From NCBI GenBank assembly GCA_024516035.1, contig CM044958.1:7646771-7710770 (forward strand): 64,000 nucleotides of DNA, given 5' to 3'. Source of the stretch: Bactericera cockerelli (lineage: Eukaryota; Arthropoda; Insecta; Hemiptera; Triozidae). The position numbers were made by a program, and so were the translations under genes. The notes below the pieces were generated by a model, which was given only the letters and a program-made list of their open reading frames with translations, made no database searches and was not told where the DNA came from. Of this stretch, positions 1 to 64,000 are shown piece by piece; position 1 is the stretch's first letter, and each line of letters starts with the position of its first letter.

Positions 1-385
1 GGAAAAACTCGGTTTTTTATTTTAGGTTTTTATGATTTTTTTTTAGTTTTAATGGTTAAAAATTTGCTCGTTGCAATACATTATTTACACTATTAATTTA
101 TAGTATGGTAAAATAGACAATTCTTATCACGAAAAATCTATTTCTCCGAGAAGAAAACACTGCTAAGTTGACTTAAACTATCACCCTCCAGATTAACTAA
201 GGTACAAAAAAAAGTGAAGCAGAAGAAAGAAAACCAAGAAAAACAGATCACATAAAAATTATAAATAATTTAATGGAAATTGTTTACATCATCGAATCAA
301 ATGCTAGATGGTTATTTTTGTGACGTTTCCTTATTGGACAATTTAGAAAAAGTATTTTGAGCAAAATTTATACCAAGACTTTGTT
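1..385. other. AT-rich sequence, no feature seen
   Basis: No open frame, repeat family or RNA signal was recognised here. The stretch is AT-rich and lies downstream of the HIF gene's 3' end. Confidence 0.5.
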
Positions 386-390
386 TCAGA

Positions 391-845
391 AAGCACTCTC
401 ACTCTCGAAATCCCCAAATCTCACTTTCAACATTTTCTTTTTGGCTTTCTTTAAAATGGCAGGGTTCTCACATGTGAGCTGTTCCACTCAACTACTATAG
501 AGAAAAAGAAAGAAAGAAAGAACAAGAAGATTTATTTAGACTGTCAGCGCAAGACAGGTAGTCCCATTATGAAGATTAAAAAAAGACTTAGTGGTGCTGC
601 TCCCTGCACAGCAGGGTGTCTGCACCACAACCATCCAGAGATAGCCCACTTCTGTTTATATAACCTGATCAACTCTAATTAGATGAGAAGTTCATTATTT
701 GGTTTTTTCTTTATAACACAAACAATTCATTCAGCGAATTTGTGAAAGGGAATGAGATTTTATAAACAAAACTTCTGATTGGGTTATTTGAACGAAATTT
801 ATCGGTTGAGAGGGAGATGTGGAGATGTCGAGAGTGAAAATGCTT
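391..845. mobile_element. Fold-back MITE-like element, family M1
   Basis: Imperfect inverted arms face each other at about 391-430 and 805-845, with core CACTCTCACTCTCGAAATC on the left. The same arm sequence makes the compact palindrome at 1374-1505, so this looks like a longer member of one non-autonomous family. The interior holds an unrelated retroelement tail at 537-576. Confidence 0.55.
537..576 (-). repeat. LINE-type 3' tail fragment
   Basis: On the minus strand this reads ATAATGGGACTACCTGTCTT followed by GCGCTGACAGTCTAAATAA. The same tail ends the retrotransposon at 44363-44399 and recurs at 13097-13124. Confidence 0.6.
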
Positions 846-970
846 ACTGCGACAAGGCCAAGTTTTCGCATAACCCAGGTTGTGCATTTTCTTGTTTGTA
901 TACAGCTTTTATGGTGACATATATTATATAATCTGCATGTTCTGGCCGATTTTTTACTTTTTGTTGCCTA

Positions 971-1143
971 TGCACTGGTACAAGTGGTTAACGCGGTAGT
1001 CTGGTAATCCAGGTAGGGATCCGTTGATTCGAAACCCACCCAGTGTATGAATTTTTCCTCATTAAAATAAGTTTGTGACCACATAATAATAAGACTCTGT
1101 AATTGAAAATGCTTTGAGCTTTAACCTCGCGTAGTGGTTACCA
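971..1143 (+). mobile_element. tRNA-derived SINE, family A
   Basis: The head has a pol III box-A-like stretch (AAGTGGTTAACGCGGTAG) and a near-consensus box B (GATTCGAAACC). It is followed by the family body: CCTCATT, GTGACCACATAATAATAAG, then the hairpin module ending in GTGGTTACC. This is a diverged copy. Confidence 0.75.
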
Positions 1144-1373
1144 ACTGAAGAGTTCAGCGTTGTTGTTATTATAATTGGTCTCCACAAAGTATTGTCATCG
1201 AACTTTTTTCAAGTGAACATAATTTCAAACCATGTAATAGAAGAAGTACAACTTTCGCATGGAAAACATCTTCACGGAAACACAGACTAAGGAACACTCG
1301 GACGGGATATTTAATCCCAGAAGAAACTGGTTTCCTAAACTAAGCTATAAAAAATATACATGAACCAGAAGTC

Positions 1374-1505
1374 CATTCCAGCAACACTTTCCACTCTCAA
1401 AATCGCCGAATCTCCGTTTCAAACGTCACACAACGCACGCGTGATTGTGTGACATTTGAAAGGGAGATTCGGAGATTCGGAGAGTGGACAGTGTTTCTGG
1501 AACGG
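1374..1505. mobile_element. Compact palindromic MITE, family M1
   Basis: Two arms of about 58 bp (1374-1431 and 1445-1505) are imperfect reverse complements around a short loop, with core AACACTTTCCACTCTC. Transcripts would fold into a long hairpin. It shares its arm with the element at 391-845. Confidence 0.65.
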
Positions 1506-2500
1506 GCTCCAGCTATCGTGTATCCAGAGCGAAGGGCTCGGCTGTTTGAAGATTCAAGAACAGTGAACACATAACGGTTTCTTTTTCATTCATATTTCCC
1601 GAGGAAGTAAACATTTCTCTGACTTCGCGGCCGGAATTCGGACTTTTCGCTTGAGTCCAAGAGAAAAATCTAAAATATATATTTCAAAGACAAAACATTT
1701 CTTCAAACTCACTACCGAGAATTTAGGGCGATGATATCTAAAAGAATGGCTAATGTCTTAAGCGCCAAATGGAATAAAACTTTTTCCAATATTCTAGCAT
1801 GAACAAGGCCCCAAGAACAATTTATCGATCATTCGGGCTGTCTCTCTTAGACTCAGAGGTACTAGAAAAACTGTAAGGAGTCTACCTTATAATGAAGATG
1901 GAGCTGGATTACCAGTGATCTACTGTTAATATGTATACCATTTTTCTTCTTCACAGGGCGATGATATTAATGGACAAAATCGATAACTTGAGAATTTGCT
2001 TAGCATCAATTTTCCCTATCTAAGACATAACGCGACCCGAGACTTACATCCCTTTTAGTCTGGTTCATGTAGCAGCACCCCCAAAATATTTTCCACCAGC
2101 CGTGCGTGTTCCTACCCCACACGCGTTCAAGTAGTGTTTTATTTACAACACCAGTAAACGAAGGGAAGATTCAAGTACCTTTGACATTTTCAGAGACCTA
2201 CTCGGAATCACAATCAGTACCCTAAGAACTCCCTCAAACAACTACAACATGAAACAATACAATACTCTGTTTATCCTGCAAGAATGATACTAAAGAGTCC
2301 CTTCACTCTTATAGTCACAATTTTTACATCAACAAAAATGTTCAAATTGACCTAGAAAATATATCGTATACAATGAGGCTTTTTCAATGATCCTCTTACA
2401 CACCTATACTTACTTTACTTTTAGAGTTCAGAAATAAGAGTAAGACACTGATAGGAAACTCACGATTCTTACCACAAACTAAAAGTTATCAGAGTTCTGT
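1506..2500. other. Mostly unassigned sequence
   Basis: No gene was recognised. A short segment at 2255-2317 (TGTTTATCCTGCAAGAATGA core) is repeated at 32080-32141, so part of this stretch is a dispersed repeat. The rest looks unique. Confidence 0.4.
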
Positions 2501-2593
2501 TAATCACTTGAATCCACGCTGGAACCGGGACTTGAACCACCGACCTCCAGGTTACAAGTACGCCGCCTTATCGATCAAGCTACTGAGGTCGGT
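2501..2593 (-). mobile_element. tRNA-derived SINE, family D, fragment
   Basis: On the minus strand the head reads GACCTCAGTAGCTTGATCGA, then a box B in GGTGGTTCAAGTCCCGG. Family D is the commonest SINE in the window, with about twelve copies. Confidence 0.75.
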
Positions 2594-2902
2594 TTTCACC
2601 ACAGAATAATAAGCATTCTCTTTTGAATAATAAGTTCTCGGATATCCTTCAATGATATTTCTTGATATGTAGCATTTATTATTCAATTTCACCACCTCTG
2701 CGGATGGAAAGTATCAGTTTAACTTTTTACTTTACCAGAAGACTTCATATGATACCACAACTTATATTTATTTTGCTTTCAATAACCTTTTGAAGCATAA
2801 AAAGACTTAGAGTTAGTTATTATTGCTTTTATCAGTTTTACATTGTACAACCTTTGAAGTATAGAAAGTAATTCAGGTCTACTTCCTACTATCCGCGAGG
2901 TA

Positions 2903-3037
2903 GACATAGAAAGTATTTCCTCCTTACTTTCATCTACTTACATATGTGACATAGAAAGTATTTTCTCCTTACTTTCATCTACCCACATATGTGACATAGA
3001 AAGTATTTCCTCCTTACTAGCATCTACCCATATGACA
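2903..3037. repeat. 45-bp tandem repeat, 3 copies
   Basis: Units start at 2903, 2948 and 2993, each beginning GACATAGAAAGTATTT and containing CTCCTTACT. The third is diverged at its end. It lies downstream of the HIF stop codon. Confidence 0.85.
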
Positions 3038-3591
3038 TGAAACTGTCACTGCTTCCCACAATAGATTCTCTACCAAAAGTCCTGTTGTGGAACTCTATAG
3101 GAATCGAACGTATTTCAGCACAACTGAAAGAATAAACAAGGAATATTCCTTCTATCCTACCCATAAAGTAGATTTAGAAAGTATTGTACTCTTCTACACC
3201 CATAAAGTTCAATATCAGTCCTCTACAAACAGTCACCAAATCTCTTGAGGTAGGTATTTAAAGTATTTTATCCCTTTTGTTAAATTCGAGGCCACTTTAA
3301 CGTAATCATTGCGTCGCCCCTATTTCTTCCGTGTAATTCAACCCAAATTTCTACTACCCACAAGTCATGGCATCGTTTCTAAAAACCCTCACTAGAGATA
3401 GCTATACTTACATTATCTTTTGAGGTTTAGAAAGCATGTAGAAATGGAAGATTTTCAACTTCCCAACACACACAAAGTACAGTATTGTTTCTATACAGAG
3501 ACAAAATCTTTCGATGTAATAAACAAAGACTTCAAACAGAGCTTCTTAAAATGCACTATTGGGCAGTATCGAGTAGGAAGGAAGGAAGAAC

Positions 3592-3597
3592 TTTATT
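3592..3597 (-). other. Candidate polyadenylation signal for the HIF gene
   Basis: On the minus strand this is AATAAA, the first one found about 340 bases past the HIF stop. Cleavage would fall near 3570-3580. Transcript data are needed to decide; later signals could equally be used. Confidence 0.3.
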
Positions 3598-3607
3598 TTA
3601 TTTCACA

Positions 3608-3905
3608 TTTCTTCATTTAAAATCCCCTTTGAAGTACAATACCTTTTGTACTTTTAGAGTAGGTACGGTTTCTTCATTTTAAAATCCCCCTTGAAGTACA
3701 ATATCTTTTGTACTTTTAGAGTAGGTAAGGTTTCTTCATTTAAAATCCCCTTTGAAGTACAATGTCTTTTGTAACAACTCTCACTAGTCAATGTCAATGT
3801 CTTTTGTACTTTTAGAGTTTCTTCAGAGTAGGTACGGTTTCTTCATTTAAAATCTCCTAGAAGTACAATGTCTTTTGTACTTAAAGAGTAGGTACGGTTT
3901 CTCTC
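3608..3905. repeat. ~60-bp tandem repeat, about 4 copies, in probable HIF 3' UTR
   Basis: Units share TTCTTCATTTAAAATCCCC, GAAGTACAAT and CTTTTGTACTTTTAGAGTAG and begin near 3610, 3671, 3730 and 3838. The third carries an internal partial duplication. A single related unit lies reversed in the HIF intron at 5985-6045. Confidence 0.8.
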
Positions 3906-3933
3906 TCTCTCTCTACCGACAGGCCACACCTCC

Positions 3934-4220
3934 TCAATAATATTTATTACTACCCACAGCCACCTGACTCGTCCTGTTCGTAAGACAAACATAGCCGGCA
4001 CTCACATCACATCCGCTCACTAGCAGGTTCATCAGCACACTGTTGTGTCGCGCGGTCTGCGCCTGGCTTAGACCCGACTGTGCCGTCGCCGAGGGTGTCC
4101 GAGATCGCTTCCAGTAGCCCCGGTGGTCCCACTCAGGGGGCGTGGCACAGCGCTTGTTACTCGGGACGGAAGAGGCTTTCCTCTCCAATACTGATTGCGT
4201 GGAGCCGCCACTAGTGCTGC
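3934..4220 (-). CDS. sima: HIF-1alpha terminal coding exon
   Basis: This exon encodes the last 94 residues and a TGA stop at 3934-3936. The acceptor is TCTGGTTGCAG immediately before 4220, and the first two bases complete a Gly codon begun in the previous exon. A basic stretch (YWKRSRT) precedes the tail NSVLMNLLVSGCDVSAGYVC. By position the CDVS part aligns with the CEVN of the vertebrate C-terminal transactivation domain, so Ser replaces the asparagine hydroxylated by FIH. No LLRALD-like end is present. Confidence 0.88.
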
Positions 4221-4979
4221 CTGCAACCAGACGAGAACGTGCCAATATGGTGTTACTTTTACTTGCTTCAATACGAGTGTAATAGTATTTTTATTAATTC
4301 ATTAGTAGAAGAAGAAAAAAATCACTGTAGGTACCTTAGAAAGGCTGAATTTGATCAAATTATTATGATGATGGGCCTAAAAGTGAATTTTAATTTCAAC
4401 CCTAGAAAAATTTATTTATTTACAATTAAAAAAAAAAATTAATAAAAAAATTACAATACCCTAGAAATGTATATTAAAAACTAGTATGTTGTTCATTAAG
4501 GGTGCTCATGAGTAATATTAGCTCACATTAGGGCTTTTTTGAAATCGGAAGTATTGTATTTGATCATTCACGCTGTACACAATAATTTTAATGAAACGAA
4601 TTGTTCGGGGTAATAACATATTCTGTTTTATAATATTCCTAAAAATAAATACATGTATGTGCATTGTACAGATCATTATATGTACGTACAATAATTGTAG
4701 ATACGTATATTAATTTGACGACGGAAAAAAAAAAAAAAAAAAAAAAAACGAAGAAAAAAAAGGTTCTAATCTAAGCCCGGTATACAGTGACTCAACACTG
4801 CCTACAGCCATGGATATTTATTTATAACACATATTCCACAAATACCCTAGTGTTTTTAAAGAGAACACAAAACTTGTACTTTGTGAAACCAAATCATAGT
4901 TTATAGTTTATAATACAAAATAGAGGATAGGTTTAGACATTTTACTTAGTAATTGCTCTCGTTTGCAGGGCGTTAAGTA

Positions 4980-5021
<42 letters not shown>

Positions 5022-8000
5022 TCACTAGAAGATTGTCACACAGTAAAAATCACTGAACCGTAAAAGAAAAACTCGCAACAAAAAAAACCCTCACCTTTCT
5101 TGTTGGAATATTTGCCGTTATACTTTGTTGTGTGGTGTACGCCGCCGGGAGGGAGCCCGCCGCCCCCCGCATCCTCTGGCTCAGACTTGAGCAGCTTGGC
5201 GAGACTGCTTGACGCCGCCCGGGCGTCCAAAGTCCGCCCCCCGGTGGCGGCGGCGACTGAAGACTGGCTCTGGTGGAGGCTGGCGGTGGCGTGGCGACTG
5301 TGAGCGGTGGAGGTGTTTTTCGACCTGCAACAAGAGATGGGATCGTCCCCCCATGAGTAAATCAGCAGACCTCCGAGGCTCAGTGCTTGAGAGCATTAGT
5401 TGCTGACCCAGAGGTTGCGGGTTCGATTCCCGGCCGGACCAGAAATTCTGAGAAACCGGCACTTTGGGTCGCTGCGTTTGTGCCACCGGTGGCCCAACCG
5501 GTCCATTCCGTGCAGACACGTTTGTACCTCTGGTGGTACAACCGATAGTAATAATAATAACAAGAATAATATTGACAAAGGGCGTGATTAGTGCCTGAGA
5601 GGCAATCAATCTCTGCCCTCAACCGATCGTGAGAGTGTTAATAGAGTATAGAGAGAAGATCAGTATAATCAGTATAAAGAGAAGAGTGAGAAGTTGTACT
5701 AGATGTACATGAATATCAGAACATATCTGGACAGCTGTTTCGAGCTTATTTGCTCTCATCAGCAGGTAATAGTTCTGAATATTCATGGCATCAACAGACT
5801 AACCTCTCTATTTTAATCAGTATAAACAGAAAAGTGAGAAGTTGTACTAGATGTACATGAATATCAGAACATACCTGGACAGCTGTTTCGAGCTTATTTG
5901 CTCTCATCAGCAGGTAATAGTTCTGAATATTCATGCCATCAACTAACCTCTCTATTTTAATCAGTATAAAGAGAAGAGAGAATTTAATAATATACCCCCT
6001 AAAAGTACAACAGATATTGTACTTCAAGGGGATTTTAATGAAGAAAAAAAAATGTAAAATGAAATAAAATTTAAAAAAAAAAAAAAAAATCAATTGTGTC
6101 GGGGGGCACTCACCAGACCGACGCCTTGCTATGGCTGGACAGAAGGGGGTCGGACGTCGTGAGGGGTTTGGGCGGCGTGGGCCCCGCCCCCCACATGAGG
6201 TCGCCCGTGAGCAGGGGCAGGTCGTCGGGCGGCAGGGGGATGTAGGGCGCCCGCGAGACCGAGAGGTCCTCGCTGGAGGACACGAGTTCCAGGCCCCACA
6301 GGGAGTGCATGGAGTCCTCCAGCATCATGGGCGGCGAGTCCTCCATGCTGCTGAGGGAGGGGAGACTGCACGCGTCGGGGCTCTGGGGACACAAGAAGTG
6401 AAAGGGTGGGTTAGTTAAGCCGGTTTAATATCTAATCAATGCAAATGAAATAGGAGTAAGAACCGCCAGACATTGGGGGAATTTATGACATCATCTTGGT
6501 TTCGATGGACTCGGAAAGTAAGTAAGTAAGTTAAGCCGGTCAAACACCTACACGCATGTATGCATGAATAGGCAACAGGCTTTATAAATGGCCACACACG
6601 CTCATGCATGCATGCCAGTCAAGCCTGTTCATGCATGCATGTCAGTCAAGCCTGTTCATGCAAGCATGTCAGTCAAGCCTGTTCATGCATGCATACCAGT
6701 CAAGACTGTTCATACATGCATGTCAGTCAAGCCTGATCATGCATGCATGTCAATATGTGACTAGTTTGTACGCCTCCTCGTGGTTCACCTGGGCAACGCA
6801 TTGCCATGCGGTACTGACAATTTTGGTCAGATTTCCTGATCAAGTTTACTACATATATGTATTCTCACTTTGAGATGTGTAAAGTCATACAATAAATAAA
6901 TGTGGCCTGTTTTTAGGGAGGGAGGCAAAGGGACACAAGAAGTGAAGAGGATTGGGTTGGATAAGGAGGGAGACAAAAAACATTTACAGTCAAACATTGG
7001 ATAAAAGAAGAAAAAAAAATCTCTCTATTATAACTAAGTCTCTCCGAAGAGGTAATTGTAATTATTCTCTTAGGTAAATCTGACCTGAAAATTGTTCTCT
7101 TATATCAAGGTTTGACCCTATTACCGGGGTCTGCTAATTTCTTGTAAGGAAAATCGAGAATAGCCGGCGATTAGCTCAGTGGTAAAGATCGCTTGCCATG
7201 CGGAAGGTCCCGGGTTTGAACCCTAGAGCCGATGAAACATTTGTATTGAAAATTTGGTTACAGTAGTTTGTAAGGGATATCTTCCGGTGCGCTCGTGTTG
7301 AACCAGCATCTAAATGGGAAGTAATGTGTCACTTCTTGTTTCAAGTTTGACAACAGTGCAGGAAGAAAAAATTTCGCGTCCGACTTGGAAAAATTCTTGA
7401 ATTCTCAATGACCACTCTATATCTATATTAAATTGATAGCTTTTTTTCTCCTTTGGCTTAAGTAATCTCACGATTACTACTGTCCAACTTTCTATTTGAT
7501 ACCTACCGTAAATGATTTCAGACAACTCTGTAAAAAAAACTTCCTGTACCTACTGATAATACTGATATAAAAACACGGAAGTAATAAAATAATAAAGATA
7601 TTTGCATGAACACAGTGTGCACAACGGGTTTTCACCAGCTATTAAAAAATTGCCAATTACTATCGAGAAAAAAAAAATAATTACTCTTGTTTTCCCAAAT
7701 GAATATTTCCCGTTTTGTGTGGGACGATTTAATTTGATTCCAAGCAGATCAAATTTACTGCCATAACAGTAATTATTGTCGAACAAGTCTTGTGTACGGC
7801 ACATAAATTGAGTGACATTAAAACTATTGGAACAATCCTCGAGACATAATAATAATAATGCAGAAGTCTTGTCATCTTAGAAACCTGCAGACTGCAGAAT
7901 GGTCAGAAAATGCCTCAATATTCAGGAGTGAACCTCAGAAAACAAGACATGCACGTATTGCACGCGTCCACACTACACCTCTTTAATCCCCGGACATCGC

Positions 8001-11000
8001 TCAAGACCCAAAATGCTGTCTCTGTAAAGAGACCCCAGAGACAGCAAAACACATTCTCTGTGAATGTGGAGCAGCCTCTCACGCTCGACTGAAACACTCC
8101 TCAAGGCTAATTCTAACACCTAAAGAAGTTACCGGAATCAGTCCTAAAAGAATCTTAAGCTACATTAACAGCTTTGATCTCTTTTAGAGTTACAGGGACA
8201 TGTCACAAAAGATCTATTTGAGGTCGCAGTGACAAAGAGCTTTCGTAGCCGACAGCCCTACTTATACCAATGACCCACTCTAAAGGGCCAAACCATCCGC
8301 AAAGATTGTGATAGTAAGTATTATAATAATAATAATACTATTTAGTGGAAGGTAACCACCAGGCGAGGTTAATGCTTAAAGCATTTTCTACCACCTAACT
8401 CTCAGTATAAACAGAATAAACAGATCTTAGTACATGAAATTTTCGACATCAGCTGAGAACTGGCATGCAAGAGCTAATTAATCAGCTGAGAAGCTAATTA
8501 ATCAGCTAATTATCATGTTCAGACGTTTCTCTCAATCAATCAATTTGAATGGTACAATGGTTGATCTTAAACGTAATGCTTATCTCTTTATGAATGAGTT
8601 GATTATTGCTGTGTGATAAAATTCATACAACTGAGATATGACTGATAAGTGGTTTTGAAAAACATAATGCCACGTTTTTGTGTTTTTTACTCGACCAACT
8701 CTAACAAAATAACTTATAATAATAATAACACTAAGTGGAAGGTAACTACCACCTAAACCCTCAGAGTCTTATTAATATGTGGTCACAAACCTAAATTCAA
8801 TCATTGATTCAATCACTTGCTTTCGAGACTTTATTATTATTATTATACAACCTTTATTAGATATGTAGGTACATACCAATAATTATTTTAATAATGAAAA
8901 AATGGAAACAATATATATGTTGCAGGCCAAACTGTTTTTCAGGATAAACTAGTATATCCTAGGACAAACTAGTTTATCCTAAGGGCGTTCTGATAAACTA
9001 GTTTATCCTAGGCCAAAGTAGTTTATCCTAATGCACTTAGGATAAACTAGATTTTCCGGATTGAAATGTTTATAATTCAGTCCAAACTAGTTTGTCCTAG
9101 GACAAACTAGTTTATCCTAGGCACAACTGATTTTCAAACAATAAAAGAAAATGATAACAATAAAGTTATACGCACAAGATTAATAAGTCTTGTTTTACTT
9201 ATCCTGGGCAAAACTAAATAAAAGAATGAATTAAAATAAAGTTAAGTGCACGTAGAAGAAGTCTATTTGTTGTTACAAGATGTGCTCTTGTGACATTTTG
9301 AGTTGCACAAGATCTTCTTTTTCTTACATAGGCATCTATCAGTTGAACAACTTTTTGCACACAACTGATATTCTTAATTAAAGTGGTAAAGTCCTATGAT
9401 TCTGCGCTACCCACTAAAATTGTGACATAATAACACAAAGAAAAAGCATTATTATTATTATTAACGCACTGCCGTGTATTTGATTCTAATGTTGCATACA
9501 GAAAATAGATTTTGTGAAACCAAGTTGGCAATTATTATGAAAAATCGCAGTGGTGTAGGTACCTAGTTATTAAATATTCACCTACCTCTCATACAAACTC
9601 TGCAGAACACCATGTTTCGTGCCTATTTTGTAAAGCCCATCATCAGTTTACTTGAAGAATAATACCAATGAAGTTTCTGAGCTCTCCTCTATCTTTATCT
9701 ACTTCGGGTATAGGCACAGTAATATTATCTCTGATAAGTTACACCAACCAGCCAGTAATATTTGGCTGGTTGGTGTAACTTATCAGAGGACGACTTCATC
9801 CTTTTAGCTTGTTTCTCCAAATTCTTTTGAGCTCTTTTCAATACGCTCGGATGCAAGGTTCTCAGTGTCATGATGTTCGTCAGTTACTTGATCGTTAAAA
9901 ATCAAATAGACTTCTTCTACGTGCACTTAACTTTATTTTAATTCATTATTTTATTCAGTTTTGCCCAGGATCAATAAAACAACACTTACTTATCTTGTGC
10001 ATTTAACTTTTTTGTTATTATTTTATTTGAAAATCAGTTGTGCCTAGGATAAACTAGTTTGTCCTAGGACAAACTAGTTCGGACTGAATTATAAACATTT
10101 CAATCCGGAAAATCTAGTTTATCCTAAGTGCGTTAGGATAACCTACTTTGGCCTAGGATAAACTAGTTTATCCAAATGCCCTTAGGCTAAACTAGTTCGT
10201 CCTAGGATATACTAGTTCAGCCTGAAAAACAGTTTGGCCTGCAACATATACAATAAAAATGAAAATGAATTGAAAATATATAAAAACAAATGTCCTAACT
10301 AAAGGGCGGGGTTATTGCCTATGGCAATCTCTTCCACCCAGTGCCGGATTACCCATATGGCGGATTTGGCAGATGCCAAGGGCCCCGCGCTTTAGGGGGC
10401 CCCGCGCTTGAGCAGCTTACACTAGATATTATGAGTTTTTTAAAAAGCTCACACTAGGTATTATGGGTTTTTTAAAATCTTACACTATAGGTACTTTTGG
10501 ATAAAGAGTAAGAAGAAGATTGTAGTAAGAAGTCATTGTAGTCGCCTGCGGCGCTTTTAATAATTTTTTAAGATATCTTTTTGTGTATATTTTCCGAGTA
10601 CTTTACCCCATAACTTTGCAAAAATTTCGCCTGCGGCGCCGTCAAATTTACTTATCTTGATGTTTTGGATTATTTTTCAATTTCTACACATCTTACCTAA
10701 TGACATCTTTCTACACATATTCATTTCATAATATATAATTATTTAGATATTTCTACTATTATTCGGAAAAAATGTTGCCTTCGGTGTTATAAACGTCGTT
10801 TTGGATACTATTATGAATTGGTGCTCAGGACACTTGGCTTCGATTTCAAGGTTCTAAAAATAGTATTTTAGAGTAAACTCAGTACAATTTTGGGGCCCCG
10901 CGCCTTGAAATTGCCAAGGGCCCCGCGCAGCCTTAATCCGGCACTGCTTTCCACCCAATCCTTTAGGTCCTTGAAGCAAGGAATACAAGGACTTTGTCAA

Positions 11001-12495
11001 TGTTGTTGCTCAGAAATTAATCGCACTTTCCGCTGAAGGATGGCTGAATTTTATCTTTTGTAGAAATTGTCCATAGCCATTCAGAGAAGACACGCAGCCA
11101 GCAAGCTGGGCAGTTTAGCAGAAAACGTTGGACGTTAGCGCCACAGGGGTACAACAAAAACGTCTACTAATGGCGCCCTTAGATTTTGTCTCGTCTCGTC
11201 TAGAAATACGAGACGAGACATGACGAGAGATTTTGTATCGAAAAATGGAAAAAAAAAACTCTCGTCCCCAAAAAAGAAGGAAAAGAAGTCAAACCATTCA
11301 ATATTTCCCCGAGACAGGAATCGAACCCGAGACAAGAGGATCCGAAAGTAGGAACGCGAGCCTAGTATTATTATTATTATATCAAGCTTTTAGAAGGACA
11401 AAGTATACGCTAGAGGACTATAAGGCTAGCTAGCTTGCAGAGTCCTATGGGTTTAATGGCTTATAAAGAAAAGTCCAAGTCCTCATAATGGTTGATCGCA
11501 CATCGAAATATGTGGTTCAGACGAGCCAACTTTGAAATAAAGTTGGCTGGAGACCATCACTCACCCCTCCAGCTGTAGCTACAACAACAACAATGTAAGT
11601 TTTGAAAATAAATAAGGAAGAAAATAATAATGTCCTAACTAAAGGGCGAGGTTATTGCCTGTGGCGATCTCTTCCACCCAACCCTTATAGCCAAAGAGAC
11701 TTAAGAAATTTTGACGTAACGTTTCTAATTTATTCTGACAAACGTATAATGGCGTTGTTTGTTCTTACACGCTAACTCTACTTCTTTACATCTCTGTCAC
11801 ATTGTCACAGGGCGGCCATCACACACATCTTAGTTATGAGTTAGTATCCTAATTGTTTAACAAGGTCAGTGCATGGAGAGTGGACCTCAAATCAGAGACG
11901 TATGGTAACTCATGTCCGCGGTATGTTTCCATCAAATCGTATTCTTAGTATCAAGGCCGTATTTAGTGTTTGTAGTTTTACTGTGATGAGTGCTTAAGAA
12001 GAAAAAAAAATCTGGTGTAAAACATCACACGACTTTCCTTATCCCCCAAAAATAAGTCGAAATCCGCCGCTGGTGACTCAACGGTAACAGATAGTTAAAA
12101 ATCAGTGCCAAATTCGTAATTAGCACCTCAAAATCATTGGATTTGATTATGTCGCAACCCCCATCTAGGGTGAATAATAAAAAAGTTAGTCCAAGCGGGG
12201 TACCCACAAAATACCGGTAAATTGGGGCCGGGTTCCAAAAAGTTCAAGATATCAAAAAAATGATCAGAGTAAACCCCTATTTTTTTTTTTAAATCCGAGA
12301 AAATGTTGTTCTTTAACTTTTTTTTTGTATCTTTAACCAATTCAAAGAAGCAGCGGTTGCGGCCAATATTTGCGGCCGTGCGGCCGCATCTTGCGGCCGA
12401 TTTCAACCAAAAGTTTCGTGGTTCGTCTGGTGTATGTAATTAATTTCCATACCAAATTTAAAGCCTTTAGCTCTTACCGTTCTCGAGATATCCTG

Positions 12496-12545
<50 letters not shown>

Positions 12546-15500
12546 GACGCACGGACCAATGGCTGAAAACAACTTTTTTGGTATCCTGAGGCTATGATTC
12601 GTCCAGAAATGTGAAAAACTGGGTAGGTCAAATTTTCGACGAATACAATACTTTCCTTATTATAGAGAAAGGAAAGTAAAATCACTGAGAGGGTGAAAAC
12701 TTAATTTAACCTCACAGCCTGAGTGGGGACTGGGAATAATAACCCTCGTGATGCTGGCAATTTCCAACCCCACTCAGGATGACTGAGGTGAATTTGAGAA
12801 GCGGGCTTGTGAGTTTCCAGCGAATGGAAGGTGAAACCCCCGTCGTAATATGACCATGCAATAGAAAGCGACGTTCAAACCAACAAAAACCAACGATTTT
12901 CTCATAATTTGGTTTCTATTTCTCCAGCTCAATAACTTTCGACCGACCAAAAGATCGATCAATCATTTTCTTTCTTTAAGTGTTTCACAGCCTTTTTTTT
13001 ATTTTGTAGCCATGAAACAAGAGCTACTGTCGACGCTTTTGGCTACCTATCTTATAGTATGCACCCTCCCCTTTGATGAGCGAGAAGTGATACAGTACCT
13101 GTCTTGCGCTGACAGTCTAAATAAATAAATACTTCCCAACTTCCCATTTAGGTGCTGGATCAACACGAGCGCACCGGAAGGTATCCGTTACAAACAACTG
13201 TAACCAAATTTTTTGTCGAACCTGGGACCTTCGGCATGGCAAGCGATTGCTTAACCACTGAACTATTCTGCAATATCTCCTTAAATATTTATTTTTCGTC
13301 AATGTATCTAGTTTTTACTCTTGTAAGAAAAAAAATAGTGGATTAGTTATTTATTTATTTATACAAGACAAACAACAATAAATTATTAACAGAGATAATA
13401 AAAAATGAACAATATTTACAAAATAAGGTATAAAAAAAAATACTTAAATTTAAATGTGCAATTGTCTTGTAATCCGTGGCGAAGTTAATGCCTTAAGCCA
13501 TTCTCTGCCACTTAACATCCCGACTTCATCAAGTATTTGAATTGAAATTTTGTTTCGAAAATGTAAAGAATATACATATCTCTATAAATAAAAAAGAAAA
13601 AAGGACTACCTACCTACCTACCTATGTTTGTTTGTTTGTCCGCAGTTGTTTAGCCAAAACGGTAGGTAAGAGATAGCGAAAAATGTCTCAGAATTGACCC
13701 CCCCCCCAAAACCATTACCGCTTTGTCTAGAAAAAATATAAAAAGTTCAAAAAGGCATTGCTGTCCAGCAGTACGGCCATGCCTTAGTAAATTTGAAATT
13801 TAGTCCCGTTGCAAAGCACGGGCTAACGGCTAGTTTATGTATATTCTTGCGTTGAATAATTTTTATTTTTTTTAAATAATAATAATAAATCATTTGTTTT
13901 ATTTTTAATATTTTTTTTTTATATATATATATACAGAGGACCCATCCTAAGCCATTTTTATTTGGCTTCTAAGATGATCCTCGTTTCGAGACTTACATGT
14001 GTCAGAGCGTCTGGCGACAGGGACCTGTCGTCCCGGTACGTGTAGAACGAGTGGCTGCCGGGCGACATGTCGCCGCCCATGGGCTTCGTGTCGCAGGCGT
14101 CGCTCAGCAGAGGGCAGTAGTTGTCGGGCAGAATGAACTCGTCCAGGAGATCGCCCATGAGCAGTTCCGAGGTGTCCTCGAGAGGAATGCACGCGTCTCC
14201 GGCCGTCGGCGCCAAATGGGTTAAATCTTCGGGCTCATGTTTCAACACTGCACAACAGAAAGAGAGGAGTCAAAGGGTTAAATATTTTTTAAATTAAATT
14301 GTTCATTTAGGACGGAATTATTAGACAACATCAATAACTTAAGTCATTTCTAAGCGTCGGTTTTCCCTATCTTACATAGTACGTAATCGGTGACTTAGCG
14401 CCACAGAGGTATTATAAAAACGTCTATTAATTCCGCCCTTAATCTTTATGGATTTATACCGCTCCATCCAGCCAATGGAGGGTAAAAACTCCTGTCGTGA
14501 TATGTAGTTAAAGCGACGTTAAACCAAAAAGAGACGGAAATGGGCTGAAATAATATGTTCAGTTATCTTAATGAAATAAATAATCGCACAACAAAAAAAT
14601 GGAGCATTGAAAAAATAATCATAATTAATAAAATGAATCCTGATTCAATTGTATAAAGGTAAAGACTTTATCTCAGACATCCAACTGCAACAAATCTCAC
14701 AATAATCGGACTTAATCAACGGATTACTCGGCAGACCTCAATAATATCAGTGTCTTTTTTCACAATAGATATTATATTCAAGTGTTACTAACGAGTGCAA
14801 TATTGGAAGATTTCTCAATTCGGTAGCTGATTGAGCGTCAAACGGTGTGGCCTACTATACAAAACCTTATCTCACGGTTTGATAATCTCAGAGAGTGTCG
14901 GAAAATTCACCATATTTTTGTTTATCAATCATTTTCAGTCCAAAAAGACGACTGTTCTTATCGTGTACGCAATTTGTGTGTCTTATCAGAATCGATAATA
15001 TATTATATTCTCTAAGTTAGTATTGTATATATCTTCCTAATTTATATAATAAATAGGTAGGTAACTATTTACTAGGAAGCGATAGGCTTCGATTTCTATT
15101 TGGTACAAGGTCTAGGTAATTTTTCTTGGCGTTACAAAACTGGCGTTGTGCTTGATAATAAATTATTTCCTTTGAATGCACTCCACTCTTCTTTTACTTG
15201 CACTTTCTTGCACTCCACTCTTAAATTAGTAATTAGTTAGAATAAATAAGCGATAGGCTTCGATTTCTATTTGGTACAAGGTCTAGGTAATTTTTCTTGG
15301 CGTTACAAAACTGGCGTAGTGCTTGATAATAAATTATTTCCTTTGAATGCACTCCACTCTTCTTTTACTTGCACTTTCTTGCACTCCACTCTTTACTTAG
15401 TAATTAGTTAGAATAAATTATGTTATTGTTTTTTTAAGTTTTAGGTACATTGTATGTGTAGAATAAAAAATTAATTTTATATTTTGTAAATTGTGTATAA

Positions 15501-16418
15501 TTTTATGTTAAACAACACAATAAATATATGAATTGAATTTACTTTGCGCCCTTTTCCCAACCCCCTACTTGAGGTTGGCTGTAAATCAATGCACTCCATA
15601 ATTAGTTTTTTTTGGCATTGGTAGGCAATATTTTTCAAATATTAGCATATCTGAGCATATAATTTATATGATTGTATTTCTTGTCAAATATAACCTACCA
15701 CTTTAGTGATGGAAATTGTTAAAAAAAAGTTTGAAACTGTGAGTCCCGGGTTCGATTCTCGTCTGCTGTCAATATCGTATCCTGAAGAACACACGAGTTA
15801 GAAAAATCCATACGAAAATGGTCACTTCGTTACTATTTATATTTTTTGTTGTTGTTGTAACATTAAACAAAAAAATTATTATGTTTTTGTTGTAAAATTA
15901 TTAATGAAAAATTTCCAATGAATGAACCGCTTTTACAAATCACAGAAAACAAAGATACATCGTTATAAGACTAGAAAATAAACCAATAAACTAAAAAAAT
16001 ATCCAAGTACTCAAGTGCCTATATACTTTTGCAAAGAACAACTTTTTACAAATCACAAATTAATAATGAAAATAGAAAGTCTGAGTTCACGTGAATGGCA
16101 GCAGTCACAATAGAATAACAGTCACTACAATAAGTAGGTACCTATTACTAACATATTAAGCTGTCTGTTAGCATGTACAATTGTACATAATGTATACCAG
16201 CTACACAGAGGACGAAGGGGGGGAGAACAGAGTTTAGTTAATAGTGAGGAGGTAAATAATAGAAATTATCCAAAAACAGAATAATAGTAAGCGGATTGTG
16301 AAGGGAGAAGCAGAGAAGATAGCAATAGGAGAGGAAGAGAAAGAGATATATAGAGGGAGGGAGGAAGTGAGAGCTAGGGAGGGAGAGAATGAAAGAGCTA
16401 AGGAGGGAGGGAGGGAGG

Positions 16419-16486
<68 letters not shown>

Positions 16487-19092
16487 GGAGAGGGAGAGAG
16501 AGATGAGAAAACAGTGAGAGAAGAAGAGTGAATGATGTAAAGTTTAATAAGGATTGGGAGGGAGGCAAAATAGGGAGAGAGAAGACATTGGGAGGGAATA
16601 ACATTGTCAGGTGAATCGATAGAGAAACCTAGTTTGATAACTAACCATCAGGCCCGTTGATTGGATGGGGAGAATAGAAATGGAATAGCGTACAAATAGA
16701 CTTGATACCCCGCCAGAACCGTTAATTAGGTGATGTATATTAAGCGTTGGGTGGAAGAGATTGTTATAGGCAATGACCCCACCCATTAGTTAGCAAATAT
16801 GTTATAATAGTAATAACACTCCTTAGTGGAAGGTAACCAACCACCAGGCGAGGTTAATGCTCAAAGCATTTCCTACCACCTAACTCTCAGAGTCTTATTA
16901 TTATGCGTGGTCTCAAACTCAAATTAATGAGGAAAATTCATGCATTGGGCGGGATTCGAACCAACGGATACGCTACCTGGATTACCAGACTAGCGCGTTA
17001 ACCACTTAGTAGAGTATTTTACCCATCTAGCTTCTGTCCTCTGTCGACATTACATACTACGTAAGTGCAGTATATAAACCGTCTGCATTTTTCAGTACCT
17101 TCCTTCTGCATTTTTCAGTTATGAGCAACAATGGAAGTGACATTTACGAATTAAATTGATGTTTCTAATTTTGCTGCCTGCGAGCGCCCATTTTCCGTGA
17201 ATGAAAGAGAAAGCTATTACGTCATAAACCTGACCTTTCACGATTTATGTACAGTATATACTACAATTATATAGTATGTAATGTTGTGTTGTACATTAAA
17301 ACAAAATATTTACTTTTATTATTTTTTGACTTTTTAAAAATGAAATAAATTTTACCTTCCTTCTTTCACAGTGGTCAGAGTGTCGGTTATACAGAAGTCG
17401 CGGGTTCAAAACCCAGCCCGGCAGTGACAAATGTTATCCTCCCAAAAAGGACCACATAATAATACGTATTGATCTAACTGCTAAAATACTCATTAGACTA
17501 AGTCGGGCAGTGCAAATAAGGTGACACAGTAAAACTTGTTTACAAGAGAAAACTTAATAAAAAGAGAACAATTTCCAGGTCAAATTTAACGTTATATAAG
17601 AGAAAATAAGCTCTTTATAAGAGAAAGAATATCCGATCACTGGAGTTCTCTCATATCCAGGCTCAACTACATAATCATTTCATCGACTAGTAGTAGTAGT
17701 AAGCTTTTATTGTCTGTCTGTCCCGGTAGCTCAGTGGTAAAGGCGGCACTCTGTGAATCCAGCGATTCCAGAGGTCGTGGGTTCGAAACCCATCGGGGAC
17801 ATAACAAGTTGACCTCCCATTTGGGATTTTTACCACATAATAATATGTCTTGGGCTTACTGCTGGAATGATGACACTTGAATAGTCCTAATCGGGCAGTA
17901 TAAATAAGGCGATATTATTATTATTATTTATTGAAATTTACTTACATAAATCATTAAGGGCGGGATAATTGCTTAAGGCAATCATCTCTACCATCCAACC
18001 CATGATCTAGCTAGCACCATATAAGTCGTATTTTTCTTTCTAACCAAAAAAAATTTCCTGGTTAGGTTTCTTCCAAATATTTCCATTTTATTCCAAGGTC
18101 ATTCGTAAAAGAAAAATGCGTTTGGTTACTTTAAAGATAAACCATGGACTCAACCTATAAAAGAACTGGAAGCAAGAATTTTTTACTTCCACTTTGGTTA
18201 ACTTTGGAAGTGGAAATTTTTCCTCTTCCAAAAGAAAAATGACTTGCTTCCAGTTTGATTCATTTTATTCCCGTTTGGTTAACTTTGGTTAGAAAGAAAA
18301 ATAGGGCTTTAAACTAGTTATTGAAAACATAGAACCACCACTCCCCACTCACTTGTGATGCCGGTGTTGTCGTCCGCGAAGGTCAGGTAGCCCGTGTTCA
18401 TCTCCTCTGTGCGAGGGGCGAATATCTTGGCCGTGGCGGCTTGGGGTCGCGCGGGCGGGGGCGGGGGCGCGGGCTGGGCTAGCACATTGCTCTCCGCGAT
18501 CAGAGCGCGCACGAGCGGACTCTCCAACTGAACGGTCGAGAAGAACTTGGCCGCCACGGAGTTGGGATCGGACACGACAAGTTTCGTGCAGTCCGTCGCC
18601 GCGAGGGGCGTCACAGTCGCGCTAGTTCCGCGCTGATCCGCTAGGGTCGCGGCGCTAGCTCTGACGGGCTCCGCTAGAGACCTCGCTATAGTTCCGTTTT
18701 GATCCGCTAGAGTGCAGTTCTGCTGTGGCCTCTGCACGTTCGGCACGGTCGTGTTCTGCGGCGGCAGCGGCGTCAGAAGCGACGCAAACGACGTGACCTT
18801 GGGAATCGTAATGCCCGCGGGCAGAGGGAGAATCTTCTCCAAGGGCGCTGCGAGCGGCGTGGACGGTCCAGTAGCGACCGCTGGTTTGGCAACCGCTGAG
18901 GGAACGACGCGCGCGGTTGGTTTGAACGCTGGCTGCGGTTTGGCTGCGACCGATGGAATGGGCACCAGGTCCGCTGGCCCGGCGACAACTGGCTTGCTGA
19001 AGGCTGCGGCGGCGACAGGCGGGGATGTCTTGGTAGATGCGGCTTTGGGTAGTTGGCACAGGGAGAATATTTGGTTGGGCTGCTCGATTCCG
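3934..19092 (-). CDS. sima: Hypoxia-inducible factor 1-alpha, C-terminal half (5 exons)
   Basis: HIF-alpha is the oxygen-labile subunit of the HIF heterodimer. Prolyl hydroxylases mark it for VHL-dependent destruction in normoxia; in hypoxia it pairs with ARNT/Tango and activates genes through hypoxia response elements. The exons are joined 18353-19092, 13997-14247, 6114-6382, 5095-5324 and 3934-4220, with phases 1, 0, 2 and 1 that all agree. The product is 591 residues and a TGA stop. Visible landmarks are a post-PAS segment beginning GIEQPNQIFSLCQL, the hydroxylation region LTHLAPTAGDACIPL (Pro at residue 260), a second region RAPYIPLPPDDLP (Pro 376) and a terminal LMNLLVSGCDVSAGYVC. The bHLH and PAS exons should lie at higher coordinates; none was seen up to 64000. 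Residue numbers count from the first full codon of the first exon in the window. Confidence 0.92.
4221..5094. other. HIF intron 874 bp, no repeat family recognised
   Basis: This intron separates the last two HIF exons. It holds two long A runs (about 4725-4748 and 4984-5019) and one GAAATCGGAAGTATTGT motif near 4546 that is shared with elements at 35205 and 57340. Nothing else is assigned. Confidence 0.6.
5095..5324 (-). CDS. sima: HIF-1alpha penultimate exon
   Basis: The exon is 230 bp, with acceptor CTCTTGTTGCAG before 5324 and donor GTGAGG after 5095. It completes a Trp codon, encodes 76 residues and leaves one base for the next codon. The content is low-complexity Ser/Ala/Gly-rich with SSSLAKLLKSEPEDAGGGG in the middle. 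The KSEPED part resembles the SUMO-type acidic motif preceding HIF degradation domains, but no domain is assigned. Its GC content is far above the flanking introns. Confidence 0.85.
5374..5530 (+). mobile_element. tRNA-derived SINE, family C
   Basis: A box-A-like GAGGCTCAGTGCTTGAGAGC is followed by a perfect box B (GGTTCGATTCC) inside GGTTGCGGGTTCGATTCCCG. The body is unlike families A, B and D. It lies antisense within a HIF intron. Confidence 0.65.
5572..5628. repeat. Hairpin module copy
   Basis: The pattern is AAAGGGCGTGATTAGTGCC, a short loop, GGCAAT, then CTCTGCCCTCAACC. This is one of the dispersed hairpin modules described under Findings. It follows the SINE C copy and a TAATAATAATAA run. 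Confidence 0.65.
5708..5787 (-). ncRNA. Hammerhead ribozyme, type I, copy 1
   Basis: On the minus strand, the 5' strand of stem I is followed by the core CTGATGA (5756-5762), stem II GAGC/AAATAA/GCTC, GAAA (5738-5741), a palindromic stem III ACAG/CTGT with no loop, and the cleavage triplet GTC (5730-5732). The outer part of stem I pairs CATGAATATTCAGAAC with GTTCTGATATTCATG. The inner stem I is CCTG against CAGA, so one mismatch weakens this copy compared with copy 2. Cleavage is expected between 5730 and 5729. Confidence 0.85.
5856..5935 (-). ncRNA. Hammerhead ribozyme, type I, copy 2
   Basis: The architecture matches copy 1: CTGATGA at 5904-5910, stem II GAGC/AAATAA/GCTC, GAAA at 5886-5889, stem III ACAG/CTGT, and GTC at 5878-5880. 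Here inner stem I is a perfect CCTG/CAGG. Every invariant core base is present. Cleavage at both copies would release a 148-nt linear RNA (5877 to 5730). The loopless stem III suggests activity as a dimer. Confidence 0.88.
5985..6045 (-). repeat. Single unit related to the 3' UTR minisatellite
   Basis: On the minus strand it reads TTCATTAAAATCCCC, TTGAAGTACAATAT and TTGTACTTTTAG, matching the ~60-bp units at 3608-3905. It is reversed relative to them and abuts the ribozyme array. Confidence 0.65.
6114..6382 (-). CDS. sima: HIF-1alpha exon with C-terminal oxygen-degradation region
   Basis: The exon is 269 bp, with acceptor GTCCCCAG before 6382 and donor GTGAGT after 6114. It starts in phase 0 and ends two bases into a Trp codon. 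It encodes 89 full codons, SPDACSLPSLSS onward. The VHL-degron-like segment is EDLSVSRAPYIPLPPDD. The proline of APYIPL is the expected hydroxylation site, but the vertebrate LxxLAP pattern is not kept: Arg is at -2 and Ser at -5. Confidence 0.92.
6604..6752. repeat. 27-bp minisatellite, about 5.5 copies
   Basis: The unit is built around CATGCATGTCAGTCAAGCC followed by TGTTCATG. The period is a multiple of three, which explains the repetitive open frame; I do not regard it as a gene. Confidence 0.85.
7163..7350 (+). mobile_element. tRNA-derived SINE, family G
   Basis: The head strongly resembles a tRNA: TTAGCTCAGTGGTAAAGATC, an anticodon-like loop TTGCCAT (GCC, glycine type), and box B in CGGGTTTGAACCC. 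The acceptor stem does not pair, so this is not a functional tRNA. The body AAAATTTGGTTACAG is shared with copies at 13133-13290 and 21958-22128. Confidence 0.75.
7351..7850. other. HIF intron sequence, nothing recognised
   Basis: AT-rich intron with no recognised repeat or coding signal. The open frames seen on the minus strand show no family resemblance. Confidence 0.45.
7880..8187 (+). pseudogene. LINE polyprotein C-terminus with Cys-rich motif, relic
   Basis: One frame reads CCLCKETPETAKHILCECGA, then an ILTPKEVTGISPKRILSYI segment and a stop at 8185-8187. The C-x2-C...H-x4-C spacing is typical of the zinc-knuckle-like tail after RNase H in I/R1/Jockey-type non-LTR retrotransposons. An in-frame stop lies upstream (CTTTAATCC), so the copy is dead. 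Probable 3' UTR runs to about 8330. Confidence 0.7.
8340..8405 (-). mobile_element. SINE A tail fragment with hairpin module
   Basis: TTTAGTGGAAGGTAACCACC, then AGGCGAGGTTAATGC, a loop, GCATTTTCTACCACCTAAC. It is the 3' end of a family A SINE on the minus strand. Confidence 0.75.
8729..8800 (-). mobile_element. SINE A fragment lacking the hairpin module
   Basis: It matches the SINE A tail (AGTGGAAGGTAAC, ACCACCTAAACCCTCAGAG, ATGTGGTCACAAAC), but the roughly 40 bp between two ACCACC copies that normally form the hairpin are deleted. Confidence 0.7.
9381..9462 (+). mobile_element. SINE E tail fragment
   Basis: GTGGTAAAGTCCTATGATTC, GCGCTACCCACTAAAATTGT, then a TTATTATTATT run. It matches the ends of the SINE E copies at 29657-29880 and 47336-47624. 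Confidence 0.7.
9729..9788. repeat. Perfect 26-bp hairpin, 8-nt loop
   Basis: The arm CTCTGATAAGTTACACCAAC (first 20 bases) is exactly mirrored on the right around loop GTAATATT. It lies inside the fold-back element but off its centre, so it is a separate inverted duplication. Confidence 0.9.
10291..10970. repeat. Hairpin module split by a hAT-like insertion
   Basis: The left part at 10291-10338 is AAAGGGCGGGGTTATTGCC-TAT-GGCAATCTCTTCCACC. The right part continues CACCCAATCCTTTAG from about 10951. The intervening 10339-10946 is the inserted element. Confidence 0.8.
10339..10946. mobile_element. Non-autonomous hAT-like element
   Basis: It has inverted ends CAGTGCCGGATTA and TAATCCGGCACTG, the classic hAT terminal pattern. 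The flanks CTTCCACC and CTTTCCAC are a slightly eroded 8-bp target duplication. Subterminal GCCAAGGGCCCCGCGC occurs near both ends. It is 608 bp with no transposase. Confidence 0.85.
11117..11215. repeat. Dispersed repeat with GCGCCACAG...AAAACGTCTA core
   Basis: Shared with 14380-14445 (TTAGCGCCACAGAGG, AAAAACGTCTATTAAT). It is followed by a small GAGACGAGAC palindromic stretch. The family is not identified. Confidence 0.5.
11408..11585 (+). mobile_element. Dispersed repeat family K
   Basis: CTAGAGGACTATAA, TTTAATGGCTTATAAAGAAA, and GGCTGGAGACCATCACT are shared with 25967-26170. It is probably a SINE or short retroelement body; no internal promoter was identified. Confidence 0.55.
11632..11690. 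repeat. Hairpin module copy
   Basis: AAAGGGCGAGGTTATTGCC-TGT-GGCGATCTCTTCCACC, with a G-T wobble pair in the stem. Confidence 0.75.
12009..12680. mobile_element. Repeat family R1, full-length copy 1
   Basis: It begins near CATCACACGACTTTCCTTATCC and ends in AAAGGAAAGTAAAA, giving inverted ACTTTCCTT/AAGGAAAGT ends. The middle carries GCGGCC-rich palindromes, and a (CA)n tract (12499-12540) sits at a fixed internal position. A second copy is at 27306-27952 and a partial one at 26769-27040. Confidence 0.75.
12743..12895 (+). mobile_element. 5S-SINE (family L) tail
   Basis: CCTCGTGATGCTGGCAAT, CCGTCGTAATATGACCATGC and GAAAGCGACGTT match the body of the 5S-rRNA-derived SINE. The 5S head is missing. 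Confidence 0.7.
13097..13124 (+). repeat. LINE-type 3' tail fragment
   Basis: ACCTGTCTTGCGCTGACAGT then CTAAATAA, identical to the 3' end of the retrotransposon at 44363-44399. Confidence 0.65.
13133..13290 (-). mobile_element. tRNA-derived SINE, family G
   Basis: Minus-strand copy of the 7163 element. It keeps the body ATTTGGTTACAGTTGTTTG and the GCACTTAAATGGGAAG-like end, and has a degenerate box B (GTCCCAGGTTCGAC). Confidence 0.7.
13460..13520. repeat. Hairpin module copy
   Basis: GTGGCGAAGTTAATGCC, CTTAAG palindromic loop, CCATTCTCTGCCACTTAAC. The upstream CAATTGTCTTGTAATCC is shared with 27960-28022. Confidence 0.65.
13579..13833 (+). mobile_element. Short non-autonomous Helitron
   Basis: It starts TCTCTATAAATAAAAAAG after an A. 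It ends with hairpin CCCGT/TGCAAAGC/ACGGG, seven bases, then CTAG before a T. TC start, 3' hairpin, CTAG end and A|T insertion are the Helitron hallmarks. It is 255 bp and lies in the HIF intron about 160 bp downstream (in transcript order) of the exon ending at 13997. Confidence 0.85.
13997..14247 (-). CDS. sima: HIF-1alpha exon with N-terminal oxygen-degradation region
   Basis: The exon is 251 bp, with acceptor TTCTGTTGTGCAG before 14247 and donor GTAAGT after 13997. The split codon with the previous exon makes Met. The segment MLKHEPEDLTHLAPTAGD then matches the vertebrate [26 protein letters not shown] keeps the LxxLAP prolyl-hydroxylation motif. It continues DTSELLMGDLLDEFILPDNY, a conserved arthropod-type acidic stretch, and ends SPDALTH in phase 0. 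Confidence 0.95.
14380..14522 (+). repeat. Two repeat fragments (11117-type and 5S-SINE tail)
   Basis: 14380-14445 matches the 11117 repeat; 14463-14522 (CCAATGGAGGGTAA, AAGCGACGTTAAACC) is the end of the 5S-derived SINE. Both are short relics in the HIF intron. Confidence 0.6.
15077..15418. repeat. Tandem duplication, 2 x 171 bp
   Basis: Units start AAGCGATAGGCTTCG at 15077 and 15248 and are almost identical, which implies a recent duplication. Each contains TTGCACTCCACTCTT. It lies in the 4.1-kb HIF intron. Confidence 0.9.
15420..16297. other. HIF intron sequence, mostly unassigned
   Basis: Apart from a box-B-like CGGGTTCGATTCTCG near 15750, probably a SINE relic, no feature is recognised. 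It is AT-rich. Confidence 0.45.
16298..16530. repeat. Purine-rich tract with (GA)n microsatellite
   Basis: An almost pure purine strand, with an uninterrupted GA run at about 16423-16481 and GGGA repeats on both sides. The open frames here are microsatellite translations. Confidence 0.9.
16742..16797. repeat. Hairpin module copy
   Basis: Read left to right it is GTTGGGTGGAAGAGATTGTTA...AGGCAATGACCCCACCC, the reverse orientation relative to 10291. Confidence 0.7.
16816..17012 (-). mobile_element. tRNA-derived SINE, family A, near full length
   Basis: It contains all parts on the minus strand: box A (GTGGTTAACGCGCTAGTCTG), box B (TTGGTTCGAATCC variant), GACCACGCATAATAATAAG, and the module (AATGCTCAAAGCATT). 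Confidence 0.85.
17368..17524 (+). mobile_element. tRNA-derived SINE, diverged family B
   Basis: GTGGTCAGAGTGTCGG, box B in GCGGGTTCAAAACCC, then ACCACATAATAATACGT and GTCGGGCAGTGCAAATAAGG, the family B end. Confidence 0.7.
17720..17930 (+). mobile_element. tRNA-derived SINE, family B, full length
   Basis: GTCCCGGTAGCTCAGTGGTA (box A) and GGTCGTGGGTTCGAAACCC (box B), with complementary acceptor-like ends GTCCC/GGGGAC. The body ends ATAATATGTCTTGGGCTTAC and ATCGGGCAGTATAAATAAGG plus a TTA microsatellite. Confidence 0.85.
17950..18003. repeat. Hairpin module copy
   Basis: TAAGGGCGGGATAATTGC-TTAAG-GCAATCATCTCTACC. The stem is ATTGC/GCAAT. Confidence 0.7.
18026..18306. mobile_element. 281-bp MITE-like element
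   Basis: Inverted ends TATTTTTCTTTCTAACC and GGTTAGAAAGAAAAATA flank an interior with further self-complementary pieces (CTTCCACTTTGG, CTTCCAGTTTG). It sits less than 50 bp from the donor site of the HIF exon at 18353. Confidence 0.7.
18353..19092 (-). CDS. sima: HIF-1alpha exon following PAS-B, with long Pro/Ala-rich insert
   Basis: The exon is 740 bp, with acceptor TTTCTGTTCACAG before 19092 and donor GTGAGT after 18353. The first base completes a codon; GIEQPNQIFSLCQL then aligns with the vertebrate SGIIQHDLIFSLQQT that follows PAS-B. Residues ~35-215 are low-complexity Pro/Ala/Thr/Ser (AAKPQPAFKPTARVV, PAPPPPPARPQA). The 3' end KIFAPRTEEMNTGYLTFADD is the arthropod segment preceding the first hydroxylation site. 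GC-rich codons contrast sharply with the introns. Confidence 0.92.
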
Positions 19093-19686
19093 CTGTGAAC
19101 AGAAAGAAAGGAGATGCCGATTTAGACTCAGAGGTGCGTTTCTAACATGCATTTTAAATTAAGTATTTGTAACTCATCACTTATTTATGTATAATGTACA
19201 TCTTTTCACCAACTTAGCTAACCATCAATACTATTCAAACCAACATTAGTAGCTAGCATACAGTGCACCACTATACATCTTAAAATCTCTAGTCATTTAT
19301 CAATCACCCTAGTTGCTGAAAAGATGTTAATTTTATTCTGAACGCAACAGTAAAATCTTATTAAAAGAGAGAAAAAAAAAAATAATAAAAAAAAAATAAG
19401 TGTAAATAAGCAGCTCAGTTAAAATCAGGTAGAAAAGTTTACATATATTAATAATGTGATTAGATGATTTACAGCAGAATTAAAATTGTTATAACATACC
19501 ATTTAGTTCATCTTTTTTAGTTAATATATATTTTTGTATACTGAATGGTTATATAATACGATACATAATAATTACTCTTTTTTATCAGTTTTTTACCCCT
19601 CATTATTTGATCATTCCATATCTTATTCCTGAAATGTAAAATAAAATTTTATGTCTGTATGGAATGGCCTTGTCGCCCAATGCCAG

Positions 19687-19718
<32 letters not shown>

Positions 19719-19957
19719 AGGATTGTACACACAACAACTGAGGTATATTGATGAGAGAAGAGAGGATATTGCACTCGGTCATATTGCCGATTGCCATAAT
19801 AAAGGCACGCTTAGTGAAACATTTCAAAGGAGTGAATTATGTAAGCTCCAACATCTGTGTCACGCGACTCACAAAAATTCAGACGGAGTGAGACAGATCA
19901 CGGTACTGCGCAACACAACAGTTACGTAACAAATTCGTCTTAGTAGCCTTTATAAGA
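19093..19957. other. HIF intron or upstream sequence, unassigned
   Basis: AT-rich sequence with a long A run at 19686-19717. The following 19718-19930 has no recognised motif. No PAS-domain exon was found here on the minus strand. Confidence 0.4.
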
Positions 19958-20030
19958 ATTGGGTGCAAGAGATAAGGATTGGGGGGAGAGTTTGCCAAAA
20001 GGCAATAACCCCGCCTTCAAGTAAGGACAT
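19958..20030. repeat. Hairpin module copy with internal insertion
   Basis: AATTGGGTGCAAGAGA, an extra TAAGGATTGGGGGGA, then TTTGCCAAAAGGCAATAACC and CCGCC...GGACAT. Confidence 0.6.
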
Positions 20031-20395
20031 CTGTATATATTTTATTAATTTTTTCTCAGTTTCTTCTGATTTTTTTTTTTCTCTCCTTATATTGTTTTCA
20101 ATTTTGTATATTAATTTGTAATTTTCTGTTTGTATATAATGTCCTTATTAATAAAGTATAAAATAATAATAACAATAATAATTAGGTATGTATGTAATTG
20201 AAATGTACCCTATTGTTCCATACATCACCATTAGACGAAAACTTCCTTTCTTTTTGTCATCTTCGAGAAATCGAAAAAGATATTCTGGAGTGTCTGTCTA
20301 TAGTTCAGAGAAACGAAAATTTTAGTATCACAAAGGCTTCATACATTTTTTTTAAAAATGAGTCTGACAAATGTTCAAGGCCCCATCAATAATCG

Positions 20396-20578
20396 GTCCC
20401 GGTAGTGAAGACATCGGTCTGGAAAACCAAAGGTCGCAAGGTCAAAACCCAGCTGGGACACGACAAGTGACCCGCTCATTCGGGATTTTGACCACAAAAT
20501 AACACGTCTTCGGCTTACAGCTGGAATAATGGGACTCATTAGTCTCGGTTGGGCGGTATAAATAAGGCGATATTGTTT
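20396..20578 (+). mobile_element. tRNA-derived SINE, family B, diverged
   Basis: GTCCCGGTAGTGAAGAC, box B GGTCAAAACCCAGCTGGGAC, then AACACGTCTTCGGCTTAC and GGGCGGTATAAATAAGGCG. Confidence 0.75.
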
Positions 20579-21683
20579 ATTTTTACCAAAAAATCATTTA
20601 CGGCGAGGTAGTGCAAGGATTATTTTCAGCAAAAGTTAAGATAGTTAAGAGGGAGGGCTAAGAGGCCGATATCAGGGGCCAAACGGTAAATAACTAAACC
20701 TATTGATCCGAAAATTTTGGGTTTGAACCCGCGACCGTGGCGAAATTTTCGGACATCTTTTTTCGCCCACTGGAATTTCTTGCCCTTAAATCCAAAATGA
20801 TAAATTTCGAAAGCAAGAAACTATAACAGAATAGACCTCCCCCTTGTCCAAACAAAGGAAGGAATTCAAAGAAAATACAAAAAACCCATTACGAAGGCAA
20901 GCAATGTGGTCTCTGAAGATCATAAATAACCTTCAAAAAAATATTTTTCTTCAAAGATTTCATGTAACACACAAGAATTACATCTTCTTCATAATGTGTG
21001 TGTGTTTGTCTGCCGATTACAACTTAAAAAAAAATGATTTTTCTAAAGATGAAAATGACAATAATCATAATAATAATAATCACATTATAATAATTACAGT
21101 AATAATACCTCAAGGCGAAAACATACGTCCATGAAGTAGTGCCAAAAACCAAGCGCGCTATTGAGTTGACTTTGTGCTGACGACGGTAAAACATAAATGA
21201 AATGCATACACACTCACACAAGGGGACGCCAGGCAGATTTCGAAAGTAAAAGAGCGAGAGAAAGTGAAATAATATTGTACGTTGAAAAAAAAAAAAAAAA
21301 AAATGTAAATAATAATAATTTAAAAAATATTGAACGTGGGTGGATTTTCAAGAGCGAAGAGATGAAAAAAAGAAGTATATTTTTATTATTATTAAATAAT
21401 TAATGCAATAATTGTAGAAAAGACTCAGTACTCCGGTTGAGTGCATCAGGGGTCATCTGTGATGTATCATTAAAAGTGACAAAAGAATGATGAAATATGG
21501 TGACGAAATAAAATTATCAAGCTCGTTGTTGCACATTTGAGAAGGGGGCTGACGACTGACGGCGCTAATAAACACGTCGCGAATATTATTATTATAATTT
21601 TATAGTCAATTCTCTATTACACATAATAAGTGCACGCAGGGACCTGAGAGTTTTCTATTATATCCAGGTTCAACCATCTGTCT
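20579..21683. other. Unassigned AT-rich sequence
   Basis: It contains a tRNA-like scrap (GGTTTGAACCCGCGACC near 20730) and simple A and AAT runs (21284-21320). No gene was recognised. Confidence 0.4.
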
Positions 21684-21894
21684 GTCCCGGTAGCTCAGTG
21701 GTAAAGGCGGCACTCTGTGAATCCAGATATTCCACAGGTCGTGGGTTCGAAACCCAGCCGGGCCACGACAAGTTATCCTCTCATTTGGGATTTTTACCAC
21801 TTAATAATACGTCTTGGGCTTACTGCTGGAATAATGGGACTTTAATAGTCTAAATCGGGCAGTCTAAATAAGGCGATATTATTATTATTATTAT
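21684..21894 (+). mobile_element. tRNA-derived SINE, family B, full length
   Basis: GTCCCGGTAGCTCAGTGGTA head, box B GGTTCGAAACC, end CGGGCAGTCTAAATAAGGCG then (TTA)n. The end here shares GCAGTCTAAATAA with the LINE tail at 44380. Confidence 0.85.
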
Positions 21895-21957
21895 TTAAAA
21901 AAAAAACCATATTATGTGGACACACTCAATTAAATGAGTACCTAAATAAATGAAAAA

Positions 21958-22128
21958 AGCGCACGAATGACTCAGTGTTTAAGCACTCGTGTTCCACTCG
22001 GAAGGTCTCGGGTTCGAACCCTCGCGCCGACAAATATTTGTAATATTCAAAATTTGGTTACAGTTGTTTGTAAGGGACACCTTAGCGACCCAGCCTCAAA
22101 ACGGGAAGTATTATGTCTCTTCTCGCCC
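21958..22128 (+). mobile_element. tRNA-derived SINE, family G
   Basis: ATGACTCAGTGTTTAAGCAC, box B CGGGTTCGAACCC, body AAAATTTGGTTACAGTTGTT, end AACGGGAAGTATTATGTC. Confidence 0.75.
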
Positions 22129-22890
22129 ATCAGAGGGAATATATACCTACTACGGGATGGGCAAGCTATACAACACAGCCCACAAGCTTCTACAGTAGTT
22201 CTTGTTTCATGGCAACGAAATATAAAAAAAAGAACCAATCTTTTTTTTTTTAACTACCTACCAAAGACTATTCCTATGGAGTGGGTACCTATCTCTATCG
22301 CACCTACCAAAGACCAAAGACTTTTCTAAGCCTGGCCATTCAGAGGGGGAATGCAGCCAGCATTGCCGGCTCATTCCCCCTCACAAATTCACTGAATGAA
22401 GTGTTTGTGTTATAGTTCAATAATTTTTTTAAGTAATAATTACCAAAGACTACCTATCCCTCATGCGAATAACGAAGTATAAACCACAAGATACCTCTCT
22501 GCTACACGAGGAAAACCAGACCCGGGGAGCCGGTTTTCAATACAGGCTGGCACCCATGACCTGATCCAGGCCTATCTATCTCGTAAGAGATTCTGACGAG
22601 TCAAAACCTGCTCCAGAAGAAACTCGTTGAGAAAATATCGCCCAATTATTCGGCTGAGAACCAACCGTTCTCGCACTTGTTAATTACGATAATTATTTTA
22701 CTTTCCACGGAAAATACAATAAAATAAATAAAAACCAGTGAGATGAGAATTCATTGAGTAAATAAACGCGGGGTGTGATTATTTCATTAGGTACAATATG
22801 TACGATTGTACATATAATAGATAAGTACAAGTGTGTGTCTTCATTATTTGTTAGAAGGTTCTGATTAGAAGTCCTAAGGAAACCAATTGT
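22129..22890. other. Unassigned sequence
   Basis: No gene or clear family. Short direct repeats CCTACCAAAGAC are present around 22258-22320 and again at 22442. Confidence 0.4.
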
Positions 22891-22990
22891 GCACTGGTAG
22901 TCAATTGTTTAAAGCGCTAGTCTGGTAATTCAGTGGTTCGAATTCCACCTCATGCATAAATTCTTCCTCATTAATTTGAGTTTGGTAATG
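22891..22990 (+). mobile_element. tRNA-derived SINE, family A, 5' part
   Basis: GCACTGGTAGTCAATTGTTT, CTAGTCTGGTAATTCAG, box B GTGGTTCGAATTCC. The copy is truncated after TTTGAGTTTGG. Confidence 0.75.
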
Positions 22991-22995
22991 GTTTT

Positions 22996-23055
22996 ACTGT
23001 CTTTTTTTGGAGGTACTTAAGTGGGGAAAAGACAGTAGAACCACTAGCACCGAAT
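22996..23055. repeat. Inverted repeat hairpin
   Basis: GGTTTTACTGTCTTTT is mirrored by AAAAGACAGTAGAACC across about 25 bases. Confidence 0.65.
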
Positions 23056-24022
23056 TTTCCCTGTTGCCAGATCCTGTCAGATTCGACAGCATTCATAAAT
23101 ACAGGTTTAAGTGCTCAGAGCCTTTCGCGTAGCCATAAACAGAAGCTACTGTTCTAGCACAATCTCACTCACCAAGCTGGGACGCTCTATTTACAAAACC
23201 CTAATCAAGTCCGGAATTTCCTATGTGCTAGTTTTCGTAACCTACATGATTATAAAACTAATCAGTTTATTGTTTGTAAACACTTGAAATATAACTGATG
23301 CTTACTAATATACGTATTGTGTTATTATCATTTATATTATTATTATTTTACAATTTATTAAAAAGGACATATTATTATACATATATGAAACACAGATATA
23401 AGTACAAATTAATATACCATATGAAAAGAAGTAAAAAGGGAAAAAATGAAGAAAAAAGAAATAGATAAATACATATATGTCCCAACTAAAGGGTGGGGTT
23501 ATCGCCTTTGGCAATCTCTTCTACCCAACCCTTGAGTTCGTTTTTTGTAAAAAGAAATATATTTTTTTGCTCTGATTTCAATTATTCTGATTTCATATTT
23601 CTGGACGTTTCATAACCTCCAGAGGAACTTTGGGTTTGTGTCTGTTTGTCGGTCTGTTATTTTGGACAAAAAAGTCCAAAAATAAGGTCCACGACTTGCC
23701 GATACAGAATTTTTTATACAATTTAGAATGTAGAAAAAACGGTATTTAACCAATTAAAAGAAGTTTAAAGAAAATCGATAAAGCGGTTTTGGAGATGAAA
23801 GTGATTTAGTATAAAATCTCTAAATTACCACGTGTATACATAGAAAGTGAAACAATCACGAGGAAGTATTGTGTCCATAATAAAATTGGCAGTGTATTTT
23901 TTTTCCACAAGGGCCGTTCATTGGACTTTCACCGAGTGGAGGGTCGTAATTTTATGGAATGGTCGTAATTTTTAGACGAGTAACCCTTATCGGTGGTTGA
24001 ATAGAAGCGATAAACAAGTAAA
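23056..24022. other. Mostly unassigned; one hairpin module at 23480-23534
   Basis: The module reads AAAGGGTGGGGTTATCGCC-TTT-GGCAATCTCTTCTACC. The rest shows no recognised family or coding signal. Confidence 0.5.
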
Positions 24023-24285
24023 TGCACATAAGTGCCCCCCATAGTCCTAAGCTAGAGCATATCAAACAACACACTACCCCTTGTGCTCAGAACATAAGTG
24101 CTATCTATAGTCATAAGCTAGAGCATATCAAACAACACACTACACCTTGTGCTCAGAACATAAGTGCTCCCTATAGTCCCAAGCTAGAGCATATCAAACA
24201 ACACACTACACCTTGTGCTCAGAACATAAGTGCTCCCTATAGTCCTAAGCTAGAGCATATCAAACAAAACACTACATATACTGAA
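24023..24285. repeat. 66-bp tandem repeat, 4 copies
   Basis: Units contain CTAAGCTAGAGCATATCAAA and CCTTGTGCTCAGAACATAAG. The 66-bp period keeps one frame open for 22-residue repeats (SPKLEHIKQHTTPCAQN). I see no start context or homology that would make it a gene. Confidence 0.85.
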
Positions 24286-24593
24286 GCGCAACAACATATA
24301 TCCCATTTGGCAAACAAATCCGCGTTTACTTCATTGATGCTGCCGGTCCAAATGTTGGCGAAAATTGGAGAATTGTCTAGAAAAAAAAGTGCACGTTGCA
24401 TTTCGCGAAAAATTGCGAAATTCGAAATGAGATAATATGCACGCTAATGTTTTGCGGCCATGGTGCAGTGAGCTGCAATTATTTGAATCCGCGAGCGTGG
24501 AAATGCAATTCGAAAGCAGTGATTCGGAGGCACACGAGGCGAAATGGCGAGAGAGTGGCTCTTATTATTATTTTTAATTATCTGGTAAATTTA

Positions 24594-24735
24594 CCGACCT
24601 CAGTAGCTTGATCGATCAAACGGCGGACTTCTAACCTGAAGGTCGGTGGTTCAAGTCCCGGATTCAGCGTACATTTAGTAAAGCGAGTTTGAGTGGTTGT
24701 GATATCACGAAAATGATTCAGAGAAATATGACAAC
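24594..24735 (+). mobile_element. tRNA-derived SINE, family D
   Basis: GACCTCAGTAGCTTGATCGA, box B GTGGTTCAAGTCCCGG, then AGTAAAGCGAGTTTGAG, GTTGTGATATCACGAAA. This is the clearest forward copy. Confidence 0.85.
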
Positions 24736-25071
24736 TTTTTATCTGGTAAATTTGGTTTTGAAATTTTGAAGAAAAAAAATTGATGACCTACCAAACCCTA
24801 CTAAAAAGCTTTATAATTACGTATTTTCTTCTTTTTTTTGTTTACGTTCTTGACTGACTGTTTAAATTGAATCAACAGCCCATCGCTGCGCCGCGCGCGG
24901 CCGCAGTAGAGATATGGTGAACGATTGCGATTCTTTTTGAGCCAATAGTTCCAAGTTCTAATCCCGACTAGGGCGTAATTTTTGGATAAAATTGTCTGAT
25001 TACAAATGCTCCATTTTTTCCTTTGCTTATCCTATAATAAGGAAAGTATTGTATTTTTTTTTTTTTTGTTC

Positions 25072-25122
25072 TAACGTCGCTTTCAACTGCATGGTCATAT
25101 CACGACGGGGGTTTTACCAACT
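25072..25122 (-). mobile_element. 5S-SINE tail fragment
   Basis: AACGTCGCTTTCAACTGCAT then GGTCATATCACGACGGGGG: the 3' region of family L on the minus strand. Confidence 0.65.
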
Positions 25123-25527
25123 GAAATGTCTGCAAAAGGAAAATCAAACCCATAGATTAGATGAGAATAACTTTCACTCACTCCGCCATTTTTAAGTGTC
25201 GACCATTCTCGTCAACGATACATGATTTTTCCCTTTCAAGTGTCGACCATACTAGTTAACGAGACATGATTTATTCCCTATCACGAGTGTTAAAAACAAA
25301 TTTTCCATTCTCACCTAATTATTCGGATATTGTGTGGATTATCTAACTAATGGAATGAGTACCTACATGTATACACTAGTATAGACATACTAAGTGAGGA
25401 CATTGCATGTTATGGACTTGAGATTATCTAATTGCTAAACATAGCACATGTATCAGTAGTAAGAGAAATACAAGCGTTATGTCTGCGGTAGTGAAACTAG
25501 GTCGGGTACTTGTGAGTTCCCAACGAA

Positions 25528-25765
25528 CACTTGAGGCTGGCATTTCCGGCTCTACCCAGGCTGGGTGAGGTTAATGCGGGTGTAGCTGGTGCGATTCCTA
25601 GCGAATGGAGGACGTTAAATCAAATAGATTCGTTGACGTTAGGAAGGGCATCTAGCCGTAAAACTATGTCACAACTAACCAACCTTAACCATGAGGTTGA
25701 ACAATGCCGACCCCAAGTAGGTTTCAGAAAAGGCAAAGTGAAAGAAGAAGAAGTGGAGTGTTCAT
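25528..25765 (+). mobile_element. 5S-SINE related tail with GGAAGGGCATCTAGCCGTAA motif
   Basis: CCCAGGCTGGGTGAGGTTAA (family L body), then GTTAGGAAGGGCATCTAGCC and CATGAGGTTGAACAATGCCG. The GGAAGGGCATC...CCGTAAAA stretch resembles the 3' tail of RTE-type LINEs that is shared by many SINEs. Confidence 0.6.
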
Positions 25766-25966
25766 AGATATAATATAGGCAGTTGTTAGAGCTTTGATGT
25801 CTGACTATATCTATCTATGACACTACAAGCACATTTCTAAAGTGTACAGGTGAAGAAGGGGAGGAAGATTTATAATATAATTACTATGTACATAATAATT
25901 ACTATGTACATAGTAATTTTACTACACCACCACACACGAGCTATGTACAATATATGTCTCGCTAGA

Positions 25967-26170
25967 GGACTATAAACTGAGAACAGACTAGCCAACCCTA
26001 ACAAGCAAGGCTAGCTTGTAGTTTCCCCAGGGTTTGATGGCTTATAAAGAAAAAGTCCAAGTTCTCACGATGGTTCATCACACATAGAGATATGGGGCGT
26101 AGAACGAGTCAGCTTTTCTCTTGAGTTTGGCTGGAGACCATCACTCCCCCCAGCTGTAGCCCAGCTGATT
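25967..26170 (+). mobile_element. Dispersed repeat family K
   Basis: CGCTAGAGGACTATAAACTG, GGTTTGATGGCTTATAAAGA, GGCTGGAGACCATCACTCC: second copy of the 11408 repeat, with longer 5' sequence. Confidence 0.55.
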
Positions 26171-26768
26171 ACAAAAATAACAACATGTACAATATTGTAC
26201 ATTTATGTACATGTTTTCAATTAACCTAATTAGGAAGCATTCAGAAGGAGATTACCTACAAGCATAATTCATTCAAGCAAACTACACCATAGCTTCAATG
26301 GTGCATATTTCACCATCGTATAATTTAGTTACAATTTCGGAAAAACAAGCTGTGAATTTTTTTTAGTTATCATGTATGTACTTGTACATATAAGTTATCA
26401 TTTTTGTATAATTTTCTAAGTAGACATATTTCGAAAATTATTTCGCCGCCATCACCAAAAAAAAAGAGAAGATTGTTAAGTCTAAAGTCTTCACTCGTAC
26501 CAGTCCTAGTACCTATTGTTGATTGATAGAATTACATTTATAAGCTGTTATTATTATTATTGAGTAACATCATTATCAGAATAATCAATATAAGTAGGTA
26601 TTTTAGGTAGTACAGGGGGGTCAAAAAGTACTTTCCTATATGTAAAATATTCTCATCTGTTGTAAGTACATTTGTAATACCGAAAAATGATTTTCTAATA
26701 GTCTAACTTGCAAGGCTTAGGGGAATTCAGTCCTACTCAAAATTTAGTCCTACACAGTGATCAAAAAT

Positions 26769-27040
26769 AAATTTCAACCAAAAGTTTCATGGTTCGTCTG
26801 GTGTATAAAATTAATTACCATACCAATTTTCAAGTCTCTTGCTCTTACCGTTCTTGAGATATCCTGTTCACACACACACAGGCACACACACAGACACACA
26901 CACACACAGACAGACGCACGGACCAATGGCTGAAAACCACTTTTTTGGTATCCTGAGGCTATGATTCGTTCAGAAATGTGAAAAGCTGGGTAGGTCAAAT
27001 TTTCGACGAATACAATACTTTCCTTATTATAGGATAAGGA
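26769..27040. mobile_element. Repeat family R1, partial
   Basis: TTCAACCAAAAGTTTC, (CA)n tract, GACGCACGGACCAATGGCTG, end ACTTTCCTTATTATAGGATA AGGAAAGTA. A stand-alone terminal palindrome of the same kind is at 27122-27151. Confidence 0.75.
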
Positions 27041-27305
27041 AAGTAAAAAAAACCAATGATAATGAGTTTTATAGTATAAGCAAATTGACTGACATATTAT
27101 TGTAAGCCTTACGTAAAAAATACTTTCCTTATTATAGGATAAGGAAAGTAAAAATCTTCGTAACACAGTTGCAATTTATTTTAATCTTTTCTTAAAGTTT
27201 AAAAATAATTCATGAAAAATAATTTTTTATACAAAACAATCAGCAATAAATTATTAACAGAGATAAAAAATTAACAATAATTACAAAATAAAATATAGAA
27301 GAAAA

Positions 27306-27952
27306 AAATCTGGTGTAAACATCACACGACTTTCCTTCCCCCAAAAAGGAGTCGAATTCCGCCACTGGTGACTCAACGGTAACAGATAACTAAAAAACAA
27401 TACCAAATTCGTAATCAGCACTTTAAAATAATTGAATTTGATATGTCACAACCCCCATCTAGGATGAATAATAAAAAAGTTAGTCAAAGCGGGTCTCCCC
27501 AAAATACCGGTAAATTGGAGTCGAGGTCCAAAAAGTTCAAGATATCAAAAAAATGATCAGAATAGACCCCTATTATTTTTTTAATCTAATAAAATGTTGT
27601 TCTTCAACTTTTTTTGTATCTTTAACCAATTCAAAGAAGCGGCGCTTGCGGCTAATATTTGCGGCCCTGCGGCCGAGGGATGCGGCCGATTTTAACAAAA
27701 AGTTTCGTGGTTCGTCTGGTGTATAAAATTAATTTCCATACCAAATTTCAAGTCTCTAGCTCATACCGTTCTCGAGATATCCTGTTCACAGACACACACA
27801 CACACACACACACACACAGACGCACGGACCAATGGCTGAAAACAACTTTTTTGGTATCCTGATGCTATGATTCGTCCAGAAATGTGAAAAACTGGGTAGG
27901 TCAAATTTTCGACGAATACAATACTTTCCTTATTATAAGATAAGGAAAGTAA
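27306..27952. mobile_element. Repeat family R1, full-length copy 2
   Basis: Collinear with 12009-12680: CATCACACGACTTTCCTT, GGTGACTCAACGGTAACAGA, GCGGCC palindromes, (CA)n, and end GATAAGGAAAGTAAAA. Divergence is modest. Confidence 0.8.
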
Positions 27953-27959
27953 AAAATTT

Positions 27960-28022
27960 AAATTTACAATTGTCTTGTAATCCGGGGCGAAGTTAGTGCC
28001 TTAGGCATTCCCTGCCACATGA
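27960..28022. repeat. Hairpin module copy
   Basis: GGGGCGAAGTTAGTGCC-TTA-GGCATTCCCTGCCAC, preceded by CAATTGTCTTGTAATCC as at 13460. Confidence 0.65.
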
Positions 28023-28402
28023 CTTTGCTCACAAGTTAATAAATATTCACATAGGAAAGGTACCGTTTGACCACCCTGTATATTCATGATAGTACTACAG
28101 CCATTAGCATAATCACTATCAGCACCTGTCATCCTTCATTCAAGCTCACCAGGCCACACAGGCGAATTAACGAGAAAATCAATTTAGAGTTGGAAAAACG
28201 AAAAAAAAAACTACTCCGCTAATCCTGGCCTTGTATACAGGGTGTAACCCTCGATTGATATAATAAAAATAATCTAATGGGTTGGAGTAGTCACCGTGGC
28301 AGAGTGAGTTAGCGCGCTAGGCATTGCACGCACGGTGACCTGGGTTCATGCGCGGATATAGCCCTCTTGTACTGGGGGGGCACGATCGCACAATATACCT
28401 AA

Positions 28403-28433
28403 CTAGCGGGTTGCACCCGCCGCTTCGCAAGCC

Positions 28434-28528
<95 letters not shown>

Positions 28529-29045
28529 AAATGTCAATATTTTTCGTGTCACCCATCCATTTCTTGTCCTTACTGGAGCTCAAGAATGGATCATCAGAAA
28601 TTCGCGATCAATGTGTCAAATGAAGCCTGCAACCCTTGCAAAAACATTCTCGTTTTGAGTTGATATTTTGTCACGACATATTTCGAGAAAAAATGTCATT
28701 CAGGTCAAAAAACGTCATAAAATGGATGGGTCATTTTATGACCTTACTCAACGTAGCTCAAGAACGGCTCACCAGAATTTTGTGATTGATATATCAAATG
28801 AAAACTTGAACCTTTGCTTAATTAAAACTTTGACTTTTTGAGTTGATACGCCGCCGCCGTGAAGCCGTTACGACAAATTTTGAAGAAAAAAAATGTCATT
28901 TCGGTCGAAAAAAGTGATTTTTTTGTGTCACCCATCCATTTTTTGTCATAACCCCGTGTAGCTGAACCATAGAGATATATTCCCTGATCCAAATGGAGCT
29001 ATAGGTAAAATTTCAGGTTTCTCGGACAATCTGTGTGGATTTGAC
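28403..29045 (-). mobile_element. Helitron nested inside the hAT element
   Basis: On the minus strand it ends GCGAAGCGGCGGGTGCAACC CGCTAG before T, identical in design to the Helitrons at 47788 and 48741. It shares their interior (GAAACCTGAAATTT, GATCAGGGAA, a (GT)n tract before the end). The 5' TC end is eroded near 29045. Confidence 0.8.
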
Positions 29046-29067
29046 AACTTTATTATTTAGTTATTTC

Positions 29068-29577
29068 TTATTGGTCTTAGAATTGTGAATTATTTTGGGT
29101 CCCGTGCACCCCTAACTTATTTAGATTTTTTTTACGGGATTAGTCTTAGAATTGGGAATTATTTTGGGGCCCGTGCACCCCTAACTTATTGATATCTTTT
29201 TTTTACGGGATTAGTCTTAGAATTGGGAATTATTTAGGGCCCGTGCCCCCCTAACTCATTGAGATCTTTTTTTAAACGGAATTAGTCTTAGAATTGGGAA
29301 TTATTTTGGGGCCCGTGCCCCCCTAACTTATTGATATCTTTTTTTTACGGGATTAGTCTTAGAATTGGGAATTATTTAGTGCCCGTGCCCCCCTAACTCA
29401 TTGAGATCTTTTTTTTTTAACGGTATTAGTCTTAGAATTGGGAATTATTTTGGGTCCCGTGGCCCCCTAACTTATTGAGATCTTTTTTTACGGGATTAGT
29501 CTTAGAATTGGGTATTATTTTGGGGCCCGTGCCCCCCTAACTCATTGAGATTTTTTTTTTTACGGGATTAGGCATAA
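29068..29577. repeat. ~62-bp minisatellite, about 8 copies
   Basis: The unit is GATTAGTCTTAGAATTGGGA, ATTATTTTGGGGCCCGTG, CCCCCCTAACTTATTGAGAT, then a T run. Variation is mostly in T-run length. Confidence 0.9.
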
Positions 29578-29983
29578 TGAAATTTGAGAAACACCGCTTC
29601 CCGAAAAAATCTGGGGGGGCACGTGCCCCCCGTGCCCCCCCCTATATCCGCGCATGCCTGGGTTCGATCCCCAGCGGGGCAGGATTTTTTCTGCTCTGTA
29701 CTTGGGTGTTCGGGGTCCACTCATACCTCGTGAGGAAAAATGGGTAGCTGCTTTAAAGTTAGCAGCGACCAGTGGCGGAATTATAGGTAAAGTAAGATAT
29801 TGGGATATTAAAGATATGGAAAAGTCCTGTAGTTCTGCGCTACCCACTAAAATTGTGATATAATAACACAAAGAAACACATTAATTTTATAATAATGTAA
29901 TTCTGACTTTTGAGAATTTCGGCGGAAAGAAATGAACTCCGCAGTTGATTCCGATACTCTTACTTCAACATTTAATAATAATA

Positions 29984-30160
29984 ACACCATTTAGTGAAAG
30001 ATAACCACCGCGCGAGGTCAATGCTCTGAGCATTTTCTACCACCTATCTGTCAGAGTCTTATTATTATGTGGTCACAAACTCAAAAGAATGAGGAAAAAT
30101 TACGGATCCTTACGCCACCTGGGTCACCAGACTAGAGCGTTAACCACTTGACCACCAGTC
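29984..30160 (-). mobile_element. tRNA-derived SINE, family A
   Basis: Minus-strand copy with its hairpin converted to a perfect palindrome AATGCTCTGAGCATT. It keeps GTGGTTAACGCTCTAGTCTG and TGACCACATAATAATAAG. Confidence 0.8.
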
Positions 30161-30299
30161 TATTTCACAGCTGGTCCCTAACAAGAACCTTGTTAAGGGC
30201 GCCAACGATTTTTTTGGCCTGAGATGTTTGATATTGAACCTTTTTGCTTTCTTTTACCTATAAGGTAAAGAAAGTGTTGTTTTCGGTCGGTTTTTTAAC

Positions 30300-31168
30300 G
30301 CTCCCTGTCCTGACTACTTGCTCGTAAGAGTCGCTAGACTACTTGCTTGTAAGAGTACAACTTCTCACTTTTCTGTTATACTGATTAAAATAGAGAGCTT
30401 AGTTGATGGCATGGATAATCAGAACTATTACCTGCTGATGAGAGCAAATAAGCTCGAAACAGCTGTCCCGGTATGTTCTGACATTCATGTACAATTGTAC
30501 ATTACAACTTCTCACTTTTCTGTTTATACTGATACTGAAGAGTAGCTAGACTACTTGCTTGTAAGAGTAGCTAGACCACTTTATCGTAAGAGTTGCTAGA
30601 CTACTTGCTCATAAGAGTCACTAGACTACTTGCACGTAAGAGTTGCTAGACTACTTGCTCGTAAGAGTTGCTAGACTACTTGCTCGTAAGAGATGCTAGA
30701 CTACTTGCTCGTAAGAGTTGCTAGACTACTTGCTCGTAAGAGTTGCTAGACTACTTGCTCGTAAGAGATGCTAGACTACTTGCTCGTAAGAGTTGTTAGA
30801 CTACTTGCTCGTAAGAGATGCTAGACTACTTGCTCGTAAGAGTTGTTAGACTACTTGCTCGTAAGAGTTGCTAGACTACTTGCTCGTAAGAGATGCTAGG
30901 CTACTTGCTCGTAAGAGTCACTAGACTACTTGCTCGTAAGAGATGCTAGACTACTTGCTCGTAAGAGTTGTTAGACTACTTGCTCGTACGAGTTGCTAGA
31001 CTACTTGCTCGTAAGAGATGCTAGACTACTTGCTCGTAAGAGTTGTTAGACTACTTGCTCGTAAGAGTTGCTAGACTACTTGCTCGTAAGAGATGCTAGA
31101 CTACTTGCTAGTAAGAGTTGCTGGACTACTTGCTCGTAAGAGTAGCTAGACTACTTGCTCGTAAGAGT
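30300..31168. repeat. 25-bp minisatellite, about 26 units, interrupted by a ribozyme unit
   Basis: The unit is GCTAGACTACTTGCTCGTAA then GAGTT. Unit variants recur as AGATGC-AGTTGT-AGTTGC, giving a 75-bp higher-order period in the middle. Two units at 30310-30357 are separated from the rest by the hammerhead-bearing insert at 30357-30540. Confidence 0.9.
30410..30489 (+). ncRNA. Hammerhead ribozyme, type I, copy 3 (decayed stem I)
   Basis: CTGATGA at 30435-30441, stem II GAGC/AAATAA/GCTC, GAAA at 30456-30459, stem III ACAG/CTGT, GTC at 30465-30467. The catalytic core is intact, but inner stem I is CCTG against CCGG, with a T-C clash. Unit ends ACAACTTCTCACTTTTCTG at 30357 and 30504 are direct repeats, as in the 5.7-kb array. 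Confidence 0.82.
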
Positions 31169-31849
31169 CGTAAATCTAATAATACTAAATGAAACACACT
31201 GTATGAACATATTGCCTTCAAATCAAAGTTGAACCTCTGTACCCTGAGAGCTGATCCAATGAGGCAATACGCACTACTATTAGATACCGAAATAGTGCGT
31301 AATTGTTTCATTAATTAACATTTCAACAATGAAGTTGTTATAATAAATTGTAAACGCACATACTCGTTACATTATAATATATAGAGATATTATATTTTTA
31401 AAATATTTTATTTATTTATTTGAAATGTTATGAATTATGAACACTGGCAGTTTCTTTCCTCTTTGAACTACTTTTATTATATTAAATTAAATATTAATAC
31501 AATAAAAATATTGTTTAATAATTTACTATACATATTTTTCAACTGCTATAAACCAGTATTCTTTACTGACAGATTCTAAAATTATTCAACTTCTAGAAAT
31601 ATTCCTTACTGAGAGATTTTAGAAGTCAATTCCTTAATGAGAGAGTTACTAGAAGTGAACTTTTAGAAATATTCCTCCTGTTTTAGAGTTTCTAGAAGTG
31701 AACTTTTAAACATATTCCTTACTGAAGAAATATTCCTTACTGAGAGATTCTAGAAATATTCCCTACAAACAGATTCTAGAAGTCAACTTCTCGAGCTCCG
31801 AGAATTTTCATCTTGTTTACTATTTAATTTTATCTTTACTTTCTTTATC
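31169..31849. other. AT-rich stretch with degenerate TTCTAGAA-rich repeats
   Basis: Between about 31560 and 31795, ATTCCTTACTGAGAGATT and TTCTAGAAGT recur irregularly. No gene recognised. Confidence 0.5.
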
Positions 31850-32039
31850 AAAATTACATTATTTCAATTGAATGGCAGACATACGGAGCAACAGCAGACC
31901 GGATAAGGGGGAGGAGACTGGGGGTCAAAGCTCAGAGCACACGGGCCACTGCACTTGGTAAAAATTTATTATTGATGATTCTTCTGATGATAATGCATCT
32001 GACGGTATTAATGATTGATGACGTGGGTGGTAATATACA

Positions 32040-32145
32040 ACACAATACAATACAGTACAGTACAATACGATACAATACAATACAATACTTTGTTTATCCT
32101 GCAAGAATGAGACTAAAAAGTCGCTTTACTCTCACAGTCTTTACT
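32040..32145. repeat. ACAATACAAT microsatellite and dispersed repeat
   Basis: (ATACA)n-like sequence is followed by TGTTTATCCTGCAAGAATGA, shared with 2255-2317. Confidence 0.6.
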
Positions 32146-32186
32146 CAATAGCGCTAAGTATGTACAATAATCCCTCGGAACACGTG

Positions 32187-32290
32187 CGGGTGGCATTCCC
32201 GGACCTACCCAGGCTGGGTGAGGTTAATGTGGGTAGCTGGTACGATTCCCAGCGAATGGAGGATAAACATCTATTGATTGTCAGAGATTG
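32187..32290 (+). mobile_element. 5S-SINE body fragment
   Basis: CCCAGGCTGGGTGAGGTTAA, GGTACGATTCCCAGCGAATG; followed by hairpin-module-like AGATTGCCATAGGCAATAAC. Confidence 0.6.
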
Positions 32291-32480
32291 CCATAGGCAA
32301 TAACCCGGTGTACGGGAATGGCCCTAATTTAAAATGTCAATAACCGCATTTGCTGACGTGGGTAGCAATAGCGATAAGCATGTACATGTTTAAAAAATCT
32401 TTTGAGCTATAGATATACAATGATTAAAAATAAAATCATGTCAGTTATGGTGGTTATATCGATGGCTAAATAATAATAAT

Positions 32481-32552
32481 AACACTCTTTAGTGGCAGGT
32501 AACCACCAAGCAAGGTTAATGGTCGAAGCTTTTTCTACCACCTAACCCTCTT
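32481..32552 (-). mobile_element. SINE A tail fragment
   Basis: CACTCTTTAGTGGCAGGTAA, then CTACCACCTAACCCTC; the hairpin core is mutated (AATGGTCGAAGC). Confidence 0.65.
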
Positions 32553-32895
32553 AGACCGTCCCGTCGGTCTTTCTTACTGATTTGACTATTTATATCTACA
32601 ATATCTACATATGCGCTCAGTATATTCCATGATGAATGAGACTACGACATACATACGAGTACTATACATAGTATAAGAGTATACGTACATTTTATATATG
32701 TACTTTCACCTATATTAACTTACAGACGCTACTGATATGCTATCTATCGGATTCGGTCCATTTGGCCCGGACACAATCGTGTATTAAGAACATTGAGGAA
32801 ACAAGAAATAATAAATACAGGTGTTTATTACCTAGTTAACCTAGTAGGTATAACTGAACAATAAGGAATTAAAAAAAAGAAAATTCAAGTTTAAG

Positions 32896-33060
32896 CTTTC
32901 AAGTCTAGCTGGGGGACTATACACAGGGAGGAGACCAGTATTGAATTTGTTCTGGGGGGCCCTTATCAATTATTAGCCTCCTTGTAAAGACGGTGGTAGA
33001 AGTGCTGAGTCATTCCTCCACTTGCTGGCTACCATCGTTCACGATGACGCCATCATTGAA
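32896..33060 (+). mobile_element. Dispersed repeat family J
   Basis: TAGCTGGGGGACTATA, ATTATTAGCCTCCTTGTAAA, GGTAGAAGTGCTGAGTCATT, ATCGTTCACGATGACGCCA. The ATCGTTCACGAT palindrome is conserved in all copies (39345-39440 reversed, 58733-58975). Confidence 0.7.
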
Positions 33061-33166
33061 ATCATCACCACCATAAGGTTATGATGATGATTTCAAGTTT
33101 AGAATTAGATTTCTATACATTTTAACCTTTTTGGCCCTGACCTACTAGATAAAGTCAATGCATACT

Positions 33167-33310
33167 TAGTTATCATACTTGTGTTAATCACTTTCGTGAT
33201 ATCACAACTACTAAAACTCGCTCTACTAAATCTAGGATGAAACCGGGAATTGAACCACCGACCTCAAGGTTACAAATCCGCCACCTTATCGTTCAAGCTA
33301 CTGAGGTCGG
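33167..33310 (-). mobile_element. tRNA-derived SINE, family D
   Basis: Full-length minus copy: GACCTCAGTAGCTTGAACGA, box B GGTGGTTCAATTCCCGG, TTGTGATATCACGAAAGTGA, TTAACACAAGTATGATAAC. Confidence 0.8.
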
Positions 33311-33440
33311 CTAATTAGCGATCTCCATTCTTCTACATTCTCCCTATAGCCTTCAAAATAAATCAAACACCTAGGTATGTCTATGTATATTCCACAAAAA
33401 ACTTATGTAACACTCCTCAAATACTTCTCATGAGGAAAAA

Positions 33441-33682
33441 GTGAGAGAGAAAATCATTTTTCACGTGTGTCTTCACAATTCTGTGCAGGCCAGCCACTAT
33501 TTTGGGCCCCTTCCAAAATTTCTCCCCACATTAACATCTTCTTTCTCATTTTTTGTGTTTTTCTTTCTTTTCTTTCTGTGGTTTTCTTTTTTTTGTGTAC
33601 ACGCAAAACCCGAAGAATCTCGCCGAATACACAGGCAGCGTTGTTGTTCTGAACACCTACGCGTGAAATTGTGTGTGTAAAA

Positions 33683-33713
<31 letters not shown>

Positions 33714-33850
33714 TAATAAAAAATCGAGCGTTCTAGGCGAGGGTAATAAAACTGATGCGGCCATTATGACGGAGTCACGCGTCTGTTTGGCTCAAAGCAT
33801 CAGAAAGCGACTGTGAAATGCGTGAAATATCAGCGAGATTAGCGGGAAAG
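33441..33850. other. Unassigned sequence with low-complexity open frame
   Basis: A T-rich plus-strand frame here encodes a Phe-rich peptide that I take as low complexity. A (AATA)n run follows at 33680-33720. The unique 33722-33850 stretch has no recognised function. Confidence 0.4.
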
Positions 33851-33904
33851 ATAGAGAGAGAGCCAAATTATAAACACAGGATTTTTTTTCTTCTTCTAAT
33901 TTGG

Positions 33905-34128
33905 GTTTAACGTCGCTTTCAACTGCATGGTCATATAACGATGGGGGGTGTTACCCTCCATTCGCTGGAAAATCACAAACCAGTACCTCAAAATATAACC
34001 TCACGCAGTTTGAGTGGGGCTTGGAGTAGCCAGACAGCATCACGAGGTGTCTTCACCTCGCTAAAGGTTGCTTAATTTCGGTGATCCTACGAGAACCGGT
34101 GCATTCAACGCGCCATCGACGCTGACGC
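33905..34128 (-). mobile_element. 5S rRNA-derived SINE, full length
   Basis: On the minus strand the head reads ATGGCGCGTTGAATGCACCG, then GTTCTCGTAGGATCACCGAA and ATTAAGCAACC. This follows insect 5S rRNA through its internal pol III control region (known 5S: ...TCTCGTCCGATCACCGAAATTAAGCA). The body then changes to CACCTCGTGATGCTG... and ends AAAGCGACGTTAAACCC. This is the SINE3 class. Confidence 0.85.
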
Positions 34129-34173
34129 AGACCCATGGAAAACTAAATCTTGTTTTACGAATAATTGTGCGCC

Positions 34174-34290
34174 TACTTTTAGTGGAATGTATAACCATCA
34201 GGTGAGGTTAATGCTCAAAAGCATTTCCTACCATCTAACCCTCAGAGTCTTGTTATTATTTGATCACATAATCAAATAAATGACAAAAAG
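34174..34290 (-). mobile_element. SINE A 3' half
   Basis: AGTGGAATGTATAACCATCA, hairpin AATGC-TCAAAA-GCATT, CTAACCCTCAGAGTCTTG. Confidence 0.75.
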
Positions 34291-34647
34291 TAAGGTCTCT
34301 CCTTAGAAGTATTCCTTAGAAAGAGCCACAAAAATTGAAAAAAAACTAAAATAAATTTAAAAAAAATTAAAAAAAAATCCAAGAATTGGTCGGATCCGAT
34401 CTACAGATCACGGATCCATACTATTGTCACACATATATCCCGAGGTGTGGAGAACGCCCTACACAAAGATAGCGCGGCAGTGTGTAAGGTAACGGAAACC
34501 TTAGTCAGGCATGGCCAGTGCTAAGGAAAAAGAGAGGATTTTCTCAAGTCCTAGCTAGTACACAATGAAAGTTATCACAAATTTCTAGAATAATTAATGC
34601 ATTTATAAAGATTGTCATTGTAAACAACCTCAAACTATTTCTTGCGC

Positions 34648-34795
34648 TATATTATTTCCAATACAAGTCTAGCGCACTGACTAAATCTATATTTCAGCGC
34701 AGTAACTATATTACATGGGCTAGATTATTTCCAATACAAGTCTAGCGCAGTAACTATATTTGATGCGCTAGATCCAACACAAGTCTAGCACAGTC
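34648..34795. repeat. Degenerate ~68-bp tandem repeat, about 3 units
   Basis: Units carry TTTCCAATACAAGTCTAGCG and CAGTAACTATATT. It contains TAGCGCA/TGCGCTA inverted pairs. Confidence 0.7.
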
Positions 34796-34981
34796 ACCAA
34801 TACACGGGGATGCTAAAAATCAGCAAAATCTATTTGGGACTTTCGGAAGATAAGACGATAAGTAAAAGAGATAACAACTCCCGATACAGAGTTGGTCCTG
34901 CAGAATGCCATTCCAACTGATTCACCATCAAGACTCATCATCAGCAAAATAGATGATAATGTATGATGATGAGAAGTCAAG

Positions 34982-35118
34982 TTATCATATTGTTTGTGGT
35001 AATTTCGTGATATCACAACTACTCTAAACTCGCTCCGGTAAATCTACGTCAAAACCGGGACTTGAACCAACGACCTCCAGGTTACAAGTCCGCCGCCTTA
35101 TCGATCAAGCTACTCAGG
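34982..35118 (-). mobile_element. tRNA-derived SINE, family D
   Basis: Box B GTTGGTTCAAGTCCCGG, TTACCGGAGCGAGTTTAGAG, GTTGTGATATCACGAAATTA. Confidence 0.8.
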
Positions 35119-35204
35119 TATGCTGATAAGAACTTAGCATTATGTATTTGCCATTGAATTATTGTAAAAAGTATATACTCCCAGAATTTTCCATCGTTTT
35201 ACTT

Positions 35205-35245
35205 CCGAAAAATTTCTAATATTAGAAATCGGAAGTATTGTGTTC
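35205..35245. repeat. Terminal palindrome of repeat family H
   Basis: CTTCCGAAAAATTTCTAATA then TTAGAAATCGGAAGTA. The same palindrome is at 57340-57370 and, split by a SINE, at 47320-47655. Confidence 0.65.
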
Positions 35246-35504
35246 GTTTTTGCAAAAAAAAATATTTTTTATAAAATTTATTGTTATAAACTTCAATATT
35301 GTTACTTCTTAGGGTTTGCTGATAGGGAGATCGGGCGGAGGGAAGGTTGACCCCCTCCTTTTACCTTTGCCAGTCTATCTACCTCTATCTATATTCTATT
35401 ATAGTAAAGTGGTGTTTTTCAACCTTATAGTTATATACACCACACCTTTACCTGTGCTCTGTCCACAGCAACAATCTAAAATACCTATGTGTTATATAAT
35501 AATA

Positions 35505-35660
35505 ATATCGACTTATTTATACTGCCCGATTAGGACGTTTAAGTCCCATTATTCCAGCAGTAAACCCAAGACGTGAAACCCAAGCTGGGTTTCAAACCCG
35601 CGACCTCTGGAATCTCTGGATTCACACAGTGCCGCCTTCACCACTGAGATATACCGGGAC
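35505..35660 (-). mobile_element. tRNA-derived SINE, family B, internally deleted
   Basis: Minus copy with the family head (GTCCCGGTATATCTCAGTGG) and tail (CGGGCAGTATAAATAAG), but lacking the ATGACAAGTTATCC...ATAATA segment. Confidence 0.75.
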
Positions 35661-36063
35661 AGACAATATATAGCCCCAAGATCTCCTGGACTGGTCAACT
35701 GGTCGTATACCTACATACCTACCAGCTGAGCGACTATACCTAATGTTTGGGCGTTGTACAATCAAATACTACAGCAGTACGGAATAAACCCATGCCTCTC
35801 AGTTCAGTCGATTATTCCGTTCATTCAATATTCGATAAGCAGGTGTATAGAGAGAAAAATAAATCATACATTAGATGCACAAAAAAAGTTCGTTTTTTCC
35901 AGGTTAAATTCTCAAATCACAATCAATGTCGACAGCGCTCCTTTCAAAAGCTTTCAGTGCTTGGATAATTAATCCATCTCATTTAATCCGACCACTTTTA
36001 AATTTAAACACGACCACATTGGCTGTAAGGCAAATTCCCATGTTAAGGAAAATAACCAATGCC

Positions 36064-36094
<31 letters not shown>

Positions 36095-37586
36095 ATGAAT
36101 CACTTTGCACAGTTTCAAGTTGAAATCAAATTTGATGTTCTTTGACAATGCTCCTTGCATGTATGTAATATTCATGCGTATTGATCGATGTAAAATTTCA
36201 TAGATTTTGCAAGATTTAGAATATTTAATGATAATTTATTTCTCGTGATTTCTGTAAGTTCTTACAAAATAATTATGTACAGTAAAAAAAAAAAAAAAAT
36301 CGACTGCCATATCAAGAGGTTTTATTCCCTGACTGGGCGGATGCGATAGAACACAACCCGTATGATCACCACAATATTTATGACAGAAAAAGAAAAAAAT
36401 GTAAACAAAATTATAAAAAACATAGTTGGGCATTTTCGTGAAAACTGTTCAAATAAAAGGGTGCCAAAATATTGTCGATGTAAAGGTCTCCACTTGAACA
36501 CTTTAAATGGAGCACTGTAACTGAATTTTATTACTGTGGAGTAAAATTAAAAACTAACTATATTTCTTTAAATATATTATCTCTATTTTTATATTATCTC
36601 CAACCCTTATTAACATCATGAATTGCTTATTAGGTTACTACAAGCCACCAGTGAAAGGCTGGTTGTTTATTTTGTTTCTTTGTTAAAAAAAAAAATTGCT
36701 TCTCTCTACCCAAAAATGTATTTAGGTACATGTGTACAAAAATGTATTTGGGTACATAGTGAGTGGATGTATTAAAAAAATGTTTTAAATTTAATTATCA
36801 GAACTTGGTATTGTTTTGGACAGTTGGTAAACGCTGTCAAAAAAATACCAGACGAAAAACGATAATTTTAAATTCAAATGAATACATAAAGAAAGACCGG
36901 GTTTTTTTCGACACCTTTTTTTACACACCTGAGGAAATATTAGATAAATTCAGTCACTGAATCGGCAGGGGTATTAGAAATTAATCACTTGAGAGAACTT
37001 ATTTGAGTATGAGTGTTTCTTAATTTAAGGTAAAACAAATATAAATTAAAATAACTTTAACTGAACAAAAATTTAAAATTAATGAACAACAACAAAAAAT
37101 AGAAAAAAATTAACTTCTTAAAAATATAGTATCACAGACAGATAATTTCGAGAGAAAAAAATTAGCAAATGATTTTCTTTTCTAATATTTTTTTTTTCTT
37201 CTTGAAACTCAGGAACAACAATTGGATGGTAATCAGCACGCGGAACAAATCCAACAATTTATCAATCACTTATTATTTTTTTTTATCCACCACCAACACT
37301 GTCGAGAAATCGACTCGGAATTTAGCGTTCGCCGTCAGCTTATCTTGTCTCTCTGATGTGCGGTGATAGGTGGCGAAATTCCTAGAGACCTAGAGCCCTG
37401 GCCCAATGCACAATTAGGCGAGTATCACTCGAGTGACGGAGCTACGGTGAGCTCAGCTGATTATCACACTGGAGGAGAGATAAGTTCAGAACCGGGGACT
37501 ATGTGGAGAACAGGACGGAGCTCTATCTGAGATTGAACCGAGAGACCTGTGTCGCGATCGCGCCGTTTTCTTATCAAACCCCAGAT
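35661..37586. other. Unassigned AT-rich sequence
   Basis: Contains an A run at 36064-36091 and several low-complexity frames. No recognised repeat, RNA or gene. Confidence 0.4.
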
Positions 37587-38424
37587 CTGGATCCATAAGC
37601 TGGATCCATAGATCCATCCAGTAGCTGGATCCATAGATCCATCCAGTAGCTGGATCCATAAGCTGGATCCATAGATCCATCCAGTAGCTGGATCCATAGA
37701 TCCATCCATAAGGTGGATCCATAGATCCATCCATAAGGTGGATCCATAGATCCATCCATAAGCTGGATCCATAGATCCATCCAGTAGCTGGATCCATAGA
37801 TCCATCCATAAGCTGGATCCATAGATCCATCCAGTAGCTGGATCCATAGATCCATCCATAAGCTGGATCCATAGATCCATCCAGTAGCTGGATCCATAGA
37901 TCCATCCAGTAGCTGGATCCATAGATCCATCCAGTAGCTGGATCCATAGATCCATCCAGTAGCTGGATCCATAGATCCATCTATAAGCTGGATCCATAGA
38001 TCCATCCAGTAGCTGGATCCATAGATCCATCCAGTAGCTGGATCCATAGATCCATCCAGTAGCTGGATCCATAGATCCATTCAGTAGCTGGATCCATAGA
38101 TCCATCCATAAGCTGGATCCATAGATCCATCCATAAGCTGGATCCATAGATCCATCCATAAGCTGGATCCATAGATCCATCCAGTAGCTGGATCCATAGA
38201 TCCATCCAGTAGCTGGATCCATAGATCCATCCATAAGCTGGATCCATAGATCCATCCATAAGCTGGATCCATAGATCCATCCAGTAGCTGGATCCATAGA
38301 TCCATCCAGTAGCTGGATCCATAGATCCATCCAGTAGCTGGATCCATAGATCCATCCAGTAGCTGGATCACTAGATCCATCCATAAGCTGGATCCATAGA
38401 TCCATCCAGTAGCTGGATCCATAA
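37587..38424. repeat. 25-bp minisatellite rich in GGATCC, about 33 units
   Basis: The unit is CTGGATCCATAGATCCATCC followed by AGTAG or ATAAG. Each unit is itself partly palindromic (TGGATCCA). The minus strand is stop-free in all three frames because the unit lacks stops and its length is not a multiple of three. Hence the 313-residue MDLWIQLLDGS frames are not evidence of a gene. Confidence 0.95.
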
Positions 38425-39340
38425 GGCGGGTGGACTCACAACTCGGAGGTCGGTGTGGTTCGAGTCCCACGAATATGAAGAATTCGGGATTGAGTAATTC
38501 TGGCATCACATTTTAAGATTATCACAAATATTTGTGGAAAAAGGGTGTTTAGAATTAACTCTAGAAGACAATCTCACACTAAAATAATCTTGCGCAAATT
38601 TTCGAAAAATTTAAAATAACTTGAACAGAAAAAAGGTTTCACTTGAAAAATAATCTTGATCTTGTTGAAAAAAGTGAACATGGTTTTCATGTGTTTGTGT
38701 GCTATAATTATTAGGTAAATGTCCCAAGTAAATATCAACATCTTGTACCCAAGACAATATTCAAAACTGAGTTATAATTATCTTCGCATCTTCGTTTGAC
38801 GGCAGTTTTAGGACTGTCAGTATAGGAGGTAAGTTCTTTTATAATTCATACCGAGAACTTGGATCTGTGACTGAAGCTTTGTCACAGATATACATATTAT
38901 ACATTTCTATCGAAAATAAAGTCCTTAATCTGTTCCACCTATAAAAAATTAAATAAAAAAACTGTTGAATGTCGAGATATTCCTATCTAATCTCTTTTTG
39001 GGAAATTGGCAGATATAATCAAAACAGGGCTTCTTCACCTCATCCTAGGACACAGTTTTTTGATGATGAATTAGGTGTGACATCAACCAGTGTGATATCA
39101 CGTGGAGTGTGGGTGAATCCTACACAATTAGCAAAAAAAAAAAGAAAAAAACAGTGCAATCCATTTTTAAATAATAATCAAATACGTATTAATACTTGCG
39201 AAATTAGAATGTGATATACGAATTTGCTATATTGTAATTCATATCACACACACCATTTTCACGATTCCTTATCAAGATCGGCAGAAAATCTTCAATATCA
39301 TGGCCAAGTGTTTCTATGGCAACCTTATCTCTTCATCATC
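38425..39340. other. Unassigned sequence
   Basis: A tRNA-like scrap follows the minisatellite (GGTGTGGTTCGAGTCCCACG near 38450). Otherwise no family is recognised. Confidence 0.45.
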
Positions 39341-39344
39341 ATCA

Positions 39345-39660
39345 CATAACAGGGTGGCGTCATCGTGAACGATGTTAGCCAGACAGATGAGGAATGAATC
39401 AGCACTTCTACCACTGTCTGATGTACAAGGAGGCTAATAATTGTTTTTCAGTTGATGATGAAAAAAGTCTGGCTGGGGGACTATAAACAGGGAGTAGACT
39501 AGCATTGGCTTGGTTCTGGGGGCCAATCAATCAATCAATCAAATAAATTATCACAATAAAATATTTGATTGATTGGCCCCCAGAACCAAGCCAATGCTAG
39601 TCTACTCACTGTTTATAGTCCCCCAGCCAGACTTTCTTCATCATCAACTGAAAAACAAGC
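39345..39660. mobile_element. Family J palindrome
   Basis: 39345-39440 is the reversed J tail. Then arms 39440-39537 and 39566-39660, each about 95 bp and almost perfect, face each other: TCTGGCTGGGGGACTATAAA on the left, TTTATAGTCCCCCAGCCAGA on the right. An AATC-repeat loop sits between them. Confidence 0.85.
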
Positions 39661-39823
39661 CGCGTCGAAAAATCAGAGCGATAATATACTGTAGGTAGGT
39701 ATTTTATTAATAATTTTATTAATATAAATAAAAAAATACCGTAGGTATATTATTAATAATTAATTAATTATTTTATTAATGTTAATAAAGAAATATACTC
39801 TAGGTATATTATTAATAGATATA

Positions 39824-40719
39824 CAGGGTCTTCATAAAGTCTCACCCAGGCCTAGGTTTCTCGAAAACGACTCAGAATATCAAAAAACGCAAAAACCGGT
39901 ATTCCTTTATATTTAGGGGGATTGATTTTCAGCCAATTTTTTTTTGCCTACACGGCCCCAGTCAGGCTGGGCATGGACCAACTTTAAAATCTTAAATAGA
40001 ATGGTATGTCTTGTGGCATATTGTTTTAAAGGTCTTATTGAGAGAAGTTCATTACAATAAATTTCAGTGTGCTACGACTTACCGTTCTTGAGATACAGGG
40101 TCGGACGTCCTGCGTAATATCCATATATTTTGACCTATAACTCGTTAACCGTAAATTATGGAGAAAGTTTTTCTTGTTAATAATAACTCCTTATGATGAG
40201 ACTTTTCGAACAAGTTATAACTCGACATACTCTGTTGATGTTAGTTTCTGGTCGGTTTCGTCAGCCAGCCGGACGAACAGTCGAAAAAAATTTAACGAAA
40301 AAACAAATCAAATTTCAACTTGTTCGAAAGTTCTTGCTATAAGGAGTTATTATTATCAAGAAAAATGTTCTCCATAATTTACGGTTAACGAGTTATAGGT
40401 CAAAATATAGGGATATTACGCAGGACGTCCGACCCTGTATCTCGAGAACGGTAAGTCGTAGCACACTGAAATTAATTGTAATGAACTTCTCTCAATAAGA
40501 CATTTAAAACAATATGCCACTAGACATACCATTCTATTTAAGATTTTAAAGTTGGTCCATGCCCAATTGCCCAGCCTGACTGGGGCCGTGTAGGCAAAAA
40601 TTTTTTGGCTGAAAATCAATCCCCTTAAATATAAAGGAATACGGGTTTTTGCGTTTTTTGATAATCTGAGTCGTTTTCGAGAAACCTAGGCCTGGGTGAG
40701 ACTTTATATGAAGACCCTG
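39824..40719. mobile_element. Fold-back element with ~395-bp arms, TA target duplication
   Basis: It begins CAGGGTCTTCATAAAGTCTC, ends in the reverse complement, and is flanked by TA on both sides (39822-39823, 40720-40721). The arms include ATAACTCGTTAACCGTAAAT. It has no transposase. TA duplication and CAGGG ends suggest a Tc1/mariner-mobilised element. Confidence 0.85.
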
Positions 40720-41142
40720 TATAAATAAAAATATACTGTAGGTATATAATTAATAATTTTTTAGGTAATAATTCATTCAATAATAGTTATAAAAAAAAGA
40801 GAAGGCTGACAATGTGTACCATTTAATATCCAACAGGTAATGATAACATCAGTAAACATAATAATTTGAATAATATTAGCAATAATAATCAAACATTTCT
40901 ACTGGGGGTTTATTTTTAAATCGGACGAAGGCCGCATGGGTGTTTCCTCTCTCTCTCTAAATGACGACATATCAAAAATTGCTGCACATCACAATTCTTT
41001 CTCGAGAAATTTCTCATGTAAAAGTGTTAGAGGCCATCTTAGAAGCCAAATAACAATGGCTTAGGATGGGTCCTCTGTATACAAAAAAAAACATGAAAAA
41101 TAAAACAAATGATTTATTAATGTTAGTGATATGTGTTAGTGT

Positions 41143-41255
41143 TATCATATTTGTGTTAATTATTTTCGTGATAGCACACCTACTCAAGCTCGCTTTACTC
41201 AATCTACGCTGAAACCGGGACTTGATCCACCGACCTCCAGGTTACATGTCCTCCG
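41143..41255 (-). mobile_element. tRNA-derived SINE, family D, 5'-truncated
   Basis: GTGGATCAAGTCCCGGTTTC, GATTGAGTAAAGCGAGCTTG; the GACCTCAGTAGC head is lost. Confidence 0.75.
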
Positions 41256-41333
41256 TTTTATTTTCACAAAAAATCTAAATAAATACCTAGCTCAACATGA
41301 ATATTAAATACCTAATCTCGGGCATCCTAATTG

Positions 41334-41510
41334 TACTGGTAGTCTTGACACGCTAGTCTGGTAATCCAGGTAGCGTAGGAATCCGTTGGTTCGAATCCCA
41401 CCCAGAGCACGATTTTTTCCACCAATAATAAGACTCAGAGGGTTAGGTGATGGAATATGCTTTGAGCTTTAACCTCCCCCCTGGTGGTTACCTTCCACTA
41501 AAAAGTGTTA
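41334..41510 (+). mobile_element. tRNA-derived SINE, family A
   Basis: TACTGGTAGTCTTGACACGC, box B TTGGTTCGAATCCCACC, AATAATAAGACTCAGAGGG, GGTGGTTACCTTCCACTAAA. Confidence 0.8.
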
Positions 41511-41734
41511 TAAACTATCTCGTTTTAATGGCGAACAACGTTCCAACAGCTTCTTAATCCAATAAGAAATATCAATCGCCATTCAACGAAGAAATGCTGT
41601 GAACATTATGGACATGACTATTCCTGATGGCTTGCGTTTCGAAGAGCTGTTTTATATTTAAATAAAAAATTAACATCTATTTATGTACCTCGGAAAAAAA
41701 ATCTAGACTGTCATCAGTAGCCAAGTTAAAAAAG

Positions 41735-41875
41735 TTATCATATTTGTGTTAATGACTTTCGTGATATCACAACTACTCAAGCTCGCTTTACTAAATCTAC
41801 GCTGAAACCCGAACTTGAATCACCGACCTCCGGGTTACAAGTCCGCCGCCTTATCGATCAAGCTACTGAGGTCGG
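41735..41875 (-). mobile_element. tRNA-derived SINE, family D
   Basis: Full-length minus copy beginning GACCTCAGTAGCTTGATCGA, with AGTAAAGCGAGCTTGAGTAG. Confidence 0.85.
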
Positions 41876-42460
41876 TGTCATCAGTAACCATACCAAAAAT
41901 TTCAGCTCAATGGCACTTGTGGTTCTAGAGTTAAAGTTTGTCACATACTTACAAAATCCTTCAATAACGAATGTGTCAAAGTATCATTCATCCTCTTAAT
42001 GAGTCAAACACATAATTTACTACATCACTCCCATCCTTTTCGTGTGAGAAAGAAAAATATTTGCCCGAAAAAAATTCCTTCATAAAAAAATTACAACAGT
42101 TGGCAATTGTGTTATTTTTTTCTACCTAACATTTTTTCACCCCTTCTCTCTCTTTCTCTCTCTCTCTCCCCCACCCGCCATCTCTCTCTCTAAAAAATTA
42201 GTGTTTTCTAAATTTAAAAATCACCTAGATCCATTCTGTTTGCGAACTCATTTATGTTTAGTGTTTCCACCAAACACTACGAAAGTATGTATCTATGTAT
42301 GTTGTGAAGATGTCCGAAAATAAAGAACAAGGGATAAGGGAAACAAGAAGCGCCAATCCAGCCGATTGTTTTTGACAAGACGAGGGGGTTAGGAAATGTA
42401 CTTTATTTTCACAAAAAATCTAAATAACAACATGGACAGCTTAAATAGCTAATTTTAAAT

Positions 42461-42515
42461 TGGGAGGGGGGGGGGGCAGAGCCAGACAAGGAGGAGGGGA
42501 GGGGGAGGGGGGGGG
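42461..42515 (+). repeat. G-run tract
   Basis: Several runs of five or more G within 55 bases, capable of G-quadruplex formation on the plus strand. Confidence 0.75.
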
Positions 42516-42617
42516 CAACGCCGGTTATGTTGACAGAAAACAAAAACTCACACAGAAAAGAAAGAGAAGAAATTGATTAATGAGATAAAAAAATCATCAT
42601 ATTCATGTTATTCACAA

Positions 42618-42700
42618 CCCTTCCACAAGGGTTGGCTGGAAGGTATTGTCGCATGCAATAACCCCTCCCTTTAGTTAGGACATTAGTATTATTTTCTTTT
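42618..42700. repeat. Hairpin module copy
   Basis: AAGGGTTGGCTGGAAGGTATTG, then CATGCAATAACCCCTCC, CTTTAGTTAGGACATT. Confidence 0.65.
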
Positions 42701-42711
42701 TTATTTATTAA

Positions 42712-42924
42712 CTAGAGGGCTGTCGCCCGCTTCGCGGGCCGATAGCAGGTGTTGTAGTGGGAATTTCGAAAAATCCCGTCTTATTGCACATCTAGACTAT
42801 AAGACAAAGCTACCTACCAAATACCAAATTGGATTCCTAGGACTTACCAGTTCGGAGAAACAGTGATAAATCAGTGAGTGAGTGAGTCAGTCAGTCAGTG
42901 AGTGAGTGAAACTCTCTTATATAG
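42712..42924 (-). mobile_element. Short Helitron-like element
   Basis: On the minus strand it runs from CTATATAAGAGAGTTTCACT to hairpin GCCCGC/GAA/GCGGGC, then GACAGCCCTCTAG before T. It abuts the truncated LINE that follows. Confidence 0.65.
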
Positions 42925-44399
42925 TTACAAATGACATACAGCTCTCTAGGGACAACAAAATGGCTACCGTTCTCGTTCTATTTGACTTTTCAAAGGCCTT
43001 CGACCTTGTTTCCCATCGTCTGCTGCTCTCAAAGATGCAAAACATCTTTGGTTTTGACCCCGACGTCATTGCATGGTTCAGATCATACCTTACTGAACGA
43101 TTTCAATGTGTGTTGGGAGTCGACCAAAAAAAATCCAAATGGATGCCCGTGGTTTCAGGGGTTCCTCAGGGCTCTGTTTTAGGACCCCTACTGTTCTCGT
43201 TATTCATCAACGATATTCCTTCTTGTTTCTTGTCATCTCGCTTTCATCTATACGCCGATGACTTACAAATCTATTACTCCTTCGATCCTTCCGAGACAGC
43301 CGAGGCAGCCCAAGTCATCAATAATGAAATCAGTAATCTCGTTACGTGGTCGAAAAACAACGGTCTTAAAAATTAACTCTTCAAAAACCAAGGTACTTCT
43401 AATCAGTAGCCATCACACTCTTCGGCGCATTTCTGTTCCATCTCCATTTATTCAGGTAGATGGAGACGACATAGAGGTAGTCGAATCAGCCAAAAACCTT
43501 GGTATTATGTTTGACCGCACTCTCAGCTGGAAATTTGAAGTAAATAATATTAGGAAGAAAGTCTTTGGGGCACTCTGGTCTTTAGGTCGTCTTAAAAAAT
43601 ATCTCTCGTTAAACACTAAAAAGCTTCTAATTAAATCCCACGTCTTGCCACTTTTCGAATACTGTGCCCCACTTCTCCTGGGAATTACTCAGGTAGAAGC
43701 GAATAGATTACAACGGGCACAAAATGCTTGTGTCCGTTTTATTTTCAACGCTAGGCGCCGGGATCACATAACTCCTTACTTTAACCGTCTTCAATGGTAT
43801 AAAGTCGAGGACAGGAGAAAACTCCTCACTCTATTCCTACTCTACAAAATTATATCTTCAAATTCTCCTTCATATCTGTTCGAAAAATATTGCTTCCGTT
43901 CCAACATCAGCTCTCGAGAAACAAGGTCTCATCATCTCCTCCTTGAAATCCCATCCTGTAGAACAGAAGCATATCACAAGGAATTCCTGTCATCCTCAAT
44001 TGCCCTTTGGAACTCCATTCCACCCCCCATCCTCAACTGTAAATCTTTCTTTCGATTTAGATCCTCCCTTATTGAAGCTGTTGGCAAGAAAACAATCCCC
44101 CTTTAATCCTTATTATCCTTCCTCCTCCCTTAATGACTACCGTACCTGGTGTGAATGTATGATTGAATGTGATTTTTTTTTTTTTTCTTTCTTTTTGCTT
44201 TTCTTCTTTTAACTACTATAATTACTACTATTGTTATACTATCTTCCACTATTATTCCTTTTCTTGTTTTCTATTATCTTTACTCTGTAATTATTGTTAT
44301 TTTATTTCCATTGTATTTATACTCAAATAAATAAAGAGGTGCTTTGTTAAACTGTTGGCATAATGGGACTACCTGTCTTGCGCTGACAGTCTAAATAAA
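42925..44399 (+). pseudogene. 5'-truncated, frameshifted non-LTR retrotransposon (reverse transcriptase)
   Basis: The reverse transcriptase palm is clear: DFSKAFDLVSHRLL, SGVPQGSVLGPLLFSLF and the catalytic FHLYADD, followed by thumb-like SAKNLGIMFDRTLSW and a C-terminal region ending near 44106. One extra base in the A run near 43367-43371 shifts the frame between the halves, so the copy is inactive. Everything before the palm, including endonuclease and ORF1, is absent. It belongs to the Jockey/CR1-like group by motif style; exact clade not settled. The 3' UTR ends ATAATGGGACTACCTGTCTT...CTAAATAAAG at 44363-44399. Confidence 0.9.
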
Positions 44400-44579
44400 G
44401 CACTACTTATACTTATATAAGTATAGATTGTTCATACTTTTTTTTAAATTTTATTAATTTTCAAACTATTTTATACTGTATAATATATTGTATACTTTGA
44501 CCTTCTAATAAAGCTTTCTATAATAATAATTAATCATCGCAATTCCTGAAACTCACCCAACTAAATATTTGCATTCTTG

Positions 44580-44648
44580 GGACTCGAAAATCCGACCTCC
44601 AGGTTACAAAACCACCGCCTTGTCGATCGGGCTCAACAGAGTGAGGTC
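44580..44648 (-). mobile_element. SINE D head fragment
   Basis: GACCTCACTCTGTTGAGCCC, CGATCGACAAGGCGGTGG, ACCTGGAGGTCGGA: diverged tRNA-like head. Confidence 0.6.
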
Positions 44649-44702
44649 TACAGTTCACAGCACCACTAGTAGTTAATCATAAATTTATTATTAAAAAAAA
44701 AG

Positions 44703-44846
44703 TAATCGTATTTGTGTTAATCACTTACGTGATATCACAACTACTCAAACTCGCTTCACTAAAACGACGATAAAAGTGGGACTTGAACCACCGACCTCCA
44801 GGTTACAAGTCCGCCGCCTTATCGATCAGGCTACTGAGGTCGGTGC
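44703..44846 (-). mobile_element. tRNA-derived SINE, family D
   Basis: Full-length minus copy: GACCTCAGTAGCCTGATCGA, GGTGGTTCAAGTCCCACTTT, GTTGTGATATCACGTAAGTG. Confidence 0.85.
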
Positions 44847-45165
44847 TATTTATTTCATTCCAAGTGCTCTAAGAGGGACGTCGTTCACGGCTGAGATTAT
44901 TATCGATGGCAGATTTCGACGTTTGTCAACATCTGCCGACAGCTGAACGAACGCTTGACACAAATGTTGTGCCAGAACGACAGCTAGGGGGGGGGGGGGG
45001 GAGGTGTGGCTGGGCGACTGATTAATCGATTCAATTCATGTCATCGCATCAAGAATGCTGCTGCAGTGGCAATCAAATAATTGAGCAGTTCGCGGCCATT
45101 GTCCAATTCCAATTAGTTTCGGAGGAAATTGGCACCCTCGACGAATAGTGCATTGCACAGAGGTG

Positions 45166-46075
45166 GGGGTGGACTAAGTAGGTGAGGGGGTGAGGGGGTG
45201 GGGGGGGGAGGTGGAAGGTGGAAATGGAGAGGAGCTAGAGAGAGAGGAAACAGCGAGGAGGAAGAGAGGTAAAGAGAATTGGGGAAGAGATGAGTGGTGA
45301 TGGAAGAAGGTCGGGGTGGACTAAGTAGGTGAGGGGAGAGGTGGGAATGGACAGGAGCTAAAGAGAGGGGAAAGAGCGAGGAGGAAGAGAGGTAAAAAGA
45401 ATTGGGGAAGTGATGAGTGGTGATGGAAGAAGGTAGGGTAGAAATAAGAAAGAAGGGGGGGGGGGGGGGGGTGGAAATAGATAGGAGCTAGAGAAAGGGG
45501 GAATAGAGGGGAATAGGAGAGGTAAATAGGATTGGGGAAGAGATGAGTGGTGGTGGAAGGTGGGGGAGGAATAAGTATGTGAGGGGAGAGGAGCTAAAGG
45601 GAGGGGGAACAGAGGGAAAGAAGAGAGGTAAAGAGAATTGGGGAACAGATGAGAGTAGGGGGAGGAATAATAATGAAGGTAAGGGGACGGGGAGAGGTGG
45701 AAATGGAGAGGAGTTGAAGGGATACAAGGACAGTGGGGGAGAGATCAGAGGAAGGGGGAACAGCGGGGAGGAAGAGAGGTAACGAGAATTTGGGAAGAGA
45801 TAAGTGGTGGTGGAAGAAAATGGGGGAGGAATAAGAAGGTAAGGAAGGGAGAGGTGAAAGTGGAGAGGGGTTGAAGGAATACAAGGGCAGTGGGGGAGAG
45901 ACAGGAGGAAGGGGGAACAGTGGGGAGGAGGAGAGGTACCGAGAACTGGGGAAGAGAGAAGAGTGGTGGTGTGGAGGAATGGAGAGCAGGCGGGAGAATG
46001 GAGGTGATGGAAGGGAGAGAGATAGGTATACGCGAGTTAAGAGAATGGGAGGGGGACAGGGAGGCAAGAGCCTTG
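45166..46075 (+). repeat. ~0.9-kb purine-strand minisatellite
   Basis: The plus strand is almost entirely A/G. Irregular units of roughly 100-115 bp share GGTGGAAATGGAGAGGAGCT, GGAGGAAGAGAGGTAAAGAG and AATTGGGGAAGAGATGAGTG. The long open frames on both strands follow from the lack of pyrimidines. Confidence 0.9.
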
Positions 46076-46181
46076 GAGGTTTCAAACATTATCACCATCC
46101 AAAAATATTTTATTACCAAAAGATTAAGCTGCTGGTGAAGAAGATAAATGGTTGTAACGTTTATTTGTTTTTTTTTTTCGT

Positions 46182-46286
46182 TATCATATTTGTGTTAATC
46201 ACATCAATCAATCATTTTGCTTACCTTGGGACTCGAACCATCGACCTCCAGGCTCCAGGTTAGAAGTTCGCCAACTAATCGATCAA
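46182..46286 (-). mobile_element. SINE D fragment
   Basis: TTGATCGATTAGTTGGCG, ACCTGGAGGTCGATGGTTCG, TGATTAACACAAATATGATA. Confidence 0.7.
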
Positions 46287-46927
46287 AAAAATATAATAAT
46301 ATGTACTAATTGTACTATAAGTATTAAAATACAACGATAATGTTGCTAGCCATGCTGATGGCTATTATTGTTAAAAAAATATTATCATGTTACAAATTTA
46401 ACATGTAAGCAAGAAATAATAATAATTGTCCGCCATGAGATTTTCGAACAGATAACAAATCGTTTCGTCTGAGCTCGGCCGAAATATTTTTACACCTTTG
46501 GGCTTAGAACAACATAGGACAGAAATACATAGTACCCAGCATAAAATACATAGTAGTATACATATAGTGCGTACCACTAGCCTCTCTCATGAATATCTGG
46601 ATAGATTTTCTTTCTTTTCTTTTTCATATTTTTATTTTTTGTGTGTTGTTTTTGTTTTTTTTTTTTTTTTTCTTTTAAGACGAAAGAACATAATTATTTG
46701 TTGGGAATATGAATCGTGTTCTGTCTGAGGCATCAAGGCTTCCAGAAATACTTTCCATGTCACATGCCTACATACACCTAGAACCCCAAAATAAACAAAA
46801 GTGCGTTTGGGCCTGTTTCCGTTACATATATTACGATATAAATTTAGACGTATTGTTAATGATGAAAAAAACATAGAGAGCACGTGTTTCAAGGCTGCAG
46901 TATGGACTTGCGACCATTCAAATTTGA
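46287..46927. other. Unassigned sequence
   Basis: AT-rich with a T run near 46650-46680. No gene or family recognised. Confidence 0.4.
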
Positions 46928-47075
46928 GCCCTCGTGATGCTGGCTATTCCTGGCTCCACTCAGGCTGGGTGAGGTTAATTTCAGTGCCTTGTTTGTAAGT
47001 TTCTAGCGAATGAAGGGTGACACCCCCGTCCCGTCGTGATATTGCAATACAACCGAAAGCGACATGAACCCAAAT
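46928..47075 (+). mobile_element. 5S-SINE body and tail
   Basis: CCCTCGTGATGCTGGCTATT, CTCAGGCTGGGTGAGGTTAA, GTCGTGATATTGCAATAC, GAAAGCGACATGAACCC. Confidence 0.7.
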
Positions 47076-47228
47076 GAAACAAAATCGAACACTACAGGTT
47101 GAGGACCATCTTGAAAAACCTTTTCAAGAAACGTTCTTGGAAGATTTAGCTTAGGAAAAATACCTTTGTATAATTGTATATGTTATCTTGTTATTAAATA
47201 AATTAATTAATCTTTAAAAAATACAATA

Positions 47229-47280
47229 CATGGGTTTGATGGCAGAGATTGCCTCAGGCAATAATCACGCCCTTTGTCAA
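47229..47280. repeat. Hairpin module copy
   Basis: GGGTTTGATGGCAGAGATTGCC-TCA-GGCAATAATCACGCCCTTTG. Confidence 0.7.
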
Positions 47281-47335
47281 TATTATTATTGTCAATAAAG
47301 AGTTATTATTATAATATACTTCCGATTTCTAATAT

Positions 47336-47624
47336 AATAATAATGCTTTTTCTTTGTGTTATTATGTCACAATTTTAGTGGGTAGCGCAGAATCATAGGA
47401 CTTTACCACTTTAATTTACAATATCTTGTATTTTTTTTTGCCTAAGATTCTGCCACTGGTCGCTGCTTCACATTAAAACGCTACTCATTTTTCCTCACGA
47501 GGTATGAGTGGACCCCGAACATCCAAGTACAGAGCAGAAAAAATCCTCCCCCGCTGGGAATCGAACCCAGGTCACCATGTGTGCAATGCCTAGCGCGCTA
47601 ACTCGCTCTGCCACAGTGACTACT
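47336..47624 (-). mobile_element. tRNA-derived SINE, family E, with 12-bp target duplication
   Basis: Complete minus copy: TCACTGTGGCAGAGCGAGTT, box B GGGTTCGATTCCCAGCGG, CGTGAGGAAAAATGAGTAGC, GCGCTACCCACTAAAATTGT. Flanking GATTTCTAATAT at 47324-47335 and 47625-47636 is a perfect duplication. The target is the family H palindrome. Confidence 0.92.
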
Positions 47625-47787
47625 GATTTCTAATATTAGAAATTTTTCGGAAGTAAAAATGAGGATGTCTGCCAAAGATCGCCAAAAATGTGTAACTAAA
47701 ATTAAAACACTTTTAATGTCTAGGATTTTTTTTTTTTTAATGTTGGATCAATTTTTATTTAAAAATGACATAGAATATATACATACA

Positions 47788-48569
47788 TCTATATCTATAA
47801 AAGAAAGCTGTCTGTATGTATGTATGTATGTATGTGTGTGTGTATGTGTGTATGTATGTTCTTTATACAAATCCACACCATTTGACCGAGAAACCTGAAA
47901 TTTTGAACATAGGTCCGGTTGGATCAGGGAATTCTTCTAGGCTAGGTTATATCTCCCTGAGGTTAAGTTACAATGAGTAAGGATAAAAATGGATGGGTGA
48001 CGCAAAAAAAAATCACGTTTTTTGACATAAATCACATTTTTTCTCGAAATTTGTCGCGACGACCTATCAACTCAAAGCGAGAAAGTTTTAGGCAAGGGTT
48101 TGAGCTTTCAATTGACATATCGATCGCGAATTTCTGATGAGCCGTTCTTGAGCTACGCCGGGTAAGGTAAAAAAAATGGATGGGTAACATTTAAAACATT
48201 CACGTTTTTTGACCTAAATGACATTTTTTCTCGAAATTTAAAGTGACGACCTATCAACTCAGAGCGATAAAGTTTTAGGCGAGAGTTTATGCTTTCATTT
48301 GACATATTGATCGCGAAATTCTGATGAGCCATTCTTGAGCTACGCCGGGGAAGACCAGAAAATAGATGGGCGACAAAAAATATTCAGGTTTTTTTTCAAA
48401 CCTAAATGACACTTTGTGTGTGTGTGTGTGTGGTGTGTGGGTGTGTGTGTGTGGTGTGTGGTGTGTGCGTGTGTGGGTGTGTGCGTGTGTGGGTGTGTGT
48501 GTGTGGTGTGTGCGTGTGTGGGTGTGTGCGTGTGTGGGTGTGTGTGGATGTGTGTGTGTGTGTGTGTGT

Positions 48570-48610
<41 letters not shown>

Positions 48611-48735
48611 GGTGGTTGGGTGGGTGGGTGTGGGTGGGTGTTTGTGTGGGTAGGTGTTTGTGTGGGTGGGTGGGTGTGTGTGTGTGCGTTGTGTGTGTTT
48701 GATGGGCTGGCGAAGCGGCGGGTGTAACCCGCTAG
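47788..48735 (+). mobile_element. Helitron, copy 1 of tandem pair
   Basis: It starts TCTATATCTATAAAAGAAAG after A and ends GAAGCGGCGGGTGTAACC CGCTAG before T, with hairpin GCGGGT/GTA/ACCCGC. The interior holds TTTGACCGAGAAACCTGAAA, two similar ~200-bp segments ending TTGAGCTACGCCGGG, and a ~300-bp (GT)n tract before the 3' end. It has no Rep/helicase. Confidence 0.85.
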
Positions 48736-48740
48736 TAATA

Positions 48741-49358
48741 TCTATATCTATAAAAGAAAGCTGTCTGTATGTGTGTATGTATGTGTGTATGTATGTATGT
48801 ATGTATGTTCTTTATACAAATCCACACCGTTTGACCGAGAAACCTGAAATTTTGCACATAGGTCCGCTTGGATCAGGAAATTCTTCTAGGCTAGATTATA
48901 TCTCCCTGAGGTTAAGCTACAATGAGTAAGGATAAAAATGGATGGGTGACGCAAAAAAAATGCACGTTTTTTGACATAAATGACATTTTTTCTCGAAATT
49001 TGTCGCGACGACCTATCAACTCAAAGCGAGAAAGTTTTAGGCAAGGGCTTGAGCTTTCAATTGACATATCGATCGCGAATTTCTGATGAGCCGTTCTTGA
49101 GCTACGCCGGGTAAGGTAAAAAAATGGATGGGTAACATGTAAAATATTCACGTTTTTTGACCTAAATGACATTTTTTCTCGAAATTTTAAGTGACGACCT
49201 ATCAACTCAGAGCGAGAAAGTTTTAGGCAAGGGTTTAGGCTTTCATTTGACATATTGATCGCGAAATTCTGATGAGCCATTCTTGAGCTACGCCGGGGAA
49301 GGCCAGAAAATAGATGGGCGACAAAAAATATTCAGGTTTTTTTTCAAACCTAAATGAC

Positions 49359-49398
<40 letters not shown>

Positions 49399-49423
49399 GT
49401 GGTGTGGGGTGTGTGGTGTGTGT

Positions 49424-49485
<62 letters not shown>

Positions 49486-49488
49486 TGT

Positions 49489-49526
<38 letters not shown>

Positions 49527-49564
49527 TGTGTGTGTGTGGTGTGTGTGTGTGGTTGTGTGTGTGT

Positions 49565-49611
<47 letters not shown>

Positions 49612-49792
49612 TGGTGTGTGTGTGTGTGGTATGTGTGTGTGTGTGGTGTGTGGGTGTGTGTGCGTGTTGTGTGTGTGCGTGTGTGTGGGTGTGTGTGGAT
49701 GTGTGTGTGTGGAGTGTGTGTGTGTGGGTGGGGTGTGTGTGTGCGTTGTGTGTGTTTGATGGGCTGGCGAAGCGGCGGGTGTAACCCGCTAG
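48741..49792 (+). mobile_element. Helitron, copy 2 of tandem pair
   Basis: Same ends and interior as copy 1, separated by only TAATA, with a longer (GT)n tract (49365-49745). The two are highly similar. The Cys/Val-only open frames are translations of the tract. Confidence 0.85.
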
Positions 49793-49819
49793 TAGATATT
49801 AAAATTAAAAACAAAACTT

Positions 49820-49871
49820 GATCAAGGGCGGTGCTAATGCCAACGGCATTCTCTTCCGCACCACCCTTGAT
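49820..49871. repeat. Hairpin module copy with swapped stem pair
   Basis: CAAGGGCGGTGCTAATGCC-AAC-GGCATTCTCTTCCGCACC. The stem is AATGCC/GGCATT where most copies have ATTGCC/GGCAAT. Confidence 0.75.
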
Positions 49872-49946
49872 AAAAAAAAGATATAAGAGAGAAAAAAGTA
49901 GAAGACATTTAAGTTACATAATTCGAGTTTTGATGACTTACTTTCC

Positions 49947-50083
49947 CGACTCGAGTTTCGTCTATTTCATAGACATTGAAAAATGTTGGTGGTTAACTAA
50001 TCTTGTGGGTATTAGAGCTCACCACCAACATTTTTCAGTTCCCTTGATAATGTCCATGAAATAGACAAAACTCGAGTCGGGAT
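49947..50083. repeat. Inverted repeat, ~50-bp arms
   Basis: CCCGACTCGAGTTTCGTCTA on the left is mirrored by TAGACAAAACTCGAGTCGGG on the right, and AAAAATGTTGGTGGT by ACCACCAACATTTTT around the loop. Confidence 0.85.
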
Positions 50084-50222
50084 TAACCTCACCCAGCCCG
50101 GGTAGGGCCAGAAATGTACGGAGGGAACAGAATTTTCTGTGTGAAAAATCTGCTCCGACCGGGGCGGGGATCGAACTCAGGATTTCTGGACTACGGTCAC
50201 AACCGTTCCGCCACGGAGGCTG
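50084..50222 (-). mobile_element. tRNA-derived SINE, family I
   Basis: On the minus strand: GCCTCCGTGGCGGAACGG, box B CTGAGTTCGATCCCCGCC, then ACAGAAAATTCTGTTCCCTC. A second copy at 58235-58650 is split by an insertion. Confidence 0.7.
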
Positions 50223-50289
50223 ACTTCTCTACTTCAGAATACATTTTAACAAAATCATTTAGTACTTGCAACAGAAAATATCTTTTCTA

Positions 50290-50529
50290 TTATTTATTTC
50301 CAACTTTACGTAAATTGCAAAAAAACAAAAATACATCAGGATCAGCATTTTCCATGTTTCTCAACTTCGCCAATTTCCTATCACTTTCCCGGCGCTTCTT
50401 GATCTCTTGACCTTTGATAAAAATAACACTTGCAATTTTTTCCACCATTTCTCTTTTTTCTTGCACTTTTATCTTAATTGCAAAAATCAGATTGCTAATA
50501 ATAACCAATAACTGAGGAGGTAATCGCAT
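50290..50529 (-). CDS. Unrecognised 79-residue open frame
   Basis: It starts MRLPPQLLVIISNLIFA and continues into a charged, helix-like stretch (KVQEKREMVEKIASVI, EIKKRRESDRKLAKLRN), ending NLRKVGNK with a TAA. Unlike most frames here, it is not low complexity and uses varied residues. I do not recognise a family; a fragment of a transposon protein or chance are both possible. No splice partner was found. Confidence 0.25.
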   Translation of the reverse strand: MRLPPQLLVIISNLIFAIKIKVQEKREMVEKIASVIFIKGQEIKKRRESDRKLAKLRNMENADPDVFLFFCNLRKVGNK

Positions 50530-50887
50530 GCAATTTTCATTGAACCGGAAAGCTGGCGGCTATTTTCTCTGTGAAATCACATGATCTGAGCAAAACTTGA
50601 GTAACCTTTGAATATAAAATTGTAGATATCCTCCTATCTACTAATATAATATTGATTGTATATATTTATGTTAGTGCATAATAGTATATCTCTCTATGTA
50701 TGATAAAGAGATAAAGACCAGTCTCTAGGTCATATTCGGTCACGCCAGAGATACATACGCACGGACAAATTCAGGGATTAGTCGGACCAATGTCAGGACC
50801 ACCTTAGGAATCTTTGTTACCTTAATTTAAGGTGAAAAATACGAACGAACAAATTAAATATTTAAAAAAAAGTTAAAATTGTGAAAC

Positions 50888-51014
50888 ACTTTCGTGATGT
50901 CCAAAAACTCAAACTCACACTGCAGAATTTTTTTACCGACTCGAATTGAGACTCGAACCACCGACTTACAGGTTACAATTTTACCGCCTCATCGATCAAG
51001 CTATTGAGGTCGGT
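50888..51014 (-). mobile_element. tRNA-derived SINE, family D, diverged
   Basis: GACCTCAATAGCTTGATCGA, GGTGGTTCGAGTCTCAATTC, GTTTTTGGACATCACGAAAG. Confidence 0.75.
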
Positions 51015-51049
51015 TCTGGAACCAAATTAACCGAGACGTATCAAACTTT

Positions 51050-51850
51050 TTAAGACATTACTTGAGACGTCTGACGCCGACAGTTCAACAATTTTATTAT
51101 TGGATACGATTCACTGCTTAATTTCACTAACATACTCAAAACATCTTAGTGTTGTTTTCTTGAAAATAATAACTTAGGACATCACAAGATTTAATTAAAG
51201 ATGCCTTTGTTTTTTACTATTAGAAGACAATAATTACTTAAGACGTATTTCTGCTTACTTAAAAAAAAAAAAAAAAAAAATGGCGACCTCATCAAGACGC
51301 CTTTACAAAAAAATTACAAATTACTAAAGACGTCTTGGTTTTTAACAGGCGCGGCGGGTGGGAAAAAGATTTGGGGGTGCTGCTACATAGTTACCAAACT
51401 AAAATGGGAATTATAATGTCGCTGTTTCAGTATCTAAAAAAGAGTTTGTTTACCATGCGCGGCTGGTCGGAAAAAGTTTTGGGGGTGCTGCTACATAGTT
51501 ACTCCACGAAAATGGGATTTATTGAGTCGCTGTTTCAGTATCTAAAAAGTTAGTTTACCATACCAATCCTAGTAATTATGCGTGAATTATTCTAGAAATG
51601 TGTGCTAATTTTCACTGTGTACGAGCTAGCACTTCAGAAAATCCTCTCTTTTTCTTTTTTGTCTGGGGGTAATGCTGCAGTTCTGCAGCTCCTTAGCACC
51701 GGCCGCGCCTGGTTCTACTAGTAAAAGTAGAAGACAATAATTACTTAAGACGTCTTTCTGTTAACTTAAAGACACCTTGGCTTTTACTAGAAGATAAGAA
51801 TTATTTGAGACGTCCTACTGTTTACTTTAAAACAAAATGGAGACCTCATA
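51050..51850. repeat. Degenerate ~75-bp repeat array split by a hAT-like element
   Basis: AATTACTTAAGACGTCTT, CTGTTAACTT and TTTTACTAGAAGA recur at 51160-51340 and 51718-51845. The array is interrupted by the 366-bp element at 51346-51711. Confidence 0.65.
51346..51711. mobile_element. Non-autonomous hAT-like element
   Basis: Inverted ends CAGGCGCGGC and GCCGCGCCTG. Inside is a two-copy ~114-bp tandem (GGAAAAAG, TTGGGGGTGCTGCTACATAG, GTCGCTGTTTCAGTATCTAA). Target duplication is weak (GTTTTTAA/GTTCTACT). A relative lies at about 58350-58621. Confidence 0.75.
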
Positions 51851-52940
51851 CTCCGTGCGTTACGTCACTCTCATTAGTTCTCGTTTAAATTCGCATTAAC
51901 GTAAAGCGGCCGAGAGCGGCTCTTTGTGTCTTCTGGCTTCCCAGCGAGTCACAAGTGGGTCAACGCTCTGAAATGCTCCAATGAAATTTGTGAGATGTGT
52001 GAGTGTGTGTGTGTTTCATGTCAATAAATTTAATATTTGCAAACTTTAAGAAAATAGGAAACAATATGAGACTATACGATGAATTTTAAAACGGTTCGAT
52101 TTCAGCTTCGGTGAGGTGACTAGATTGTGTTCAAGTTCTAGAAATGGTGAATTTTAGTAAGGCTGGGTTATTTTTCGAGATATTGTGACAGTTACGCTTG
52201 TGTTTAAAACATAAAATTAAAAGAACAAAGAACATGAATTATTATCTCATTTACATCTGTTTCCATTGAATTTTCGATCTCAATTTGACAAAAAAAAATT
52301 CTCATAAAAAACTCATTTGATACAAGAAGTAGTCTTTTCGTAAAAAGTAAGACCATACTGATGGAGAAAGTAGCAGCCTAAAGACAACCCCTGGTATTAA
52401 TGAACTGAAATAAAAATTCTTAGATCTTTAATATTTATAAAAAATCAGTGAACTTTTAAATGCATATACGTCGATTGTATATATTGTTCGTTCCATGCAA
52501 TTCTGCCTTATCTATCACCTATTATAATAATAAAAAATATCCATATCTACATGGATTTTTTTAATATAAAGCATTGATAGTAAAAAAATGCCCATATCTA
52601 ATATTTAATGATACTAATAGCTCTACTAACGTCAAATGAGTTTTCTATGCCATGGAGGTTATCAGGGAAAATAATATTAATAATTATTTTTCTCCACCCA
52701 TAATGATCTCAATAATAAATTTAAATGGACTATCACCTATTAATATTTATTAGATTACAATACAAAATTAGATAACAGCAAAAGAAAATGCAGTATCATA
52801 ATTATTGTATTTAATTATTACTTTTACATAGAACACAAGTTTTATGGTAGCTACTATTTCATGGCTAGGAAATAAAAAGAAAAAAAGTTATATCGATAGT
52901 TTTTTTTTGACAAATGGTCTTATAATAATACTAATTAATA
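51851..52940. other. Unassigned sequence
   Basis: A GC-richer island at 51845-51970 (GTAAAGCGGCCGAGAGCGGC) stands out, but shows no open frame or RNA fold I recognise. The rest is AT-rich. Confidence 0.45.
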
Positions 52941-53140
52941 ACACTCTTTAGTGGAAGGTAACCACCAGGCGAGGCTAATGCTCAAATCATTTTCTACCAC
53001 CTAAACCTCAGAGTCTTATTATTATGTGGTCACAAACACAAATGAATGAGGAAAAATTCGTGCACTGGGTGGGATTCGAACCAACGGATCCCTACACTAC
53101 CTGAATTACCAGACTAGCGCGGTAGCCACATAATTACCAG
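52941..53140 (-). mobile_element. tRNA-derived SINE, family A, near full length
   Basis: TTAGTGGAAGGTAACCACC, AATGC-TCAAATC-ATTTTC hairpin (mutated), GTGACCACATAATAATAAG, TTGGTTCGAATCCCACC. Confidence 0.85.
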
Positions 53141-53807
53141 CTTACTAATTACTACTATTACTAGCCCCGTGAAACGGTGAAGCTGCCAAAAAATGACTAG
53201 ATTAGCCCTAAATTAATAGAGGACTATAAACAGATTGGGCCGGGAATGGTGACGCAAAGCTCCAGAACATTCTGTGCCAATAAATAAAAGTGAGAAGTTC
53301 TGTAACTTATGGAGTTCTCTCTCTTTTTTTCTTGTACACTTGTACAGGCATCTTTAGCGCGTTTGTGGACTGACAAAATCTGAGACTTAAAAACTCTAGT
53401 ACTCTAGTCAAATCTCATGAGGGACAGGAGACTTAATTGGAATTTTCAATTCACATCAATAATTTCAGACTTGTGAAACACTTAATACTCAATCACTCAT
53501 GAAAGTGACTCAAAACGTATTTCACATTAACTATTCTAATGGTCTCAAATCTTTATTTTTTCATTACTGGAGTATTCATGAAAAATATCTAAACAAATAA
53601 TATTCATAAAAAAAATGCAGGTACACGATTATTTAGATCATTTTAAATAATATAGAACTTAACAAGAAATTTATAAGAGATTTTTTTTAATACATTTTAA
53701 ATAATAAATATCTCTTGATGATATCTAACTTCTAATCGTTTCTTTAATTCTTACTTTTTGACAGGTCATTCATAATTATATGTCAACATTAATCGTTCAA
53801 CCGATTT

Positions 53808-53920
53808 TAGCCGGAGTCTGGCAATCGAGACAACGAACGCAGAGATCTGTGGGTTCGAATTCCACCCAATGCAGAGAAATTTCGTCAAGGACTCGTATTT
53901 GAGATAATGACCACACAATT
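53808..53920 (+). mobile_element. Diverged SINE A 5' part
   Basis: GGAGTCTGGCAATCGAGACA, GTGGGTTCGAATTCCACC, TTTGAGATAATGACCACAC. Confidence 0.6.
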
Positions 53921-54049
53921 TTTTTTGAACCAATCAGAGGCCGGGATTTGTTGAAGGAGGGACCATCAGCTGTTCAAAATTGGACGCATAACTTTGTTCA
54001 ATTCGAGATAGGTGTGGTTCACTCAATTAATTATATTGGCACTGAAAGA

Positions 54050-54240
54050 AGTTGTCAGAGGTGCAGTGCACTAGACTTGCACGCACGCTGACCTGGGTTC
54101 GATTCCAAGCAGTGCACACTTTTTATGCTGTGATGCCCGAGATCCACTCACACCTCGTGAGGAAAAATAAGTAGTTACTTTGTATATGAGTAACGACAAG
54201 TGGTGGCATTACCAGGGTATAAATAAAATGATAAAAAATT
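54050..54240 (+). mobile_element. tRNA-derived SINE, family E, diverged
   Basis: GTTGTCAGAGGTGCAGTGCA, box B GGGTTCGATTCCAAGC, CCGAGATCCACTCACACCTC, GTGAGGAAAAATAAGTAG. Confidence 0.75.
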
Positions 54241-54826
54241 GGACAGTAGAGAATAACAAAGAAAGAAGAAGTATTATTTTTTTTTTTTGTAAAGAAAAAA
54301 CTCCATAACTGTGGTCGAGCAGAATAGAAAAAGCCTACTTGCTTGCTCTAGAAAAGTCCGGACCCTAACTAACCTACACCAAGGAAGTTGCTATTTACCC
54401 TTTGCTATTAAAAAGATAATGAAAATTGTATACCTACATACTGTATAGACACAACTCAATCTATAAAAAACGTAATGAGTGAAATAGATAAAACCAATCA
54501 TTACTTATAAATCTTATATAATTACAAAAAATAATGAATAAAAAGATAAAGAAATTGTTCATTGTTGTCTATGCCCCTAGAAGAGTGCATTAGGGTCAGA
54601 TGGACTGACCCCCATCTAGTCGCACTAGATCTAGCTCAACATCCTGCATTAAAATGTGAAAATATAGGAGTGCCACACAACTGACCAACCTCAACCATTA
54701 GGTTGAGGTTGAAGGCAACCCTGTAGAGGGCGCCAACAATTTGTTTTATCTCTTGGCCTGACCCTTCCGACATAGCTAAGGCACCCCTATCTGTTTAACG
54801 TCCCCCAGTGGTGTACATTTTTTTTA
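54241..54826. other. Unassigned sequence
   Basis: No clear family; CAACCTCAACCATTAGGTTG near 54690 resembles part of the 5S-SINE/RTE-type tail. Confidence 0.4.
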
Positions 54827-55194
54827 TACAGTATGTTTCAGAAAAGGTGGCCACCCCCTCGTAACTTTTGAACGCGACGGAATTTTTCAATTATGTAAAG
54901 TCCTAAGCATAGGAAGTGCCCTATGGCCCATCCTGTGGTCATATTTTTTTTTGGCCCGTTCGGCCCTTCCGGCTTTTAGGCCATATTTTTTCATTTTTCT
55001 CGAGAATTTTAAATGGAATGCTATATTTTTTATTCCTGTTAATTAAAGTCCAAGTTAGGCTGGGTATAATAAGCTTTTAAAATTTTCAAAAACCTTATCA
55101 GGGGCGGAGCTAGTAGGGTGCAAGTTTCAAAACTGTTACGCGCTGTATTTCAGCGTTAGTTTGATTTTTTAGTACTTTTATTATTTTCATAGGT

Positions 55195-55513
55195 TTTTCT
55201 ATAAAGAAATGCAACACAAACATTGCTGAGCATGGCCCATTGATCAGATCATTGAAACTTTGTAATACAATTTGTAACCATCCCTACAATATTGATCTGT
55301 TCAATGAGATGCCTCATACATTGAAGGAAAACTTACATTTGCTATTTGTCGAATACCGGTCACAAAGATCTGGATTACCTTATTAGTTTTAGTGTTTAGT
55401 ATATATTAAACCTAGTATTAGATTTAAGTAAGATAAGTTAATTTTAAGTTAGGGAAATTTTATGTATGAATGGGTATTTCCCGTACACAATTATAAAAAA
55501 AAAAAAAAAAAAA
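55195..55513 (+). mobile_element. Poly(A)-tailed retro-insertion in the left arm
   Basis: Absent from the mirror position in the right arm, where the two flanks join near 56905. It ends in an A run (55495-55513). It contains a 58-codon frame (NTNIAEHGPLIRSLKLC...FVEYRSQRSGLPY stop at 55384-55386), probably the C-terminus of a LINE protein plus its 3' UTR. Confidence 0.75.
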
Positions 55514-56112
55514 ATATTGTTTTACGCCATATGAAATCAAAAAAATATTCTTGTTTACTTCTAATAGGGTCATAGTAAGGTTTTTGTAAAAGGACTTTTT
55601 TCTCACGTCAATTTTTTCGTAAATTAATGGTGTTCTCGAAATTGGCATTTTTAGAGGTGAAAGTCTGCAGTGTCATATGTTTTTTATGCTTGAAATCGAA
55701 AGAAAACTTAACGGAGAAGCGATTAAGATCATAAAAAAAGCTATTTAATGTGCTAGTTTTTTTACCACAGTGTCCGGTAAAGTGGGTGAATTTCGTATTG
55801 TATTTTTTGTTGTTGAGGAAACACAATTGGCATAGAAAATAAATAATACCTAATAAGGGAATAATACTTCAATAAACATAACTAAATGCGAATATAAATG
55901 AAGATTATTTCTTCTAAATCAGTGCCGGATATATTTTTTTTTTTCTCTCTCTCTCTTCTCCTCTTTAAAATAATTGAATTGGTTTAATTTCACCCTCTAG
56001 AGTTTGGTACTTGACCTGGAATTTTTTTCTCTTAAATTTCGAGATAATTAGATTTTTATTTAGAGACCTGGTATTCATTACTAGCAACACCAGTATGATT
56101 TTTTTTTTAATT

Positions 56113-56322
56113 TGGGTTTAATATCGCGTTTCAACTGCATGGTCATATCATAACGGGGGTGTTACCCTCCATTCGCAAGAAACTCACCAACCTGCTAAAC
56201 ATATTTATCTCACCCAGCCTGGATTAGGCCGGAATGATCACGAAGTCCGCTCCTCGCTGGACGTAGCTTAACTTCGGTGATCCTACAAGAATCGTTGCAT
56301 TCAAAGCGCCATCGGACTGACT
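56113..56322 (-). mobile_element. 5S rRNA-derived SINE, near full length
   Basis: Minus strand: GATGGCGCTTTGAATGCAAC, GATTCTTGTAGGATCACCGA, AGTTAAGCTACGTCCAGCGA, and the tail CCGTTATGATATGACCATGC. It lies in the spacer of the fold-back element. Confidence 0.8.
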
Positions 56323-57339
56323 CCAAAATGATTGACAATGTGTTTTCTACAGATTTTACCAACTTACCAACTAAAATTGTCTCAAGAGGGGATCCCTAGG
56401 CCGACTTTAGAAGCAGCATTATCCGATAATTATTTTTGGTACAACTTGAACTTTGAAAAGAGAAAAAAAGAGAGAAAAAAAAAAAAAATATCCGGCACTG
56501 ATTTAGAAGAAATTATTTTCATTTAAGTTCGCATTTAGTTATGTTTATTGAAGCATTATTTCCTTTTTAGGTATAATTTATTTTCTATGCCAATTGTGTT
56601 TCCTCAACAAAAAAAATCCAATACGAAATTCACCCACTTTACCGGACACTGTGGTAAAAAAACTAGCAGGTTAAATGGCTTTTTTTATGATCTTAATCGC
56701 TTCTCCGTTAAGTTTTCTTTTGATTTCAAGCATAAAAAACATATGTCACTGCAGACTTTCACATTTAAAAATGCCAATTTCGAGAACACCATTAATTTAC
56801 GGAAAAATTGACGTGAGAAAAAAAGTACTTTTGCAAAAACCTTACTATGACCCTATTAGAAGTAAACAAGAATATTTTTTTGATTTCATATGGTGTAAAA
56901 CAATATTTTGAACCTATGAAAATAATAAAAGTACTAAAAAATCTAACTAACGCTGAAATACAGCGTGTAACAGTTTTGAAACTTGCACCCTACTTGCTCC
57001 GCCCCTGATAAGGTTTTTGAAAATTTTAAAAGCTTATTATACCCAGCCTAACTTGGACTTTAATTAACAGGAATAAAAAATATAGCATTCCATTTAAAAT
57101 TCTCGAGAAATATGAAAAAATATGGCCTAAAAGCCGGAAGGGCCGAACGGGGCCAAAAAAAATATGACCACAGGATGGGCCATAGGGCACTTCCTATGCT
57201 TAGGACTTTACAGAATTGAAAAATTCCGTCGCGTTCAAAAGTTACGAGGGGGTGGCCACCTTTTCTGAAACATACTGTATAATATATAAACCTAAATGAT
57301 ATAGGACTATAGAGAGTATTGTAATAGGTCACTTGCAAT

Positions 57340-57375
57340 TACTTCCGGTAAATTTCTAATATTAGACATCGGACG
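57340..57375. repeat. Family H terminal palindrome
   Basis: CTTCCGGTAAATTTCTAATA then TTAGACATCGGACGC, slightly decayed. Confidence 0.55.
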
Positions 57376-57439
57376 CATTTTTCCGTGTAAGAGCCTTATT
57401 GAACCAACAACAAGTTATGATCAATTTGTATTAGATGTG

Positions 57440-57785
57440 ATGATTGCTATCAGAATGTGATACAAGTTTGTTACATGTTATCAGAATGTGATACAAGTGT
57501 GATACATGTTATCAGAATGTGATACAAGTGTGATCCATGTTATCAGAATGTGATACAAGTGTGATCCATGTTATCAGAATGTGATACAAGTTGTCAAAAT
57601 GTGATACAAGTGTGATACATGTTATCAGAATGTGACACAAGTATGATACATGTTATCAGAATGTGATACAAGTCTGATACATGTTATCAGAATGTGATAC
57701 AAGTGTGATACATGTTATCAGAATGTGACACAAGAGTTATACATGTTGTTAGAATGTGATATAGATAATACATGCAGTTATCACA
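57440..57785. repeat. 31-bp minisatellite, about 11 units
   Basis: The unit is ATGTTATCAGAATGTGATAC then AAGTGTGATAC. End units are diverged. Confidence 0.9.
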
Positions 57786-57965
57786 ATGTGAGTAAGACAA
57801 TTCAGGTCGATGATAATGTATGACCTATGTATGTAGCAATTGTAGCATTATTGCAATTTATGTACATGTAATTCATCTATACAAGTACTGACATGATCTA
57901 CATTTTTATGTACATACTTTTATGCTCTAAGTATCACGTGAGAAAGCACACACTTGTGCTTTCTT

Positions 57966-58012
57966 ATGAATGGTTGGGTGGAAGAGCTCACTCCAGTGAG
58001 AATCCTGCCATA
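57966..58012. repeat. Diverged hairpin module
   Basis: GGTTGGGTGGAAGAGCTCAC-TCCA-GTGAGAATCCTGCC. The stem has changed completely (CTCACT/AGTGAG) but remains paired. Confidence 0.5.
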
Positions 58013-58234
58013 AAAATAGAAAGCCTAAAAAATAAATAAAAAAAAACACTAGACACCAATTACAATTTCAAATAGAAGAAAAAAAGAGAGATGATTTTTA
58101 ACAGCCTTTTCTCTTCCTTGTTATAATAGGGATTAAGTGAAAACTCTACATGAGATCTTTTTTATGACCATTCTATTATTATTATTATTATTATTTTTTA
58201 TTTAATATTCTAATTATTTAAGACCATAATTTTA

Positions 58235-58650
58235 ACGTCACCCTGCCTGGGTTGGGCCAGAAATGCAAGTCTCACGTGTTTGGAGGAAACAGAATTTTTT
58301 CTTAGAAAATTCTGTCCAACCCGGCATTGAACTCAGGATTTCTGCTGAGATAATGTTTTGGGGGTGCTGAACCAGACTAGAATTGGATTCATCGGGTCGC
58401 TTTTTCCGGAGTTTCCGCTTTTTCAGTATATCAAGAGCTTGAGTTTGTTTACCATGCCATTCACAGTAATTATGCAATAATAAAATTATTATTCTTGAAA
58501 GGTATTATAATTTTCATTGTGTACGTCTGTACGAGTTAGGACTTAGGAGAAAATCCTCACTTTTTCTTTTTTTGTCTGGGGGTGCTGCAGTTCCGCAGCT
58601 CCTTAGCACCGGCCCCGCCTGGTAACGACCGATTCACCACAGAGGCTGGC
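58235..58650 (-). mobile_element. SINE family I split by a hAT-like fragment
   Basis: 58240-58345 and 58622-58650 are the two SINE parts (CCTGAGTTCAATGCCGG; GCCTCTGTGGTGAATCGG). Between them, 58350-58621 ends CACCGGCCCCGCCTG and shares TGTCTGGGGGTGCTGCAGTT with the element at 51346; its left end is truncated. Confidence 0.7.
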
Positions 58651-58732
58651 TTCGTATACACTACACACTCCAGAATCATAATACATTGGAGGTAGTATCT
58701 TAAGATAGGTTTTATTATACAAGTATCTTATT

Positions 58733-58975
58733 ATAGTCTGGCTGGGGGACTATAAACAGGGAGTAGACCAGCAGTCTAGCTGGGGGACTATAAACAGGGA
58801 ATAGACCAGCAGTCTGGCTGGGGTACTATAAACAGGGAGTACACCAGCATTTGCATGCTTGGTTCTTGGGGCCCTTGTCAATTATTAGCCTCCTTGTAAA
58901 AACAGTGGTAGAAGTGCTGAGTCATTCCTCCACTGTCTGGCTACCATCGTTCACGATGACGCCACCCTAATGAGG
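58733..58975 (+). mobile_element. Family J repeat with triplicated 46-bp head
   Basis: AGTCTGGCTGGGGGACTATA AACAGGGAGTAGACCAGC occurs three times in a row, then the J body (ATTATTAGCCTCCTTGTAAA, ATCGTTCACGATGACGCC). Confidence 0.8.
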
Positions 58976-59037
58976 GCGTTAACTTATTTTACAAGGTGTC
59001 CTGGTTTTTTTTTTTTTTTTGAATATTCAGAATCAAT

Positions 59038-59150
59038 TGTATATTTGTGTTAATGATAACTACTACTCAAATTTGCTCTTTTTTTCGCTTCCGTGCTATG
59101 GAGTTGAACCATTGACCTCCAGGTCCTCTACCTTAACGGTCGAGATTTTT
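59038..59150 (-). mobile_element. Diverged SINE D
   Basis: CTCGACCGTTAAGGTAGAGG, ACCTGGAGGTCAATGGTTCA, GTTATCATTAACACAAATAT. Confidence 0.6.
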
Positions 59151-59207
59151 TTTCGAGACGCTTATTGGTCAAGCTTATTTAACAATGATTACTTTTTTAT
59201 AATTAAT

Positions 59208-59416
59208 AATAATAATAATAATATCGCCTTATTTATACTGCCCGATTAGGACTATTGAAGTCGCATTATTCCAGCAGTAAGCCCAAGACTTATTATTATG
59301 TGGTAAAAATCCCGATTGGGAGGATAACATGTCATGTCCCAGCTGGGTTTCGAACCCACGACCTTTGGAGTCTTTGGATTCACAGAGTGCCGCCTTTACC
59401 ACTGAGCTACCGGGAC
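59208..59416 (-). mobile_element. tRNA-derived SINE, family B, full length
   Basis: Minus copy: GTCCCGGTAGCTCAGTGGTA, GGTCGTGGGTTCGAAACCC, CTTACTGCTGGAATAATG, CGGGCAGTATAAATAAGGCG, then (ATT)n. Confidence 0.88.
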
Positions 59417-60257
59417 TAATTAGGGGCACATTATGAAATAGGACCAAAAAGCTAAGCTAAGCCTGACATGCACTCTAATAATTCGGTAGTTCCACTATAG
59501 CCCAATCACAGTGCACTTTAGCCCGAGTTCAAGGGATAGTGTCGACATATACACATTAAATCTAATCCTGTTTTATGATTCTGCCCTAAGTCAGTCTACA
59601 ATTCGGCCCTAACGAATGAGCGTATCCCCAGAGATTCGAAGTAGTGATTGACAGTTAATTGTATTCACAACGTACAAGGAATTTGGTACCGTTTTCCCAT
59701 TGGTAACGTAACATCAGCTCAGAATATTATAAATTATATATTAAGTAAAATTATCCCTCCACAGGTCAATGAATTTTGTTAACACAGCAAAAGGAGACCT
59801 TATTTTCTCAGAATTTTTATTTCAAAGGCGATAAGAATTTTAAAATTTAGACAATTTTTTTTGCGTGTTGTTAAAAATTCATTGATCGAATTAGTAAACG
59901 TCTAAACGATCGAATCGGAAAATTTCAAGGCTCCCAACACGTAATAATAATTGTAATTTAGTATAAAATGATGATAATAAAATAGTCCGTGGTTCAGCGA
60001 AACGACCTACGAGTATTTGGCTAATTTTAATAATTACGGAAAACCCCGTTATTGTATGTTATCAAGCAAAATTTGAGTTATGATAGCAAAAATTTGGTAG
60101 AGTGCTTTATTTAGCCCTGTTTCTCTCGCTAATGGAAAACTTTAATCAGGAACTTAAAGGATGTTAGTTCATACACTATCAAATGGGTACAGATAGGTTG
60201 TCGATTAAGTTATCATTATCGACTATAGGTATATAGGTACAACTGCCAACGGGAGGG
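59417..60257. other. Unassigned sequence
   Basis: No gene, repeat family or RNA recognised. Confidence 0.45.
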
Positions 60258-60335
60258 TTAGACTATCAGATTCGAACCCGCATTCTCTGGATTACCAGAC
60301 CGACGCGAGGCGTTGACCACTGAGCTACCGGGACT
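60258..60335 (-). mobile_element. tRNA-like SINE head
   Basis: On the minus strand: GTCCCGGTAGCTCAGTGGTC, CGTCGGTCTGGTAATCCAGA, CGGGTTCGAATCTG. It combines the family B start with family A middle; the acceptor stem does not close, so not a working tRNA. Confidence 0.65.
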
Positions 60336-60376
60336 GACATGACTTCTCATGGTTTTTTCGCTACACACATAAGGTT

Positions 60377-60578
60377 TCATGCGGGTAGCTGGTACGATTC
60401 CCAGCAACCGGAGGGTAAAGCCACCGTCCTAATCAGGACGTTAAACCAAATAAAATCGTTGGCGTTAGGAAGGATATCCAGCCGTAAAAACGTACCACAA
60501 CCAACAAATCTCAACTATAAGGTTGAACAATGCCGACCCCAAGAAGAATTGAGAAAAGGTAAAGTGAAAGAAAAAGAA
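60377..60578 (+). mobile_element. 5S-SINE/RTE-type tail
   Basis: GCGGGTAGCTGGTACGATTC, GTTAGGAAGGATATCCAGCC, AAGGTTGAACAATGCCGACC, AAAGTGAAAGAAAAAGAAG; a relative of 25528-25765. Confidence 0.65.
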
Positions 60579-60609
60579 GATAACTTTTCAAAGCATATCT
60601 ACGTACACT

Positions 60610-61010
60610 CCCCGGCAGAATTACCGGACCCTTGTTGTTTTTGCATTTGACTCCATGTATTTCCTGATGGACTAAATTTGACATAGCTTTTTTTGCGATT
60701 AAAATTTTCTAGGTATTTTTCTTTTGATAGAAAAGTAACAGTATGGAGATTAATACTAAACAGGAAAAACATTTTTAACTAAATCGGTCATTTTTTTGTC
60801 GATAGAAAACAAAGAGTATGATTTTTTTTTTAAATTTCATTTAATAAAACTTAGGTACCTGAAAAGTTAAACATGTGCCTTCTGTTCAGTATTAATCTCC
60901 ATACTATTTGTTTTTTTATCAAACCAATTGCTTTAAAATTTCAACTACAATTTAACATGGATGGAGTCAAATAGAAAAACATCAAGTGTCCGGTTAATTC
61001 TGCTGGTAAG
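60610..61010. mobile_element. ~400-bp palindromic MITE
   Basis: Ends CCGGCAGAATTACCGGAC and GTCCGGTTAATTCTGCTGG pair over ~50 bp. Inner GGAGATTAATACTAAACAG and CTGTTCAGTATTAATCTCC also pair. Confidence 0.8.
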
Positions 61011-61587
61011 TACAGTAATTCTCTCTAAAATATGCATGGCCATGTACATTAGTACAAGGATGCGCCCAAGAATGGTCGACATTTGGACAAACGTTTTCAT
61101 CCCCAAACCGACATATGTACATTTGAAAATGCGGAAGTAGGCTAGTTGGCCGAACCGGCGACGATACGCACCGAAATTGCACCACAACAAATACAAGCCC
61201 GATAAGAGTCGCAATCTTGTTCCTCCTCAACTTTTGCGTAGTGCGTAAGCAGTCGGCTCCTACGTCAGCGATAGCGATAGATTTTGAGGAAGTCAGCACT
61301 GCCGAGCAACGTAAACAAACGGGAATCAATAAATTGGGCGTAGTTTAGTCGACTGTTAAACTGTGCTAATTGGTCAATTAAAAGTATGAACACTATTAGT
61401 CAAGTACATCGAGGAGGTAAAGCTAGTTAAATTTTATCTTGAGTTTCTTTTTTCTTCTCATTATTATTAATAACTTTTTTTCCATTTAGAGTTTAATTGA
61501 TTGATATTATATTGTTATGACGCCCAACTTAAAACACGAAGAAACCAAACGCAAAGTCCGTCTCAACATTATCATCAATAATATCAT
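61011..61587. other. GC-richer island with unrecognised minus-strand frame, then AT-rich sequence
   Basis: 61050-61329 is richer in GC and gives a 111-residue minus-strand frame starting MIPVCLRCSAVLTSSK with no recognised family. The remainder is unassigned. Confidence 0.35.
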
Positions 61588-61778
61588 ACACCGGTTCTCG
61601 TAGGATCAGCGAAGTTAAGCAACGTCCAGCGAGGTGAAGACCTCGTGATGCTGGCATTCCGGCCCGACCCACGCTGGGTGAGGTTAATGTGGGTAGTAGG
61701 TTTGTAAGTTTCCTTCGAATGGAGGGTAACACCCCGTCGTGATATGACCATGCAGTTGAAAGCGACGTTAAACCTAAA
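61588..61778 (+). mobile_element. 5S rRNA-derived SINE, 5'-shortened
   Basis: CACCGGTTCTCGTAGGATCA, GCGAAGTTAAGCAACGTCCA, CTCGTGATGCTGGCATTCC, ATATGACCATGCAGTTGAAA. Confidence 0.82.
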
Positions 61779-61799
61779 TAATAATAATAAAAAAAAATC

Positions 61800-61985
61800 G
61801 CTTAATATCAACGGCATTCTCATATCACGCCGAGGTTTCACCCTCTACGAGTATTTGCAGGAAACTCACAAACCTGCTACAAACATTAACCTCACCCTGT
61901 AATTTTTTTTTGCCAAAACCAACCTTCCTCAAGTATGAGGTTGAACAACGTCGACCCTGCTCAAGCGGAATAAGACAGAGTAAAA
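61800..61985. mobile_element. Mixed 5S-SINE tail fragments
   Basis: 61818-61903 is a minus tail (CTCACAAACCTGCTACAAAC); 61915-61985 is a plus RTE-type tail (GTATGAGGTTGAACAACGTC). Confidence 0.55.
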
Positions 61986-62139
61986 GAAGAAGAAGACAAT
62001 GAAGTTTTTGAAATTATTAATGTACAGACCATTATTATTATTTATATATACGGCCGTGTGACGACTACGTCACTTGACTACACAAATACGACATCTAAAA
62101 ACCTATGTGAATCCCGCTAACTCGAAATTCAAGGGACAG

Positions 62140-62705
62140 AAGTGTCACTTTGAGCTATCGGGATTTCCGATAAGGAGTTAAGTTCAACAAGGGCCAAAGA
62201 ATTTTTTATAGAGCTATCGGGATTACCAATAGGGAGCGAAGTTCAACAAGGGCCAAAGAATTCTTCATAGAGCTATCGGGATTTCCAATAAGGAGTTAAG
62301 TTCAACAAGGGCCAAAGAATTCTTTATAGAGCTATCGGGATTTCCAATAAGGAGTTAAGTTCAACAAGGAGGGCCAAAGAATTCTTTATAGAGCTATCGG
62401 GATTTCCAATAGGGAGCGAAGTTCAACAAGAAGGGCCAAAGAATTCTTTAGAGTTATCGGGATTTCCAATAGGGAGCTAAGTTCAACAAGGGCCAAAGAA
62501 TTCTTTAGAGTTATCGGGATTTCGAATAGGGAGTTAAGTTCAACAAGGAGGGCCAAAGAATTCTTTATAGAGCTATCGGGATTTCCAATAAGGAGTTAAG
62601 TTCAACAAGGGCCAAAGAATTCTTTATAGAGCTATCGGGATTTCCAATAGGGAGCGAAGTTCAACAAGGGCCAAAGAATTTTTTATAGAGTTATCGGGAT
62701 TTTCT
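62140..62705. repeat. ~58-bp minisatellite, about 9-10 units
   Basis: The unit is GAGCTATCGGGATTTCCAAT, AAGGAGTTAAGTTCAACAAG, GGCCAAAGAATTCTTTATA. Units vary by an optional GAGG before GGCC. Confidence 0.92.
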
Positions 62706-62820
62706 ACCGAATAACATATCTTTTGGTCATCAAATAGTCTTCTGGTGTTCCTGCTGCAGTCGTGTGCTTACAATGTAGGAAATCGAGTGCTGTCTAAAAG
62801 CTCCGCGTAAAGCTTTTCAC

Positions 62821-62886
62821 AGCCGACCTCAGTAGTAGCAGCGGACTCGTAACCTGGAGGTCGGTGGTTCGAGTCCCAAGAAACCG
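62821..62886 (+). mobile_element. SINE D head fragment
   Basis: CCGACCTCAGTAGTAGCAGC, AACCTGGAGGTCGGTGGTTC, GAGTCCC. Confidence 0.7.
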
Positions 62887-62897
62887 GTAATATCAAT

Positions 62898-63362
62898 CCC
62901 ACAAAAAACTACCGTTAAAAAAGGGCCAAGTTCCAGAACTCCTATCCAAAAAGGTTTCGCCAATGAATGCAGTGATATCTTGTTAGCGGCCAAGTTATCT
63001 TGGTACTAAACTATTTCTTTTATCAAAACCCGTTTTCTGAGTTCCTAATTTTGTATTATTTTAACTGCGAACTATCTTCTAACTTGGCCAGTTTCGCTCC
63101 TTGTGATGGTTTTATTGTCATATTGTATAAATATAGTCGTAATATTACATACAACCGATTGCATAAAACTGGCCAAGTGAGAGGATAGTTCGCAGTTAAA
63201 ATAATACAAAATTAGGAACTCAGAAAACGGGTTTTGATAAAAGAAATAGTTTAGTACCAAGATAACTTGGCCGCTAACAAGATATCACTGCATTCATTGG
63301 CGAAACCTTTTTGGATAGGAGTTCTGGAACTTGGCCCTTTTTTAACGGTAGTTTTTTGTGGG
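62898..63362. mobile_element. Fold-back element, ~190-bp arms
   Basis: CCCACAAAAAACTACCGTTA at the left is mirrored at the right end; the inner arms contain TAACTTGGCC. Flanks ATATCAAT and ATATCATT may be an 8-bp duplication. Confidence 0.8.
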
Positions 63363-63434
63363 ATATCATTACTTTTTGTAAATGGTTCGTTTCACAGCAC
63401 TTTTCATTATGTTTTATTATAATTTTTAAGGATT

Positions 63435-64000
63435 CTTCACTTTAATATGCTCCCTAAAACGACACCGTTTAATAGCAGAAATAGTGCGAAAGTGCCGGTT
63501 TTCAGATTTTTCCCTGTATTTTAACAGTAAACCCTAGCACCATGCAAAGTTTCATCTTTGTACGTAGTAGGGAAGTACCTTATAATTTATATACATAATC
63601 GTGTATATTTCCCCTAAAATAACACCGTGTAACAGCATGATATGTGCGAAAGTTCCGGTTTTCAGATTTTTTCCTGTACTTTTACAATGATCTCTAGCAC
63701 AATACAAAATTTCAGCTTTGTAGATAGTAGGGAAATGCCTCATAATTTATATGCATAATCGAGTATATATTTTCTCCCTAAAACGACACCGTTTAACAGC
63801 ATGATAAGTGCGAAAGTTCCGGTTTTCAGATTTTTCCCTGTACTTTTACAATAAACCCTACCATCATGCAAAATTTCAGCTTTCTAGGTAGTAGGGAAGT
63901 GCCTCATAATTTAGATCCACAATCGATTATATATTTCCTCCCTAAAACGACACCGTTTAACAGCATGATAAGTGAAAAAGTTCCGGTTTTTAGATTTTCC
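63435..64000. repeat. ~163-bp satellite, at least 3.3 units, running off the window
   Basis: CCCTAAAACGACACCGTTTA recurs at about 63450, 63612, 63777 and 63940, with AAAGTTCCGGTTTTCAGATT and GTAGTAGGGAAGTGCC between. The array continues beyond 64000. Confidence 0.9.

Follow-up and report, generated by a model that had tools for sequence, protein, structure and literature searches.

Why does an intron of what is most likely the HIF-1α gene of a psyllid contain two tandem hammerhead ribozymes (HHRs)? The locus lies in a 64,000-nucleotide stretch of the Bactericera cockerelli genome (the window), where an earlier note had placed the pair in a 789-bp HIF-1α intron, in the sense orientation. We put the probability at about 0.8 that the pair belongs to a non-LTR retrozyme of the metazoan type, dispersed in this genome, of which a recent copy inserted here in sense. 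What is new here is the anatomy of the retrozyme ends. The helper of animal retrozymes is unsettled, and the copies record where reverse transcription probably begins. In this genome, the probable start matches one of two end classes of a Penelope-like element (PLE) and resembles that of a lizard PLE in vitro, which makes the helper question directly testable.

The identity of the host gene is read from its sequence, and HIF-1α is the most likely assignment. The frame that spans the intron runs from ...KASVW to SKNTSTAHS. The exon before the intron contains APYIPLPPDDLPLL, which we take to be the second prolyl-hydroxylation motif of HIF-1α, and a separate open frame contains KHEPEDLTHLAPTAGD, which presumably resembles the first (Table 1). 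Four exon-like frames were joined by hand as a protein query; among the 7993 candidates sharing most words with it, the only ones scored, 53 proteins matched at E up to 0.1. The top match is from Cacopsylla melanoneura (61% over 63%, E = 1.6e-77) and the next from Cyamophila willieti, both Psyllidae. These two carry no HIF name; insect proteins named HIF-1α or “similar” are among the next ones. Pfam searches on five frames and a search of PDB sequences gave nothing useful for HIF, and the profiles PF08778 and PF11413 (HIF-1, CTAD) had no match in the genome, but neither did the controls. No bHLH/PAS exons were recognized in the window by characteristic motifs.

The HIF gene and the ribozymes are on the same strand, and the placement made by the earlier note holds: the 33-nt core CTGATGAGAGCAAATAAGCTCGAAACAGCTGTC occurs on the minus strand at 5910-5878 and 5762-5730, and these two cores are 148 nt apart inside a 148-bp direct repeat, in an intron with GT...AG borders and a continuous frame. 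A third core, absent from that note, lies on the plus strand at 30435-30467. The simple pattern CTGATGA..GAAA..GTC occurs three times in the window against 0.24 expected, and 2 of 100 shuffled sequences also reached three.

Table 1. Positions, within the window, of the ribozymes, the retrozyme copies, and the putative HIF-1α parts.
Feature	Position	Strand	Basis or remarks
Upstream HHR	5872..5916	-	stem I and II pairs intact; predicted cut between 5878 and 5877
Downstream HHR	5725..5767	-	C-A mismatch in inner stem I; predicted cut between 5730 and 5729
148-nt RNA, putative double-cleavage product	5730..5877	-	spacing of the two cores
Retrozyme insertion	5659..5981	-	~2.1 units, period 148, 35% GC; 5' border near 5981 approximate
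3' end of the copy in the HIF-1α intron	5659..5668	-	family end at 5668, 62 nt past the downstream cut, then one extra TATACTGAT unit (“tail”)
Third retrozyme copy	30354..30537	+	~1.2 units, one HHR; adjoins a 25-bp minisatellite
Putative HIF-1α intron	5325..6113	-	789 bp, GT...AG, reading frame continuous across
Putative HIF-1α exon containing APYIPLPPDDLPLL	6114..6382	-	frame and protein match
Next putative HIF-1α exon	5095..5324	-	frame and protein match
Open frame containing KHEPEDLTHLAPTAGD	13958..14269	-	protein match

A scan with Rfam at gathering thresholds lists no hammerhead in the window. The top family below gathering is Hammerhead_HH9 (RF02275), with 34.2, 31.8, and 28.8 bits for the three copies (E-values of 8e-5 and 4.6e-4 over the whole window for the first two scores); none of the three reaches its cut-off of 52 bits. 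The cut-off of RF00163 (Hammerhead_1) is passed by five members of the window's family, here called family A, elsewhere in the genome (L062, L063, L070, L073, and L078), and the window copies are not among the RF00163 matches listed. Because Rfam alone was equivocal, we made an independent covariance test. The genome carries at least two further hammerhead families, B and C, and a model trained on 15 members of these two families only matches the window at 5872-5916, 5725-5767, and 30429-30473 (E 6e-8 to 1e-6) and nothing else there up to E 10.

Covariation among the families points the same way. When 23 hammerheads from families A, B, and C (22 distinct rows) are aligned, the share of cells that pair is 96.2%, compared with 74.5% in shuffles (0/500 as high) and at most 33% in every slid control. 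Sixty cells are changed on both sides, against 20.7 in shuffles (0/500 as high). The number of pairs with a change on both sides (7/12 versus 6.6 in shuffles, 308/500 as high) and of further pair types (15 versus 16.0) is not above chance. Since the aligned hammerheads are related, shuffles overstate the support for the fold; the slid controls and the independent model weigh more. We conclude that these are type I hammerheads with a complete catalytic core, the fold of which is backed by between-family covariation.

The earlier reading of a type I hammerhead of the retrozyme and Penelope kind with a minimal stem III is borne out, and its details call for adjustment. The stem III sequence ACAG/CTGT is there as described, and it is an 8-nt palindrome without a loop, so that a single molecule forms only 2 bp with the loop AGCU; the 8-bp form needs two copies (−11.1 kcal/mol predicted for the bare duplex). 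Both units had been read as closed by stem I, which is true of the upstream one; the downstream one has the C-A mismatch in that stem. As for the covariance check that had been proposed, it fails at the Rfam gathering thresholds and succeeds with the model trained on families B and C. In the upstream copy, the lowest-energy fold pairs CAGC with core GCUG, and the active fold is predicted to lie 6 kcal/mol higher; the difference is 9.8 kcal/mol for the downstream copy and 8.0 for the 30-kb copy, each with one stem I mismatch (U-C in the latter), and these energies, computed without tertiary contacts, are a rough guide only. The upstream HHR in the HIF pre-mRNA is probably still able to cut. The downstream one is probably weakened because of its stem I mismatch.

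The pair is not special to HIF-1α and belongs to a family with thousands of copies dispersed in the genome. Exact matches to the 33-nt core number 1687 in 565 Mb, a count that rises to 4551 when three mismatches are allowed (a reversed-pattern control gave 0), and ~0.5 such cores are expected per 64 kb. In a sample of consecutive loci along contig C1 (30 with an exact core, reduced to 25 after five sharing flanks were removed), the loci are scattered, and 24 of the 25 have a single core. The unit is 144-148 nt long, with a spacing of 144 in 26 of 43 cases (duplicate loci not removed). The whole element in the HIF-1α intron is ~323 bp, with no room for a reverse transcriptase (RT) or endonuclease; its extent had been given as 5659..5965, of which the first border stands, and the other moves to about 5981. 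Identity to the family consensus is 99.3% for its upstream unit, and the insertion is therefore young; it is 96.4% for the downstream unit and 95.0% for the 30-kb copy. The median over 94 units is 97.1%, a value biased upward because the units were chosen by similarity or exact core. No long terminal repeat was visible by eye in the inspected copies, and the AT content beside insertions (67% and 63%, versus 63% further away) does not point to a target preference for AT. Read in the frame set by the ATG within CTGATGA, the 144-nt unit is open over all its 48 codons. We rejected a coded protein, as the 94 units have 170 non-synonymous and 48 synonymous changes, against 166:52 expected without constraint.

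Most of the retrozyme copies compared share one 3' end. We compared 53 loci (59 minus six with shared flanks). The cut is at consensus position 33; in 37 of these loci, the copy ends 62-64 nt further on, at 95-97 (positions 95 and 97 are indistinguishable where the tail begins TA, as the next unit does), and in 51 it ends within 89-106. Conservation drops at this common end (52 units). In many loci, the end is trailed by ACTGAT, TATACTGAT, or longer units, giving tail repeats of 6, 9, and about 15 nt. Two extra ACTGAT units are carried by 66 copies of a 28-mer, at up to one mismatch; a poorly chosen tail pattern with two free bases was found in 0/79 loci. The 63-nt spacing does not hold as a general rule, as families B and C deviate. 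Of the eight family B loci, three diverge early; matches in the other five mostly end 70-94 nt beyond the cut, but those of L061 and L076 run on to 142-146 nt. In family C, no clear end is seen.

The 5' ends, by contrast with this single 3' site, are variable among loci. In the C1 sample together with the 30-kb copy, 15 of 26 overshoot a whole number of circles by 0-36 nt, versus 6.7 expected (Rayleigh P = 0.009), in a test that is rough since the sampled loci must contain the core. The clustering is weak in a set picked by similarity (8/27 versus 6.9 expected; Rayleigh P = 0.019), and the HIF copy exceeds whole circles by 41 nt. Of 51 loci, eight have flanking repeats of 28 to about 90 bp with one copy at most 10 nt from the 3' end (P ≤ 0.002, judged against 2550 mismatched pairs). 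Two of these eight (W30 and L040) are located within tandem repeats; in the remaining six, 23-377 nt separate the end of the upstream copy from the 5' border. Because the upstream repeat is mostly away from that border, the flanking repeats are not simple target-site duplications. No flanking repeat was found at the HIF copy.

The same genome contains an autonomous PLE. There are 25 GIY-YIG hits with frames of up to 838 aa, and the frame of L079 contains both RVT_1 and GIY-YIG. PLE copies (L079, L080, and L082-L096), some with long open frames, are arranged head-to-head and in tandem at C2:55.7, C6:41.6, C7:27.0 and 37.2, and C10:0.33 and 1.24 Mb. The stretch between tandem PLE frames bears its own HHR, different in sequence from that of the retrozyme. 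Beyond the hammerhead, the retrozyme has no similarity to the one PLE family examined, and with nothing else shared with that family, the idea that it is a simple deletion derivative of the PLE was rejected. No relative of the PLE protein could be confirmed among viral contigs that were scanned.

PLE 3' regions could be compared for 22 of the 25 hits, over 190 nt. Eight make up a near class. Five of these scored 63-64 nt beyond the HHR cut; the other three, L093, L082, and L080 (67, 71, and 78 nt), are placed with them by treating the excess as a short imperfect chance extension. Of the remainder, eight end 128-147 nt past the cut, five match over the whole 190 nt, and the last is too short to classify. 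One outer end of each class is present in four pairs arranged head-to-head (C2:55.7 Mb, C7:27.0 Mb, C7:37.2 Mb, and C10:0.33 Mb). The retrozyme shows one end site only, where the PLE has two classes, and the near-class end (~63-64 nt) coincides with it; estimated by hand, the probability of such a coincidence by chance is about 2% if a single PLE site is considered and about 10% if both are.

In the mechanism that we propose, retrozyme transcripts would be cut by the hammerhead and closed into circles. A Penelope-like RT would then start at a fixed internal site downstream of the hammerhead and go round once or a few times, leaving a tandem with a variable 5' end. The template would be a circular or uncut multimeric RNA. 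A linear HHR-cut template is excluded because its 5' end is only ~62 nt away from the fixed site: an RT starting there would reach that end without copying the ribozyme, and inserts contain the core and more. This end anatomy fits an RT start inside circular or multimeric RNA, as reported in vitro for the lizard PLE. For that element, reverse transcription is reported to begin internally, at two neighboring sites of the RNA, and to extend both strands of the DNA (PMC11167929); the ends of the psyllid PLE fit such a two-site internal start.

A bolder idea, which we offer tentatively and at low confidence, is that the HHR acts as a positioning signal: RT would start ~62-64 nt past the cut both in the PLE and in a retrozyme of different sequence, and the PLE enzyme would copy retrozyme circles an approximately whole number of times. 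If this is true, retrozymes are the minimal RNA that a PLE can copy. The role of the PLE RT as helper is suggested by these ends and is not proven, because retrozyme and PLE share no sequence beyond the hammerhead. One point against this route is that PLE copies pair head-to-head, yet both-strand hits occur in only 2 of the 29 retrozyme loci analyzed (L006 and L015).

Mobilization by a LINE, in the manner of a SINE, is unlikely. A LINE RT would recognize the 3' end TTTATACTGAT, and slippage would make the tandem tail. The single-place 3' end with its short tail repeats, the variable 5' ends, and the copies with two extra ACTGAT units would all follow, and short tandem tails are also common in LINE-mobilized elements; in addition, RVT_1 frames that we read as LINEs occur in the window and in L069. 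However, the one LINE 3' end examined, which is in the window, lacks TTTATACTGAT, and the retrozyme ends shortly downstream of the HHR, as the PLE of this genome does. The flanking repeats, too, are long for a LINE.

Retrozyme insertion also leaves little room for a pair that has been domesticated to regulate HIF-1α by cutting its intron, as has been proposed for amniote intronic hammerheads and reported for the ribozyme of mouse Cpeb3; we consider this very improbable. The sense orientation, the intact upstream core, and the predicted positions of the upstream cut, 235 nt past the donor, and of the downstream cut, 405 nt short of the acceptor, would suit such a role, and in the Cpeb3 case, inhibiting the intronic ribozyme raises CPEB3 protein (PMC10919898, in the part consulted). 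Against this, the pair is one among the thousands of cores in the genome, at a density that makes one in the window unremarkable, its upstream unit is young, and its downstream core already carries damage. At this locus, it is possible from the sequence that the pre-mRNA is cut, that the 148-nt RNA is released and circularizes, and that splicing is affected; the last is so because splicing is lowered by fast intronic ribozymes but not by slow ones (same part of PMC10919898). Our default expectation is that there is no HIF-specific function, and no sign of one was found in the sequence. The insertion is a young member of a widespread family, and one of its two cores is damaged. The HIF-1α case, in this one genome, is a caution that an intronic ribozyme can be an ordinary insertion.

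Still less credible is ordinary hammerhead satellite DNA, spread by unequal crossing-over or DNA circles with no retrotransposition. Tandem units of 144-148 nt and an array on contig C7 with a spacing of about 710 bp are what a satellite would offer, but nearly all loci of the C1 sample are scattered single cores, and random break points would be needed where the 53 loci share one fixed end with tails, some with flanking repeats. A chance hammerhead-like sequence, for which the empty Rfam gathering scan might speak, is already refuted by copy number and the independent model, and between-family pairing speaks against it too.

The retrozyme reading places the family close to known systems. The metazoan non-LTR retrozymes described by Cervera and de la Pena (2020; PMC7229834), in the text of that paper examined, likewise have a type I HHR within short tandem units of low GC, number in the thousands, and co-exist with HHR-bearing PLEs. 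Their target-site duplications, when present, are long; long flanking repeats accompany a minority of the psyllid loci, with the upstream repeat mostly away from the 5' border. Their units measure 150-450 bp, so that those of the psyllid are slightly shorter, and they form RNA circles, which are predicted for the psyllid family. The fixed 3' end 62-64 nt past the cut and the short tandem tails are psyllid features not found in that text, which already mentions retrozyme-like repeats in insects and proposes PLEs as helpers of animal retrozymes on the grounds that both carry hammerheads and occur together. Among open-licence PMC papers, no titles or abstract openings were found on psyllid retrozymes or fixed retrozyme 3' ends.

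PLEs with HHRs (Frangieh et al. 2024; PMC11167929, in part) share with the window element the HHR and genomic copies that end a short distance downstream; in the lizard PLE, the cut is at +26 and RT starts at +111-118 of the ORF. Unlike PLEs, the window element encodes no RT or endonuclease and shares only the HHR with the psyllid PLE. The intronic hammerheads in the section of PMC6155905 used here are alike in being in an intron, and the best Rfam score in the window is for HH9; they are single and conserved, whereas the psyllid ones are tandem, young, high-copy, and below the HH9 gathering score. The same section describes newt satellite hammerheads active as dimers, whose short stem III can similarly be extended by pairing of two copies; the psyllid stem III differs as an 8-nt palindrome without a loop, and its dimer form is predicted from sequence.

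Other repeats and hammerheads were noticed along the way. The C7 array (C7:17218609-17234923, including L059) is a long run of hammerheads over the Rfam Hammerhead_1 cut-off, spaced by about 710 bp or multiples, and the unit examined belongs to family B. A degenerate family B hammerhead at L069 2000-2044 (+) lies shortly upstream of an exon that by eye resembles a DEAD-box helicase, in the same direction, and is probably another intronic hammerhead. In the window, the RT fragment read as a LINE is at 42906-44106 (+), with RVT_1 in 42906-43376. Repeats of 209-224 bp, 90-92% alike, have tRNA-like Rfam hits at 17720, 21684, and 59335, the first alone over gathering; they are probably a tRNA-derived SINE, and ARAGORN called no tRNA. 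A weak tRNA-like match (22.2 bits, below gathering) is at 5372-5438 (+), in the HIF intron and opposite to the gene strand. The 5S rRNA-like sequence at 34032-34126 (-), with diverged relatives near 61586, 56314, and 12744, is probably a 5S-derived SINE. The 25-bp minisatellite next to the third retrozyme copy spans 30538-31168, and a long minisatellite at 37464-38435 has open frames on the minus strand.
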